DNA of 50,869 nt, from NCBI GenBank assembly GCA_019347675.1, contig JAHWKW010000012.1, positions 85,500 through 136,368 of the forward strand. The letters run 5' to 3'. This DNA is from Actinomycetota bacterium. GTDB lineage: Bacteria > Actinomycetota > Nitriliruptoria > Nitriliruptorales > JAHWKO01. Under the pieces are notes generated by a model that worked only from the letters and a program-made list of their open reading frames with translations, did not search any database and was not told the origin of the DNA. A program made the position numbers and the translations under genes. Shown in pieces: positions 1-50,869 of this stretch; position 1 is the stretch's first letter, and each line of letters opens with the position of its first letter.

Positions 1-234
1 AGAACCCCACCGGCACGACCAACCTCCCCGATCAGCGCGACAACCGCGGCCTAGGGGAAGCACGGGAAGGATACCGCATGGACACCGCAGACCCGCGGAT
101 GCTGTGCCCGCCAGCCAGCTTGCCCTCGTCAGCGCCTACCAAGCGCCACCTCGCCCCACCCTCCGATCCGTTGCGGTGTGTCCTTAGACCGGTTCTCTGT
201 TCCAATCCTCTTCGGAGCCCTGATCAGAGCGCGC

Positions 235-1140
235 CTAAGCCGATTTTCCTCCGGTACGGTGGGCCAGCGATCGCAGCCTGCGCCGAAGGGTTGCCAGCCA
301 CGGCGTCGACCACACGACCTGGTTGGCTCGGTGACGGGCGTGCTCCCAGCTCCGCAGCGGCCGCAGACGGCCGGCGACGAGCTGATGTGTCGCGTCTTCG
401 ATCGTGAAAACGACCCGCCCCGCGAGCTCACGGTTGCGCTGGGCTTCGGGACCCGTCCACCGGACGGACCTCTCCCCAGTGACACCCAGACCCGGGTCCT
501 GGTGGATCAAGGGCACGTCATAGGTGGCATCGACGATAGTTATGCCACGTTCACGCGCGTGGCGGATCATCCAGTTGTCCCAGGCCGGGCGTCCCACTGC
601 GAATGGCGGGACTGCCTCGTACAGACCGCGCGGGAACAGGAACACGTCGATCGCCGCCTTGCCGTCAAGCTGCCCGTGGTCGGCCACATCCAGGAGCCAA
701 CGGTCGACGTCCTCCCGCTGGAAAGGCAGCGGCTCGGTCACGTCGAGATTCCGCCTCCGCGCCACGAGGAGGAACTGCCTGCGCTGCTGGGCCACGGCTG
801 CGGCACCCGTCCGCAGATCAGCGGTCACCACGATGTCGGCGTTCAGGTAGCAGACCAGCGACGTGGACGCCTCTGCCTGGGCGGTGGCGAAGACGTCGTG
901 GAGAAGTGGCGTGCCGTACCCGTTGCATTCCACACCAGGCCGATGCAGTACGCCGAGGTCGTGAGCCGCGTCGGCGACGCCGGGATCGTCCCCGAAGAGG
1001 ATGACGGCGTCGGCAACACGCGCCCAGCTGGCCACGGCGTTGCGCTGCCGCACGTCGTCCAGGCCCCGGAAGGCCTTCGCGACGGCGAAGATGGTCAGTA
1101 GCGATGAATAGGGATTCACGTCGGGCTGCCAAGTGCTCAC
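235..1140 (-). CDS. glycosyltransferase-like protein
   Basis: A 301-residue protein starting at a GTG that directly follows the stop codon of the small upstream gene. It has the look of a GT-A type glycosyltransferase. An N-terminal stretch (about residues 10-60) reads like a nucleotide-sugar fold, and there is a Leu-Asn-Ala-Asp-Ile segment near residue 98 in the position of a DxD-type metal/sugar-nucleotide site. A later Pro-Ala-Trp-Asp-Asn-Trp segment (about residue 185) resembles acceptor-binding motifs. No signal peptide or membrane segment is seen. Its position beside gmd and fcl suggests a role in surface polysaccharide or glycan assembly, but donor and acceptor are unknown. The glycosyltransferase call rests on motif impression only. 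Confidence 0.65.
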   Translation of the reverse strand: MSTWQPDVNPYSSLLTIFAVAKAFRGLDDVRQRNAVASWARVADAVILFGDDPGVADAAHDLGVLHRPGVECNGYGTPLLHDVFATAQAEASTSLVCYLNADIVVTADLRTGAAAVAQQRRQFLLVARRRNLDVTEPLPFQREDVDRWLLDVADHGQLDGKAAIDVFLFPRGLYEAVPPFAVGRPAWDNWMIRHARERGITIVDATYDVPLIHQDPGLGVTGERSVRWTGPEAQRNRELAGRVVFTIEDATHQLVAGRLRPLRSWEHARHRANQVVWSTPWLATLRRRLRSLAHRTGGKSA

Positions 1141-1293
1141 CTAGTGCCCCTTCAAGTCCCACGCATCCACAAGACCGGCTTCGTGCGCGGCCGCCCACGC
1201 GTCCTCGACAATCTTCCAGTTGGACTGATTGGCCAGCTCCACGTATCCAGCGCCGTCGTCCCACACTCGCCAGTAGGTCGCTTGCTCAGCCAT
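1141..1293 (-). CDS. small 50-residue hypothetical protein
   Basis: A 50-residue acidic, tryptophan-rich protein (four Trp, beginning Met-Ala-Glu-Gln-Ala-Thr-Tyr-Trp). I chose the ATG at 1293; the frame is open to 1341 but the extra residues look non-coding. Its TAG stop is immediately followed by the GTG of the glycosyltransferase-like gene, so the two are probably co-transcribed and translationally coupled. No known family is recognised. It is too short and charged to be a membrane protein. Confidence 0.5.
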   Translation of the reverse strand: MAEQATYWRVWDDGAGYVELANQSNWKIVEDAWAAAHEAGLVDAWDLKGH

Positions 1294-1461
1294 GGGATCC
1301 CTCGGTTGACGCGTCGACCTAGTCGTAGCGAGCGACCTCATACCGCCGAGAGCGGCATGGCACTGTAGACGTTGGCGGGGAGCGGAGGTTGGTGCGGGTC
1401 GGCCATCCGTAGCCTTCGAGTTGGTGAACTCGGAGGCGTCGGGATGGCCGACTACGGGAGT

Positions 1462-1970
1462 CTACTTCGCGATCGGGTGACGTTGGCCGACCAGCACGGC
1501 CAGCCCAGCGATCCCGGCACGGTCGGCGGCCTGGGCCAGACGGCGTCCCTGCTGCGGGTGCAGCGCGCGGCTGCGCAGGTTCCGGGACTTGCGGGGCAGC
1601 GGCATCGCCGGTGACACGTCGTCGACCTCCAGCATAGCGCACAGGTGGGCGATGACGGCGCGGGCCTGCCCGATCAGCGACCCGGTCCCCTCCATCGACG
1701 CAGCCCAGACGCGCACCGTCACCGGGTCGGGCCGCATCGGGTCGCGGTGGCGGGCCCGGGCGAAGTCGCACCAGCGCACGGTCGTGGTTGACCACTTCCA
1801 CGCGATCCGGCCTCGTCAACCAGGTGGTTGACGAGGTGCGTCGCCGCGTCCAGCACGAAATCCAAAAGCTGCTGTTGGTCGCCGTCGACGGCTCGACGAC
1901 TGCGCCCACCAGCGCATCCGCCAAGCCCTCGACGTCGGCGATCCGTACTTCGAAGCGTCAGGGGCTGCAC
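1462..1970 (-). pseudogene. decayed tyrosine recombinase / integrase fragment
   Basis: Two minus-strand frames join across a frameshift near 1800 to give what resembles the N-terminal part of a phage-type integrase. The upstream piece is a helical segment (Leu-Leu-Asp-Phe-Val-Leu...). The downstream piece (1462-1779) has the typical run of a SAM-like core-binding domain: a Trp-Cys-Asp-Phe segment, a 'dp-vtvrvWaasm' segment and a 'PRKSRNLRSRALHPQQGRRL' linker that precedes the catalytic domain in this family. The catalytic Arg/His/Tyr half is missing. It separates the glycosyltransferase pair from gmd, which suggests that a mobile element once integrated here. Confidence 0.45.
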
Positions 1971-2316
1971 CCCCTCGATAGCTGCGTAGAGCCAACAATC
2001 CGCCCGATAATGTGCCCAATCTGATCAGCGTCGGCGACGGTGGTGTTTTGGACCGGATCGCCGTGACGGTTCGTCGGTCGATCAATCGAACAACGGCGCG
2101 CGCTCGGGCTGAGTTGGGGCTGTTGACATTCCGCTGCACCAGTTACCCGCGACGAACGACCATCGAGGCCCTTCCGGCAACGGGCGCGCAGCGAAGACTG
2201 CCCGTGGTCGCGTTGTCGGAAATGCGTAGCTCGACCCTGGTCGACGAAGCCGCGATTCGGGCTGACGGGCGCGGATGAACTCCCTATCATCCCGGCGATC
2301 AGGTGGATGAAGGCGG
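1971..2316. other. intergenic region upstream of gmd, no gene seen
   Basis: About 350 bases between the integrase remnant and gmd. Short open frames exist on both strands, but none has a recognisable product or ribosome site. A TATCAT hexamer near 2284 could be a -10 element for gmd, without a convincing -35. I see nothing else here. Confidence 0.4.
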
Positions 2317-3354
2317 ATGACAAAGCGTGCACTGATTACGGGGATCACCGGCCAGGACGGCTCGTACCTTGCGGAGCTTCTGCTAGAGCGCGGGTACCAG
2401 TTGCATGGGATCATCCGGCGCGCGTCATCGTTTAACACTGACCGGATTGATCACCTCTACCAAGATCCACATGAGGAGGACCGGCGCTTGGTCCTGCATT
2501 ACGGGGATCTCACCGACGGTTCGCAGCTCGCACGTCAGATCCGCACCTTCGAGTCGGACGAGATCTACAACCTCGCCGCGCAGTCGCACGTCGCTGTCAA
2601 CTTCGAACAGCCGGAGTACACCGGCGACGTTGATGGACTTGGAACGGTGCGTCTACTGGAGGCCATCTGCGAGTCGGGCGTTCCCTGCAAGCTGTACCAA
2701 GCTGGAACCTCGGAGATGTTCGGCGCGTCGCCGCCTCCACAGTCGGAGGAGACGCCGTTCTCGCCCAGATCGCCGTACGCCGCTGCCAAGCTCTACGCCT
2801 ACTGGATGACGCGGAACCACCGCGAGGCCTACGACATGTTTGCGGTGACCGGCATCCTCTTCAACCACGAGAGTCCCCGTCGCGGGGAGACGTTCGTCAC
2901 GCGCAAGGTGACGCGCGCAGTCGCACGCATCGTCGCTGGCACGCAGGACAAGGTTTACCTCGGCAACCTCGATGCTGAGCGGGACTGGGGTCACGCTCGC
3001 GACTACGTGGAAGCGATGTGGATGATGTTGCAGTGTCACAATCCGCGTGACTACGTCATCGGAACCGGCGAGGCACACACCGTCCGCGAACTCTGCCGAA
3101 CCGCTTTCGGACACGTCGGACTCGATTGGGAGCCGTTCGTGGGGATCGATCCACGTTACTACCGGCCCACGGAAGTCGAACGCCTCCAGGCGGATCCGAC
3201 GCGCGCCTTGAGCGCGCTCGGCTGGAAACCCCGGGTTACGTCAAAGGAGCTCGTCGAAGAGATGGTCGAAGCGGACCTCGCGGACGTCAATCTCGATATA
3301 GATGGCGCGTGGGCTCGTGTCGCCGAACGCTTCCCGGATTCCGCTCGTGTCTGA
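2317..3354 (+). CDS. gmd: GDP-mannose 4,6-dehydratase
   Basis: A 345-residue short-chain dehydrogenase of normal family length. It converts GDP-D-mannose to GDP-4-keto-6-deoxy-D-mannose using bound NADP. The N-terminal Rossmann motif GxxGxxG is in Gly-Ile-Thr-Gly-Gln-Asp-Gly (residues 9-15). The catalytic Thr/Ser-Glu pair is in Thr-Ser-Glu-Met-Phe-Gly (131-136) and the YxxxK pair is Tyr154/Lys158. The Asn-His-Glu-Ser-Pro-Arg-Arg-Gly segment is a hallmark of the family. The ATG at 2317 has a GAAGG just upstream. The last bases overlap the start of fcl, so both enzymes form one transcription unit that makes GDP-L-fucose. Confidence 0.97.
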
Positions 3355-4318
3355 TTCCGGTGCCGCGTTCGACCTGCAGGGAGCCCGCGTGTGGGTCGCG
3401 GGTCACCGGGGGCTCGTGGGTTCCGCTCTCGTGAGACGGCTGAGCGATGAACCCATAGCGGAGCTCATCACGGCGACCTCGGATGAGATGGACTTGCGGC
3501 GTCAGGAGGCCACAGAACGTTTCGTCTCCGATGTGCGTCCCGACCTCGTCCTGCTCGCTGCCGCCCGCGTGGGTGGCATCCACGCCAACAGGTCAGCGCA
3601 AGCGACGTTCCTCTACGAGAACCTCATGATAGTCGCCAACGTGATCGAAGCGACCCGTCAACACAGCGTTTCTAGGGTCGTCATTCTGGGATCCTCGTGC
3701 ATCTACCCCCGCGCCGCTAAACAACCGATACGCGAAGACTCCCTGCTGACCGGTCCTCTCGAACCGACGAACGAGGGCTACGCCATCGCGAAGATCGCCG
3801 GACTCTCCCTCGCCAAGATGTATCGGCGCCAGCACGGCTTCGACGCGATCAGTCTCATGCCAACCAACCTCTATGGACCGGGCGACAACTTCGACTTCGA
3901 AACCTCGCACGTTCTTCCGGCGCTTCTTCGCAAAGTGCATGAGGCGAAGACGTCTGGAGCCCAAGACGTGACGATCTGGGGCACGGGCGAGCCGCGCCGG
4001 GAGTTCCTCCACGTCGACGACCTCGCTGATGCCGTCATGTTCGCCGTCCGGAACTACGCCGACGAGCAACATCTCAACGTAGGTACCGGATGCGACGTTT
4101 CCATCCGTGAACTCGCCGAGCTCATCGCCGATGTCGCCGGATGGGAAGGCCAGTTCGCCTTCGATACGTCGATGCCCGATGGTGCGCCGCGCAAGCTCTT
4201 GGACGTGACGCGTCTTCAGCAACTCGGCTGGTCGCCGTCGATCGACCTACGTTCGGGTGTAGAACAGACATACGACTGGTTCCTCAAGAACATCGCTGAG
4301 GCTCGGGGCGTCGCCTAA
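3347..4318 (+). CDS. fcl: GDP-L-fucose synthase
   Basis: An epimerase/reductase that converts GDP-4-keto-6-deoxy-mannose, the Gmd product, to GDP-L-fucose with NADPH. I choose the GTG at 3347, which overlaps the gmd stop and gives 323 residues, the usual family size. An in-frame ATG at 3302 would add 15 residues inside gmd. The Rossmann glycines are in Gly-His-Arg-Gly-Leu-Val-Gly. The Ser-Ser-Cys-Ile-Tyr-Pro segment and a Tyr-Ala-Ile-Ala-Lys (YxxxK, about Tyr145/Lys149) form the active site, and the Asn-Leu-Tyr-Gly-Pro and Arg-Glu-Phe-Leu-His-Val-Asp-Asp segments are conserved in the family. The operon feeds L-fucose or derivatives into surface glycans. Confidence 0.96.
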
Positions 4319-4326
4319 AAGAGGCG
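4309..4326 (+). terminator. small hairpin at the end of fcl
   Basis: The sequence CGCCT-AAAAG-AGGCG spans the fcl stop codon and forms a 5-bp stem. It could act as a weak terminator, but there is no T-run, so confidence is low. Confidence 0.25.
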
Positions 4327-4433
4327 TTCCTGTCGTTTTCGTGGGTAACCCGGAGTTCGACAGTCGAGGTGTGGGGCTGGGCATGCGCACGTGGCGTCTT
4401 TGGGCGCGTAGGTGCGGGTTGTGGCCAGATTTC

Positions 4434-5510
4434 GGGCTCTCCCCGTATGAAATGTGGGTGATCTCACGCGCGTTGCACCCATGGGAGGGTGAGATTGATG
4501 GGGCCGCAGGAGAGCATCACGAGGGCGAGCGCGGCAGCGGCGGAGTGGAACGCGAACGCGCGCCGCACGATCAAACGCACTCTTTGGTTGAGGCCCTCGA
4601 GTCTCGCGTTCGAGAGACCGAGTCGGATCGCGGCGAGGATCCCGTCGCGGTGTTTGCGAATGGTGCGCCCGGCCTTGACGAACGGTTGCAGGCTCGAACG
4701 CTGTACGCGGGCGCACCAGCGATCGAGCATCTCGGCGACGTCGTGCTCGTCGAGTCCGCCAGCGAAGATGGCCCGCAGTTCTTCCTTCCGCTGGTAGGCG
4801 CGCCCAAGGGCACCGCCGTGCCGGCTGACCGCGGCCAGGGTCTGCGCCTGGCGTTGGGTGAGGGTCCCCGGGGTTCTTCAGCAGCGCCCAGCGGGCACCC
4901 TTGAACTTGCGGGCAATGTGGGAGGTCGGGCAGATGCCGCAGCTGCTGCCAGATGTCGCGGCGCACCACGTTGAGCGCGTCGGTGGCGACCTTCACGACA
5001 TGGAAAGGATCGAAGCAGATGACCGCCTGCGGGGCATGCCCATCGGCGGTCACAGATTTTCGGAACGCCGGACCCATATCCATCGACACCGCCTCGACCT
5101 GGGCGCTACGGGCGGCTCCGAGCTCATCGAAGAAACCGTCGAGGGTCTTGGCGTCACGCCCTCGGCGCCCCACACGACCTTGTTGGTGTCGTGGTTGACG
5201 ACCAGGGTCATGTAGTTGTGGTGGCGCTTCCAGCTGACTTCATCCACACCCATGTGGAACAGCCCGTCGAGCCGGCCGGGGTCCAACTCGTCGGCCACGA
5301 CCCGGTCGCAGATCCGCCCCACCGTGTTCCAGTCGATGCGCACCAGTCGGCGCACCGCGTCCTTGTCCATCTTGGTGGCCAGCCACGCGACCAGACACTC
5401 GAAGTCGCGGGTGAACCGCGACCCGGCTCGGGCAAAGTTCACCGCTCCGACGCGCTGGCCATGCTGGGGGCACGACACCCATCGCAGCTCGCGGCAGACG
5501 ACAGCACAAC
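4434..5510 (-). pseudogene. ISL3-family transposase, frameshifted remnant
   Basis: The minus strand encodes an ISL3 transposase in at least three frames. The first block (from about 5510 to 5163) contains the family's GVDEVSWKRHHNY catalytic segment and 'LVVNHDTNKVVW'. One missing base near 5160 shifts the frame into 'GRDAKTLDGFFDELG', 'SMDMGPAF' and 'CFDPFHVVK' (a conserved acidic region). A second shift near 4905 is needed to reach the C-terminal part (stop 4464) with 'NARLEGLNQRVRL'. The N-terminal zinc-finger domain is missing. The sequence GGGCTCT at 4434-4440, just past the stop codon, resembles an ISL3 terminus, but I found no matching inverted repeat at the other end. The element is dead. 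Confidence 0.85.
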
Positions 5511-5712
5511 GCGGGTCGAGGTCTCGCCCAGATCCTGTGCCAGCTCGGCCATCTCGAGGAACATGCTTCGGTTTTCCCGAGCCCTCAATTGCGTATAGAG
5601 CAGGGAGTGAGCGAGGTCCCTCTTAGGAAGGCGCGGCTCACGCACCTACCGCGTCAGAACGGCCCGAGCGGCGGGCGCCCACCACACGCGGCTGGCAAGT
5701 GACAGCTGTACT

Positions 5713-5735
5713 CGGTGGTGCTACGCGCACCACCG
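5713..5735. repeat. 9-bp inverted repeat upstream of a microprotein
   Basis: CGGTGGTGC-tacgc-GCACCACCG is a perfect 9-bp stem with a 5-base loop. It ends 31 bases before the ATG of the 27-codon reading frame at 5767. It could be an operator, an mRNA 5' structure or the terminator of whatever lay upstream before the transposon decayed. Confidence 0.4.
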
Positions 5736-5766
5736 AACACGGATCAGTTGACCGACGAGGGCCGTC

Positions 5767-5850
5767 ATGCCCACGATGTTGTTGCGGTTCCTCGGTCCGA
5801 TCCTGCTCGCCCTAGCCGTGCCATTCGTCCGCGGTCGCGTCAAGCGCTAA
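5767..5850 (+). CDS. putative 27-residue membrane microprotein
   Basis: A 27-codon frame that opens with ATG at 5767. A GAGGG motif sits about six bases upstream. The peptide is a single hydrophobic helix (Leu-Leu-Arg-Phe-Leu-Gly-Pro-Ile-Leu-Leu-Ala-Leu-Ala-Val-Pro-Phe-Val) followed by a basic tail (Arg-Gly-Arg-Val-Lys-Arg) and a TAA. That layout would place the helix in the membrane with the tail in the cytoplasm. No family is recognised. The neighbourhood is a transposon remnant and a zinc-importer operon, so function cannot be inferred. Chance cannot be excluded for a frame this short. Confidence 0.4.
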   Translation: MPTMLLRFLGPILLALAVPFVRGRVKR

Positions 5851-5889
5851 CCAGGTGTAGCCAGGAGGAAGCCGTCAACAACACGGCGC

Positions 5890-5932
5890 TAGCACGTGCT
5901 ACTTGACATAACGCTACTTATGGGGGTATGAC
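5890..5932 (+). promoter_or_regulatory. sigma-70-type promoter with adjacent palindromes
   Basis: TTGACA at 5903-5908 is followed after 18 bases by TATGAC at 5927-5932, a good housekeeping-type promoter. The spacer begins TAACGCTACTTAT, giving the pattern TTGACATAA-N6-TTAT, which also occurs at 31690-31707. A perfect 12-bp palindrome TAGCACGTGCTA (5890-5901) lies directly upstream. The next plus-strand gene starts 118 bases downstream (the metal importer), which also has its own promoter, so the target is unclear. Confidence 0.5.
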
Positions 5933-5989
5933 AAGGTTGGGGGGCCTGTCGCAAGTCGGCGGCGTGCACGGCCGTCGAACGCCATCCAC

Positions 5990-6031
5990 CTGAGAACGGT
6001 TCGCAACAGGCGCTAGGCTGTGTTGCGAACC
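5990..6031 (+). promoter_or_regulatory. promoter with perfect 11-bp inverted-repeat operator of the metal importer
   Basis: GGTTCGCAACA (5998-6008) and TGTTGCGAACC (6021-6031) form a perfect 11-bp inverted repeat with a 12-base spacer. The spacer contains TAGGCT (6014-6019), a good -10 hexamer; CTGAGA about 18 bases upstream is a weak -35. A repressor bound to the two arms would straddle the -10 and transcription start. Since the operon imports zinc or manganese, a metal-sensing repressor (Zur, MntR or similar) is the natural candidate. The arms do not match the streptomycete Zur box I know, so the regulator is not named. Confidence 0.6.
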
Positions 6032-6049
6032 GGTCGCAGGAGGAAGGCC

Positions 6050-7009
6050 GTGATCCGGGTGACCGCCGCCCTCGTGGGGGCGAGCCTGCTGCTGGTGGCC
6101 TGCGGCTCCGTCGGCGGGGCGCCGCCCCGCGAACGGCTGTTGGTCGTCACCACGGTCGCGCCGATCACCGACATCGTGGCGCAGGTCGCCGGCGACGACG
6201 TCGAGGTCCGTGGCCTGGTCCCGGAAGGCGTCGACAGCCACACGTTCGAGCCGTCGCCCGACGACGCCCGGCTGCTGGCCGAGGCGGACGCCATGATCGT
6301 CAACGGGCTCTTCCTGGAGGAGCCTTCGCTGGAGCTCGCCCGACCGAACCTGCCGGAGGGCGCCCCGATCGTCGCGCTCGCCGAGCGGACCATCGACCGC
6401 GACGAGTGGATCTTCGACGTGTCGTTCCCACGCGAAGAGGGCCGCCCCAACCCGCACCTGTGGACCGACCCGCGGCTGGCGCGCGCGTACGCCGGCCACG
6501 TCCGCGACGTGCTGAGCGAACTCGACCCCGACCACGCCGAGGGCTACGCCCGGCGCTTCGAGCTCTTCGCGGACATTCTGGACCGTCTCGACGCCGCCAT
6601 CGCCCGCGCGTGGTCCACCGTCCCGACCGACCACCGCAAGCTCGTCACGTACCACGATTCGTGGCCGTACTTCGCCCGCCGCTACGGCATCGAGGTGGTC
6701 GCGGCGGTGCAGCCGTCCGACTTCTCGGAGCCGTCTGCGCGGGAGGTCCGCGACGTGATCGAGCAGGTCCGGGCGGCCGGTGTCCCGGCGATCTTCGGGT
6801 CGGAGGTGTTCCCCTCTCCGGTGCTGCGGCGAATCGCCGAGGAGAGCGGCGCGCGGTACGTCGACGATCTGGCAGACGACGATCTGCCGGGCGCGCCCGG
6901 CGACCCGGATCACTCCTACGTGGGCATGATGGTGGCCAACGTCCGGGCGATGGTGTCGGCTCTGGGCGGCGACCCGGCCGCTCTCGGCGAGCTCGACCCC
7001 ACGCGATGA
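6050..7009 (+). CDS. zinc/manganese ABC transporter substrate-binding lipoprotein
   Basis: A 319-residue cluster A-1 metal-binding protein (ZnuA/TroA/PsaA family). I choose the GTG at 6050, which has an AGGAGGA ribosome site about seven bases upstream, over the GTG at 6020 inside the operator. The lipoprotein signal ends in a Leu-Val-Ala-Cys lipobox with Cys18, so the protein is anchored outside the membrane. The metal ligands can be placed at His64 (SHTFEPSP), His136 (NPHLWTDP), His202 (YHDSWPYF) and an acidic residue in the DPDHSY segment near 285. A third His rather than Glu favours zinc or TroA-like specificity. The short His-rich loop of many ZnuA proteins is absent. The stop overlaps the ATPase start (ATGA). 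Confidence 0.93.
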   Translation: MIRVTAALVGASLLLVACGSVGGAPPRERLLVVTTVAPITDIVAQVAGDDVEVRGLVPEGVDSHTFEPSPDDARLLAEADAMIVNGLFLEEPSLELARPNLPEGAPIVALAERTIDRDEWIFDVSFPREEGRPNPHLWTDPRLARAYAGHVRDVLSELDPDHAEGYARRFELFADILDRLDAAIARAWSTVPTDHRKLVTYHDSWPYFARRYGIEVVAAVQPSDFSEPSAREVRDVIEQVRAAGVPAIFGSEVFPSPVLRRIAEESGARYVDDLADDDLPGAPGDPDHSYVGMMVANVRAMVSALGGDPAALGELDPTR

Positions 7010-7842
7010 GTACGACCCCGGCGGTCGAGCTGCGCGGAGCCGACTGTGGCTACCGCGGAACGACTGTCCTGGCCGACGTCGACCTGTGCGTCCAGCCGGG
7101 GGAGTTCCTCGGCGCGGTCGGCCCGTCGGGATCCGGCAAGACCACCCTGATCCGGGCGTTGACCGGCCGCTGCGACGTCGAGGGCACGGTCCACGTCTTC
7201 GGCCGTCCGGTCGACCCGCGACGGCCGGGCGTGCGCCTGGGATACGTCCCCCAGGTCGGAGGCGTCGATCTGGCCTTCCCGATCAGCGTCGGCGAGATCG
7301 TCCTGCAGGGGCTCGGCGACCGCGGCAGCCCCCTCCCGCGCGGCCGCGCCGCCGATCGTCGTGCGGTCGGCGACCTGCTGGAGCGGCTGCACATCGGCCA
7401 GCTGAGCGGGCGGCCGCTGGGGGAGCTGTCCGGTGGGGAGCTGCAGCGGACGTTGCTGGCACGCGCGCTGATCGGCCGCCCACAGCTGCTCCTGCTCGAC
7501 GAGCCCACGTCGGGCGTGGACCTCAAGACCCGCCACGACGTGCTCCACCTGCTGGGGGACCTGCACGAGCAGGGGATGACGATCGTGCTCACCACCCATG
7601 ACCTCAACTTCGTCGCGGCGCACCTGCCGCGGATCGTGTGCCTGGCGGGCCGGGTCGTGGCCGACGGGGCGCCGGCCGAGGTCTTCCGCCCCGACGTGAT
7701 CCGCGCCACGTACGGTGCCGAAGTCAAGGTGATCGCCGACCACGGCCTGGTGTTCGTCGCCGACCCCACCCACCTGCTGACCCCGCGCAGCCACCACGAC
7801 CCCCACGACCACCGCCTCGCTCCGGTCCCGGGTGAGCCGTGA
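7006..7842 (+). CDS. zinc/manganese ABC transporter ATP-binding protein
   Basis: A 278-residue ABC ATPase whose ATG overlaps the stop of the binding-protein gene. Walker A is Gly-Pro-Ser-Gly-Ser-Gly-Lys-Thr-Thr (about residues 39-47). The signature is Leu-Ser-Gly-Gly-Glu (in GELSGGELQRTLLARAL), Walker B is Leu-Leu-Leu-Leu-Asp-Glu-Pro and the H-loop His is in THDLNF. The C-terminus carries a histidine-rich tail (RSHHDPHDHR), which may sense or buffer metal. It powers uptake through the adjacent permease. A start upstream of 7006 would lie inside the preceding gene and is rejected. Confidence 0.93.
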   Translation: MSTTPAVELRGADCGYRGTTVLADVDLCVQPGEFLGAVGPSGSGKTTLIRALTGRCDVEGTVHVFGRPVDPRRPGVRLGYVPQVGGVDLAFPISVGEIVLQGLGDRGSPLPRGRAADRRAVGDLLERLHIGQLSGRPLGELSGGELQRTLLARALIGRPQLLLLDEPTSGVDLKTRHDVLHLLGDLHEQGMTIVLTTHDLNFVAAHLPRIVCLAGRVVADGAPAEVFRPDVIRATYGAEVKVIADHGLVFVADPTHLLTPRSHHDPHDHRLAPVPGEP

Positions 7843-8705
7843 GCTGGCTGACCGGCCCGCTGTGGGACTACGCGTTCTTCCGTGACGCGTTGGCGGTCGC
7901 GATCCTCGCTGGCGGGATCGCCGGGGCGCTCGGCGCCTACGTGGTCGTGCGGCGCATGTCCTACATCGCCCACGGCCTGTCGCACGCGGTGCTCGGCGGG
8001 GCGGCGGTGGCCGGGGCGCTCCGGGTCAACGTCCTACTGGGCGCGGGCATCTGGGCGTTCGTGTCGGCGCTGCTGATCGAGCGGGTCGCTCGCCGGCGCG
8101 GTCTGTACGCCGACACCGCGATCGGGATCGTCACCACCGCCTCGTTCGCGATCGGTATCGCGGTGATCAGCGCGGCGGGGCGGTGGCAACGCAACCTCGA
8201 GAGCTTCCTGTTCGGCAACGTCCTGGGGGTCGACGACACCGACATCGTCCTGGCGGTCGTGGTCGCGGTCGCCGTGGCGGCGGTCCTCATCGGGCGGTAC
8301 CGCCCGCTGCTGTTCGTGACCTTCGACCGGGACGTCGCCGCCATCCACGGCGTCCGGGTCGACCGCTACGAGGTGCTGTTCGCGCTCCTGCTCACCGCCG
8401 GGGTGGTCGCGTCGATGCGGATCCTGGGTGTCCTGCTCGTCGCGGCCGCCGTGGTGATCCCTCCGGCGACCGCCCGGGTGCTCACCGACCGCTTCGAGGT
8501 CCTCGTCCCGCTCGGGGCGGCCCTGGGTGCGGCATCCGCTGTCCCTGGCCTGTACCTGTCCTGGTACGCGGGCATCGCGTCGGGCGCGGCGATCGTGCTG
8601 GTCCAGGCCGGGATTCTCGCGGTTGCCGCCGCGGTCCGAGCCGGACAGGAACGGCGACGCCCGCGGCGTCGCCAGCGGTCGCCGGCCGGGGCGGTCCCGA
8701 CCTAA
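7839..8705 (+). CDS. zinc/manganese ABC transporter permease
   Basis: A 288-residue integral membrane protein of the ABC-3 family (ZnuB/MntB/TroC). The GTG start overlaps the TGA of the ATPase gene. It has about eight hydrophobic segments, and the conserved 'RRMSYIAHGLSHAVLGGAAV' region (residues 38-57) and 'GVLLVAAAVVIPPATARVL' region (193-211) are characteristic of this family. The C-terminus is a basic cytoplasmic tail. It forms the translocation pore of the three-gene importer; the next gene is convergent and ends 16 bases away. Confidence 0.93.
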   Translation: MSWLTGPLWDYAFFRDALAVAILAGGIAGALGAYVVVRRMSYIAHGLSHAVLGGAAVAGALRVNVLLGAGIWAFVSALLIERVARRRGLYADTAIGIVTTASFAIGIAVISAAGRWQRNLESFLFGNVLGVDDTDIVLAVVVAVAVAAVLIGRYRPLLFVTFDRDVAAIHGVRVDRYEVLFALLLTAGVVASMRILGVLLVAAAVVIPPATARVLTDRFEVLVPLGAALGAASAVPGLYLSWYAGIASGAAIVLVQAGILAVAAAVRAGQERRRPRRRQRSPAGAVPT

Positions 8706-8721
8706 CAGGTGACCGAGAGGA

Positions 8722-10836
8722 CTACAGCCCCAGGTCCAGCTGCGTCGGCGGTGGCGGGGACGGTGCGGCGGTCACGCCGAGGGTGGTCAGCGGCGCGTCG
8801 GTCCGCGCGGGGCGGGGCGGGACGCGCCGGGCACGGCGTGGGGAGGCTGTCACGCCCCCGTGCCGCTTGACCAGGTCGGCGATCAGGTCGGCGATACGGG
8901 CCTGCTCCCGCTTGGGGGCGTAGGAACGCGGGTAGAGGCGCCGGTAACGCTCGACCAGATCCGGACGGTGGGTCTCCAGCCAGGGCAGGAACTGCTCCTT
9001 CACTCCCGGGCGGAGATGCAGCACGATCGGAGAGATCGACCGCGCCCCGGCCTGCACGCACGCTGCGACGACCGCCTCCAGCTGTTCCGGGGCGTCGGAG
9101 ACCCCGGGGATCACCGGCGCGACCAGCACGCCGGCACCGATCCCGGCCTCGCGCAGGGCCGCCACGGCCTCGACCCGGCTGGTCGGGTGGGGGGTGCCCG
9201 GCTCGGTCGCGCGCCACACGTCGTCGTCGAGCGTCCCGATCGAGAAGTTGACCGCCACGTCGGTGCGCTCATCGGCGTCGCGGAGCAGATCGAGGTCGCG
9301 CAGGACCAGCGATGACTTTGTCAGGATCGAGAACGGGTTGGCGTGCTCGGTCAGGACCTCGAGCACGCCACGCGTGAGGCGGTAGCGACCCTCGGCCCGC
9401 TGGTAGGGGTCGGTGTTGGTCCCCATCGCGATGTGCTCGCCCGACCAGCGGCGCGGGTGGATCTCGGCGCGGAGGGCTTCAGCTGCGTTGACTTTGACCA
9501 CGATGACCCGCTCGAAGTCCCTCCCGGCGTCGAGGTTGAGGTACTCGTGGGTCGGCCGAGCGAAGCAGTTGTGACTGACGACACCGTTGGCGATGAAGTC
9601 ACCCGTCTCCGTCGTGATGTCGTACATCGGCACGTCGACGTGCAGCGCGTCGACGGCGACGACGTCGAGCTCGGCATCGCTGTTCAAGGCGACGCCGTGG
9701 ATCACGCGCTTCCGCCTGATGGCCGGGTCCACCGTGTGGAAGAAACGCAGGTGCTCGCGCAGTCCGCCGCGCAGTCGGATGGAACGGCATCCGTCCGGCC
9801 GCGGCGGCTCGGGCACGGCGTCGAAGCCGAACGCTTCGAGAGATGCGCTGATCCGGTCGAGGATCTCGTCGTCGATGTTGACGATCCTCAGGATCCCGCG
9901 GCTGTAGCTGCCCTGCGCGTCGAAGATCCCGGCGAGGAGCCCGCGCGTCCACGCCTCCGACGGCTCCTCGGGCCACGCGATGAGCGCCCGCACCGCGGCG
10001 ACAGCCGGGCCGGACGAGGTCCTGATCGCCTTCATCGCCCGACGGTCGCCGGCCGCAGGTGAGAAGTCGAACTCGCGCGTCGCGATGGCGTCTCGGGTGA
10101 GGTAGCGACGGACTCGGGCCAGAGCCCGGACGTCGGTGAACGCCAGAGCGAAGTGGTGGTGGACCGCGCCGCCGGTGGGAGGGCGGTCCGGATAGGAGTA
10201 CGTCGCGAGGTGGCCGTCGCCGCGGACGATCCCGCACAGGTAGCCCCGCCGGTACTCCGCCGTCTCCTTCGGCGGCTCGGCGAACGCGCCGGTGCCGACC
10301 AGCGCGTCGTTCGTCGTCAGGTGGGGACGTCGGCTGGCACCGCTGGTCGCACCCCAGACGTGCTTCCACCCGCCTTCCGTCAGGAAGCGGTGGTCGCCGC
10401 TCGCGATCAGCTGCGTGCCGTCGGAGAGGAGGATCCGGTACGCCGGCTTCACGGTGCGCCAGTGCGCCGTGACGCGGGTCGGCACATACCGCCGGTCGTT
10501 GCCTATCCGCAGGGTGCCGTACACGGTATCGCCGACGCGCAGGTCGGCGATCGGCTTCGCCGTGCCATCCGCCATGAGCACAGGCGTCTCGCCGGTCAGG
10601 CAGTAGGAGCACGCGTGGCTGCAGCCCCGGTAGACGTTGATCGTGAAGCGGAACGGCACGCGCGAGGCGGCCGAGACCTCGTTGATGATCCGCTTCGCGC
10701 GGACGTGGATGAACTCGAGTCCGGCGAACTCGGGATGACGGACCCGTTCGGCGGCGTCTGCGAACAGCGGCAGCTGCGGCCCCTGCCCGCCCACCGCCTC
10801 CCACCGCAGCTGCTGTCGCTTCGCGTTGTGGTCCAC
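8722..10836 (-). CDS. Rv2578c-family radical SAM protein interrupted by an intein
   Basis: A 704-residue precursor. The host protein (about 359 residues after splicing) is a radical SAM enzyme of the Rv2578c group; its substrate is unknown. The [4Fe-4S] motif CxxxCxxC reads Cys72-Ser-His-Ala-Cys76-Ser-Tyr, then an intein (residues 79-423), then Cys424-Phe-Ala-Arg. Splicing restores the third cysteine. Later segments 'GTNTDPYQRAEGRYRLTRG' and 'ILTKSSLVLRDLDLL' are typical of the family. I choose the GTG at 10836, because it lies six bases after a TAGGCT -10 hexamer (leaderless start); GTG at 10842 is the alternative. A LexA-type palindrome precedes the promoter, so DNA-damage control is likely. 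Confidence 0.92.
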   Translation of the reverse strand: MDHNAKRQQLRWEAVGGQGPQLPLFADAAERVRHPEFAGLEFIHVRAKRIINEVSAASRVPFRFTINVYRGCSHACSYCLTGETPVLMADGTAKPIADLRVGDTVYGTLRIGNDRRYVPTRVTAHWRTVKPAYRILLSDGTQLIASGDHRFLTEGGWKHVWGATSGASRRPHLTTNDALVGTGAFAEPPKETAEYRRGYLCGIVRGDGHLATYSYPDRPPTGGAVHHHFALAFTDVRALARVRRYLTRDAIATREFDFSPAAGDRRAMKAIRTSSGPAVAAVRALIAWPEEPSEAWTRGLLAGIFDAQGSYSRGILRIVNIDDEILDRISASLEAFGFDAVPEPPRPDGCRSIRLRGGLREHLRFFHTVDPAIRRKRVIHGVALNSDAELDVVAVDALHVDVPMYDITTETGDFIANGVVSHNCFARPTHEYLNLDAGRDFERVIVVKVNAAEALRAEIHPRRWSGEHIAMGTNTDPYQRAEGRYRLTRGVLEVLTEHANPFSILTKSSLVLRDLDLLRDADERTDVAVNFSIGTLDDDVWRATEPGTPHPTSRVEAVAALREAGIGAGVLVAPVIPGVSDAPEQLEAVVAACVQAGARSISPIVLHLRPGVKEQFLPWLETHRPDLVERYRRLYPRSYAPKREQARIADLIADLVKRHGGVTASPRRARRVPPRPARTDAPLTTLGVTAAPSPPPPTQLDLGL
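9568..10602 (-). other. intein with LAGLIDADG endonuclease domain
   Basis: 345 residues inside the radical SAM protein. It begins Cys-Leu-Thr-Gly-Glu-Thr-Pro-Val (block A, Cys1 nucleophile), has Gly-Asp-His in the block B region (about 70 residues in), and ends in Val-Val-Ser-His-Asn before a +1 Cys (blocks F and G). Between these lie two dodecapeptide motifs of a LAGLIDADG homing endonuclease: 'LCGIVRGDGHL' and 'LAGIFDAQGSY'. The second has Gln where Asp-Gly is expected (D-A-Q-G), while the acidic residue of the first is present, so endonuclease activity is uncertain. All splicing residues look intact. Confidence 0.93.
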
Positions 10837-10842
10837 ACCCAC

Positions 10843-10863
10843 AGCCTAGCCGAACGTACGTTC
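10843..10863 (-). promoter_or_regulatory. SOS-box-like palindrome and -10 element of the radical SAM gene
   Basis: GAACGTACGTTC (10852-10863) is a perfect palindrome that fits the Gram-positive/actinobacterial LexA pattern GAAC-N4-GTTC. The -10 hexamer TAGGCT follows at 10848-10843 on the minus strand, and the start GTG (10836) begins seven bases after it. A repressor on the palindrome would cover the -35 to -10 region. The LexA assignment is from the pattern only. Confidence 0.65.
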
Positions 10864-10917
10864 ACGCGGTGGTCCGGGTGCTGCTGTCCGCCGACGCCGG
10901 CTCGGGGGGCGGCGTGC

Positions 10918-11877
10918 TCAGTCGAGGAACCCGTGCTCGCGCAACCAGTCCTCGGCCACCGCCGAGGGATCCTCCTTGTCGACCTCGACGCGCTTGTTCA
11001 GCTCGGTCAGGCCGTTGGTCGTGATCTGAGCGGTGACGGAGTTCACCAGCTCGCGGAACGGCTCGCCGTACGCATCCAGGATCCCGTCGCGGACGACCGG
11101 GACGATGTTCTGGGGGAGCTGCAGGTTCTTGTCGTCCTCGAGAAGCACGAAGTCGTTCGCGGCGACGACGCCCTGCGTGGTGAACAGGTTGGCTGCGTCC
11201 ACCTCGCCGCGCGCGAGCGCCGCGACCGTGACGGGGCCGCCGGCGTCCAGCTCCTTGAACTCGACGTCCAAGCCGTACACCTCCCGCAGGCCGCGGAGGC
11301 ACGACAGCCGCTCGGGGCACTCCGGGCTAGCGCCGAAGGTGATCGTCCCCGGCACCGTCGCCAGGTCGCTGATCGTGTCCAGGTCGTGCTGCTCGGCGAA
11401 CTCCCGCGTCACTGCGACCGCGTCGACGTCCTGCGCCGACGCCATCTGTAGGGATGTGATCCCCTCGTCGCGGTACTCCTCCTGCAGCGCGTCGTAGACC
11501 TCCTGCTCTTCGCGGAGGTCGACCTGCTCACCCTGGCGCTGGAAGCGGAGCGCGTTCCCGGTGTACTCGATGATCATGTCGATGTCGCCTCTGGCCAGGG
11601 CCGGCTGGGTCACCTCCCGCGATCCGATCCCCTGTTTGGTCGCAACCGGATAGCCGTGCGCGTCGAGCCCCTGGGCGTAGATCTCGGCGAGGATCTCGCT
11701 CTCCGGGAAGTTGAACGACCCGATGTCGATGGTGGGGCCCTCCTGCCGAGCGGGCGGGCTCTGGCCGTCGGCGCCGGGGCCTGCGCCGGTCCCGCCGCCA
11801 CCGCAGGCGGCCAGCAGCGCCGCGACGGCCGCCACTGGCACGACGGTGGCCCGCCAGTGCGTGTACCTGCGAATCAT
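10918..11877 (-). CDS. glycine betaine/choline-type ABC transporter substrate-binding lipoprotein (OpuC family)
   Basis: A 319-residue binding protein. The start is the ATG at 11877; upstream codons in the same frame look non-coding. The signal peptide ends with a Leu-Leu-Ala-Ala-Cys lipobox near residue 25, followed by a Gly-rich linker. The mature protein opens with 'IDIGSFNFPESEILAEIYAQ' and has 'GDIDMIIEYTGNAL', both hallmarks of the OpuAC/ProX-type quaternary-amine family (OpuBC/OpuCC). Two Cys (CPERLSC) may form a disulfide. It lies 97 bases after the second permease gene and completes an osmoprotectant importer. Exact ligand (betaine, choline, carnitine or ectoine) cannot be read from the sequence. 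Confidence 0.9.
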   Translation of the reverse strand: MIRRYTHWRATVVPVAAVAALLAACGGGGTGAGPGADGQSPPARQEGPTIDIGSFNFPESEILAEIYAQGLDAHGYPVATKQGIGSREVTQPALARGDIDMIIEYTGNALRFQRQGEQVDLREEQEVYDALQEEYRDEGITSLQMASAQDVDAVAVTREFAEQHDLDTISDLATVPGTITFGASPECPERLSCLRGLREVYGLDVEFKELDAGGPVTVAALARGEVDAANLFTTQGVVAANDFVLLEDDKNLQLPQNIVPVVRDGILDAYGEPFRELVNSVTAQITTNGLTELNKRVEVDKEDPSAVAEDWLREHGFLD

Positions 11878-11909
11878 GGTGCGCCTTCGGTTGGAGGGGA
11901 CGCCGCCGA

Positions 11910-11924
11910 ACACTACCGCGGTAG
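11910..11924 (-). promoter_or_regulatory. 12-bp palindrome overlapping a possible -10 element
   Basis: CTACCGCGGTAG (11913-11924) is a perfect palindrome in the gap before the binding-protein gene. On the minus strand it runs into TAGTGT (11915-11910), a possible -10 hexamer. It may allow separate control of the binding protein, which is often needed in excess over the permeases. No -35 is convincing. Confidence 0.35.
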
Positions 11925-11974
11925 TAGAAGTCCGACGCTGACGGCCGTGCTGCGACACCCGCGAAGTGTCACGT

Positions 11975-12688
11975 TCACACCGCTCGCGCGGTTTGGGCCA
12001 CCGATCCAGCGCTGGTCCGCTGGATGCCGGTGGGGACCGCCGCCCGTTCAAGCAGATCGAAGAGCCGTTCAGTGACCAGGGCCACGACCGCGATCAGGGC
12101 GATGCCACCGAGCATCTCGGCGAAGTCCCGCTGGTAGAACCCGTCGATCACGTACCGACCCAGACCGCCGCCGGCGACGAGAGCCCCGATCGGCGCCGTC
12201 GCGACGATCTGCACCGCTGCGACCCGCACAGCTGCGAGGATGACCGGCGAAGCGAGCGGTAGCTCGACGTGCAGCAGGACGTCGCGTTCCCGCAGGCCCA
12301 TCCCACGCGCGGCTTCGACCGCGGCGGGATCAGCGTCGCGGACCGCGGTGTAGGCGTTGGTGAACATCGGGTGGAGGCCGACGAGGAACAGGGCCACGAA
12401 CGTCGGCCAGTACTCCATCCGCAACCCCAGCGCCAGCGTGATCAGGAGCGCGATCACCAGCAGCCCGAGCGTGGGGACGGCTCGGCCGAGGTTCGCGATC
12501 GCGGCGGCGATCGTCCCACCGCGCCGTGCGTGTCCGGTGACCACGCCGGTGGGGACAGCCAGCGCTGCGGCCGCGAGGATCGCGGGGACGGTCACCTGCG
12601 CATGCTCCACGAGCCGCGTGGGGATGCCCTGCCGTCCGGCCCAGTTCGCAGGCTCGACCAGCCACCGCAGCACCTCGAAGACGATCAC
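11975..12688 (-). CDS. quaternary-amine ABC transporter permease (OpuCD/OpuCB type)
   Basis: A 237-residue membrane protein with a GTG start at 12688 that overlaps the stop of the other permease (GTGA). The frame is open far upstream, but that part is the shadow of the neighbouring gene. It has about six hydrophobic helices and the permease EAA-type loop 'AVEAARGMGLRERDVLLHVELPLA', preceded by 'YTAVRDADP', both typical of OpuCB/OpuCD. A 'GLGRYVIDGF' segment near residue 180 is also conserved. It pairs with the permease at 12685-13368 in the osmoprotectant importer. Confidence 0.88.
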   Translation of the reverse strand: MIVFEVLRWLVEPANWAGRQGIPTRLVEHAQVTVPAILAAAALAVPTGVVTGHARRGGTIAAAIANLGRAVPTLGLLVIALLITLALGLRMEYWPTFVALFLVGLHPMFTNAYTAVRDADPAAVEAARGMGLRERDVLLHVELPLASPVILAAVRVAAVQIVATAPIGALVAGGGLGRYVIDGFYQRDFAEMLGGIALIAVVALVTERLFDLLERAAVPTGIQRTSAGSVAQTARAV

Positions 12689-13368
12689 GCAGCCCCGCCG
12701 CGCCGTGCCCACGGGGTCAGGGCACGCTCGATGCCCAGAAGCAGGCCGTCGAAGGCGACCGCGAGTAGGAAGGACAGCACCGTCCCGACCATCAGTGGGG
12801 TGAGGAACCACCGGCGCAAGCCGTCGAAGATGAAGTGTCCCAGCCCCCCCAGGGCGATCAGCCCGGTGATCGTGACGAGCCCAACGGTGGTGACGGTCGC
12901 GATGCGCACGCCAGCCACGATCACCGGCACGGCCAGCGGCAGCTCGATCTCCCACAGCAGGCGCGCACGGCTGTATCCCATCCCCACGGCCGCTTCGTGG
13001 ACGTCGGCAGGGACGGCGTCCAGCGCGGCGACCGTGTTGCGCACCAGCATGATCAGGGTGTAGGCAACCAGGCCGATCTCGGCCGTCAGGATGCTCAAGC
13101 CGGTGAACGGGACAAGCGCGGGGAAGACCGCGATCGACGGGATCGTGTACATCACGCTCGTCGCCGCCGTGATCGGGCGGTAGGTGCGTCGGAAGCGCAC
13201 GGCGAGGACCGACAGGACCAGGGCGATCGCGAACCCGATCGTCACCGCGATCACCGTCAGGACGACGTGCTCGACGAGTCGATCCCAGACGTCGCCGCGG
13301 TGGCGGACGATCCACGCCCAGTCGATCGTCCACTCGATCAGGCCGCCATTCTGGGCCGCGAGCGTCAC
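12685..13368 (-). CDS. quaternary-amine ABC transporter permease (OpuCB type)
   Basis: A 227-residue membrane protein. The GTG start at 13368 overlaps the ATPase stop (GTGA), and its own stop overlaps the next permease. It contains about five to six membrane helices and an EAA-like loop 'DVHEAAVGMGYSRARLLWEIELP'-type segment that contacts the ATPase, followed by 'GLIALGGLGHFIFDGL'. The 'VMYTIPSIAVFPALVPF' segment is characteristic of glycine betaine/carnitine/choline permeases. The chain of four-base overlaps shows a tightly coupled operon. Confidence 0.88.
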   Translation of the reverse strand: MTLAAQNGGLIEWTIDWAWIVRHRGDVWDRLVEHVVLTVIAVTIGFAIALVLSVLAVRFRRTYRPITAATSVMYTIPSIAVFPALVPFTGLSILTAEIGLVAYTLIMLVRNTVAALDAVPADVHEAAVGMGYSRARLLWEIELPLAVPVIVAGVRIATVTTVGLVTITGLIALGGLGHFIFDGLRRWFLTPLMVGTVLSFLLAVAFDGLLLGIERALTPWARRGGAA

Positions 13369-14468
13369 TCGAGCAGCTCTCGACTGATCTGGTCGACGAA
13401 GAGCATCCCCACGTAGCGGTCATCGTTGTAGACCACGGCCACGTGGTTGCGGGTGTGGATGATCGCGTCGAGCGCGCGACGCAGCGTCCCGGACACTTCG
13501 ACCCACACCCGGAAGTCCCGCGTGTGGTGTTCGCCGATCGGGCGGCCGGGTTCCAGGTCGTGGCCCCACAGCCAGCCGCGGAGTCGGTCGCCGTCCAGGA
13601 CCCCGACCCAGTCCAACCCGTGGTCGGCCATCACCTGCTTGGCGTCTTCAATCGGAGCGGCGGCATCCACGACCGGTCCGCGGGGGAGGTCCACGTCGGC
13701 CAGACCGATCAACGACAGCCGTTTCAGGCCCCGTTCCTCCCCGAGGAAGTCCTGCACGAACGGGCTGGCAGGGTCGCGCAGGATCTCCGCCGGCGTGCCG
13801 TACTGCTCGAGGACGCCACCGATGTTCAACATCGCAATCCGATCGCCCAGACGGATCGCCTCGTCGATGTCGTGGGTGACGAACACGATCGTCTTGTGCA
13901 GCGACGCCTGCAGCCGCAACAGCTCATCCTGCAGCCGCGTGCGCACGATCGGATCCACCGCCCCGAACGGCTCGTCCATCAGCAGCACCGGTGGGTCGGC
14001 TGCCAGAGCGCGAGCAACGCCGACCCGTTGGCGTTGACCGCCCGACAGCTCCGAGGGGTAGCGGTCGGCCACGTCGGCCGGCAGGTCCATCACCTCCACC
14101 AGGTCCTGCACCCGCCGGCGGATGCGTTCGCCGTCCCAACCGAGTAGACGCGGCACGGTGGCGATGTTGCGGACGACCGTCTGGTGGGGGAACAAGCCGA
14201 TCTGCTGGATCACGTACCCGATCTCGCGTCGAAGCTCGTGCGGCGCGAGGGCTGTCACGTCGCGGCCGCCGACCTCGATCATCCCCGACGAGGGTTCGAT
14301 CAGACGGTTGATCATCTTCAGCGTGGTGGTCTTCCCGCATCCGGACGGACCGACGAGCACGACGATCTCGCCCGCAGGGATGTCCAGGCTGAGGCGGTCC
14401 ACCGCCGCTGGGGGGCCCCCGGCGAAGCGTTTCGTGACCTGCTTCAGCCGGATCATGGCGTCGCTCAC
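13365..14468 (-). CDS. quaternary-amine ABC transporter ATP-binding protein with CBS tail (OpuCA type)
   Basis: A 367-residue ATPase. I choose the GTG at 14468 because it overlaps the stop of the upstream gene (GTGA), matching the rest of the operon; an ATG four codons in is the alternative. Walker A is Gly-Pro-Ser-Gly-Cys-Gly-Lys-Thr-Thr, the Q-loop is in 'IGYVIQQIGLFPH' as in all OpuCA/ProV proteins, the signature is Leu-Ser-Gly-Gly-Gln-Arg-Gln, and Walker B is 'VLLMDEPFGAVDP'. The C-terminal 100 residues look like a CBS-type regulatory domain ('VVYNDDRYVGMLFVDQI'), which in OpuA senses ionic strength. Confidence 0.92.
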   Translation of the reverse strand: MSDAMIRLKQVTKRFAGGPPAAVDRLSLDIPAGEIVVLVGPSGCGKTTTLKMINRLIEPSSGMIEVGGRDVTALAPHELRREIGYVIQQIGLFPHQTVVRNIATVPRLLGWDGERIRRRVQDLVEVMDLPADVADRYPSELSGGQRQRVGVARALAADPPVLLMDEPFGAVDPIVRTRLQDELLRLQASLHKTIVFVTHDIDEAIRLGDRIAMLNIGGVLEQYGTPAEILRDPASPFVQDFLGEERGLKRLSLIGLADVDLPRGPVVDAAAPIEDAKQVMADHGLDWVGVLDGDRLRGWLWGHDLEPGRPIGEHHTRDFRVWVEVSGTLRRALDAIIHTRNHVAVVYNDDRYVGMLFVDQISRELLE

Positions 14469-14941
14469 GGCGGGCTGATCGCCTCGTACGCCGCTGCGGT
14501 CACGACCCCGTACAGCAGGTGCGGGATGATGTCCGACACCCACGCTGACACGCCCCACTGGCGTGGATCGGTCACATCCAGCGTGGTCGCGGGGACGTCA
14601 CTGCCTGCCATGGCTGCCAGGCCGAGCGCCACCCCCGCAACCGGGACAGGGACCTCGGCGGTGCGTGGCCGGACGACCCCGTACACCGCCCCGATGCCGA
14701 TGCCGGTCACGTAGCCCAGGAGCGCGCCCAACCCTTGGCTGCGGTTCTGTGCGGTCTGATCATCGCCTCGAGGGGCGAGGTCGGCCCCTGCCTCATCGGC
14801 GAGCCGCTGGGCGGTCTGGGCGGGGATCTTGCTGGACGGCCGTCCCCGCACCGCCATGTCCAGGTAGGTCACGACGTTGAGCGCCGCTGTCCCGGCGGCT
14901 CCGGCGAGGATCCCGCGCTGCAGGTCTGTGGCGATCGTCAC
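14465..14941 (-). CDS. small integral membrane protein, function unknown
   Basis: A 158-residue protein. The GTG at 14941 follows an AAGGAGG ribosome site, which decides the start over a codon six residues upstream. It has about four hydrophobic segments: 'GILAGAAGTAALNVVTYLDM', 'LGALLGYVTGIGIGAVYGVV', 'VAGVALGLAAMAGS' and 'DIIPHLLYGVVTAAAYEAI'. The middle carries a charged loop. The pattern resembles DUF1440-like membrane proteins, but I am not sure. It lies 21 bases after the spermidine-synthase-like gene and overlaps the OpuCA start, so it belongs to the same transcript. Confidence 0.75.
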   Translation of the reverse strand: MTIATDLQRGILAGAAGTAALNVVTYLDMAVRGRPSSKIPAQTAQRLADEAGADLAPRGDDQTAQNRSQGLGALLGYVTGIGIGAVYGVVRPRTAEVPVPVAGVALGLAAMAGSDVPATTLDVTDPRQWGVSAWVSDIIPHLLYGVVTAAAYEAISPP

Positions 14942-14962
14942 GACATCCTCCTTCGGCACGCT

Positions 14963-16978
14963 TCAGCTGCTCTCCGCGGCGGCGACCAGGTCCCGACCCG
15001 CCGTCGTCGTTCGGTACAGATGACGGCGTCCGGTGAGGAACGCCAGCCCGTACAACAGGCCCGCCGCCACCAGCAGCGCACGGTAGCCCACCACGATGGC
15101 GCCGTACTCGAGCACCCCACCGAGCATCGCGCCGAGCAGGTTCGCGCCGAACGCCGTGGTGGACGCGCCGACGTGCTTGAAACGCTGCGCGAACACAAGG
15201 TTGGCGACGAAGATCGGAGCGAACGCCAACGCCGACGCCGCCGCGAACCGGGTCACGGGCTCGAGCTCCAACAACGCGCGCTGCGGCACCGCCAGTGCGA
15301 TCCCGAACGCCACGGCCAGCACGACGTACAGGCGCGCAGGGGCACGGAACTGGACGCGTTTGGCCACCTCGATCGCGAGGTAGACCGCGAGGAGCACGCC
15401 GGCGAACACCAGCGCGTTGACGAACCACGTCGTGCCGAACAGCAAGGCGAACTGCACGACGTACATGGTCTCGAGGAGCAGGAACGCCGCGCCCATGAAG
15501 AACAGGTCGAGGTAGCGCCCCACGGTCCGAAGCGGACCGCCGGCCACGCGCACCGCCGCCACCGAAGCGGCCAGGATCAGGCCCAGGGCCAGCAGGTACA
15601 TGCCGGGCAGGCGTCGGGTGCGCAGGTACAGGAACGGTCGATCGTCTTGGACCGGCGGGGGTGCGGCGTCCGCGCCCACCCAGAAACTCGGGCAGCGCAG
15701 CACCGTGGGATCATCGCTGGCGGTCAGGAGCGCCAAGCCCACGTCGGTGCCGACCGCGTCGATGCACGGTGGCCGGCCGAACGACTGTTGCAACGTGCGC
15801 GCGAGACGGTCGATCAGCCACCCCTCGCGATAGTAGTTGTACATGGCGAACACCCCGCCTGGCGCGAGGTGGGCACGCGCTTCGTCGATCGCTTCGCGGG
15901 TGAACAGGTAGCTCTCCAAGCGCAGCGAGGACTGGCCCGAGACCAACGTCAGCGAGTCGGGCAGCGCGAACAGGATCAGGTCGTAGCGGCGGTCGGTGCG
16001 TTCCAGGAACGCCCGTCCGTCGTCGACATGTACGGTCACACGATCGTCTTGGTAGGGCCGGTCGGGGTTCAGGTCGCGGCCCAGCTGCTGCAACCGTGGA
16101 TCGATCTCCACGGCATCGACGCGGTCGGCGCCCTCCGCCAGCGCGATGGCGACGTCGGATCCGTTCCCCGCCCCGACCACGAGGACGTCGCGCGGTGCGG
16201 CTCCCGGGCGCCGCTCGTAGGGCAGGAAGTAGATCGGCTCGATCTCTCGCCGGAGCGCCGTGGACTCGATCACCTGGTGGGGGATGCCGTTGACGTTGAC
16301 GCGGACCTGCTCGCTGTCCCCGGACCCGAACCGGCGGGTCGTGATCTCGTAGTACGGCGACCAGATGGTGTCAGGCGTGAACGACTCGATCGCGAGGAAC
16401 CCGCCCAACGCCACCAGGGCGGTGAGCTGCACGGCGCCGGCGCGGCGACCCAGGAGGACGACCAGCAGGACCGCGACCACCAGGCCCCAGGCCAGGGGAG
16501 GGGCGTGCAGGAACGACAGCAACGAGAACGCTGCGATCCCGAGGATGGCCCCGAGGATGTCGAGCCGGTAGGCCTCGAGCGGCTCGAAGCGTTCGAAGAC
16601 GCGCGCGACGCCTTCTGCGAGCAGCGCCATGACCGCGGCGGCGGCAGCGAACACGACCGGGAGCGTGATCCACATCGGCAGACCGGACGCGGTGATGCGC
16701 CCGAAGTACAGCACGTCGCTCCCGCTGCGGTCGATCTCGACGGGGAACACCGACACGAACGCGACGAGCGCCGCCAGCGCGACCGGGGCCCAGCGCAGAC
16801 CGTCACCGTCGTGGCGCGCCCGCAGAAACCCGATCCCGATCCCGAGGAACGAGCCGAGGAGCACGAAGTTCGAGAAGTAGGACAGGTACATCACGTTCGC
16901 GCCGGTCCAGCGGATCAGCGCTAGCTCGGTCAGCAGCAGCGTGAAGCTGAGCAGGATCAAGCGAAGTCGGTCGCTCAC
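14963..16978 (-). CDS. membrane-embedded spermidine-synthase-like methyltransferase-fold protein
   Basis: A 671-residue protein starting at the GTG at 16978, four bases after the hemerythrin-like gene. The N-terminal third (residues 1-200) and the C-terminal third (about 480-671) are hydrophobic, with roughly six helices each. The middle has a spermidine-synthase/SAM-type Rossmann domain with 'DVLVVGAGNGSDVAIALAEG' (about residues 285-305), an acidic ribose ligand in 'VDAVEIDPRLQQLG' and a 'HVDDGRAFLERT' segment. Such fusions are common in bacteria and mostly uncharacterised. Polyamine synthesis is not shown: the typical substrate-binding Asp motif could not be confirmed. Confidence 0.8.
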   Translation of the reverse strand: MSDRLRLILLSFTLLLTELALIRWTGANVMYLSYFSNFVLLGSFLGIGIGFLRARHDGDGLRWAPVALAALVAFVSVFPVEIDRSGSDVLYFGRITASGLPMWITLPVVFAAAAAVMALLAEGVARVFERFEPLEAYRLDILGAILGIAAFSLLSFLHAPPLAWGLVVAVLLVVLLGRRAGAVQLTALVALGGFLAIESFTPDTIWSPYYEITTRRFGSGDSEQVRVNVNGIPHQVIESTALRREIEPIYFLPYERRPGAAPRDVLVVGAGNGSDVAIALAEGADRVDAVEIDPRLQQLGRDLNPDRPYQDDRVTVHVDDGRAFLERTDRRYDLILFALPDSLTLVSGQSSLRLESYLFTREAIDEARAHLAPGGVFAMYNYYREGWLIDRLARTLQQSFGRPPCIDAVGTDVGLALLTASDDPTVLRCPSFWVGADAAPPPVQDDRPFLYLRTRRLPGMYLLALGLILAASVAAVRVAGGPLRTVGRYLDLFFMGAAFLLLETMYVVQFALLFGTTWFVNALVFAGVLLAVYLAIEVAKRVQFRAPARLYVVLAVAFGIALAVPQRALLELEPVTRFAAASALAFAPIFVANLVFAQRFKHVGASTTAFGANLLGAMLGGVLEYGAIVVGYRALLVAAGLLYGLAFLTGRRHLYRTTTAGRDLVAAAESS

Positions 16979-16982
16979 GCGG

Positions 16983-17438
16983 TCAGTCGGCGGCCGACAG
17001 GTCGACCTCGTAGGCCTCCCACAGCAGGTCCGAGCCGCGCTGGCGGTGCCTGGCCGCCTGCCCGAGCAGTTCGAGCGCGTCGCGTCGCAACCGTTCGACC
17101 TCGTCGCTGTCGGGGATCGCCCCCCGGCACTGCGCCAGGAGCGCGTCGATGGAGGCCGCGAGCTTACGATGGTCTTGGCGCAGGCGCGCCACCGACGGTT
17201 CCAGGCGTGGAGCCTCCGCCAGGATCTGGTCGAACAGCCCACCAGGCGCCTCGGTCTGGTCGGTGTGGTCGTCGAGGGTCGCGCGCAGACGGGTCAAGGC
17301 CGCTGCGACCAGGTCGCGCCACGGCTCAGGCCGGCCGGCCGTGGCGGCGAGCGCCTGCTCGAGCTGGACCAGGGCAGCGTGGAGCTGGCGTCGCCGGTGG
17401 CGGACCGAACCGAGTTCGGGGCGCGCGTCGAGCTGCAT
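16983..17438 (-). CDS. hemerythrin-like (HHE) domain protein
   Basis: A 151-residue all-helical protein. I start at the ATG at 17438, which has a GGAAAGGA ribosome site six to seven bases upstream; the frame is open 20 codons further. The arrangement His in 'LDDHTDQTEAPGGLFDQIL', then 'LEPSVARLRQDHRKLAASIDALL', fits the four-helix HHE cation-binding family (diiron or other metal). Several expected His positions (early H, late H) include 'RHRRRQLHAAL' and 'ARHRQRGSDLLWEAYEVDL'. It leads a minus-strand run that ends with the betaine importer and is divergent from glgX. Confidence 0.7.
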   Translation of the reverse strand: MQLDARPELGSVRHRRRQLHAALVQLEQALAATAGRPEPWRDLVAAALTRLRATLDDHTDQTEAPGGLFDQILAEAPRLEPSVARLRQDHRKLAASIDALLAQCRGAIPDSDEVERLRRDALELLGQAARHRQRGSDLLWEAYEVDLSAAD

Positions 17439-17532
17439 GGCGGGTCCTTTCCGGCCTGTTAAGTGAGCGACACGGACCGCCCCGTCGTCAAGTGCCAACT
17501 GCTGTGGTCGGTCGTCCCGGCCCGTGTGACGC

Positions 17533-17571
17533 TACTGCCTACACTCGCGCCGCATCCGGCGAGGAGCTCAC
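17533..17571 (+). promoter_or_regulatory. -10 element and ribosome site of glgX
   Basis: TACACT at 17539-17544 is a fair -10 hexamer 28 bases before the glgX ATG. GAGGAG at 17561-17566 is a strong ribosome site with five bases of spacing. No good -35 was found. Confidence 0.4.
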
Positions 17572-19673
<2,102 letters not shown>

Positions 19674-19677
<4 letters not shown>

Positions 19678-20714
19678 GCCACCCCTTCGCACCGCCGGTC
19701 GCGCCGATGGAGGCGCGGACGCGGGAGGGGTGGCCGCGAGGGCCGTACGCGTACGAGCCCAAGTGGGACGGCTTCCGGTGCTTGATCTGGTCGGCGGACG
19801 ACGGACAGCCCCGGCTCGACAGCCGCAACCAGAAGCCGCTGTTGCGCTACTTCCCGGAGTTGGAGGCAGCTGCTCGAGCGCTCCCCGATGGCACCGTGGT
19901 CGACGGCGAGGTCGTGGTGGTCCGCGACGGCCGGCTCGATTTCGATGCCCTGTCCGAGCGCATCCATCCGGCCGACAGCCGCATCCGGATGCTGTCGCAG
20001 GAGACGCCCGCCGAGCTCGTCGCGTTCGACGTGCTGGCGACCCGGGGCCGTGACGTGCGTTCGGCGCCGTTCGAGGAGCGTCGGGACGCGTTGGAAGCGC
20101 TCTCCGGCGTGCTGCGTCCACCGTGGCACATCACACCCTCAACGGCCGACGTGGCCGTCGGCCGGCGATGGTTCGACGAGTTCGAGTCCGCCGGCTGCGA
20201 CGGCATCGTCGCCAAACGTCTCGACGGGCCCTACGTCGAGGGCAAGCGAGACATGATCAAGATCAAGCACAGGCGGACCGTCGACTGTGTGGTGGGCGGC
20301 TACCGCGTGCACAAGGACGGCCCCGGCGCGGGCGTCGGTTCGCTGTTGCTTGGCCTCTACGACGCTGCCGGCGAGATGCACTTCGTTGGGCACTGCTCGA
20401 ACTTCTCCGACCAGGAGCGGATCGCGCTGTACGAACGCCTCCAGCCGCTGCGGGTGGCGGTCGGCGGGCCGTTTGGTGACGACGCGCGGCGACCAGGTGA
20501 GCCCAGCCGCTGGACCGGTGACAAGGACCTGTCCTGGGTGGCGTTGGGGCCACAGTTGGTGTGCGAGGTGTCGTACGGGCAGCTGACGGCGGGGCGGTTC
20601 CGCCACGCCACCCGGTTCGAGCGGTGGCGCCCGGACAAGGACCCTCGAGCGTGCACCATGGACCAGCTGGAGCGTCCGGAGGGCCCCAGCTTCCACGACG
20701 TCGTGGTGGGGTGA
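19674..20714 (+). CDS. ATP-dependent DNA ligase (stand-alone LigC/LigD ligase-domain type)
   Basis: A 346-residue ligase starting at the GTG that overlaps the glgX stop. The adenylation motif KxDG is 'EPKWDGFR' with Lys30 as the AMP-accepting residue. Further motifs are 'DSRNQK' (motif I-Ia region), 'DGEVVV' (motif III), 'EGIVAK'-type '[11 protein letters not shown]' (motif IV) and '[17 protein letters not shown]' (motif V). A C-terminal OB-fold follows ('[18 protein letters not shown]'). It seals nicks using ATP and matches the LigC group that works with separate polymerase domains in actinobacterial end-joining or excision repair. It is five bases from the polymerase gene, so they form one unit. 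Confidence 0.93.
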
Positions 20715-20718
20715 CGCG

Positions 20719-21711
20719 GTGGCGAAGGACGAGACCTGGCTGGATGTGCCCGGCGGTCGGGTGCGGGTCACGAGCCCCGCGAAGATCATGTTCCCCACGC
20801 AACGCTGGACCAAGCTCGACCTGGTCGAGCACTACGTCACCGTGGGAGAGGGAGCCCTGCGGGCGGTGTACGGCCGCCCGACCGTGCTCAAACGTTGGAA
20901 CCGTGGCGTGGCCGGGGAGCCGTTCTTCCAGAAGCGTGCACCCAAGGACAGCGACCACGAGTACGCGACGATCCGGTTCCCGTCGGGGCGTTCGGCCGAC
21001 CTGTTGGTCCCCAGGGCGGTGCGGGACATCATCTGGATGGTCCAACTGAACTGCATCGACCTCAACCCGTGGCCGGTCCGCGCCGAGGACGTCGAGCACC
21101 CCGACGAACTCCGCGTGGACCTCGATCCCACACCCGACGCCACCTGGCACGATGTGCGCGCGGTCGCGTTGATCTGCCGTGACGTGCTGTCCCAACACGG
21201 GCTGGTGGGCTGGCCCAAAACATCAGGGTCGCGCGGCATGCACCTCAACGTCCGGATCCCCGCTGAGTGGTCGTTCACCGCGGTCCGGCGTGCGGCCCTG
21301 GCCCTGGCCCGCGAGGTCGAGCGGCGATCGCCGGATCGGGCCACCAGCGCATGGTGGAAGGAGGAGCGGCACGGGGTGTTCGTCGACTACAACCAGAACG
21401 CCCGCGACCGCACGGTGGCGTCGGCGTACTCGGTCCGGCCCACGGGTTGGGTGTCGACGCCGCTGACATGGGACGAGGTCCCCGACGCAGAACCGCAGGA
21501 CTTCCCCATGGATCGGTTCGGCGAGCGCTGGACGGCGGTGGGGGACCTCACCGCCGGGATCGACGAGGCAACGGGCCCCCTGGACGGCCTCCTGCAACTG
21601 GCGCACCGAGACGAGGAGCAAGGGTTGGGCGACGCTCCGTGGCCGCCTCACTTCCCCAAGCACGAAGACGAACCCCCCCGGGTACAGCCGTCACGCCGCC
21701 GCCCCAGCTAG
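20719..21711 (+). CDS. LigD-type primase-polymerase domain protein (PolDom)
   Basis: A 330-residue stand-alone archaeo-eukaryotic primase superfamily polymerase, start GTG at 20719. The catalytic acidic pair is Asp134/Asp136 in 'LRVDLDPTP'; motif II is 'SGSRGMHLNV' with His175; motif III is 'GVFVDYNQN' with Asp223. 'ATSAWWKEER' and 'AYSVRPTGWVSTPLTWDEV' are typical of LigD PolDom. It adds nucleotides (with ribonucleotide preference in known members) at breaks or gaps before ligation. It lies directly after the ligase. No Ku gene is in the window, so whether it acts in end-joining or gap repair is open. Confidence 0.93.
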   Translation: MAKDETWLDVPGGRVRVTSPAKIMFPTQRWTKLDLVEHYVTVGEGALRAVYGRPTVLKRWNRGVAGEPFFQKRAPKDSDHEYATIRFPSGRSADLLVPRAVRDIIWMVQLNCIDLNPWPVRAEDVEHPDELRVDLDPTPDATWHDVRAVALICRDVLSQHGLVGWPKTSGSRGMHLNVRIPAEWSFTAVRRAALALAREVERRSPDRATSAWWKEERHGVFVDYNQNARDRTVASAYSVRPTGWVSTPLTWDEVPDAEPQDFPMDRFGERWTAVGDLTAGIDEATGPLDGLLQLAHRDEEQGLGDAPWPPHFPKHEDEPPRVQPSRRRPS

Positions 21712-21783
21712 GGCTAGGGTGCGCACGACCTCGTCGCTGGTTGACGGCGACGGCGAGTTCCAGGACCGCGAGAAGGGGACCCC

Positions 21784-22086
21784 ATGGCCGACCAGGAGTT
21801 CGAGTACCACGAGCACGACGAGGTCGTGCACTCGCACCCGCACTACCACGTCACGCACAACCACAACCGCATGACGGGCGGGTTCGATCACCTGTACTCA
21901 GACCACGAGCACGAACACGACCATGCGGCGATCGCCCACGCTCACGTCGCCCACCAGGACTTCGACGCTGAGCACCGCGGGGAGGCCCACATCCACGACC
22001 ACGGCGAGCCGGTCAAGACCGAGCGGGCCACCAAGAAATCAGCCAAGAAAGCAGCCGCCAAGAAGTCGGCCAAGAAGGCGACCTGA
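21784..22086 (+). CDS. histidine-rich protein with lysine/alanine tail
   Basis: A 100-residue protein, ATG at 21784. Residues 1-75 hold about 20 histidines, mostly in H-x-H pairs (HEH, HSHPHYH, HEHEHDH, HAHVAH, HIHDH), with many Asp and Glu. This gives a strong divalent-metal-binding character. Residues 78-100 are a basic tail of Lys-Lys-Ser-Ala/Lys-Lys-Ala-type repeats, like the C-termini of histone-like and DNA-binding proteins. No signal peptide or membrane segment is seen, so it is cytoplasmic. A metal-storage or nickel/zinc chaperone bound to DNA or RNA is conceivable; function is not known. Confidence 0.75.
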   Translation: MADQEFEYHEHDEVVHSHPHYHVTHNHNRMTGGFDHLYSDHEHEHDHAAIAHAHVAHQDFDAEHRGEAHIHDHGEPVKTERATKKSAKKAAAKKSAKKAT

Positions 22087-22110
22087 GCGCTCCGGGGGCC
22101 GTCAGCGCTC
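22085..22110. terminator. hairpin between convergent genes
   Basis: GAGCGCT and AGCGCTC form a 7-bp stem with a 12-base loop that spans the stop codons of the convergent His-rich and SpoIID-like genes. It could terminate from both sides; there is no T-run. Confidence 0.35.
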
Positions 22111-23658
22111 CAGCAGCCGTCGCAGCCCGCTGCTGACCGGCGGCGGGGCGTACTTCACCAGCGCCCACTGGACCCGCTTGAGCAGCCCGTCCTCGGCAGC
22201 GCCGTCCGTCCCGGCCAGCCCATCGGCGTTGGCTGCGTCATCGGCTGGTGCGTCCGCGTACGGAGGACGTGGGTCCGCGGGCGGCTCAGGTGCAGAGTCC
22301 GCGACCGGCCCGCCATCCGCCGGTCCGCCAGCTGACGGCGGGAGCGCCGCCGGTGGCGGGGCCGTGATGTCCGGGCTCCACGCGACCGGGGGTCCACTCA
22401 GCAGGACCGAGTCGGTGTTGCCCGCCCCGACGTCCCACGAGACCCCACCGGGCAGCTCGGTTCCGTTGCCCCCGGCCACGATCGTGTAGGGGCCGTCGGC
22501 GCGGACGGTGACCTGCATGGCGTCCCAGCTCAGGCCGACCCGGACCCGTGCCGGCAGATCCGAGGTCGTGTCCGGTCGCAACCCGCCGTAGTAGGCGGCG
22601 AGGATGTCGTCGTAGGTCATCCCGCGTTCGGCCTTTCCGCGCGCCCCCCACTGGCTCATCCCCACGCCGTGGCCCCAGCCTTTCCCGGTGATGACTGCTT
22701 CGTCGGCAGTGAGCGCGAAGTCGAAGCGGCTTGAGGGGAGCCCATCGGGCAGCGCCTTCCCGCTGGGTGTGCGCGGCGGGAACCGGTTGGGCAGCAGCCG
22801 TGGGCCGACCTCCGAAACCCACGCGCGGAACTTGCTGGCGGACAGCTCGACCACGTGCCCGTCGGTGCGGGTGGCACGGACCTGGTCGACGCGGGACCCG
22901 TCGCTTGGGATCCACTCGACCCGAGCCACCGGGACAGCTGCCGACAGGGACGTCCCGTTGGCGAACAGCCGGTCGAGTTCAACACGGGTGAGGCGGAGCT
23001 GCCAGCGGTGATGGGGTGAGATCGCCTCGTCGGGGTCGGGAACACCGACCAGGTACGGTCGCGGCCCGGCCGTGCGGCCGTCGTTGCCGTAGACGTGCTC
23101 GTTGTTGCGGGTGTGGCCCCCGGACGACGAGAAGAAGCGGGCGAGGATGGGCTGACCTTCCCAGGTCAGGACCTGCCCGGCCGTGGCCTCAACGGCTTCG
23201 CGCCAGCGGCCGCCGTTGGGGCTCTCCACGACCGCGCGACCGTGGAAGACCTGACAGTCCACCGTGGCGCAGATGTCGAAGTCGTACCCACGGCTGCGGA
23301 AGGTGCCCAGGGTGATCGAGTACCAGGCGTAGGTACGCGCGGCCACGGCTTGGGCCTTCAGCGTCTCCATCGGCCAGCTCGCCGGTACCTCCGCGAGCCC
23401 GTCGACGTAACGATCGATCGACAGCTCGTTGACGACGACGAGGCGTCCGTCGGGTCCCGGGACAACGTCGACGCGGTCCGTGAACCGGCCGTGGCCTGGC
23501 ACCGTGAAGGTCGTGCCCGGGGCGCCGAGGAAGCTGACTGAGCCCCCCACGGGCTGCCATGCGGGTGCCTGCGCCGCGGCGGCCGGGGCGAGGACGCTCA
23601 GCACGACCATGCCGACGAACGCGGCCAACGCAGCGCGAGCAGCAGAACGAGATGACAC
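22102..23658 (-). CDS. secreted SpoIID/LytB-domain protein
   Basis: A 518-residue protein with a GTG start. The N-terminal signal peptide has a hydrophobic stretch at residues 8-28 ending in Ala-Ala-Ala-Gln. The SpoIID domain is clear: 'ELSIDRYVDGLAEVPASWPMETLKAQAVAARTYAW' (about residues 77-111), 'FFSSSGGHTRNNEHVYG' and 'GKGWGHGVGMSQWGARGKAERGMTYDDILAAYYGG'. In SpoIID, such regions cleave glycan strands lacking stem peptides; in non-sporulating actinobacteria the role is unclear but cell-wall-related. The last 120 residues are a Pro/Ala/Asp-rich low-complexity tail ending in a short amphipathic stretch. Confidence 0.9.
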   Translation of the reverse strand: MSSRSAARAALAAFVGMVVLSVLAPAAAAQAPAWQPVGGSVSFLGAPGTTFTVPGHGRFTDRVDVVPGPDGRLVVVNELSIDRYVDGLAEVPASWPMETLKAQAVAARTYAWYSITLGTFRSRGYDFDICATVDCQVFHGRAVVESPNGGRWREAVEATAGQVLTWEGQPILARFFSSSGGHTRNNEHVYGNDGRTAGPRPYLVGVPDPDEAISPHHRWQLRLTRVELDRLFANGTSLSAAVPVARVEWIPSDGSRVDQVRATRTDGHVVELSASKFRAWVSEVGPRLLPNRFPPRTPSGKALPDGLPSSRFDFALTADEAVITGKGWGHGVGMSQWGARGKAERGMTYDDILAAYYGGLRPDTTSDLPARVRVGLSWDAMQVTVRADGPYTIVAGGNGTELPGGVSWDVGAGNTDSVLLSGPPVAWSPDITAPPPAALPPSAGGPADGGPVADSAPEPPADPRPPYADAPADDAANADGLAGTDGAAEDGLLKRVQWALVKYAPPPVSSGLRRLLER

Positions 23659-23806
23659 GAGATCCCCCGTCGTGATGTGTGGCCGCTGGCGGCGGCCTTA
23701 CGTGGTGCTTCGACCGCAACCAACTGGTTCCTGAAGGAGGCTGTTCCGTCGCGACGTGCGGAGACGCCCGGTGTGCGGGGAGCGAACAGGGTGGCGAACC
23801 GCCTGG

Positions 23807-24640
23807 TCAGGTCCGCGCTTCCGCCGCCTGCAGCGCGGCGATGCGCGCGTCGAGCTTGTCTCGGAGTCGCCGCAGCGCCCGGCGCTCGTCGTCAGGCGAC
23901 GCCAACGCCTCGACGATGTGAGCGACGGCGTCTCGGGCTGCGCGTCCTGCATCGCCCGGAAGCATGGTCGCGGCGCGGTCCGCGGCGGCGACGTCGGGAT
24001 CGTCGGGGACGATGCCGACCAGGTGCAAGCCCTGATCGACGGCGGCGGAGGTGAGCAGCGCCGCGTCCTTCGGCGACAGGGCGCGGTTGCCGACCGCATA
24101 GATGCGGGGGATGCCGAGCTCCTCGGCGAGGTCACGCGCACGACCAGCGGCGAGTGCGGAGTTCCGCGCCGGCGTGACAACCACCAGGAGCACGTCGGCG
24201 TACGCCAGCGTCCCGGCGGAGCGACTCAGGTGCTCGAGCCCCGCCTCCATGTCGACGATGGTGACGTCGGCCTCCTCCTCGGTCGCGGCCGCAAGCAGGC
24301 TGCGCACCACGGCGTGGCCGCCGCACGCGCACCCCGCACCTGCTTCGTCGACACGAGCGGCGTGCAGCAGGGTCGCGCCGGCCGGCGTGGCGACGCCGTA
24401 GGTGCGGATGAGCTCGGCGGGTGTCAGCTGGCCGTTGCCGGCGCCGGCGACCAGCGATCGGGGCAGGACGGGAACCTGCTCCGCGGCGGTCAGGTCCAGA
24501 CCGAGACTCAAGCCCAGGTTGGGATCCGAGTCGGTGTCGATGGCGAGAACGCCCGCGCCCCGCTCGACGTAGCACTGGATCAGGAGCGCTGCCAGACTGG
24601 TCTTTCCTGTCCCGCCCTTCCCGACGATACCGAGCTTCAC
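23807..24640 (-). CDS. CooC-like P-loop ATPase
   Basis: A 277-residue MinD/ParA-type ATPase, start GTG at 24640. The deviant Walker A is 'KGGTGKTS' (about residues 8-15). 'AIDTDSDPNLG' and 'TIVDMEAGLEHLSR' (about residue 130) match the CooC branch, which loads nickel into carbon monoxide dehydrogenase. A 'CACGG' pair of cysteines (about residue 110) fits the CooC dimer metal site. A coiled basic C-terminus follows. No CODH gene is in the window. The neighbouring divergent gene is a response regulator. Confidence 0.8.
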   Translation of the reverse strand: MKLGIVGKGGTGKTSLAALLIQCYVERGAGVLAIDTDSDPNLGLSLGLDLTAAEQVPVLPRSLVAGAGNGQLTPAELIRTYGVATPAGATLLHAARVDEAGAGCACGGHAVVRSLLAAATEEEADVTIVDMEAGLEHLSRSAGTLAYADVLLVVVTPARNSALAAGRARDLAEELGIPRIYAVGNRALSPKDAALLTSAAVDQGLHLVGIVPDDPDVAAADRAATMLPGDAGRAARDAVAHIVEALASPDDERRALRRLRDKLDARIAALQAAEART

Positions 24641-24764
24641 CTGCTGTCCTTGTCCCACGGGTAGGTCAGGGTACGGCAGCGTGGCGGGGGGGACCGATGG
24701 CCCACGGTGCCACGACGGTTGCAACTGGCGCGACGCTGCCGGTCGCCGTGGCGGGGCCAAGCCG

Positions 24765-24779
24765 TATGCTCACCGGGTG
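24765..24779 (+). promoter_or_regulatory. leaderless promoter of the response regulator gene
   Basis: TATGCT (24765-24770) is followed by six bases and then the GTG start at 24777. Transcription from this -10 would begin at the start codon. There is no ribosome site. No clear -35 was found. Confidence 0.55.
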
Positions 24780-25451
24780 GCTTCGATCGATCGCAACGCG
24801 GTGACGTTCGTCGTCGTCGACGACGACGACGACATCCGCCTCCTCGTCCGCATCCTGTCGCGGACGACCCCGGCAGTTGAGCTGGTGGGGGAGGCGGCCG
24901 ACGGCGACCAGGGGCTGTCGGTCGTCGCTGAGACGCAACCGCATGCGGTCCTCCTCGACCTGCACATGGCGGTCAGCGGCATCGAGATCCTCCGGACGAT
25001 CAAGCACGTCGCTCCCGACACCGGTGTCCTCGCCTGGACGGGCGATCCCGTGGCCTTGCGGACGGCCCTTGCCGGCGGGGCGGACGACGGGTGTCTGAAG
25101 ACGACCCCGTGGCAGGAGGTCGTCGATCGGTTGGTGGCGCTGGCGACCTCCTACGGGGGATCGGTGAGTTCCGATCTGGCCGGGGGTCGCACGCCGGTCT
25201 ACGGCAAGCTCGACACCGCGGCGGTCACCGTCCTGAACGCCGCCCCGTTCCAGGTGGTCGCCGCGTCGAACACCCTGTGGCCGTGCCCGTCGTGCGGGAC
25301 CCGGCGCCCACTCGCGGGCAGCTGGTCGATGACCGTCCGCAACCGCCAGGGGCCAGCCATGCAACGGACCGTCCTGGTCTGTGCGGTCTGCGCCGAGACC
25401 CTCCGGCCGGTCGGCGCGGGCAAGCAGCCGGATCGCCGTCGCGGCAGCTGA
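24777..25451 (+). CDS. response regulator receiver protein with C-terminal zinc ribbon
   Basis: A 224-residue protein. The receiver domain (residues 9-125) has an acidic patch of five Asp (15-19), the phosphoacceptor Asp61 ('VLLDLHM'), a Thr-Gly pair (88-89) and Lys108. The second half has no recognised DNA-binding helix-turn-helix. It holds two Cys pairs (CPSC and CAVC) about 38 residues apart, which look like a zinc ribbon. I choose the GTG at 24777 because of the leaderless promoter and because upstream residues do not look coding. No histidine kinase is adjacent, so it is an orphan regulator. Confidence 0.8.
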   Translation: MASIDRNAVTFVVVDDDDDIRLLVRILSRTTPAVELVGEAADGDQGLSVVAETQPHAVLLDLHMAVSGIEILRTIKHVAPDTGVLAWTGDPVALRTALAGGADDGCLKTTPWQEVVDRLVALATSYGGSVSSDLAGGRTPVYGKLDTAAVTVLNAAPFQVVAASNTLWPCPSCGTRRPLAGSWSMTVRNRQGPAMQRTVLVCAVCAETLRPVGAGKQPDRRRGS

Positions 25452-25458
25452 CGTCCCG

Positions 25459-26502
25459 TTACGTCAGCGCGGGGTTGTGCTCGTGTGGGACGCGCTCGTC
25501 CGGTGGTGGAGGGCCGGGGGGAGTGCCGTCGCCGAACGGACGACCCCCTAGCGTGTCCCGGTCGTGGGGCGAGCTCCAGTTCGTCAGTTCCGGGCCGGCC
25601 GGAACGATGCCGGTGGGGTTGATATCGGTGTGCACCTCGTAGTAGTGGCGCTTGATGTGGACGAAGTCGATCGTGTCGCCGAACCCGGGGGTCTGGAACA
25701 GGTCGCGTGCGTAGCCCCACAGGACCGGCATCTCGGTCAGCTTGTGCCGGTTGCACTTGAAGTGGTTGTGGTAGACCGAGTCGAAGCGCACGAGCGTCGT
25801 GAACAGCCGCACGTCCGCCTCGGTGATCGTGTCGCCGACCAGGTAGCGCTGGCCCTCGAGCCGCTGCGACAGCCAGTCCAGCCGGGAGAAGAGCCGACCG
25901 TAGGCCTCCTCGTAGGCCTCCTGGCTGCCGGCGAACCCCGCTTCGTACACCCCGTTGTTCACGTCGCGGTAGACCCGGTCGATCACCTGGTGGATCTCGT
26001 CGCGGAGGTGCTCGGGGTACAGGTCGGGCGCCCCTTCGCGGTGGTAGTCGGTCCACTGGGTCGACAGGTCGAGGGTTATCTGCGGGAAGTCGTTGGTGGC
26101 GACCTGACCGGTGGGGACGTCCACGATCGCGGGGACGGTGATACCCCGGTCGCCGCGGTCGTAGTCGGGGAAGCGCTTCAAGTAGGCCTCGCGTAGGCGC
26201 TGGATCCCGAGGACCGGGTCGACCCCGTTCGGGTCGAGGTCGAACCTCCAGCTGCGCCAGTCATGGGTCGGCCCGGCGATGCCCATCGACAGGACATCCT
26301 CCAAGCCCAGCAGGCGACGGACGATGATCGAGCGGTTGGCCCACGGACACGCCCGGCTGACGATCAGGCGGTAGCGGCCGGGCTCCACCGGCCAGTCGCC
26401 ATCGCCGTCCGAGGTGATGCGGTCGGAGATGTAGTTCGTGTCGCGGTCGAAGCGATCCTTGACGTCCGTGCCCATGTCTTGGTCTGGTCGCTGTCCTGTC
26501 AT
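25459..26502 (-). CDS. glutathionyl-hydroquinone-reductase-like glutathione S-transferase (YqjG/omega type)
   Basis: A 347-residue protein of the expected length. The N-terminal thioredoxin-fold domain has the active site 'SRACPWANR' with catalytic Cys52, the CPWA signature of this family. 'ITVPAIVDVPTGQVATNDFPQI' (about 120-141) is the glutathione-binding loop. The helical C-terminal domain contains 'YLVGDTITEADVRLFTTLVRFD'. It reduces thiol-conjugated hydroquinones; in actinobacteria the thiol is probably mycothiol. The ATG at 26502 lies seven bases after a TACGGT -10, so it is probably leaderless. It is divergent from the topoisomerase gene. Confidence 0.93.
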   Translation of the reverse strand: MTGQRPDQDMGTDVKDRFDRDTNYISDRITSDGDGDWPVEPGRYRLIVSRACPWANRSIIVRRLLGLEDVLSMGIAGPTHDWRSWRFDLDPNGVDPVLGIQRLREAYLKRFPDYDRGDRGITVPAIVDVPTGQVATNDFPQITLDLSTQWTDYHREGAPDLYPEHLRDEIHQVIDRVYRDVNNGVYEAGFAGSQEAYEEAYGRLFSRLDWLSQRLEGQRYLVGDTITEADVRLFTTLVRFDSVYHNHFKCNRHKLTEMPVLWGYARDLFQTPGFGDTIDFVHIKRHYYEVHTDINPTGIVPAGPELTNWSSPHDRDTLGGRPFGDGTPPGPPPPDERVPHEHNPALT

Positions 26503-26515
26503 GTTGGCGACCGTA
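26503..26515 (-). promoter_or_regulatory. leaderless promoter of the hydroquinone-reductase-like gene
   Basis: On the minus strand TACGGT (26515-26510) is followed by seven bases and then the ATG at 26502. No ribosome site lies between, so the mRNA probably starts at or next to the ATG. Confidence 0.5.
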
Positions 26516-26631
26516 CCGGCGCGCTGCGGCGCGGCTGTGGTCGTCCGTCGTGGGCGCTGCTGGAGCCGGTCCGCCAGCGACCCGGCCGTGCGGGCGAAGC
26601 ACGTTCCCAGCACGCCAGCCACCATGGGAGC

Positions 26632-27669
26632 GTGGCGCTCATCGCCGATGGTCCGATCGCCTCCGCGGAGCTCGCGGGGCTCGTCCACGTATGCGACGAC
26701 CAACCCGGCATCACTCGTCGGGGGCGGGGGCGGGGGTTCTCGTACCACGATCCGGACGGTGGGCTCATCCGCGATCAGTCACGGCGCGGGCGGATCGAGG
26801 CGCTCGCCATCCCACCGGCGTGGACGGACGTGTGGATCTGTCCCGATCCCAACGGGCACATCCAGGCGACGGGCCGCGACGACCGTGGACGCAAGCAGTA
26901 CCGCTACCACGACCGCTGGCGGGAGGTCCGCGACGCGGTGAAGTTCCACCGCCTGGGTGCCTTCGGCGGGGCGCTGGGTGACGTCCGTCGCCGCGTGGAC
27001 AGGGATCTGTCGCTGCGTTCGATGTCTCGCGAGAAGGTGCTCGCGATCACCGTCGCCCTCCTCGACGAGTCGCTGGTTCGCGTGGGCAACGAGGAGTACG
27101 TCGAGGAGAACGGCTCCTACGGCTTGACCACGCTGCGTCCCGAGCACGTCGACGTGAACACGCGCCGGGTGCGCATCGCGTTCGTCGGCAAGGGCGGCAA
27201 ACAGCAGGAGGTCGAGGTCAGCGACCGGCGGCTCGCGCGTGCGGTGCGGCGCTGTGAGGAGATCCCGGGGCAGTGCCTGTTCACCTACGCGGACGACGGC
27301 GGCGACTACCGCGCGGTCGAGTCGGGTGACGTCAACCAGTGGCTGCGCGAGACGACGGGCGCGAACTTCACCGCCAAGGACTTCCGGACCTGGGGCGGGA
27401 CGGTCGTCGCAACCACCGCGCTGCACGCTTGCGGACCGTGCGACGATCAGCGGGAACGCGATCGGAACTGGCTGTCGAGCATCGACGCCGCCGCCGAACA
27501 ACTCGGCAACTCCCGGGCGGTCGCCCGCAGCGGGTACGTCCACCCGGCGCTCGAGGTGGCCTACGCCCAGGGTGTCGTCGAAGAGGCGTTCCGCAACGTG
27601 CGTGCGCGGCGATACCACGCCCGTGAGGAGGTCGCGCTGATGCGCATCCTCGGCTGGGTAGCCAGCTGA
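26632..27669 (+). CDS. bacterial type IB DNA topoisomerase
   Basis: A 345-residue poxvirus-like topoisomerase IB, start GTG at 26632 after GGGAG. The N-terminal clamp 'GFSYHDPDG...IPPAWTDVWI' and 'GHIQATGRDDRGRKQYRYHDRWR' are typical. The catalytic set can be placed: Arg in 'LLDESLVRVGNEEY', Lys in 'FVGKGGKQQEV', Arg/His in 'TAKDFRTWGGTV' and the nucleophile Tyr302 in 'ARSGYVHPAL'. It relaxes supercoils of both signs through a 3'-phosphotyrosyl intermediate. It is complete and stands alone; the next gene is convergent. Confidence 0.94.
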   Translation: MALIADGPIASAELAGLVHVCDDQPGITRRGRGRGFSYHDPDGGLIRDQSRRGRIEALAIPPAWTDVWICPDPNGHIQATGRDDRGRKQYRYHDRWREVRDAVKFHRLGAFGGALGDVRRRVDRDLSLRSMSREKVLAITVALLDESLVRVGNEEYVEENGSYGLTTLRPEHVDVNTRRVRIAFVGKGGKQQEVEVSDRRLARAVRRCEEIPGQCLFTYADDGGDYRAVESGDVNQWLRETTGANFTAKDFRTWGGTVVATTALHACGPCDDQRERDRNWLSSIDAAAEQLGNSRAVARSGYVHPALEVAYAQGVVEEAFRNVRARRYHAREEVALMRILGWVAS

Positions 27670-27748
27670 CGGTGGTGGGAGATGTCCGTCAGGTCCGTCA
27701 GGTCTTGTAGGACGCGCCGAAGAGAACGACTGTGCGCGGCGATCTGTC

Positions 27749-28534
27749 CTAGCGCCGCTGCGACCGGCGGGCGCCGACGATCTGGGCGATGCCCCATGTG
27801 CCGCGGTAGGTGATCTCGAGCCGGCGGTCGGCGAGTTCTGCGGTCACCTCGCCGGGGCGGAAGATCCGCACCCCACCGGCACGTCCGGCGACATCTGCGA
27901 TCAGCGCACCGGCCCGGCTGCGCGGCTGGATGGTCGTGAGGATCGCGAGGCGTCCCCCAGGCCGCAGTGCCCTGGCCATGTCGTCGAGCGCAGCCCACGG
28001 GTCGGTGAACAGGTGCAGAGCTGCGACGCAGGAGACGGCGTCGACGCTGCCCGACCGGAACGACAGGTCGGTGACGTCGGCTCGGACGTAGACGACTTGT
28101 CTCGCGTCGGTGTCCGAGACCGCGCGGGCGAGCATGGTGGCGGACAGGTCGATGCCGATCACGGCTCCCTGCTCGCCGACGTCTTCGGCGAAGGCTCGCG
28201 TGTAGTTGCCCGGACCGCAGGCGACGTCCAGCACGGTGGCGCCTTCCTCGAACGCCAGAAGCTCACGGATCAGGTGCTGTTCTTGTCGCATCGAGGGACC
28301 GCGGAGGCCCTTCATGACGCGGCCGAGTGCCGGTCGCCACCAGCGTTCGTACACGATCGGCACGACGCGGGTAACCATGAGCATCTGGGCGACCCCGGTC
28401 GGAGACGGTTCGCTCCCGACGAGGTCCAGATAGCCGCGGGGCGCGCGTACAGCGTCCGGATCGAGGTCGAGCACCTGTCGCGCACGCGACAGCGCCACGG
28501 CACTCGGTCCTGCCAAGGTTAGCTCCTGATGCAT
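27749..28534 (-). CDS. SAM-dependent class I methyltransferase
   Basis: A 261-residue methyltransferase of the UbiE/COQ5-like type. Motif I is 'VLDVACGPGNYTRAF' (about residue 105), the ribose-binding acidic residue is in 'VIGIDLSATML', motif II in 'DAVSCVAALHLFTDPWAAL' and motif III in 'LRPGGRLAILT'. The ATG at 28534 has no well-spaced ribosome site, so the true start may lie further in (for example the GTG at about residue 13). Substrate is unknown; such proteins act on quinones, lipids or small molecules. Confidence 0.85.
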   Translation of the reverse strand: MHQELTLAGPSAVALSRARQVLDLDPDAVRAPRGYLDLVGSEPSPTGVAQMLMVTRVVPIVYERWWRPALGRVMKGLRGPSMRQEQHLIRELLAFEEGATVLDVACGPGNYTRAFAEDVGEQGAVIGIDLSATMLARAVSDTDARQVVYVRADVTDLSFRSGSVDAVSCVAALHLFTDPWAALDDMARALRPGGRLAILTTIQPRSRAGALIADVAGRAGGVRIFRPGEVTAELADRRLEITYRGTWGIAQIVGARRSQRR

Positions 28535-28655
28535 CCTGCACCGGCGTCGCGCCCGCAACCGACTGCGATGACGCTCCGCGCCCACATGGTCGCGCCAAGC
28601 GCCGCGGGAACCCTCACCACGGAACGTCTCTGGGCTGCGCGGCCTGGATGCGCGA

Positions 28656-29213
28656 TCAGGCGGGGATCTCGACGCGTAGCGCTTCCTTGGGGAGCGCAAG
28701 CGCGGCCGTTGGCTGGCCGAACGCGATCGTCTCCACGTTGCCGTAGACGCCTTGATCCACGTCGGGATCGCGGTGCACAACGGTGGTGCGCTGCTGGAGG
28801 TCGACCACCCAGTAGTCGTCGATGCCGGCGGTCGCGTACCGGGCGGCCTTGTCGCCCAGGTCCTTCTCGCGGCTTGCCCCGGCGACCTCCACGATCAGTG
28901 CGACGTCGGCCGGTTGGGGATGCCCGCCCGCGTAGTGGTCGACACGCGCTGTCACGACGGCTAGGTCCGGTTCGGGTTCGTCGATAGCCGACAGCGCCAA
29001 CGGATGGGCGACGCGGACGGCGAGGCCCGCCTGGCTGGCCGGCTGCCGCAGCTGGGCCGCGAGCACTTCGATCATCGCAGCGTGCAGCGCGGACTCTGGA
29101 GACATGCGCACCTTCCGACCGGACAGCAACTCCACGGGCTGGCCCTCTAGCGCGCCCGCTTCGACGAGCAGTTCGTACTCCGCCCGGGACAAGGGCACCG
29201 TCGTGGTCGACAT
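28656..29213 (-). CDS. Uma2-family (DUF820) putative endonuclease
   Basis: A 185-residue protein of the Uma2 family, a PD-(D/E)xK fold widely found in actinobacteria and cyanobacteria. The catalytic positions lie in 'EPEPDLAVV' (Asp), 'ALIVEVAGASREKDLGDKAARY' (Glu and Lys) and 'GIDDYWVVD'. Function of the family in cells is not established. The ATG at 29213 follows a TATGCT -10 by six bases, so the gene is probably leaderless. Downstream lies the methyltransferase gene, 121 bases away. Confidence 0.9.
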   Translation of the reverse strand: MSTTTVPLSRAEYELLVEAGALEGQPVELLSGRKVRMSPESALHAAMIEVLAAQLRQPASQAGLAVRVAHPLALSAIDEPEPDLAVVTARVDHYAGGHPQPADVALIVEVAGASREKDLGDKAARYATAGIDDYWVVDLQQRTTVVHRDPDVDQGVYGNVETIAFGQPTAALALPKEALRVEIPA

Positions 29214-29225
29214 GCGGAGAGCATA
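29214..29225 (-). promoter_or_regulatory. leaderless promoter of the Uma2 gene
   Basis: On the minus strand TATGCT (29225-29220) is followed by six bases and the ATG at 29213. No ribosome site is present. Confidence 0.5.
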
Positions 29226-29968
29226 GAGCGCGACGGTCGCGTCGAGCTCTCGCCGTCGCGGTCGCCGGACGATCGAGTGGAGGAAGGAGAGGACGCCCAG
29301 CGAGGTGGGGGAGTTGGCTCTGTCGCGATCCCGAGCTGATGACGCGCGCTCGTTGCAGTTCGTCGCAGTTGCGGCTGACATCGATCTGAAGGAGGGCGAC
29401 ACAGGCCGTTTGGACGTCTGGGCGGAAGTCGTGTCACGCCTTGCCGCCCATCTTCCGGTGGCCGAGCTTCCCCTCCGCATCTTCCTAGACCCCCTGACCC
29501 GTGAGCACCGAGACGGCCTGGACCCAGACGATCTGGCTGGTGCGGCCGAGCCGCACGTAGCTACCTCGCTTACCTGTGGGGACCAGCCACCGTCGCGAGT
29601 GACGCGGCTGCGATTTAGCCGTGGTCGCCACCGCGGCCACCGATTTCTCACGTATCGGACGAGGTGCTGCGCGAAGTACTCGACACCGCCCGACCTTCCG
29701 AGCACGGGCAACCGTGCTGCACGCACCTCACAGAGGGCGTGCCCGAACTCGCAAGACTACTGCCCGAGTTCGTCGACGACCTCCATGTGACCCTCATGGC
29801 TGCATGAGGACGCGCCAGGAGTTCGCCCACCTCGTCGGGCTCCATGCCGCCTACGTAGACCCTCAGCGGGCGCCAGTTCGGCCGAGAGCGCTTCCGACCA
29901 ACCTGGTTACCTTCGCATCGACTCGCTGGCTGCGAGAGGGTCAGGTTCGTGGAGTGCTAGACGGTGCG
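29226..29968. other. region without a confident gene
   Basis: About 740 bases. A plus-strand frame of 161 codons (29305-29790) has no family resemblance. In another frame, codons from about 29663 to 29809 read like a helical, Leu/Glu-rich C-terminus (Val-Leu-Arg-Glu-Val-Leu-Asp...), possibly the tail of a lost small gene, ending in TGA. Nothing else can be supported. Confidence 0.35.
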
Positions 29969-31657
29969 ATGCCGGGGCTGGGGCTGGTGGCGGTGTTGGG
30001 GGTGCTGGCGTTCGTCGTCGGCGTGTCGACGCGCCGTTGGGTGTCGGAGGTGATCGCGTTCTTGGCGGTCGGGATCCTGGCGGGTCCGGATGTGCTGGGG
30101 CTGGTCGACGAGCAGACGTTGGAGGCGTTGGGGCCGGTCGTGTCGGTGTCGTTGGGCGCGATCGTGTTCGGGTTGGGGCAACGTCTGGATCTGCGTGTTC
30201 TGCGGAGGATCCGCAGGTCGCTGTTGCCGGTGGTGGTCGCGGAGAACCTGCTGGTGTTCTCGTTGGTGTTCGTGGGGGGGTGGTTGTGGTCGGGGCAGGC
30301 GGCGGTGGGGTTCCTGCTGGCCGCTGTGGCATTGTCGACGTCGCCCACGACGGTGGTCGCGGTGATGGGTGCGGAGCGTGCCCGGGGGGCGTTCTCCGAG
30401 CATCTGTTGGCGGTCACGGCGGTCAACAACGTGGTGTCTGCGGTGTTGTTCGGGGTGGGGTTGCCGCTGGTGTTGACGGGCGCGACGTCGTTCGGCGCGG
30501 ATGAAGCCGCTATCGCGTTCGGACAGTTGCTGATCGTGTCAACCGTGATCGGTGCCGCGGGTGGGCTGGCGTTGCGGCGGTGGGGCCATCTGGTGCATCG
30601 GCCCGGCGAGCGTCTGCTGTTCGTGCTGGTGGTCCTGGTGGCCGTGGTCGCCGCCTCGCGGCTGGCGGAGGCTCCGGTGGTGGTGTCCACACTGGTCGCC
30701 GGAGCGGTCGTGGCCAACGACCGGCGTGACACGGGTCCGCTGTTCGACGCGTTGCGGATGCTGGACGAGCCGATCTTCTTGGTCTTCTTCGTGGTGGCCG
30801 GGGCAGGGGTGCACTTCGGTGAGCTGGTAGCGACGGTGGGACTCGTGACGGCCGTGGCGGTAGGCCGTGCCGTCGGGAAGGTCGGCGGCGGCTGGCTCGG
30901 TGCGGAGCTGTCCGGTGCGGCCCGCCGCAAGGGTTGGGGTCCCCTGTTCGGCGCCGGGTTGATGCCCTTCGCGGGGATGGCGATCGGGTTGGCGGCGTTC
31001 ACGGTCGACCAGGCGCAGCTGGCCGGTTTGGACGAGCTCGGCGGAGTCGTGTCTGCGGCGGTCCTGGGTTCGGTGGTGGTGTTCGAGCTGGCGGGTCCGG
31101 TGACCGTCGGATGGGCGCTCAACAGGTCCGGTGATGCTGGCCGCGCGGATGGCTACATGCAGCCGCTGGAGCGTCAGCATCTGGTTCGGCACGTGCTGGT
31201 GCCGTTGTCGAGCGTCGAGATGGCACGGCGGAAGGCCCCGCAGGTGGTCGATCTTGCAGCCTCGGCCGGATCATCGTTGACGGCATTGGTCGTGGCAGAA
31301 CCGGGCCACGGTGATGACGAGTCGGTGTCGAGTCCGTTGCGAGTGGTCGCGCGCTTAGCAGCAGAACGTGGCGTGCAGTTCCAGGAGGTCGTGCGCGAGT
31401 CCGATGACGTCGTTGAGACGGTCGTCGACGAGGCACGGCTGGTGGGCGCCGATCTGGTGGTCATGGGTGCGCCGCTGCCCACTGGAGTGGCTGATCGTTC
31501 CCGTACGGGACTGCGCGCGGTCTCCGGGACCGCTGCAGTCGTCGACCGCGTCGCAGAGCGGTTGGCGCCCGACGTGCGTGTGATGGTGATCCCAACGGCG
31601 TTCGACGAACGCACGCAAGACCCGACCCTCGAAGACCGTGGGGGACGTAGCCGGTAG
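29969..31657 (+). CDS. CPA2-type cation:proton antiporter with universal-stress-protein-like tail
   Basis: A 562-residue protein starting at the ATG at 29969 (GTG at 29954 is an alternative). Residues 1-390 hold about 12 hydrophobic helices of the Na+/H+ exchanger fold. 'ALSTSPTTVVAVMGAERARG' (about residue 115-135) and 'VVAGAGVHF' are in the positions of the discontinuous helices that carry the ion in CPA2 antiporters (KefB/GerN type). Residues 400-555 form a soluble domain with 'HVLVPLSSVEMARRKAP' and 'GADLVVMGAP', resembling a nucleotide-binding USP domain that could gate transport. It exchanges K+ or Na+ for protons; the ion cannot be decided. Confidence 0.88.
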   Translation: MPGLGLVAVLGVLAFVVGVSTRRWVSEVIAFLAVGILAGPDVLGLVDEQTLEALGPVVSVSLGAIVFGLGQRLDLRVLRRIRRSLLPVVVAENLLVFSLVFVGGWLWSGQAAVGFLLAAVALSTSPTTVVAVMGAERARGAFSEHLLAVTAVNNVVSAVLFGVGLPLVLTGATSFGADEAAIAFGQLLIVSTVIGAAGGLALRRWGHLVHRPGERLLFVLVVLVAVVAASRLAEAPVVVSTLVAGAVVANDRRDTGPLFDALRMLDEPIFLVFFVVAGAGVHFGELVATVGLVTAVAVGRAVGKVGGGWLGAELSGAARRKGWGPLFGAGLMPFAGMAIGLAAFTVDQAQLAGLDELGGVVSAAVLGSVVVFELAGPVTVGWALNRSGDAGRADGYMQPLERQHLVRHVLVPLSSVEMARRKAPQVVDLAASAGSSLTALVVAEPGHGDDESVSSPLRVVARLAAERGVQFQEVVRESDDVVETVVDEARLVGADLVVMGAPLPTGVADRSRTGLRAVSGTAAVVDRVAERLAPDVRVMVIPTAFDERTQDPTLEDRGGRSR

Positions 31658-31689
31658 CCGCCGTTCTCAAAGGCAGCACCCGGGACTGG

Positions 31690-31708
31690 TTGACATAAGG
31701 TCCCTTAT
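31690..31708 (+). promoter_or_regulatory. TTGACA box with 14-bp dyad upstream of thioredoxin
   Basis: TTGACA (31690-31695) runs into ATAAGG-TC-CCTTAT (31695-31708), a perfect 6-bp inverted repeat with a 2-base centre. The pattern TTGACATAA-N6-TTAT is shared with 5903-5920. No good -10 is seen at 17-18 bases. A dyad right after a -35 box suggests a regulator that acts in the promoter spacer. The next gene is the thioredoxin, 256 bases downstream. Confidence 0.45.
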
Positions 31709-31963
31709 CGGCGTGTCGTTGCGCTGACGCCCTCGAGCCGATGCGATCGTGCACCCCGCACGCGACAGCCGACAGCATCGACATCGGACCTGTTCGCGAC
31801 GGCCAAGGCCTGTCCTCGCTCGGCCGCGTTGCGGGACCCACGGGAGAGGTCGGGCGATTCTGCTCCTGTCGCGCCGGCCGCCAGTGAAAGCGAACGCGGA
31901 TGGGCAGGTGGAAGCATCGCCGGGTCGCAGGTGTTGTCAAGCCCAGATGGGAGAGGAAGAACC

Positions 31964-32308
31964 GTGCCCACGGCCTTGACCGCCGAGACGTACCCGACGA
32001 TCGTCACAGAACCCACTGTCGTGTTGGACTGCACCGCATCCTGGTGTCATCCGTGCCACACCTTCGCCCCGGTGTTCGCGCACGTCGCGGGCAACAACCC
32101 CGATCTCGTCTTCGCGACGGTCGACGTCGACGCCGAGCCGGAGCTCAGCGCACGCTTCGACGTCCGCGCCGTGCCGACGATCGTCGCGCTGCGCGACGGG
32201 GTGGTGGTGTTCCGCCGTCCGGGCGTGCTGTCCCCGGATACGTTGCAGTCGCTCGTGGACCGTCTGCGTCAAGTGGTTCCGGCGCCAGGGGCCGGACGTA
32301 GGCTATGA
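31964..32308 (+). CDS. thioredoxin-family protein with WCHPC active site
   Basis: A 114-residue thioredoxin, start GTG at 31964 with GAGAGGAAGA just upstream. The redox motif is Trp27-Cys28-His29-Pro30-Cys31, and the cis-Pro loop is 'VRAVPTIVAL'. Normal thioredoxins have WCGPC; His at the third position raises the redox potential in DsbA-type motifs, so this may be a less reducing or more oxidising thioredoxin. No signal peptide, so it is cytoplasmic. It lies 40 bases before the SigR-like sigma factor gene and is plausibly part of the same redox system. Confidence 0.92.
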   Translation: MPTALTAETYPTIVTEPTVVLDCTASWCHPCHTFAPVFAHVAGNNPDLVFATVDVDAEPELSARFDVRAVPTIVALRDGVVVFRRPGVLSPDTLQSLVDRLRQVVPAPGAGRRL

Positions 32309-32313
32309 CGGCT

Positions 32314-32340
32314 GGAAGTGACGGAGGCACGGCGGAGGTT
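32314..32340 (+). promoter_or_regulatory. possible SigR-type promoter of the sigma factor operon
   Basis: GGAAG (32314-32318), 19 bases, then GTT (32338-32340) followed by G. This is close to the SigR/SigH consensus GGAAT-N18/19-GTT and would start transcription at about the GTG of the sigma factor (32349). Autoregulation is usual for this group of sigma factors. One mismatch in the -35. Confidence 0.45.
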
Positions 32341-32348
32341 GCCCGGAC

Positions 32349-32948
32349 GTGACGGAACGAACCGGCCGCGAGCAACGTGCGCCCTCGCCGGCGGATGTCG
32401 CCACCGACGACGCGACCCGCAACGCGGCGTTCCGACGCTACGTCGAGCCGGAGCTCGAGGTGCTCCTGCGGGTCGCGCGCCGACTGACCGGTGACACGAG
32501 CGACGCCGAGGACATCGTCCAGGACACCCTCGTGCGCGCCTACCGCGCCCTGCACCGCTTCGACGGTCGGCACCCGCGCGCGTGGTTGCTGACGATCCTG
32601 CGCAACACCTGGAAGAACTCGCTGAGGAAGCGTCGACCGGTCCTCGTCGACGATGCTGACCCCGACCTCGCACGGACACCGGCACGTGGCGCAGACGGAC
32701 GGGGCGGGGCGGAGGAACACTTCATGCTCGGGATAGTCGACGCAGCGATCACTTCGGCACTCCGGTCGCTGTCCAGCAAGAAGCGTGACGTCGTGATGCT
32801 CGTCGACGTCGACGGGCTGAGCTACCAGCAGGCCGCTGACGTGCTCGACATCCCCGTCGGCACGGTCATGAGCCGCCTGCACCGTGCCCGTACCGAGCTG
32901 CGAACGCAGCTGCAGGACAACGGCTTCGTCCGGGCAGGTGGCGCATGA
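32349..32948 (+). CDS. SigR/SigH-like ECF RNA polymerase sigma factor
   Basis: A 199-residue group 4 sigma factor. Region 2 ('LLRVARRLTGDTSDAEDIVQDTLVRAYRALHRFDGRHPRAWLLTILRNTWKNSLRK', about residues 37-97) binds the core enzyme and -10; region 4 ('ALRSLSSKKRDVVMLVDVDGLSYQQAADVLDIPVGTVMSRLHRARTEL', about 138-187) binds the -35. The sequence is closest in style to the SigR/SigH/SigE group that controls thiol-oxidative stress in actinobacteria. The start GTG may be leaderless (see promoter at 32314). Its ATGA overlap with the anti-sigma gene couples the two. The linker of about 35 residues between regions is Asp/Gly/Arg-rich. Confidence 0.93.
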   Translation: MTERTGREQRAPSPADVATDDATRNAAFRRYVEPELEVLLRVARRLTGDTSDAEDIVQDTLVRAYRALHRFDGRHPRAWLLTILRNTWKNSLRKRRPVLVDDADPDLARTPARGADGRGGAEEHFMLGIVDAAITSALRSLSSKKRDVVMLVDVDGLSYQQAADVLDIPVGTVMSRLHRARTELRTQLQDNGFVRAGGA

Positions 32949-33214
32949 GGCGCTGGCTGCGACGTCGTCGCGACGAACTGCGCTGCAAGCAGGTCGCCCG
33001 CGTTCTGCAGAGCCACATCGACGGTGAGCTCGACCCGATGACGGCCGAGAAGGTCTCCGCGCACCTGGATGCGTGCCTGCGTTGTGGCATGGCCGCGTCC
33101 TCCTACCGGGACCTGAAGGCGCGCATCGCCAGGTTGAGCGAGCCGGTCAATGTCGACGCGGTCGAGCGGTTGCGTGCGTTCGTGGACGAGCTCACCGCCC
33201 ACGAAGCCGACTGA
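32945..33214 (+). CDS. RsrA-like zinc anti-sigma factor (ZAS family)
   Basis: An 89-residue protein whose ATG overlaps the sigma factor stop. It contains Cys14, His40, Cys44 and Cys47. The HxxxCxxC core is preceded by a Cys 26 residues upstream of the His, the same spacing as the zinc ligands Cys11/His37/Cys41/Cys44 of Streptomyces RsrA. In RsrA, oxidation forms a disulfide, releases zinc and frees the sigma factor. A basic N-terminus (Arg-rich) and a helical acidic C-terminus follow. It very likely holds the adjacent sigma factor inactive under reducing conditions. A partial copy occurs at 50310-50440. Confidence 0.92.
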   Translation: MRRWLRRRRDELRCKQVARVLQSHIDGELDPMTAEKVSAHLDACLRCGMAASSYRDLKARIARLSEPVNVDAVERLRAFVDELTAHEAD

Positions 33215-33267
33215 TCATCGTCGCTAACTAACGACTGCTGGCGGCACCCGGCGACGAAGGAGTGCCC

Positions 33268-34242
33268 GTGACCCACGACGAGGAGTCGTTCGAGGACTTC
33301 CGGCGGTCCTTCTATTACGGATCCCGCAGCGATCTCAACTTCAAGTTCCTCGCGAGGCTGTCGGACGCGGACGGGGCCGAGTTCCTGCGGCAGCTGCTCG
33401 AGACGCTCGGCGATGCGTTCGACACCGGCGAGTACGACAGTGTGCGCGAGCTCGTCTACAACTGGCAGGTGCGGGCCTACGCCGGAGAAGCGGAGTACAG
33501 CTACGACAGTGGACCGTTCGTCGCGGTGGGCCGCCGACTGCAGGACATGACGATCACGATCGTCGGGGCCGGAGGCGTGTTCGTCGAGGACGACGACCCC
33601 AACCCCGGCGAGAGCCAGGAGGACGCCGAGGCGCGCATCAGCCAGTATCTCCGCGAGCCGCCCACACTTTGCCGCATACCCGGCGACACGCCGGGGGATG
33701 AGATCCGCGTCCGTCATCCCGGCTACGACATCCGCGGCGCCCGCCGGGACATCAACGCCGTGTTTCCGATCGACGTGGTCGGGGACCTGGCCGCCGACGG
33801 CGTCGTCGGTGGTGTCGCCGCCACCCACTACGGGTTCGTGGGTGCCGCGTCCCAGCTGCAGCTGCGTAGCGAGGTCGCACCCCGGTGGGCGGATGAGCTG
33901 CGCGCCGACGAGGTCGACGTCTGCCTGCTCGTCGCCACCTGACCGGTGTGCCACGTGTCGGTCGGGCACGTCGCACGGGCCTTGGAGGAGGCGGGCATCC
34001 CGACCGTCGCGGTGTTCATCCGTGCGTTCCGCGATGTCGCGGAGGCGATGACGCTCCCCCGCGTGCTCGTCGCCCCACACCTGATGGGCCGGACGATCGG
34101 CCCGCCCGGGGCGGAACCGCGTCAACGCGAGGTCGTCACGTCAGCTCTCCGCCTCTTCGAGACCGCGACCGGCCCGGGGACGGTCGTCGACCTGCGACCT
34201 GCGACCGCGGCCTGGCACGCTGAGCGGTCGAGGCGGGAGTAG
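33268..34242 (+). CDS. selenoprotein B (GrdB/PrdB-like) family protein with in-frame UGA (Sec225)
   Basis: The frame is open from GTG 33268 to a stop at 34240, except for one TGA at 33940-33942. With TGA read as selenocysteine it gives 324 residues, with Sec225-Pro-Val-Cys228-His. In the GrdB/PrdB-like family the same place has Cys-Pro-Val-Cys-His or Sec, followed by '(S)VG(L/H)VARALEEAGIPTV' as here. Downstream, 'RVLVAPHLMGRTIGPPG' is also a family segment. The start is fixed by AAGGAG five bases upstream. A SECIS-like hairpin follows the TGA. The protein is cytoplasmic, probably a thiol/selenol oxidoreductase of unknown substrate, and sits in a sigma/anti-sigma redox operon. It could be mistaken for two genes or a nonsense mutant. 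Confidence 0.85.
33948..33976 (+). promoter_or_regulatory. SECIS-like hairpin for UGA recoding
   Basis: GTGC-C-ACGTG, a 9-base loop TCGGTCGGG, then CACGT-C-GCAC make a 10-layer stem with one C/C mismatch. The loop holds GGUC. Its first G is base 18 after the UGA; in E. coli fdhF the loop GGUCU starts at base 19. SelB of E. coli recognises these loop bases. This is the expected place and shape for a bacterial SECIS; fit to the SelB of this organism is inference. Confidence 0.75.
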
Positions 34243-34741
34243 AAGGTCTGGTGGGTTGAAGCGCGCGACACGAGCGGGTCATACAAGTAGAGAGGCGTGA
34301 TCCCGGCGATCGATGAGGACACGCTGGAGCAGGTGCTCCGACCCCGGACGGATGCTCGTGTCCTCGCGCAGGCGGGATCTGATCGACGCGTCCGCGTCGC
34401 CTCGGTGTCATTCGTGTCCGCCCAACCGCGACGCCTCAGCCCCACCCGCCCCGGATCCTGTGGGCGGTCACCGTCCCCCGCCGTGCGACGGCACCTCACC
34501 GCCGTTCCACTCTCGGCTCCTAGGCGTCGCGGAGCTAGCCGCTCGCCATGCTCCTTCTCCTCCCCCGCCGTCGTCGCCGTCGTCGCGATGGCGTGGACGA
34601 CCCGAACCGGGTGCGGTGCGAGGTGCCTGGGTTCCAAGAGGACGAGGACGGTGTACCTCCACGCCCGTGATCCGTCTGAAGCGGGCCTCGTGAATGAACC
34701 ACCCGCGCCGAGGGTTACCTCGGTAGAGCGGGAGGTGCGAG
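34243..34741. other. region without a confident gene
   Basis: About 500 bases between the selenoprotein and the next membrane-protein gene. Several overlapping open frames exist, but none has a family resemblance or a ribosome site. No strong hairpin was seen after the selenoprotein stop. Confidence 0.35.
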
Positions 34742-35257
34742 ATGGAGTTCAGCATCGTGGCGGCGCTGGTCGCGGGGTTGGTCGCGACGATCGTCATGAC
34801 GCTCATGATGAAAGGATCGACTGCGGCGGGGATGACAGACATGCCCCCGATGCCGCTCGTCGTCGGCACGATGTTCAGCGGAGACCGCGACACCGCCAAG
34901 CGCATCGGGGCCTTCATCCACTTCATCATGATGGGCATGGTCGTCTTCGGCATCGGCTACGCCGTGCTGTTCTCGGCTTTGGGAACCGCGAGCTGGCTAG
35001 CCGGTGTCGTCATCGGGCTCCTCCACGGGGCGATGGTCGGCGTCGTCGCGATGCCGATGATGGGATCGGTCCACCCCCGCATGACGGCCAGCACCGAGCC
35101 CGGCGGGCGGATGGTCGTCGAGTCCGCCGGCGAGGTCGCGGTTGTCGCGCCGGGAGTGTTCGGGAAGAACTGGGGTGGGATGACCCCGGCGGGGATGCTC
35201 ATGGGCCACGCGATCTACGGGCTCGTGCTCGCTCTGGTCTACAGCGGCATCGCGTAA
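34742..35257 (+). CDS. methionine-rich integral membrane protein, function unknown
   Basis: A 171-residue protein, ATG at 34742 preceded by GGGAGG. It has four hydrophobic segments: residues 5-23, about 37-48, 59-82 and 88-108, and a C-terminal helix 152-170. Methionine is strikingly frequent (Met-Met-Lys, Met-Pro-Pro-Met-Pro, Met-Met-Gly-Met, Met-Pro-Met-Met, and Met-Leu-Met), suggestive of metal (copper) contacts, but this is only an impression. 'GHAIYGLVLALVY' near the end is conserved in membrane proteins of unknown function. No partner gene adjacent. Confidence 0.75.
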   Translation: MEFSIVAALVAGLVATIVMTLMMKGSTAAGMTDMPPMPLVVGTMFSGDRDTAKRIGAFIHFIMMGMVVFGIGYAVLFSALGTASWLAGVVIGLLHGAMVGVVAMPMMGSVHPRMTASTEPGGRMVVESAGEVAVVAPGVFGKNWGGMTPAGMLMGHAIYGLVLALVYSGIA

Positions 35258-35357
35258 ACCCTTCCTGCAGCCTGGCGATCGCGGTGCCGCGGTTGCGGGA
35301 CAGGGTCTGTGGGATGGTCCTGCCGTGTGCTGGAGCGCTCGGCACTTTTGTCGATCG

Positions 35358-35740
35358 TCACGGCCGCGACTCCGCCTCGTGGATCGCCCAGGCGGCGTTG
35401 ACCAGCCCAACGTGGCTGAACGCCTGCGGCACGTTCCCGATCGGCTCACCGGTCTCGGGCTCCACCCTCCTCGCAGAGCAGACCGAGGTCTTGCGCAAGT
35501 CGATGGCACGCTCGAACACCTCACGGGCGTGGTCGACGTCGCCGGCGAGCGTGTGGCAGCCGAATCGCTCCAGCCGCGCTCGAGGATCGCCGCCCGGATG
35601 TCCGAGCGAACGCCGGCCCAGCGCTCGACCCGGTCGGCTGCCCGAAGCCAAATCGGCCATGGCGATCGCCCGATCCAGCGCGACCAACACGAGACGTTGC
35701 GCCGGCGGCGGCCTTGTCCATGCTCGAAAACTGTGCAGAT
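35358..35740 (-). pseudogene. remnant of a GH15 glucoamylase/trehalase-like gene
   Basis: The minus strand ends with 'EPETGEPIGNVPQAFSHVGL' followed by 'VNAAWAIHEAE', the diagnostic C-terminus of GH15 enzymes. Upstream pieces 'LVALDRAIAMADLAS', 'WAGVRSDIRAAILERGWSD' (in another frame) and 'DVDHAREVFERAIDLR' follow the family order, but the catalytic core between them is missing and at least one frameshift is needed. In many actinobacteria an intact GH15 gene lies beside zwf/gnd, so this is probably a decayed member of the pentose-phosphate cluster at 38.4-43.5 kb. Confidence 0.8.
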
Positions 35741-35825
35741 CTGGCAACGTCGGAAAAAGAGCAGCGGCCGCCGCGAGGTAGTAGCGCCTGTGCGCACATC
35801 GGAAGGCCTTCCCGCCGCTCATCAC

Positions 35826-36160
35826 GTTGACGCACCCTAGAGACGATCATCCGGCCAGCGTGGCAGAAAACCGACCCGCAATTGTGGAGCGCCGCTGGCT
35901 GAGGCGACGCCCCAGATGCGGTTGAGTTAGCCCACAGAGCGCCGCAGCCACGGGTCTGGCTCCTGCTGCTGTTGTCGTGCGGCGGCCGGGGTGTTGGAGC
36001 TCCTGACGTGGGCGTCTACCAGCGTCTCCCCGATTACGTCGTCTAGGAGACAGTGTCGGCATCCGGGACTCGGCCGCGCCGTTTCTTCCTGTGAGTCGCG
36101 CTCGTGAGAGCCGCGAACAGAAGCGGTGGCGAGCAGCGGTCGCCGAGGCAAGGAGCCAGC
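35826..36160. other. region without a gene
   Basis: About 335 bases with only short frames and no recognisable motif. AAGGAG at 36150 serves the next gene. Confidence 0.35.
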
Positions 36161-36523
36161 ATGACAGCACAGGCAACGGACCGCTACCTGCTCTCAAGAT
36201 CGTTCGACGACTACGCGTACCTCTGGGTCGCCGCCCTGGGCGTGGCGACTGTCATGGCGTCGCTCGTGGTCGGCATCGCTCTCGGGTACGAAGCAGGTGA
36301 TCTGTTCGCACAGGACGCTGCGGCCCGCGCCGCCGACACCGGATCGCAGGGAAGCATCGCCGCCGCCGCGGCGTGGAACCCCGCCCTGATGCTGACGGGC
36401 GCGTCCCTGCTGATGGTGTCGGTCGTCGTCGTGCTCCGGCGGATCATCACCACGATACGGATGCGAGGCAGGTCGATGGCAGCGACCCTACCGGGCCTGC
36501 TCACAACAGAAAGGACCAGCTGA
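36161..36523 (+). CDS. two-helix membrane protein, function unknown
   Basis: A 120-residue protein. The ATG at 36161 follows AAGGAG by five bases; the open frame extends upstream but lacks a site. Two membrane helices are seen: 'LWVAALGVATVMASLVVGIALG' without its last residues (about residues 21-42) and 'ALMLTGASLLMVSVVVVLRRII' shortened likewise (about 77-98). Between them is a loop 'DLFAQDAAARAADTGSQGS'. The tail is basic. It ends one base before the next gene, so the two probably work together. No family recognised. Confidence 0.75.
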   Translation: MTAQATDRYLLSRSFDDYAYLWVAALGVATVMASLVVGIALGYEAGDLFAQDAAARAADTGSQGSIAAAAAWNPALMLTGASLLMVSVVVVLRRIITTIRMRGRSMAATLPGLLTTERTS

Positions 36524-36524
36524 C

Positions 36525-37268
36525 ATGGCTGCACAACTGAAGGCAATTCTGTACAAGGGCGACGACGTACCCCAGCGTATGGCCCGTACCATGTGGCTAC
36601 CGATGCTGCTGATGGGCGCCATGGCGGTGGCGGTCGGGTTCACCGCCAGTATCGCCGCCGGAGTGAAGATTGGTGACTTCTTCGGCGGAGAGGCGGCGGA
36701 ATCGCTGCGGACGGGTCAATCCGTGGCTGCGTGGGCGATCGCCACGGTGTTCCTGGGGATGGCCTTCATCCTGTCGTCGATCACGATGGTGCTCGTGAAC
36801 ATCATCCGCACACTGCGCGACACCGGCCGTGACGTGCAGCAGGCTGTGGGTGCGGCGCAGGTAACCCAGCTGCGGAAGCCCTGGACCGGCGTTTTCATTC
36901 CGCACGTGATGATGATGGGCCTGATGCTGGTGGTGGCCGCGTTCGTCATCGGGCTGATCCAGGCGGCTGTGATCAGCGATATCCCGGCGGACGCGTTGGC
37001 CGAACCGGCGCGCCTGCAGGGCCAGAGCCTGGCCGATTTCGGCACCGTGCAGGCGATGGCCCAGTGGCTGGGCCCGTTGCGCCTACTCGGGCTGGCCCTG
37101 ATCTTCGTGTCGATCGTGCTGGCGCTGCGCACCATCATCCGCGCCATCACCTTCCAGGCGCAGCGGGTCTACGAGTTGGCCGACGAGCGGCGGGCAGCAG
37201 GCTGGTCAGCGCAGCGGCCCGCGACCAGCGGGTGGCAGCCCCAATCGAGGCCCTACGCCGCACGCTGA
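36525..37268 (+). CDS. four-helix membrane protein, function unknown
   Basis: A 247-residue protein, ATG at 36525 directly after the upstream stop. Four membrane helices are visible at about residues 23-47, 66-90, 122-150 and 184-205. The first half repeats the layout of the second: helix, acidic loop with Gly-Asp-Phe-Phe/Ala-Asp-Phe-Gly and a second helix followed by 'VNIIRTLRDTGRDVQQAVGAAQ' or 'RTIIRAITFQAQRVYELADERR'-like basic helices (only parts quoted). This suggests an internal duplication of the two-helix unit seen in the gene before. Function unknown. Confidence 0.75.
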   Translation: MAAQLKAILYKGDDVPQRMARTMWLPMLLMGAMAVAVGFTASIAAGVKIGDFFGGEAAESLRTGQSVAAWAIATVFLGMAFILSSITMVLVNIIRTLRDTGRDVQQAVGAAQVTQLRKPWTGVFIPHVMMMGLMLVVAAFVIGLIQAAVISDIPADALAEPARLQGQSLADFGTVQAMAQWLGPLRLLGLALIFVSIVLALRTIIRAITFQAQRVYELADERRAAGWSAQRPATSGWQPQSRPYAAR

Positions 37269-37280
37269 CGCGGTCCGTCG

Positions 37281-37318
37281 TCCGGGCATCCTGCGGCTGG
37301 TTCCTTCCGCAGGGTGCC
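37281..37318 (+). terminator. strong hairpin after the membrane-protein pair
   Basis: CGGGCATCCTGCGG and CCGCAGGGTGCCCG pair over 14 positions with one G-U, around a 10-base loop. It starts 12 bases after the stop codon at 37268. It is the best terminator candidate in the window although no T-run follows. Confidence 0.6.
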
Positions 37319-37427
37319 CGACGGCTGCGGCGTGCAGCAGCCGGGATCAGGGGGTGCGCACCCGGTCGGGTCGGCGCGTCCACTCCGTGGGCGGGAAGGT
37401 GGGTGCGCGTTCGCAGGGGACCTCTGT

Positions 37428-37816
37428 GTCGCACGTCTCGATGCTGACAACACTCGGCGTAGGTCGTCGCCACGGTTGGTCGAGCCGGGGTCGGGAGTAT
37501 CAGGTCCCCACCAGACACGAGCACCGCTACACGGCATGGCTGCCACGCCCGTCGCACGTGCTCGTGCGCAACCGGGCCGTGGGCGTGCTCGTCACCGTCG
37601 CCGCGACAACCCTGACGGTGCTGGCGGCCGTGGCGCACCATCGCCTTCTGGTGGTCGACCGGCCGCTGTCGGAGGCACTGCGGCGCGACGACCTGCTGGT
37701 CGTGATGAGGTGGATCACCGAGGCCGGGTCGCCGACTTCCGCGGCGGTCTTGAGCCTGCCTGGTCGCTGCCGGGGCGCTCTGGCCGCTGCGCCGCGCCTT
37801 CGCCAAGCCACCGGTG
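37428..37816 (+). repeat. direct repeat copy A (PAP2 5' half)
   Basis: Nearly the same sequence as 43829-44200, in the same orientation. It begins at about 'GTCTCGATGCTG' and continues through the N-terminal half of a PAP2 phosphatase gene until about 'CGCCTTCGCCA', where the copies diverge. Small indels and substitutions distinguish the copies. The two copies flank the pentose-phosphate genes. Confidence 0.9.
37558..37816 (+). pseudogene. truncated, frameshifted PAP2 phosphatase
   Basis: Copy A of the repeat encodes the first 70 or so residues of the PAP2 protein found intact at 43936. After 'SAAVLSL' an extra GCCT (37757-37761 region) shifts the frame, and the catalytic motifs are absent because the homology ends about 50 bases later. 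The gene cannot be functional. Confidence 0.85.
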
Positions 37817-38080
37817 GCAGGAGGCAAGGTCGCGCCGTCCAGTCACCCCTTGTGGGGCGACAGATGCGGTTCGTGGGACCGCAACCTGGATGTCGCCGAT
37901 CTCGAGGGTGTGCAGGGTCTGGGGTTACGCATCGAGCAGGCGTTTTGGGAGGGATCGACCGGGGGCTGATCATCGTCAGCGACGGCGGCACCTTCAGGAT
38001 GCAGGGTGACGCCCGCGACCGTGAATTGCACTTCTTGTCCGCGGCCACCTGGATCCGGCATTGACTGGCCCGCCGCGGCC
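37817..38080. other. unassigned junction sequence
   Basis: Sequence between the PAP2 fragment and the glucokinase remnant. Plus-strand frames give suggestive but broken peptides (for example 'DVADLEGVQGLGLRIEQAF', then in another frame 'LIIVSDGGTF'), which may be a lost small gene. I cannot assign it. Confidence 0.3.
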
Positions 38081-38485
38081 GGTACTCAGCTGGGAGTGGT
38101 ACGTGAAGGTCGCCGCCTATGTGGAACTGATCGAGTTCGGCTGGTTCAACCACGCGCCGTTGGTGACGGACGCCGCCACCTCGAACCGCTCGGCCAAGGT
38201 GTCGTCCTGGAGCGCCGGTGGCCACGCGGGCGGGAGGTTGGGGCGTGTTCGAGCTGGCCGGCGCCGTCGTGCAACCGGCCCGGTAGCCCGATCACCGCCC
38301 GCTCGACCCTCCCGGCCTGCAGCACGTCACCCGCGAGCGCCAGCAGCGCGTCGGGGCACTCGGCGTCCTGGGGGGTGGGCTGCGAGCGACGCTCGCGGAT
38401 GCCGCCGTCTGCGGACACGATCGCGGCGCGCATCCGGGTGCCGCCCAGATCCACCGCAAGGACTCGGCTAGCCCCCGTCGGGGAA
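38080..38485 (-). pseudogene. truncated ROK-type glucokinase remnant
   Basis: Directly after (and overlapping the end of) zwf, the minus strand encodes 'RVLAVDLGGTRMRAAIVSAD', the N-terminal phosphate-binding motif of ROK/glucokinase proteins, and then 'VERAVIGLPGRLHDGAGQLEHAP'-type sequence (shortened here). A frameshift near 38250 leads to 'NLPPAWPPAL', the next family segment. The catalytic Asp and the zinc motif are missing. It would have phosphorylated glucose for the adjacent pathway; it is now broken at a point near the unassigned junction. Confidence 0.75.
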
Positions 38486-39871
38486 CTCGGGGCAGTGCCA
38501 CCCGCCCCGCTCGGCGATGAGCTCGTCGGCTTCCTTGGGTCCCCAGCTGCCCGGCTCGTAGGGGCGCACCGGCGGAGGGTCGTCAAGAACCCGGTCGACG
38601 ATCCGCCAGGCCTCCTCCACCGCGTCGGGGCGGGCGAACAGGCGCTGTTCGCCGTCCATCGCGTCGTCGAGCAGGCGCGCGTAGGCGTCCTCGCGGGCAC
38701 CTTCGCGTTGCTCGTCGTAGCGGTAGGTGAGGTCGACGGGGCGCGAAACCAGCTGGTCGCCGGGCTCCTTGATCTGTACGGAGATTGACACGCGTTCGCC
38801 CGGTTTGAGCCGGAACAGCAGGTGGTTGGGGTGGGGAGGAGGGGAGTCGGCGCGGACGAAGAACTGCCGTGGGGGCCGTTGGAACTCCACCAGTACGTCG
38901 GTCGCGGTGACCGGCAGGCGCTTGCCCGCGCGCACGTAGAAGGGCACGCCCGCCCACCGCCACGAGTCGATCTCGGCCTCCAGCGCGACGAACGTCTCGA
39001 CGTCGGAGTCCGCAGCGACGCCCTCCTCGTCGCGGTAGCCGGCGAACTGGCCGCGCACGACCTTGTCGGCGTCGAGAGCCGGCATGGAGCGCAGCACCTT
39101 CACCTTCTCGTCGCGTAGCGCCTGCGCGTCCGCGGAGGTGGGCGGTTCCATCGCCACCAGCGCGATGACCTGGAGCAGATGGTTCTGGAACACGTCGCGC
39201 AGCGCCCCGGTCTCCTCGTAGAAAGCTCCCCGGCCTTCGACCCCGAAGTCCTCGGCCAAGGTGATCTGCACGGAGTCGACGTAGTGGCGGCTCCAGGCCG
39301 GGGCGAGGAAGGTGTTGGCGAGACGGAACACGAGCAGGTCCAGGACCTGCTCCTTCCCCAGGAAGTGGTCGATGCGGTGCACGGCCTCTTCGGGGAAGGT
39401 CTGGAGCAGGCAGCGGTTGAGTTCTCGCGCCGAGGTGAGGTCGCGTCCGAAGGGTTTCTCGATGACCACCCGTCCGCGCTCGTTCAATCCCACGTCCGCC
39501 ATGCCCTGAACCACCCGTTCGAACAGGCTGGCGGGGATGGCGAGGTAGAGAAGCGGGCGTTCGCTGGCGGCGAGCGCGTCTGCGAGGCGTTGGTAGGTGT
39601 GGTCCTCGTTGTAGTCGCCCTGCACGTAGGCCAGTGCGGAGGTCACCCGCTCCACCGCGTGGGCATCGGGGGTGGGCGGGCCGAACTCGTCGATCGACCG
39701 GCGCGCGTAGTCGCGCAGGTCCCGGTCGTCCCAGTGGGAGGAAGCCACGCCCACCACCCGTTCGGGGAGCCGGCCGTGGTCAGCGATGGCGAGCAGCGCC
39801 GGGAAGATCTTCTTCCTGGCCAGGTCTCCCGTGGCGCCGAACAGCACCAGTGCGTCACAGCGCTCGCTCAT
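38468..39871 (-). CDS. zwf: glucose-6-phosphate 1-dehydrogenase
   Basis: A 467-residue enzyme, normal length. It oxidises glucose-6-phosphate to 6-phosphogluconolactone with NADP (or NAD), the entry step of the oxidative pentose-phosphate pathway. The coenzyme motif GATGDLARKK is at residues 12-21, and the substrate/catalytic motif 'RIDHFLGKE' is at 166-174 (His169 and Lys173). 'EKPFGRDL' (139-146) is also conserved. The ATG overlaps the stop of gnd (ATGA) and has GGGAGG upstream. The lactonase gene (pgl) is not in the window. Confidence 0.97.
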   Translation of the reverse strand: MSERCDALVLFGATGDLARKKIFPALLAIADHGRLPERVVGVASSHWDDRDLRDYARRSIDEFGPPTPDAHAVERVTSALAYVQGDYNEDHTYQRLADALAASERPLLYLAIPASLFERVVQGMADVGLNERGRVVIEKPFGRDLTSARELNRCLLQTFPEEAVHRIDHFLGKEQVLDLLVFRLANTFLAPAWSRHYVDSVQITLAEDFGVEGRGAFYEETGALRDVFQNHLLQVIALVAMEPPTSADAQALRDEKVKVLRSMPALDADKVVRGQFAGYRDEEGVAADSDVETFVALEAEIDSWRWAGVPFYVRAGKRLPVTATDVLVEFQRPPRQFFVRADSPPPHPNHLLFRLKPGERVSISVQIKEPGDQLVSRPVDLTYRYDEQREGAREDAYARLLDDAMDGEQRLFARPDAVEEAWRIVDRVLDDPPPVRPYEPGSWGPKEADELIAERGGWHCPEFPDGG

Positions 39872-40884
39872 CGGTCCTCCCTCTCCTCGTGGCCGCCGAA
39901 CCGATGGCGCATGGCCGACAGCACCTTGTCGGCGAACCCGGCGTTGCCGCGTGAGGAGAAGCGCTCGAACAGCGCCGCGGTGATGGCGTGGGCGGGCACG
40001 CCCTCGTCGACCGCTGCCAGCACCGTCCAGCGGCCCTCCCCCGAGTCCGACACGCGCCCGCCGAACCCGTCCAGGTCCGGGTCGTCGAGCAGAGCTGCGG
40101 CGGTGAGGTCCAGCAACCACGACTGGATGACGCTGCCGCGACGCCACACCTCGGTGACCGCGGCGACGTCGATGTCGAACCGGTAGTACTCGGGGTTGGT
40201 CATCGGGGTGGTCTCGGCGTCGGCCTGGCGCTCCTCGGCGCCCACGTCGGCGCGTTCGAGGATCCCCAGCCCCTCGGCGTAGGCGGCCATCACCCCGTAC
40301 TCGATGCCGTTGTGCACCATCTTGACGAAGTGGCCCGCACCCACCGGACCGCAGTGGAGGTAGCCGTGCTCGACCGCGTCCGGCTCGCCTTCGCGACCCT
40401 CGGTGCGCGGTGCGGCGTCGACCCCGGGCGCCAGCGACCGGAAGATGGGGTCGAGCTGGTCGACCGCGGCGGGCTCCCCACCGATCATCAGCGAGTAGCC
40501 ACGCTCCAGACCCCACACCCCGCCGCTGACCCCGACGTCCACGTAGCGGATCCCGGTGCGTTGCAGCGTGGCGGCGCGGTCCATGTCGTCGCGGTAGTAG
40601 GAGTTGCCGCCGTCGACGATGATGTCGCCCTCGTCGAGGAGAGTGGCGAGCTCGTCGACGGCGTCGCCGACGAACGCCGCGGGCACCATCAGCCATGCGA
40701 CACGGGGTGCCTCGAGCGCGCCGACGAGCTCCTCCAGGGAGCCCGCCCCGGTCGCGCCCTCGGCCTGCATCTGCTTGATGGCCTGCTCGTCGATGTCGTG
40801 CACGACCAGCTCGTGGCCGTCGCGTTGCAGGCGCCGAACCATGTTGGCGCCCATGCGGCCCAGCCCGATCATCCCGATCCTCAT
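39868..40884 (-). CDS. gnd: 6-phosphogluconate dehydrogenase, decarboxylating, short form
   Basis: A 338-residue enzyme; this is the short, YqeC/GndA-like form of about 300-340 residues rather than the 470-residue form. It converts 6-phosphogluconate to ribulose-5-phosphate and CO2. The coenzyme loop is 'GLGRMGANM' (7-15). Substrate motifs are 'DGGNSYYRD', 'VSGGVWGLERGYSLMIGG' (119-136) and the catalytic 'GHFVKMVHNGIEYG' with Lys188 and Asn192. Short forms are often NAD-specific. The ATG at 40884 follows GAGGAG; the gene ends in an ATGA overlap with zwf and starts 10 bases after tal-pgi. Confidence 0.95.
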   Translation of the reverse strand: MRIGMIGLGRMGANMVRRLQRDGHELVVHDIDEQAIKQMQAEGATGAGSLEELVGALEAPRVAWLMVPAAFVGDAVDELATLLDEGDIIVDGGNSYYRDDMDRAATLQRTGIRYVDVGVSGGVWGLERGYSLMIGGEPAAVDQLDPIFRSLAPGVDAAPRTEGREGEPDAVEHGYLHCGPVGAGHFVKMVHNGIEYGVMAAYAEGLGILERADVGAEERQADAETTPMTNPEYYRFDIDVAAVTEVWRRGSVIQSWLLDLTAAALLDDPDLDGFGGRVSDSGEGRWTVLAAVDEGVPAHAITAALFERFSSRGNAGFADKVLSAMRHRFGGHEEREDR

Positions 40885-40894
40885 GGGGTTCTCC

Positions 40895-43519
40895 TCACGG
40901 CGCGATGCCGACCAGCTCGTCGATGTCGACCCTGCCGGCGCGCCGGCCACGGGCGCGCAGGGTGGTGAGGTCACCGCCGGCCAGGGCGCGCTCGAGGGTG
41001 GCGAACCCGAAGGCCTCGCCGGGGATCCGCGGGTCGTGGTCGTGGTCGGCGACCACCTGGACGAACACCCCGGTGTTGGGTCCGCCCTTGTGCAGTTGCC
41101 CGGTCGAGTGCAGGTAGCGCGGCCCGATGCCCAGGGTGGTGGCGACCCGGTGGCGGTCGCGCAGGACCACCCGCACCCGTTCGAGCTCGTCGACGAGGTC
41201 GGCGGCCGGGTCGAGGTAGGCCTGGATGGACAGGTAGTCACCGGCCTCGAGCTGGTCCAACAGCGGGGCGAGCGGTTGGGGTTCGACGTCGGGGACGCCC
41301 CGATCCAACGCGCGACGCGCGGCGACCTCGGTCGCTTCGGCGTCGGGCTGGTCGAAGGGGTTGACACCCAACGCCGCCCCGGCGAGGGCGGTGGCGATCT
41401 CCCAGCGCAGCACCTCCCCGCCCAGGTCGACCGGCTCGTCGACCCTCAGGTGGACGACCGGGTACCCCGCGTCCGCCAGCTCCGCCAGCACCTCGGGGTC
41501 GACGCCGATGCCGACGAACAGCCGATCGTCGCCGTACACGTCCGCGCCGCCCAGGGGCTCGCCGACCACGGGGACGATGCCGGTGGCTCGCTTGCCGGTG
41601 GACTCGGCGATCAGCTGCTCGATCCACCGCCCGAACGAGGTGAACCGTTCGTCGATGACCAGGGTGAGCTTGTCGCGTCCGGCGCGCGCGGCCCCGGCCA
41701 GGATCGCGCCCAGCTGCACGCCGGGGTTGTCTTCGGGATCGACACAGCCGGCGCAGGCGGCGGCGACCCGCCCGACGCGGTGCAGCAGCTCGCCGACGTC
41801 CACCCCCGCCAGCGCGGCCGGGACCAGTCCGAAGTGCGACAGTGCCGAGTAGCGCCCGCCGATGTCGGGGCGGTTCTCGAACACTGCCCGGAACCCGCGC
41901 TCGCGGGCGAGGTCGGCGAGCGGGGTGGCGGGGTCGGTGATGACCGCGAACCTGTCGGGGTCAGCGCCCCGCTGCCACAACCACTCCAGCAGCGAGCGGG
42001 TCTCGACGGGCGTGCCCGACTTCGACGAGGCGATCACCAGCGTCGTCGCCAGCGGCAGGTGCTGCTCGATCCGGGTGATGGTGTCGGGGTCGACCGAGTC
42101 GAGCACGTGCAGCTCGAGGGCGTCGGCGCTGGGTGGGAAGCAGGTGGCGGCCACGAGCGGGAACAGGCTGGAGCCCCCCATGCCCACCACCAAGGCGTGG
42201 GTGAGCCCGTCCGCGGCCGCCTGCTTGGCGAAACTCACGAGTTCGTCGACCTGCTCCTCCATCTCCTCGGGGCTGGTCAGCCACCCCAGCCGGTCGGCTA
42301 TCTCGGTCGGGTCGTTCTGCCACAGGGTGTGGTCGTGGCTCCACAGCCGCCGCACCGCGTCACGCTCGGCGAGCTCGTCCACGACCTGCCCGACCTGGTC
42401 GGTCACCGGTCCCAGCCGGCGCGCCTCCCATGGGCCCCGTTCGAGCTCGCGCGCCTTGTTCCCGATGCACTCGAGCAACCGGCGGAAGGAGTCGGCGAAC
42501 TTCTCGTCGCCCTCCTCCTGGAGCTCGCGGCCCAGCTCCTCGAGGCTCACCCCGGCGTCCTCGGCGCGGCGGGCGATCCTCTCCGCCTCGGGTGCCTGGG
42601 ACGGCAGCGGCTCGCCGACCGTGCCGTCGCGCGCGAAGGCGAGCAGCGTCGACTCGGGCATGGTGTCGACGGTGTCGGGCGCGGCGAGCGCCTCCACGTA
42701 GTACGTGTCGGCCAGAGCGGGATCCTTGGTCGAGGTGCTGGCGAACAGCACCCGCTGGGGTCGCGCACCGTCCTGCTCGAGGCTGCGCCAGCGCTCGGAG
42801 ACGAGCAGCTCACGGTAGGCGACGTAGGCGAGATGCCCGTTGGCGACCCCCAGGCGGTTACGCAGCTGGTCGGGCAGGCGCTCGTTGGCCTTGCCGTCGA
42901 TGCGTGAGATGAAGAACGACGCCACCGACGCGACGTCGAGGTCCTCGCCTGCCTCGCGGCGGCGTTCGAGCCCGCGCAGGTAGGCCTCCGCGACAGCGCG
43001 CCACTGGCCCAGCGAGAACAGCAGGGTGACGTTGACGTTGACGCCCCGGAAGGTCAGCTCCTCGATCGCCGACACCCCCTCGGGCATGCCCGGCACCTTG
43101 ATCATCACGTTGCGGCGCCCCACCCGGGAGAACAGCTCCTGGGCGAGCGCGATCGACCCCTCGGTGTTGCGCGACAACCGCGGCGGCAACTCGAGCGACA
43201 CGTACCCGTCCGCGCCGTCGGTGTCGTCGTACACGCCGCGCAGGACGTCGGCGGCGTCGCGGATGTCGTCGACGGCCAGGCTCCAGAACAGCTCCTCGGG
43301 ATCCTCGATTCCCTGCTCGACCGAGGTACGCAGCGTGTCGTCGTAGTCGTCGCCGCCCGAGATCGCCCGCTCGAAGATGGTGGGGTTGGAGGTCACGCCC
43401 GTCACGGCGTAGTCGCGGTGGTAGCGCGCCAGCTCCCCGCTGGTCAGCATCGCACGCCGGATGTTGTCGTACCAGACGCTCTGACCCAGTTCCTGCAGCT
43501 CGTGCAACGGGTTGGTCAC
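40895..43519 (-). CDS. bifunctional transaldolase / glucose-6-phosphate isomerase
   Basis: An 874-residue fusion. Residues 1-370 are a class-I transaldolase ('GVTSNPTIFERAI' at 41-53; Schiff-base Lys141 in 'NVMIKVPGMPEG'; 'SRIDGKANERL'). Residues from about 400 are a phosphoglucose isomerase: 'VVGMGGSSLFPLV' and 'VIASSKSGTPVETRSLLEW' (SIS-type sugar-phosphate loop), and near 795-835 'IGPRYLHSTGQLHKGGPNTG' with the catalytic His/Lys. The fusion links the non-oxidative pentose-phosphate pathway with glycolysis. I use the GTG at 43519, after GGAGAAG; the frame extends upstream without coding character. It leads the tal-pgi / gnd / zwf operon. Confidence 0.96.
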   Translation of the reverse strand: MTNPLHELQELGQSVWYDNIRRAMLTSGELARYHRDYAVTGVTSNPTIFERAISGGDDYDDTLRTSVEQGIEDPEELFWSLAVDDIRDAADVLRGVYDDTDGADGYVSLELPPRLSRNTEGSIALAQELFSRVGRRNVMIKVPGMPEGVSAIEELTFRGVNVNVTLLFSLGQWRAVAEAYLRGLERRREAGEDLDVASVASFFISRIDGKANERLPDQLRNRLGVANGHLAYVAYRELLVSERWRSLEQDGARPQRVLFASTSTKDPALADTYYVEALAAPDTVDTMPESTLLAFARDGTVGEPLPSQAPEAERIARRAEDAGVSLEELGRELQEEGDEKFADSFRRLLECIGNKARELERGPWEARRLGPVTDQVGQVVDELAERDAVRRLWSHDHTLWQNDPTEIADRLGWLTSPEEMEEQVDELVSFAKQAAADGLTHALVVGMGGSSLFPLVAATCFPPSADALELHVLDSVDPDTITRIEQHLPLATTLVIASSKSGTPVETRSLLEWLWQRGADPDRFAVITDPATPLADLARERGFRAVFENRPDIGGRYSALSHFGLVPAALAGVDVGELLHRVGRVAAACAGCVDPEDNPGVQLGAILAGAARAGRDKLTLVIDERFTSFGRWIEQLIAESTGKRATGIVPVVGEPLGGADVYGDDRLFVGIGVDPEVLAELADAGYPVVHLRVDEPVDLGGEVLRWEIATALAGAALGVNPFDQPDAEATEVAARRALDRGVPDVEPQPLAPLLDQLEAGDYLSIQAYLDPAADLVDELERVRVVLRDRHRVATTLGIGPRYLHSTGQLHKGGPNTGVFVQVVADHDHDPRIPGEAFGFATLERALAGGDLTTLRARGRRAGRVDIDELVGIAP

Positions 43520-43828
43520 GGCACTTCTCCTCTTCGGCCTACCTCTTACGGTGGGTGGCGTGCCACGTCCGCGCAACCATCGGACGCCCGGTGACGATCG
43601 GCCCCTGCGCACGGCGCACGCCCGCGATGGATGCGGTGCGGTAGCCCTCGTGGTCAGCAACCCGCCGCGCCTCCCGCGCGATTCCACAACCCGCGGCATG
43701 CTCGCCGCGCCGTCAACGTCGTTGCATGCCGAGTCGAACGGCGACTTTACGGACGAGCGCCCTCTCCTCGGGCGAGCCGTCCTTGCGGACCGCCGCTAAC
43801 GGGATGCATTCGCCGACACAGAGGCCTG
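43520..43828. other. upstream region of the pentose-phosphate operon
   Basis: About 310 bases between divergent genes. A GGAGAAG lies just before the tal-pgi start. No clear promoter or operator was recognised, and short frames here are not supported. Confidence 0.35.
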
Positions 43829-44200
43829 TTACGCGCACGTCTCGATGCTGGAACACTCGGGGGCCGGGGTCGGGAGGGTCCGGTGCCCACCAGACACGAG
43901 CACCGCTACACGCATGGCTGCCACGCCCGTCGCACGTGCTCGTGCGCAACCGGGCCGTGGGCGTGCTCGTCGCCGCCGCCGCGACAACCCTGACGGTGCT
44001 GGCGGCCGTGGCGCACCATCGCCTGCTGGTGGTCGACCGGCCGCTGTCGGAGGCACTGCGGCGCGACGATCTGCTGGTCGTGATGAGGTGGATCACCGAG
44101 GCCGGATCGCCGACTTCCGCGGCGGTCTTGAGCCTGGTCGCTGCCGCGGCGCTCTGGCCGCTGTGCCGCGCCTTCGCCATGGCACTACCGACCACGGTGG
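43829..44200 (+). repeat. direct repeat copy B (PAP2 5' half)
   Basis: The second copy of the segment at 37428-37816, same orientation. Here it runs without the frame-breaking insertion into the rest of a PAP2 gene, so this copy is probably the original. Confidence 0.9.
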
Positions 44201-44844
44201 CCGCGGGCATCGCGGTCGACCTGAGCCTCAAGGTCCTGATCGACCGGCCGAGGCCAGCGGATGTGGTGATCGGGACGGCGCTGGGGTCGTTCCCGAACGG
44301 TCACGTGATCCAGGCGACGGTCGTGCTCGGGCTGCTCGTCCCGGCGCTGTACCTGGTCACCGGCAGGATCGTCGTGTTCTGGTCATCGGTGGTGCTGTCC
44401 GTCGTCATGGTCGCAGGGGTGGCGTCGAGCCGCATCGCCCTCGGTGCGCACTGGCCCAGCGACGTCCTGGCCAGCATCCTCATCGCGGCTTCCCTGCTGA
44501 TGCGCAGGGCGCGCAGCGTGGCCGGCAGGGCACGCAGGCGGACCAGCACCCCGCCGGTCTCCTGCGGGGTCTCGGACAGGAGCTCCCCGAAGTACTGGCG
44601 CTCCATCTCCGCGCCGGTCCCTCCCGGCATCTGCGCCGCCGCGCTCTTGAGGAGGTCGAGGTTGAGGGCGGCCCGGCCGCGGAACCGGCCGATCACGGCC
44701 AGGGGGGCGTCCAGCGGCTCGGGCAGTGCGGCGAGCTGGTCGAACAGCTCGCGGAACCCCTCTCCAGGATGGTGGTGCGGTCGTCGGCGTCGAGGGGAGC
44801 TGCCAGGAACAGCTCGTCGACGCGGCGGCGTGCCGTATCATTGA
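43936..44844 (+). CDS. PAP2-superfamily phosphatase (membrane), with an extended chimeric 3' end
   Basis: The phosphatase region covers about residues 1-195. The three motifs are 'KVLIDRPRP', 'SFPNGH' and 'SRIALGAHWPSD', the standard PAP2 set (PNGH in place of PSGH). Six hydrophobic helices place the active site at the outer membrane face; it would dephosphorylate lipid phosphates or undecaprenyl pyrophosphate. The start is uncertain; GTG at 43936 is chosen. After about residue 195 the frame continues 107 codons through the antisense of a PEP-synthase remnant, so the original stop codon was probably lost at a rearrangement junction near 44505. Confidence 0.75.
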   Translation: MLVRNRAVGVLVAAAATTLTVLAAVAHHRLLVVDRPLSEALRRDDLLVVMRWITEAGSPTSAAVLSLVAAAALWPLCRAFAMALPTTVAAGIAVDLSLKVLIDRPRPADVVIGTALGSFPNGHVIQATVVLGLLVPALYLVTGRIVVFWSSVVLSVVMVAGVASSRIALGAHWPSDVLASILIAASLLMRRARSVAGRARRRTSTPPVSCGVSDRSSPKYWRSISAPVPPGICAAALLRRSRLRAARPRNRPITARGASSGSGSAASWSNSSRNPSPGWWCGRRRRGELPGTARRRGGVPYH

Positions 44845-45080
44845 TCGGCCGGTACGAGATCCGTCGTCCGCAGCTCGTCGATCAGGTCGGCCACCTGCGG
44901 GGAGGACACGAAGCGGCGGTACGCCGCGATGGTGATCACCCCGGTCGCGGGGACGGGCACCCCCGCGGCGATCAGCCGGTCGAGCGCAGCCGCCTTGCCA
45001 CCCACCACGGTCGCGTCCGCGCCGTGGCCTGTCAGCTGGAGGCTGACGGCAGCCCCAGCCTCATCGGCGTCGGGGTCCTC
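44505..45080 (-). pseudogene. PEP-synthase / rifampin-phosphotransferase-like remnant
   Basis: Minus-strand codons around 45050-44890 read 'ATVVGGKAAALDRLIAAGVPVP' (last residues left off), the N-terminal ATP-grasp start of PEP synthase-like proteins, then 'TGVITIAAYRRFV'. A stop near 44850 and a large deletion follow. Another frame (44841-44505) continues with 'DELFLAAPLDADDRTTIL', 'GRFRGRAALNLDLLKSAAA' and 'RQYFGELLSETPQETGGVL', which belongs to the helical middle of this family. The swivelling His domain is missing and the sequence breaks off at the junction with the PAP2 gene. Confidence 0.75.
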
Positions 45081-45099
45081 GCTCTCCTGGTGCGCCGCC

Positions 45100-45448
45100 C
45101 CGCGGCGCCCCGCGCGGCGCGGTTGCCGGGCACGGCGGAAGATGGCGGTGTGGCCCTCGGCCGGATCGATGCGGCGCCGGTAAGAGGCGATCGCCCGGTC
45201 CGCCGCGATCTCGGGGCGCTGGCCGGTGCGGTCGGCGTGGTCCTGCAGCCAGACGGCGAGGTCCGCGCGCAGCGTGGTCGGCCGGCGGTGCCCCAGGCTG
45301 CGGCCAGCCCGACCAGCACCAGCAGGTCCGCCAGGGCGAACACCACCGCGAGGTCGGCCAGACCGCCGACGATCGCATCGATGAGCCCGACCGTCACCAC
45401 CAGGGCCGTGACACCCAGCAGGAACGTGTCGGTCACAAGCCGCTGCAT
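45100..45448 (-). pseudogene. small membrane protein, probably frameshifted
   Basis: The ATG at 45448 has GGCGAGG upstream and opens two hydrophobic helices ('FLLGVTALVVTVGLIDAIVG' and 'LAVVFALADLLVLVGLAAAWG'). After that the frame loses coding character, while the next frame gives a soluble helical tail ('TLRADLAVWLQDHADRTGQR', 'PEIAADRAIASYRRRIDPAEG'). A single-base shift near 45290 would join them. The joined frame then runs into the PEP-synthase remnant. It may be a real small gene broken by a frameshift or sequencing error. Confidence 0.5.
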
Positions 45449-45509
45449 GCGCACCTCGCCAGTCTCAGACGCCAACGGCGCCGGTGACACTTGCCTTTCC
45501 AGTGCTGGC

Positions 45510-46256
45510 TCAACAGCGCCCCCCCGTCACTCCCTCCTGCCCGGCCAACGCGATGAGCCGGCGCGGGTCGATGACCTCGACGCCGCCATACCCGGTCGCG
45601 ATCACGCCCTCGCCGACGAATTCGTGGAGCACGCGGTTGACGCTCTGACGTGTCGCACCCAACAGCGCAGCCATCTCCGCCTGAGTCAGATCGACATGTC
45701 TCCGCTCGTCGCCCGCCAGTTCGTCGGCGAGGAGCGCCAGGACGCGGTCGCGTAGGTCGCCGATCGTCAGGGCCACGATGCGGCGGTTGGCGTGCTCAAG
45801 CCGACGCACGGTGCTGGTCAGCCACCGCAGGGCAATCGCCGGGTGGGTGCCCAGCAGGTCGAGTAGGGCGCCATGCTCTATAACCAGCACGGTGGCGTCG
45901 CGACGCGCCACCGCTGTGTAGGGGGCCGGCATCTCGCACAGCAGGGGGATGTCCCCGATCACGCCGCCGGGGCGGTGAATGGCGACCAGGTGGCGGCTGC
46001 CGTGCCGCGGTAGGAACAGCTCGATCTCGCCGTGCTCGACGACGTAGGCCGCGTCGGCGACCTCACCTGCCGTCAGGAGCTTCTCGCCCGCACGCAACCC
46101 GACACGCTGCAGCGTGGTCGTAAGAGCCGCGACGTCCGAGACCGTGAACGGGGCCAGCTCCGGGCGACCGAATCGACGTGCCAACCAAGCCACATGCGTG
46201 GCCATGCCCTCCCGGCCGGTGGGCAACAGTCGGGAGATGGCTCCGCGGACGTCCAC
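45510..46256 (-). CDS. Crp/Fnr-family transcriptional regulator
   Basis: A 248-residue regulator. I list the GTG at 46256; a later ATG (residue 18) is a possible start. The cyclic-nucleotide-binding beta-barrel spans about residues 38-155 ('LRAGEKLLTAGEVADAAYVV', 'GDIPLLCEMPAPYTAVARRD'). The winged helix at 190-235 is 'LTQAEMAALLGATRQSVNRV' with recognition helix following the 'ATRQSVNRVL' pattern. No iron-sulphur cysteines like Fnr are present, so it is nearer to Crp. Its targets are unknown; no matching TGTGA-N6-TCACA site was seen nearby. Confidence 0.88.
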   Translation of the reverse strand: MDVRGAISRLLPTGREGMATHVAWLARRFGRPELAPFTVSDVAALTTTLQRVGLRAGEKLLTAGEVADAAYVVEHGEIELFLPRHGSRHLVAIHRPGGVIGDIPLLCEMPAPYTAVARRDATVLVIEHGALLDLLGTHPAIALRWLTSTVRRLEHANRRIVALTIGDLRDRVLALLADELAGDERRHVDLTQAEMAALLGATRQSVNRVLHEFVGEGVIATGYGGVEVIDPRRLIALAGQEGVTGGRC

Positions 46257-47250
46257 AGCGTGGCCCCTTCTGTCGCCGACCGATATTCAGGGAACCCGGC
46301 GGGCATGACACCTGTTCCTTTTCCTTCGGTGCGGGTGATCTGGGAACGAGCCACGCGGGGTTCCCGCGCCCGCGTGCCATTGGAGTTGGGCGGTACGGGA
46401 GTTTGGACTAGCCCTGGACCAGACCTGGACTGGACGCTGGCGAGCTCTGTTGCCACGGTGAGATCGACCCGCCGGACTGGCCGACAGCGTCGTGATGACC
46501 GCGATGTGAAGACAGGTGCTCACATGGGCATGGCGCGCACGCGCCAGACGTTCCGGATTTCGACGGCGCGATAATCGCCGACCGAAACCTCTCACCCGTG
46601 GACTCGCCCAACCCGCGCACATGATCCCCCCAACCACTTCGCGCACCGTCCGCCGTCATGGCGTTGAGGACGCGCGCGAGGCCCCCCGTGTGGCGTGGTC
46701 TCGGCTGCGACCAGCGTTGCAACTTTACGGGCATGCCTGCTTCGCGACAGCCACCGTGGATCTGGTCGGGACGTCATGATCCAGAGCGGAACACGAGAGG
46801 CAGCGCGTCGGGTGAGCCACCATCCGAGCCGTCGGGGCGCCAGTTCGTCGCAGCGTGCTGCCGCGCCGATGGCTGGAGTCTCAATCGTGCCACGGTCGTG
46901 GAAACATGATCTCGCGTCAGGTGTTCCCCGTTGGAGCCACCCCAGGAACGTCCGTGACCGAGCCGACGGAACTTGGCATTGACGGCCGGCGGACAGGAGT
47001 TCTCGACGGCCACTGTAGAAGGCAGAGGGTCGTACGGCACCGCGCCGAGTTGCCGTGCCGCGGTGGCCATGGGTGAGTCGGCGCCACACCAGGTGCTGCG
47101 GTGGATCGTCCGGCTTCTCGGGGCCTTCTACGTCGAGGTAATCGACAACACCGATCTGGCGGTGTTCCAGCCTTGCCAGTCTGTGAGGCTCACGGCTCGC
47201 CAGCGACCGCAAACCAGGGCGACCACCTCGAGGGTCCGGAGGTCGCCCCC
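46257..47250. other. 1-kb region without a confident gene
   Basis: Long relative to other gaps. Many short open frames on both strands, none with family resemblance. A plus-strand stretch near 47070-47170 (starting ATG-Gly-Glu-Ser-Ala-Pro-His) reads like a short amphipathic/hydrophobic peptide but has no clear ribosome site. The base composition is slightly less GC-rich than the flanks, which suggests old mobile DNA. Confidence 0.35.
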
Positions 47251-48633
47251 GTGAGGCTCCCTGCAGCGCTGCGGCGCCTAGCCGAGATCGAGCGGGGAAC
47301 GCGCCCGACCGACCCCGAAGTCACGGCCGCTCTCGCTGCGCGCTGGGAGCAACTCCCTGCCGCGGTGCGCTCACCGTCGCAGATGCTGGGCCGCAAGTTC
47401 ACCGGGTGCGAGGCCACCCACGGGGTCTTCCCTGCGTGCAACTTCGGCTGCCGGCCGTGCTACCTGCCCTCGAACTCCAACCGCGTACCACTCGACCCTG
47501 ACCACGCGCTGGCTGAGATCGAGCGACAGATGTCCTACCTGCGCCAGAAACGCGGGCCGGGGCAGTACGCACAGCTCATCGGCGGCGAGGTTTCCCTGCT
47601 GCCGCCCGACGTGCACGCCGAGGCGCTGCAGGTGATGCGCCGCCACGGGCGCTTCCCGATGAGCTTCTCACACGGCGACTTCGACTACGACTACCTCGAG
47701 CGACTGGCCGTTGGCCGCGACGGCACCCGGCGCTTCCACATCCTGTCGTTCGCCGTGCACATCGACACGACGATGTACGGTCGCCGCGCCGCTCCCCGCC
47801 CCTCGGATGAAGGCCAGCTGCACCCGGAACGTCGCCGGGTCAAGGACATGTTCGAGCGCCTGCAACGCGAGCACGGGGTCCGCCACCACCTGGCGCACAC
47901 CATGACGGTCACACCCGCCAACGTCGACGAGGTCGCCGACGTTGTCCGCGTATGTCGCGACCTTGGATATCGGATGTGCTCGTTCCAGCCCGCCGCCGAG
48001 GTCGGCGACCGGCGCCGATGGGACGGCTCCTACGCGGCGCTCACCGACGACCGCGTCTGGGCCGAGATCGAGCGCGGCGTCGGTCGGCACCTACCTCACC
48101 GTGTCCTGGAGGTCGGCGACCCGCGCTGCAACCGTGTGACCTGGGGCCTGTGGTCAGCTGGCCACTACGTGCCGGTGGCCGAGGACGACCACCCCGGCGA
48201 CCTCGCGGCCCGGGACGCGTTCTTCCGTGTGCTGCCGGGCAACCTGCTGTTCGCGTCACGGCCACGGACGGTTGCGCGAGTGGCCCGTGCCATGTTCGCC
48301 CACCCCCGCGACATCCCGGTCGCACTGCGGTGGGGCGCCAGGCTCGCACGCCGACTCGGCGCACGTGGCCTCGTGTCCGGCGTTCAGCCCGCGACCTACG
48401 TCATGCACAGCTTCATGGACGCAGACGACGTCCAGGCAGCCTGGCACCTGCTCCAACGTGACCAGGTGGCCGGCGATCCGCGGATCCGTGCGACACAGGA
48501 GCGCCTGTCCGCGTGCGCCTACGGCATGGCGCATCCCGACCGCGACGAGGTGGTCCCGGCCTGTGTGCAGCACAGCGTGCTCGACGAGGTCGAGAACGCG
48601 CACCTGTTGCGACGGTTGCCGCTGCTGACCTGA
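47251..48633 (+). CDS. radical SAM protein, function unknown
   Basis: A 460-residue protein with GTG start at 47251. The [4Fe-4S] motif is Cys63-Asn-Phe-Gly-Cys67-Arg-Pro-Cys70, followed by Tyr-Leu-Pro. 'LIGGEVSLLPPDVHAEAL' (about residue 110) resembles the GGE SAM-ribose segment. A domain of about 200 residues follows the TIM-barrel part and has further Cys (positions such as 'GDPRCN', 'ACAYGM'-like and 'PACVQHS'), possibly an auxiliary cluster. It is not of the B12-binding or SPASM types as far as I can see. No neighbouring substrate gene helps; it stands between a 1-kb empty region and an IS remnant. Confidence 0.88.
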   Translation: MRLPAALRRLAEIERGTRPTDPEVTAALAARWEQLPAAVRSPSQMLGRKFTGCEATHGVFPACNFGCRPCYLPSNSNRVPLDPDHALAEIERQMSYLRQKRGPGQYAQLIGGEVSLLPPDVHAEALQVMRRHGRFPMSFSHGDFDYDYLERLAVGRDGTRRFHILSFAVHIDTTMYGRRAAPRPSDEGQLHPERRRVKDMFERLQREHGVRHHLAHTMTVTPANVDEVADVVRVCRDLGYRMCSFQPAAEVGDRRRWDGSYAALTDDRVWAEIERGVGRHLPHRVLEVGDPRCNRVTWGLWSAGHYVPVAEDDHPGDLAARDAFFRVLPGNLLFASRPRTVARVARAMFAHPRDIPVALRWGARLARRLGARGLVSGVQPATYVMHSFMDADDVQAAWHLLQRDQVAGDPRIRATQERLSACAYGMAHPDRDEVVPACVQHSVLDEVENAHLLRRLPLLT

Positions 48634-48854
48634 CGCGCCCGAACCGGGGTTCGGCTGTATCCGCTGAGCCCGCCGAGGTGTCGGCGTGCCCCTGCGATGT
48701 CCTTCTGCTGGTCGGCCGCGATCCCGAGATCGTGGGCCTTCGCGCACTGCGCCAGGTCGGGCGATAGACGGACGCGGTGGTGTGGTCGCTCGGCGCGCTG
48801 GTGTCGTGGGGCGTGGGAAGCATCCTGGCAGCACAGCAGCTTGGCGAAGATCAG
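48634..48854. other. boundary between radical SAM gene and IS remnant
   Basis: No gene seen. The IS1380 homology fades out here, so this may be the lost C-terminal end of the transposase. Confidence 0.3.
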
Positions 48855-49530
48855 TAGGTCGTGGGCGATCCAGAACGAGCTGGACCACAGGGGCGTTGCG
48901 AGCGAAGGTCTCCAGCGGGAGCTTTGTCAGGCCGACGTCTTTGGTGGCGTCGGTGACCGGATAGGACACCGAGAAGGCCAGATTCGTATGGTTAGCGAGG
49001 TGGTCCATGAACCTGTGGGTGGCCAGCGCCTGATCGCCGGGCACCACCAGACTCACTCCGTCGGGCAAGACGGGAAGCCGGGCGAGGGCCGCGTCGAGCA
49101 CCCCGAGGTTGTCGCGTGCGACGTGCGCCGGAACTCGCCCCGGGTGGAGCATCGCGGCCAAGGCCTCACCGGGGCCGTCGCCGCAGTCGAGGTAGCCCAG
49201 GATCGGGTGGAACCCGAAGCTGCCTTTGAACGTCGGGGCGGCCCCGTCTTTGTCGTCGGAGCCGGCGGGTGACGACCGTCGCATCCACATCGACCAGCAG
49301 CGGCTCGTTCGGATGGTCCACATCGGGTCGGCGGCCTGCTGAACGACCGGCGGTGCGCCGCCCGCCTGCCACACAGGTTCGCGCATCGCGCGCCGCGCCT
49401 GGGCGATCGCTGCCATCGCGACGGGATCGTCGGCGACGCAGCCATCGTCCGTCAAGTCGTGGCCGGCGACGCCACCTCACCAAACAGCGCGTCCTGGCCG
49501 TCCAGCACCCGCCGGTGCATTACTGCGGTC
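48855..49530 (-). pseudogene. IS1380-family transposase remnant
   Basis: The minus strand carries 'ALFGEVASPAT' (frame 1, about 49515), then 'DDGCVADDPVAMAAIAQARR' after a frameshift, then in further frames 'VDVDATVVT' and 'TFKGSFGFHPILGYLDCGDG', 'GEALAAMLHPGRVPAHVARDN' (part) and 'LPVLPDGVSLVVPGDQALA'-like segments (shortened). These follow the order of IS1380 DDE transposases. At least two frameshifts are present and the last third is missing. The long open frame that continues to 48256 is antisense to the radical SAM gene and is not part of it. Confidence 0.82.
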
Positions 49531-49547
49531 GTCGTACGATGGTCGCC

Positions 49548-49584
49548 CGGGACCGCCGGTCACGCGGCGTGACCGGCGGTCCCG
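49548..49584. repeat. perfect 18-bp inverted repeat
   Basis: Two arms of 18 bases (49548-49565 and 49567-49584; arm begins CGGGACCGCC and ends TCACGC) with a single central base form a perfect palindrome. It lies just beyond the IS1380 remnant. It can form a very stable cruciform or RNA hairpin. It may be a terminator, a repetitive extragenic palindrome or a recombination site; no second copy was noticed in the window. Confidence 0.8.
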
Positions 49585-49814
49585 CCCCCGCAGCAAGACG
49601 CCTCGACGGTCATGGCTATGACGGAGCCCGAAGGGAACCCATCTTCCTCTCCGCGTCCGCATCCCTGTCCGAAGCCGTCTTGACCCCGCGCGTCTCCGAC
49701 CGAGGTCGGACGATAGAACAGACTGCGGTATCGCGGTAGATGTAGGGCGCACCTAGTAGCTCCGCTCGACCTCTGCGTCCGCCTACCCGCAGACCCCCCG
49801 AGGACCAACTCAAC
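49585..49814. other. region without a gene
   Basis: About 230 bases with only short frames. Nothing supported. Confidence 0.3.
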
Positions 49815-50305
49815 GTGGACGGTTCGGTCCGCAGCTTCCGCCCGTTCGTGCCGGCCACGGCCGGCGAGACGGCGGCGGCCGTGATGGTGCTGCATGACGC
49901 CGGCGGGACCCCCGTGGTGTCGATCCCCGACGGGTCTACCTCGTGGGGGTCTCTAACGGTGCGGTGATGGCCTACCGCTCTGCCTGTGAGCGTCCGGCGC
50001 GCATCGCCGGGGTCGGATCGGTCGCCGGCACCATGGTGACGGACCCGTGCCAGCCAGCCCGTGTCGGTGATCGAGATCCGTGGGGCAGCCGACCCCGTCG
50101 TGCCCGTTGACAGCGGGAACGGCCGGCCTTCACTCAGGCAAGCCGGCCGGTGCTGAGCGCGCGCGCAGGACTGGGCCGACCTCGGCGGCTGCCCGGCGTC
50201 CACCACCGACACCGACGGCCCGATCACCACGACGCCGTGGCAACGCTGCCGAGAGAACACGTCTTGTTCGTCTGGTCGCTACTCCGGGGAGCTCGATGCG
50301 TGGTG
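49815..50305 (+). pseudogene. LpqC-like esterase / PHB-depolymerase-family remnant
   Basis: Plus-strand frames read 'RSFRPFVPATAGETAAAVMV' then 'LHDAGGTP', the start of an extracellular esterase (LpqC/poly-hydroxybutyrate depolymerase family). Other frames follow with 'YLVGVSNGAVMAYRSACERP' containing the G-x-S-N-G nucleophile motif, 'VIEIRGAADPVVPVD' with the catalytic Asp region and 'DWADLGGCPAS'. Stops and frameshifts separate them, the signal peptide is missing, and the catalytic His region is lost where the sequence switches to the anti-sigma copy near 50305. Confidence 0.78.
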
Positions 50306-50309
50306 CGTT

Positions 50310-50440
50310 GCGGCATGGCCGCGTCCTCCTACCGGGGCCTGAAGGCGCGTATCGCCAGGTTGAGCGAACCGGTCAATGTCGACGCGGTCGAGCGGTTGCG
50401 CGCGTTCGTGGACGAGCTCACCGCCCACGAAGCCGACTGA
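50310..50440 (+). pseudogene. truncated copy of the RsrA-like anti-sigma gene
   Basis: From 'CGTTG(C)GGCATGGCCGCG' on, the sequence matches 33080-33214 almost base for base, covering the last 43 or so residues (Arg-Cys-Gly-Met-Ala-Ala-Ser-Ser ... stop). The zinc ligands Cys14, His40 and Cys44 are missing because the 5' half was replaced by the esterase remnant. It cannot act as a ZAS anti-sigma factor. Confidence 0.9.
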
Positions 50441-50489
50441 TCATCGTCGCTAACGCCTGCTGCCGGCACCCGGCGACGAAGGAGTGCCC

Positions 50490-50869
50490 GTGACCCACGA
50501 CGAGGAGTCGTTCGAGGACTTCCGGCGGTCCTTCCACATCAACGCCGTGTTTCCGATCGACGTGGTCGGGGACCTGGCCGCCGACGGCGTCGTCGGTGGT
50601 GTCGCCGCCACCCACGACGGGTTCGTCGGTGCCGCGTCCCGGCTGCAGCTGCGTAACGAGGTCGCACCCCGGTGGGCGGATGAGCTGCGCGCCGACGAGG
50701 TCGACGTCTGCCTGCTCGTCGCCACCTGACCGGTGTGCCACATGTCGGTCGGGCACGTCGCACGGGCCTTGGAGGAGGCGGGCATCCCGACCGTCGCGGT
50801 GTTCATCCGTGCGTTCCGCGATGTCGCGGAGGCGATGACGCTCCCCCGCGTGCTCGTCGCACCACACCT
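50490..50869 (+). pseudogene. second copy of the UGA-containing selenoprotein gene, internally deleted, cut by the window edge
   Basis: Same start (GTG after AAGGAG) and same first 15 codons as the gene at 33268. An in-frame gap of 145 codons (435 bases) then joins Phe15 to a His and 'INAVFPIDVV'. The TGA is kept (50727-50729, residue 80) together with Pro-Val-Cys-His. In the hairpin behind it, G changes to A (CACATG for CACGTG), which costs one base pair and makes Val to Met. The remainder runs off the window. The deletion removes almost half of the protein, so I call it a probable pseudogene, but the frame is intact and it might still be made. Confidence 0.8.

Follow-up and report, generated by a model that had tools for sequence, protein, structure and literature searches.

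Marine metagenomes have been known since 2005 to encode selenoproteins that are related to the proline reductase subunit PrdB and carry a UxxC motif, with 42 sequences from the Sargasso Sea (PMC1088965), and the GOS survey contained 235 PrdB-like sequences of pfam07355 with the same motif (PMC2398784). The bacterial SECIS element has been described as a stem-loop just after the UGA with a G in a small apical loop, and deiodinase (Dio)-like selenoproteins are also already known in bacteria (PMC1088965). In the literature search, no paper mentioning both selenocysteine and Nitriliruptor was found. Here, a PrdB/GrdB-like gene from the Nitriliruptoria was analyzed in its genomic window, which denotes the full stretch of 50,869 nt. 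The gene, its putative decoding elements, and a second copy were located as follows:

33268..34242, plus strand: PrdB/GrdB-like selenoprotein gene, 324 residues including the predicted Sec225, stop codon TAG, assigned from profile matches and the homologue alignment
33257..33262, plus strand: putative ribosome-binding site AAGGAG, found by sequence inspection 5 nt before GTG 33268
33940..33942, plus strand: TGA for which decoding as selenocysteine is predicted (Sec225 of the motif U-P-V-C-H)
33949..33951, plus strand: Cys228, putative partner of Sec225 in the same motif
33953..33971, plus strand: bacterial SECIS apical stem-loop with a 7-bp stem (33953-33959/33965-33971) and the loop GGUCG (33960-33964), supported by covariation and synonymous-codon constraint
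50306..50869, plus strand: second, internally deleted copy, comprising the end of the anti-sigma gene, the selenoprotein start, a deletion of approximately codons 17-160, and the following codons up to the contig end

The frame from 33268 to 34242 was interrupted only by the TGA at 33940-33942 (codon 225) and ended with the TAG at 34240-34242. The first-pass annotation of this DNA had proposed a single frame crossing one TGA, which agreed with the GC content by codon position after the TGA (0.77/0.57/0.88), since this was coding-like in the selenoprotein frame only. It had also anticipated that standard gene callers would split the gene, and a mechanical caller indeed returned the two pieces 33262-33942 and 33955-34242. 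We favor GTG 33268 as the start codon, to which both the upstream AAGGAG and the homologue alignment point. The 99 open codons after the TGA were weak evidence by themselves. Among the ORFs of 150 or more codons ending in TGA, 31 of 102 were likewise followed by at least 99 open codons in this DNA of 69% GC. Therefore, the case for selenocysteine was based on conservation.

When the window's genome and 60 relatives were searched, near- or full-length homologues with approximately 50% identity turned up in 12 other genomes. Codon 225 was TGA in all 14 orthologues covering the site, or 15 of 15 aligned members when the window was counted, and all 15 continued after the TGA with P-[V/L]-C-H-x-S-V-G. 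The named carriers comprised Nitriliruptoraceae and Euzebyales/Euzebyaceae MAGs, one MAG named Actinophytocola, and one Caldilineaceae (Chloroflexota) MAG. Across the phylum, 63 of 396 scanned genomes gave matches, and 67 of the 74 matches contained an in-frame TGA. At codon 225, distant homologues had TGA, with a Cys codon in a minority, and the distant loci that were read had the Sec motifs UPVC, UPLC, UPFC, UPIC, and UPDC as well as the Cys forms CPVC and CPLC. The exchange of Sec and Cys at one position is a classical sign of a Sec site. The in-frame UGA was thus aligned with Sec or Cys in the homologues, as had been proposed for residue 225 and as in bacterial selenoprotein genes.

A sequencing error at 33940-33942 was ruled out, since the second copy of the gene also has the TGA. 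The deletion in this copy was in frame, and its hairpin had one broken pair. With a few bases missing in between, the copy apparently continues at positions 1-285 of locus L003, at the start of contig C3, and contigs C12 and C3 probably join there.

The hairpin after the UGA had been described in the first-pass annotation as having 10 layers, with GGUC in a loop 18 bases downstream. While its presence was supported by covariation, 10 layers were too many. The conserved stem has 7 bp, the loop reads GGUCG at a spacing of 17 nt from the UGA, and the lower stem of about 4 more pairs in the window was not conserved. The position right after the UGA and the G in the small apical loop correspond to a bacterial SECIS element. 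All stem cells were paired in an alignment of 16 sequences. Among 28 Sec homologues, 97.4% of the stem cells were paired, and two-sided changes occurred in six of the seven pairs, amounting to 24 cells compared with 5.6 in shuffles and 1 to 9 in slid controls. The synonymous-codon identity of the hairpin region (residues 226-238) was 0.70 versus 0.48 expected from the same amino acids at conserved residues elsewhere in the gene (0 of 20000 resamplings), and the gene-wide maximum of synonymous-codon conservation fell on the hairpin. The loop-closing pair was present in 28 of 28 Sec homologues versus two of four Cys homologues, the latter being a small sample. Val230 and His234 occur both in the window and in the Chloroflexota sequence, and jointly they replace a G-U stem pair with U-A; therefore, these amino-acid changes preserved the RNA stem. 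Free energy was rejected as proof of the hairpin because it was not discriminating, whereas covariation was. The energy in the window did not stand out from that of synonymous-codon shuffles (z -0.76), and it did not differ between Sec and Cys homologues (p 0.89, with only four Cys sequences). The Rfam scan of the window gave no match at the gathering threshold.

The genome was searched for selA, selB, selC (tRNA-Sec), and selD, as had been suggested, and all four were found. The tRNA-Sec on contig C10 scored 77.2 bits, above its cut-off, and was called by ARAGORN as SeC with the anticodon tca. SelA (498.7 bits) and SelB (251.2 bits) adjoined each other on contig C16, and SelD exceeded its cut-off at two loci on contigs C43 (L022) and C37 (L023), each with one in-frame TGA; the motif in the C43 copy is GAGUACK. 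A SelB-like fragment was seen at a contig edge (L014, C4:26-481) in addition to the full SelB; the extra SelD and this fragment could be real duplicates or belong to the 2.56% contamination. SelA was found in 12 of the 13 subfamily carriers (p 0.048) and in 16 of the 17 carriers of any homologue (Fisher p 0.0097), with p-values that ignore shared ancestry. It was not found in one carrier, G018, whose genome is 80% complete. In the relatives L068 and L069, the selenoprotein gene was followed by tRNA-Sec and selD-selA-selB, and in L076 it was convergent with selB-selA-selD. From these sequence data, decoding of the UGA at 33940 as Sec225 appears nearly certain, because the conserved TGA, the covarying hairpin, the genome's own Sec machinery, and the sel-gene neighbors in relatives all agree with the reading originally proposed.

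Three genes were identified upstream of the selenoprotein gene in the window:

31829..32308, plus strand: thioredoxin with the motif WCHPC, a candidate reductant; start uncertain and placed at 31964 by the caller
32349..32948, plus strand: ECF sigma factor, with an actinobacterial SigH-type model among the best matches, below its cut-off
32945..33214, plus strand: zf-HC2 anti-sigma factor with HX3CX2C; best NCBIfam match RsrA, at 25.6 bits against a cut-off of 62.5; 4-base overlap with the sigma gene

These genes follow one another in this order on one strand, and the selenoprotein gene begins after a further 53 bases. RsrA-type pairs are disulfide-stress sensors (PMC3961337, PMC4960319). The operon of thioredoxin, sigma, and anti-sigma genes was not seen at the other homologue loci examined. 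Consequently, the thioredoxin and stress-regulation steps proposed below derive solely from the window's genome. Other neighbors were present in relatives. Genes similar to deiodinases (Pfam T4_deiodinase, 32.4 bits), with their own in-frame TGA in the motif EFGSFTUPYC, were located directly or just upstream of the PrdB-like gene at seven loci (L067 5200-5910, L071, L074, L075 5214-5936, L076, L077, and L079), where both genes are cut in two by gene callers. Near PrdB-like genes at six loci of different branches (L065, L067, L070, L127, L132, and L138), a gene was observed for a flavoprotein resembling pyridine-nucleotide disulfide oxidoreductases (GGDCLWTGCVPSK in L067), and this flavoprotein is a possible reductant.

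Several other explanations were weighed against a selenoprotein with a function of its own. Without Sec decoding the frame stops at the TGA, and the truncated second copy indicates that gene decay occurs in this genome. The locus might thus encode a 224-residue N-terminal product or be a pseudogene decaying through a nonsense mutation. However, the TGA and the residues downstream are conserved across orders and in the Chloroflexota MAG, and the hairpin is under RNA-level constraint. These comparative data refuted true termination and decay, which we consider highly improbable. A changed code, in which UGA would stand for Trp or some other residue, would equally keep the frame open, but the three genes just upstream all stop at TGA, tRNA-Sec and SelA/B/D are present, and homologues without Sec at this position have Cys and not Trp. 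As far as sequence allows, this explanation was refuted as well, and its probability is negligible.

If the UGA is read as Sec, the product might still be the selenoprotein subunit of D-proline reductase or of glycine/sarcosine/betaine reductase, acting with PrdA or GrdE/GrdA partners. The protein scored 41.6 bits with Pfam GRDB (PF07355) against a gathering cut-off of 22, which places it in the superfamily, its best NCBIfam match was PrdB (TIGR04483, E 2.6e-32 over residues 84-309), and a grd operon exists on another contig of the genome. However, the PrdB match reached 112.2 bits against an equivalog cut-off of 300, and TIGR01918 (glycine/betaine/sarcosine reductase selenoprotein B) gave 49 bits against 65.45, at 324 versus about 430 residues. 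No PrdA/GrdE-type partner was found near the gene in the window, the only PF09338 (PrdA/GrdE-type) gene of the genome lies on contig C11 beside its own full-length GrdB, and PF09338 is absent from 16 of the 17 genomes carrying any homologue. The partner and cut-off tests largely refuted a role as reductase subunit, which is very unlikely. The earlier GrdB/PrdB-like label consequently holds for homology and not for membership. The protein is homologous to the clostridial GrdB/PrdB subunits but is not an orthologue of them, because the cut-offs were missed and the PF09338 partner is elsewhere or absent. Since no such partner accompanies the gene, D-proline or glycine is probably not the substrate. 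Alternatively, the protein might not be a general thiol oxidoreductase but work together with the deiodinase-like selenoprotein, either in reductive dehalogenation or in the reduction of peroxides. The gene lies downstream of the Dio-like gene in seven relatives, and NCBIfam names a GrdB-family complex fluoroacetate reductase (FarE model). This role seems unlikely, as the window's genome had no Dio-like match at E <= 1e-8 and several other carriers also have no such gene, so the association is not obligatory.

In a predicted structural model of the protein (window 33268-34239; pLDDT 88, pTM 0.87), residue 225 is located between a strand (218-223) and a helix (226-241). Redox residues occupy such a strand-to-helix position in many thiol redox sites. 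The PDB fold search with the model gave no match at E <= 0.001, and the matches listed at E <= 10, whose TM-scores were about 0.13-0.31, were not considered further. The PDB sequence search with the protein gave no match at E <= 1. Judging from the model, solved structures may not include the PrdB/GrdB-superfamily fold. Because no solved structure matched the fold at E <= 0.001, the catalysis was inferred from the motif.

In the proposed mechanism, the organism's own SelA, SelB, SelD, and tRNA-Sec would decode the UGA at 33940 as Sec225 under the direction of the SECIS hairpin at 33953-33971. The product, a member of the PrdB/GrdB superfamily, would be a soluble oxidoreductase of the dithiol type, with Sec225 predicted at the N-terminus of a helix following a strand. 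Sec225 would attack or reduce the substrate, a selenenyl-sulfide would form with Cys228 as the resolving thiol, and thioredoxin would re-reduce this bond. In the window's genome, the gene is probably co-induced with the thioredoxin, sigma, and anti-sigma genes under thiol stress. The reading as a whole, that of a true selenoprotein made by the organism's own Sec system, directed by a SECIS element, and acting as a soluble thioredoxin-coupled dithiol-type oxidoreductase, is considered very likely. Taken separately, the function as a thioredoxin-coupled selenol/thiol oxidoreductase, with the substrate left unspecified, is proposed with modest confidence.

Ordinary gene calling halves this gene, and profile naming would label the pieces as subunits of amino-acid-fermentation reductases. 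The comparative data indicate one intact selenoenzyme, and the in-frame UGA is shared by most actinobacterial relatives. Across the 61 genomes covered by the search, almost every carrier was without the partner subunit of proline and glycine reductase, which defines a testable family of stand-alone selenoenzymes and suggests that environmental selenoprotein surveys may have counted proteins as "proline reductase" under a wrong name. We give an even chance to the broader proposal that PrdB-like selenoproteins without a PrdA/GrdE subunit are widespread stand-alone Sec oxidoreductases in Actinomycetota, with the Nitriliruptoria branch tied to a Dio-like selenoprotein or to a thiol-stress operon of thioredoxin, ECF sigma, and anti-sigma genes. 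If the stand-alone reading is true, "proline reductase" is a misnomer for most members of the family.

Compared with the known systems, the C-terminal part containing the Sec site is homologous to GrdB/GrdF/GrdH, and homology to clostridial PrdB extends over residues 84-309, whereas the locus differs from the latter in its score, the missing PrdA, and the N-terminus. The N-terminal sequence FRRSFYYG is specific to the subfamily and belongs to an extra helical part (F..FR.SFYYG). Similarity to the UGSC family was weak and local around the Sec site, below both cut-offs (NF041046, 25.8 bits against 125; PF24696, 21.4 bits), and the motif is UPVC, not U-G-S-C. The genome's own GrdB-type protein has 442 aa, 433.8 bits to TIGR01918, and the motif UGTGTRC, in contrast to 324 aa and UPVCH here. 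It belongs to a grd operon on the minus strand of contig C11 (L063 4700-9911) comprising a PF09338-type subunit, the GrdB-type gene, component C beta, thioredoxin, and GrdA. Both the full-length GrdB-type gene and GrdA (FVUTAAGAMDL) have in-frame TGAs, and the closest models of the operon include sarcosine GrdG/GrdF. The marine PrdB-like UxxC selenoproteins, compared by their published description, share with this locus the pfam07355 superfamily, the Sec-x-x-Cys motif, a bacterial SECIS element, and the occurrence of both Sec and Cys forms. The survey sequences were predicted from metagenome reads and named proline reductase, while the gene described here belongs to a Nitriliruptoria subfamily placed in its genome context. 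PrdB-like UxxC selenoproteins are therefore already known as a kind, and what is new here is a little-studied actinobacterial branch with its N-terminal subfamily signature, its genome context, and its missing partner.
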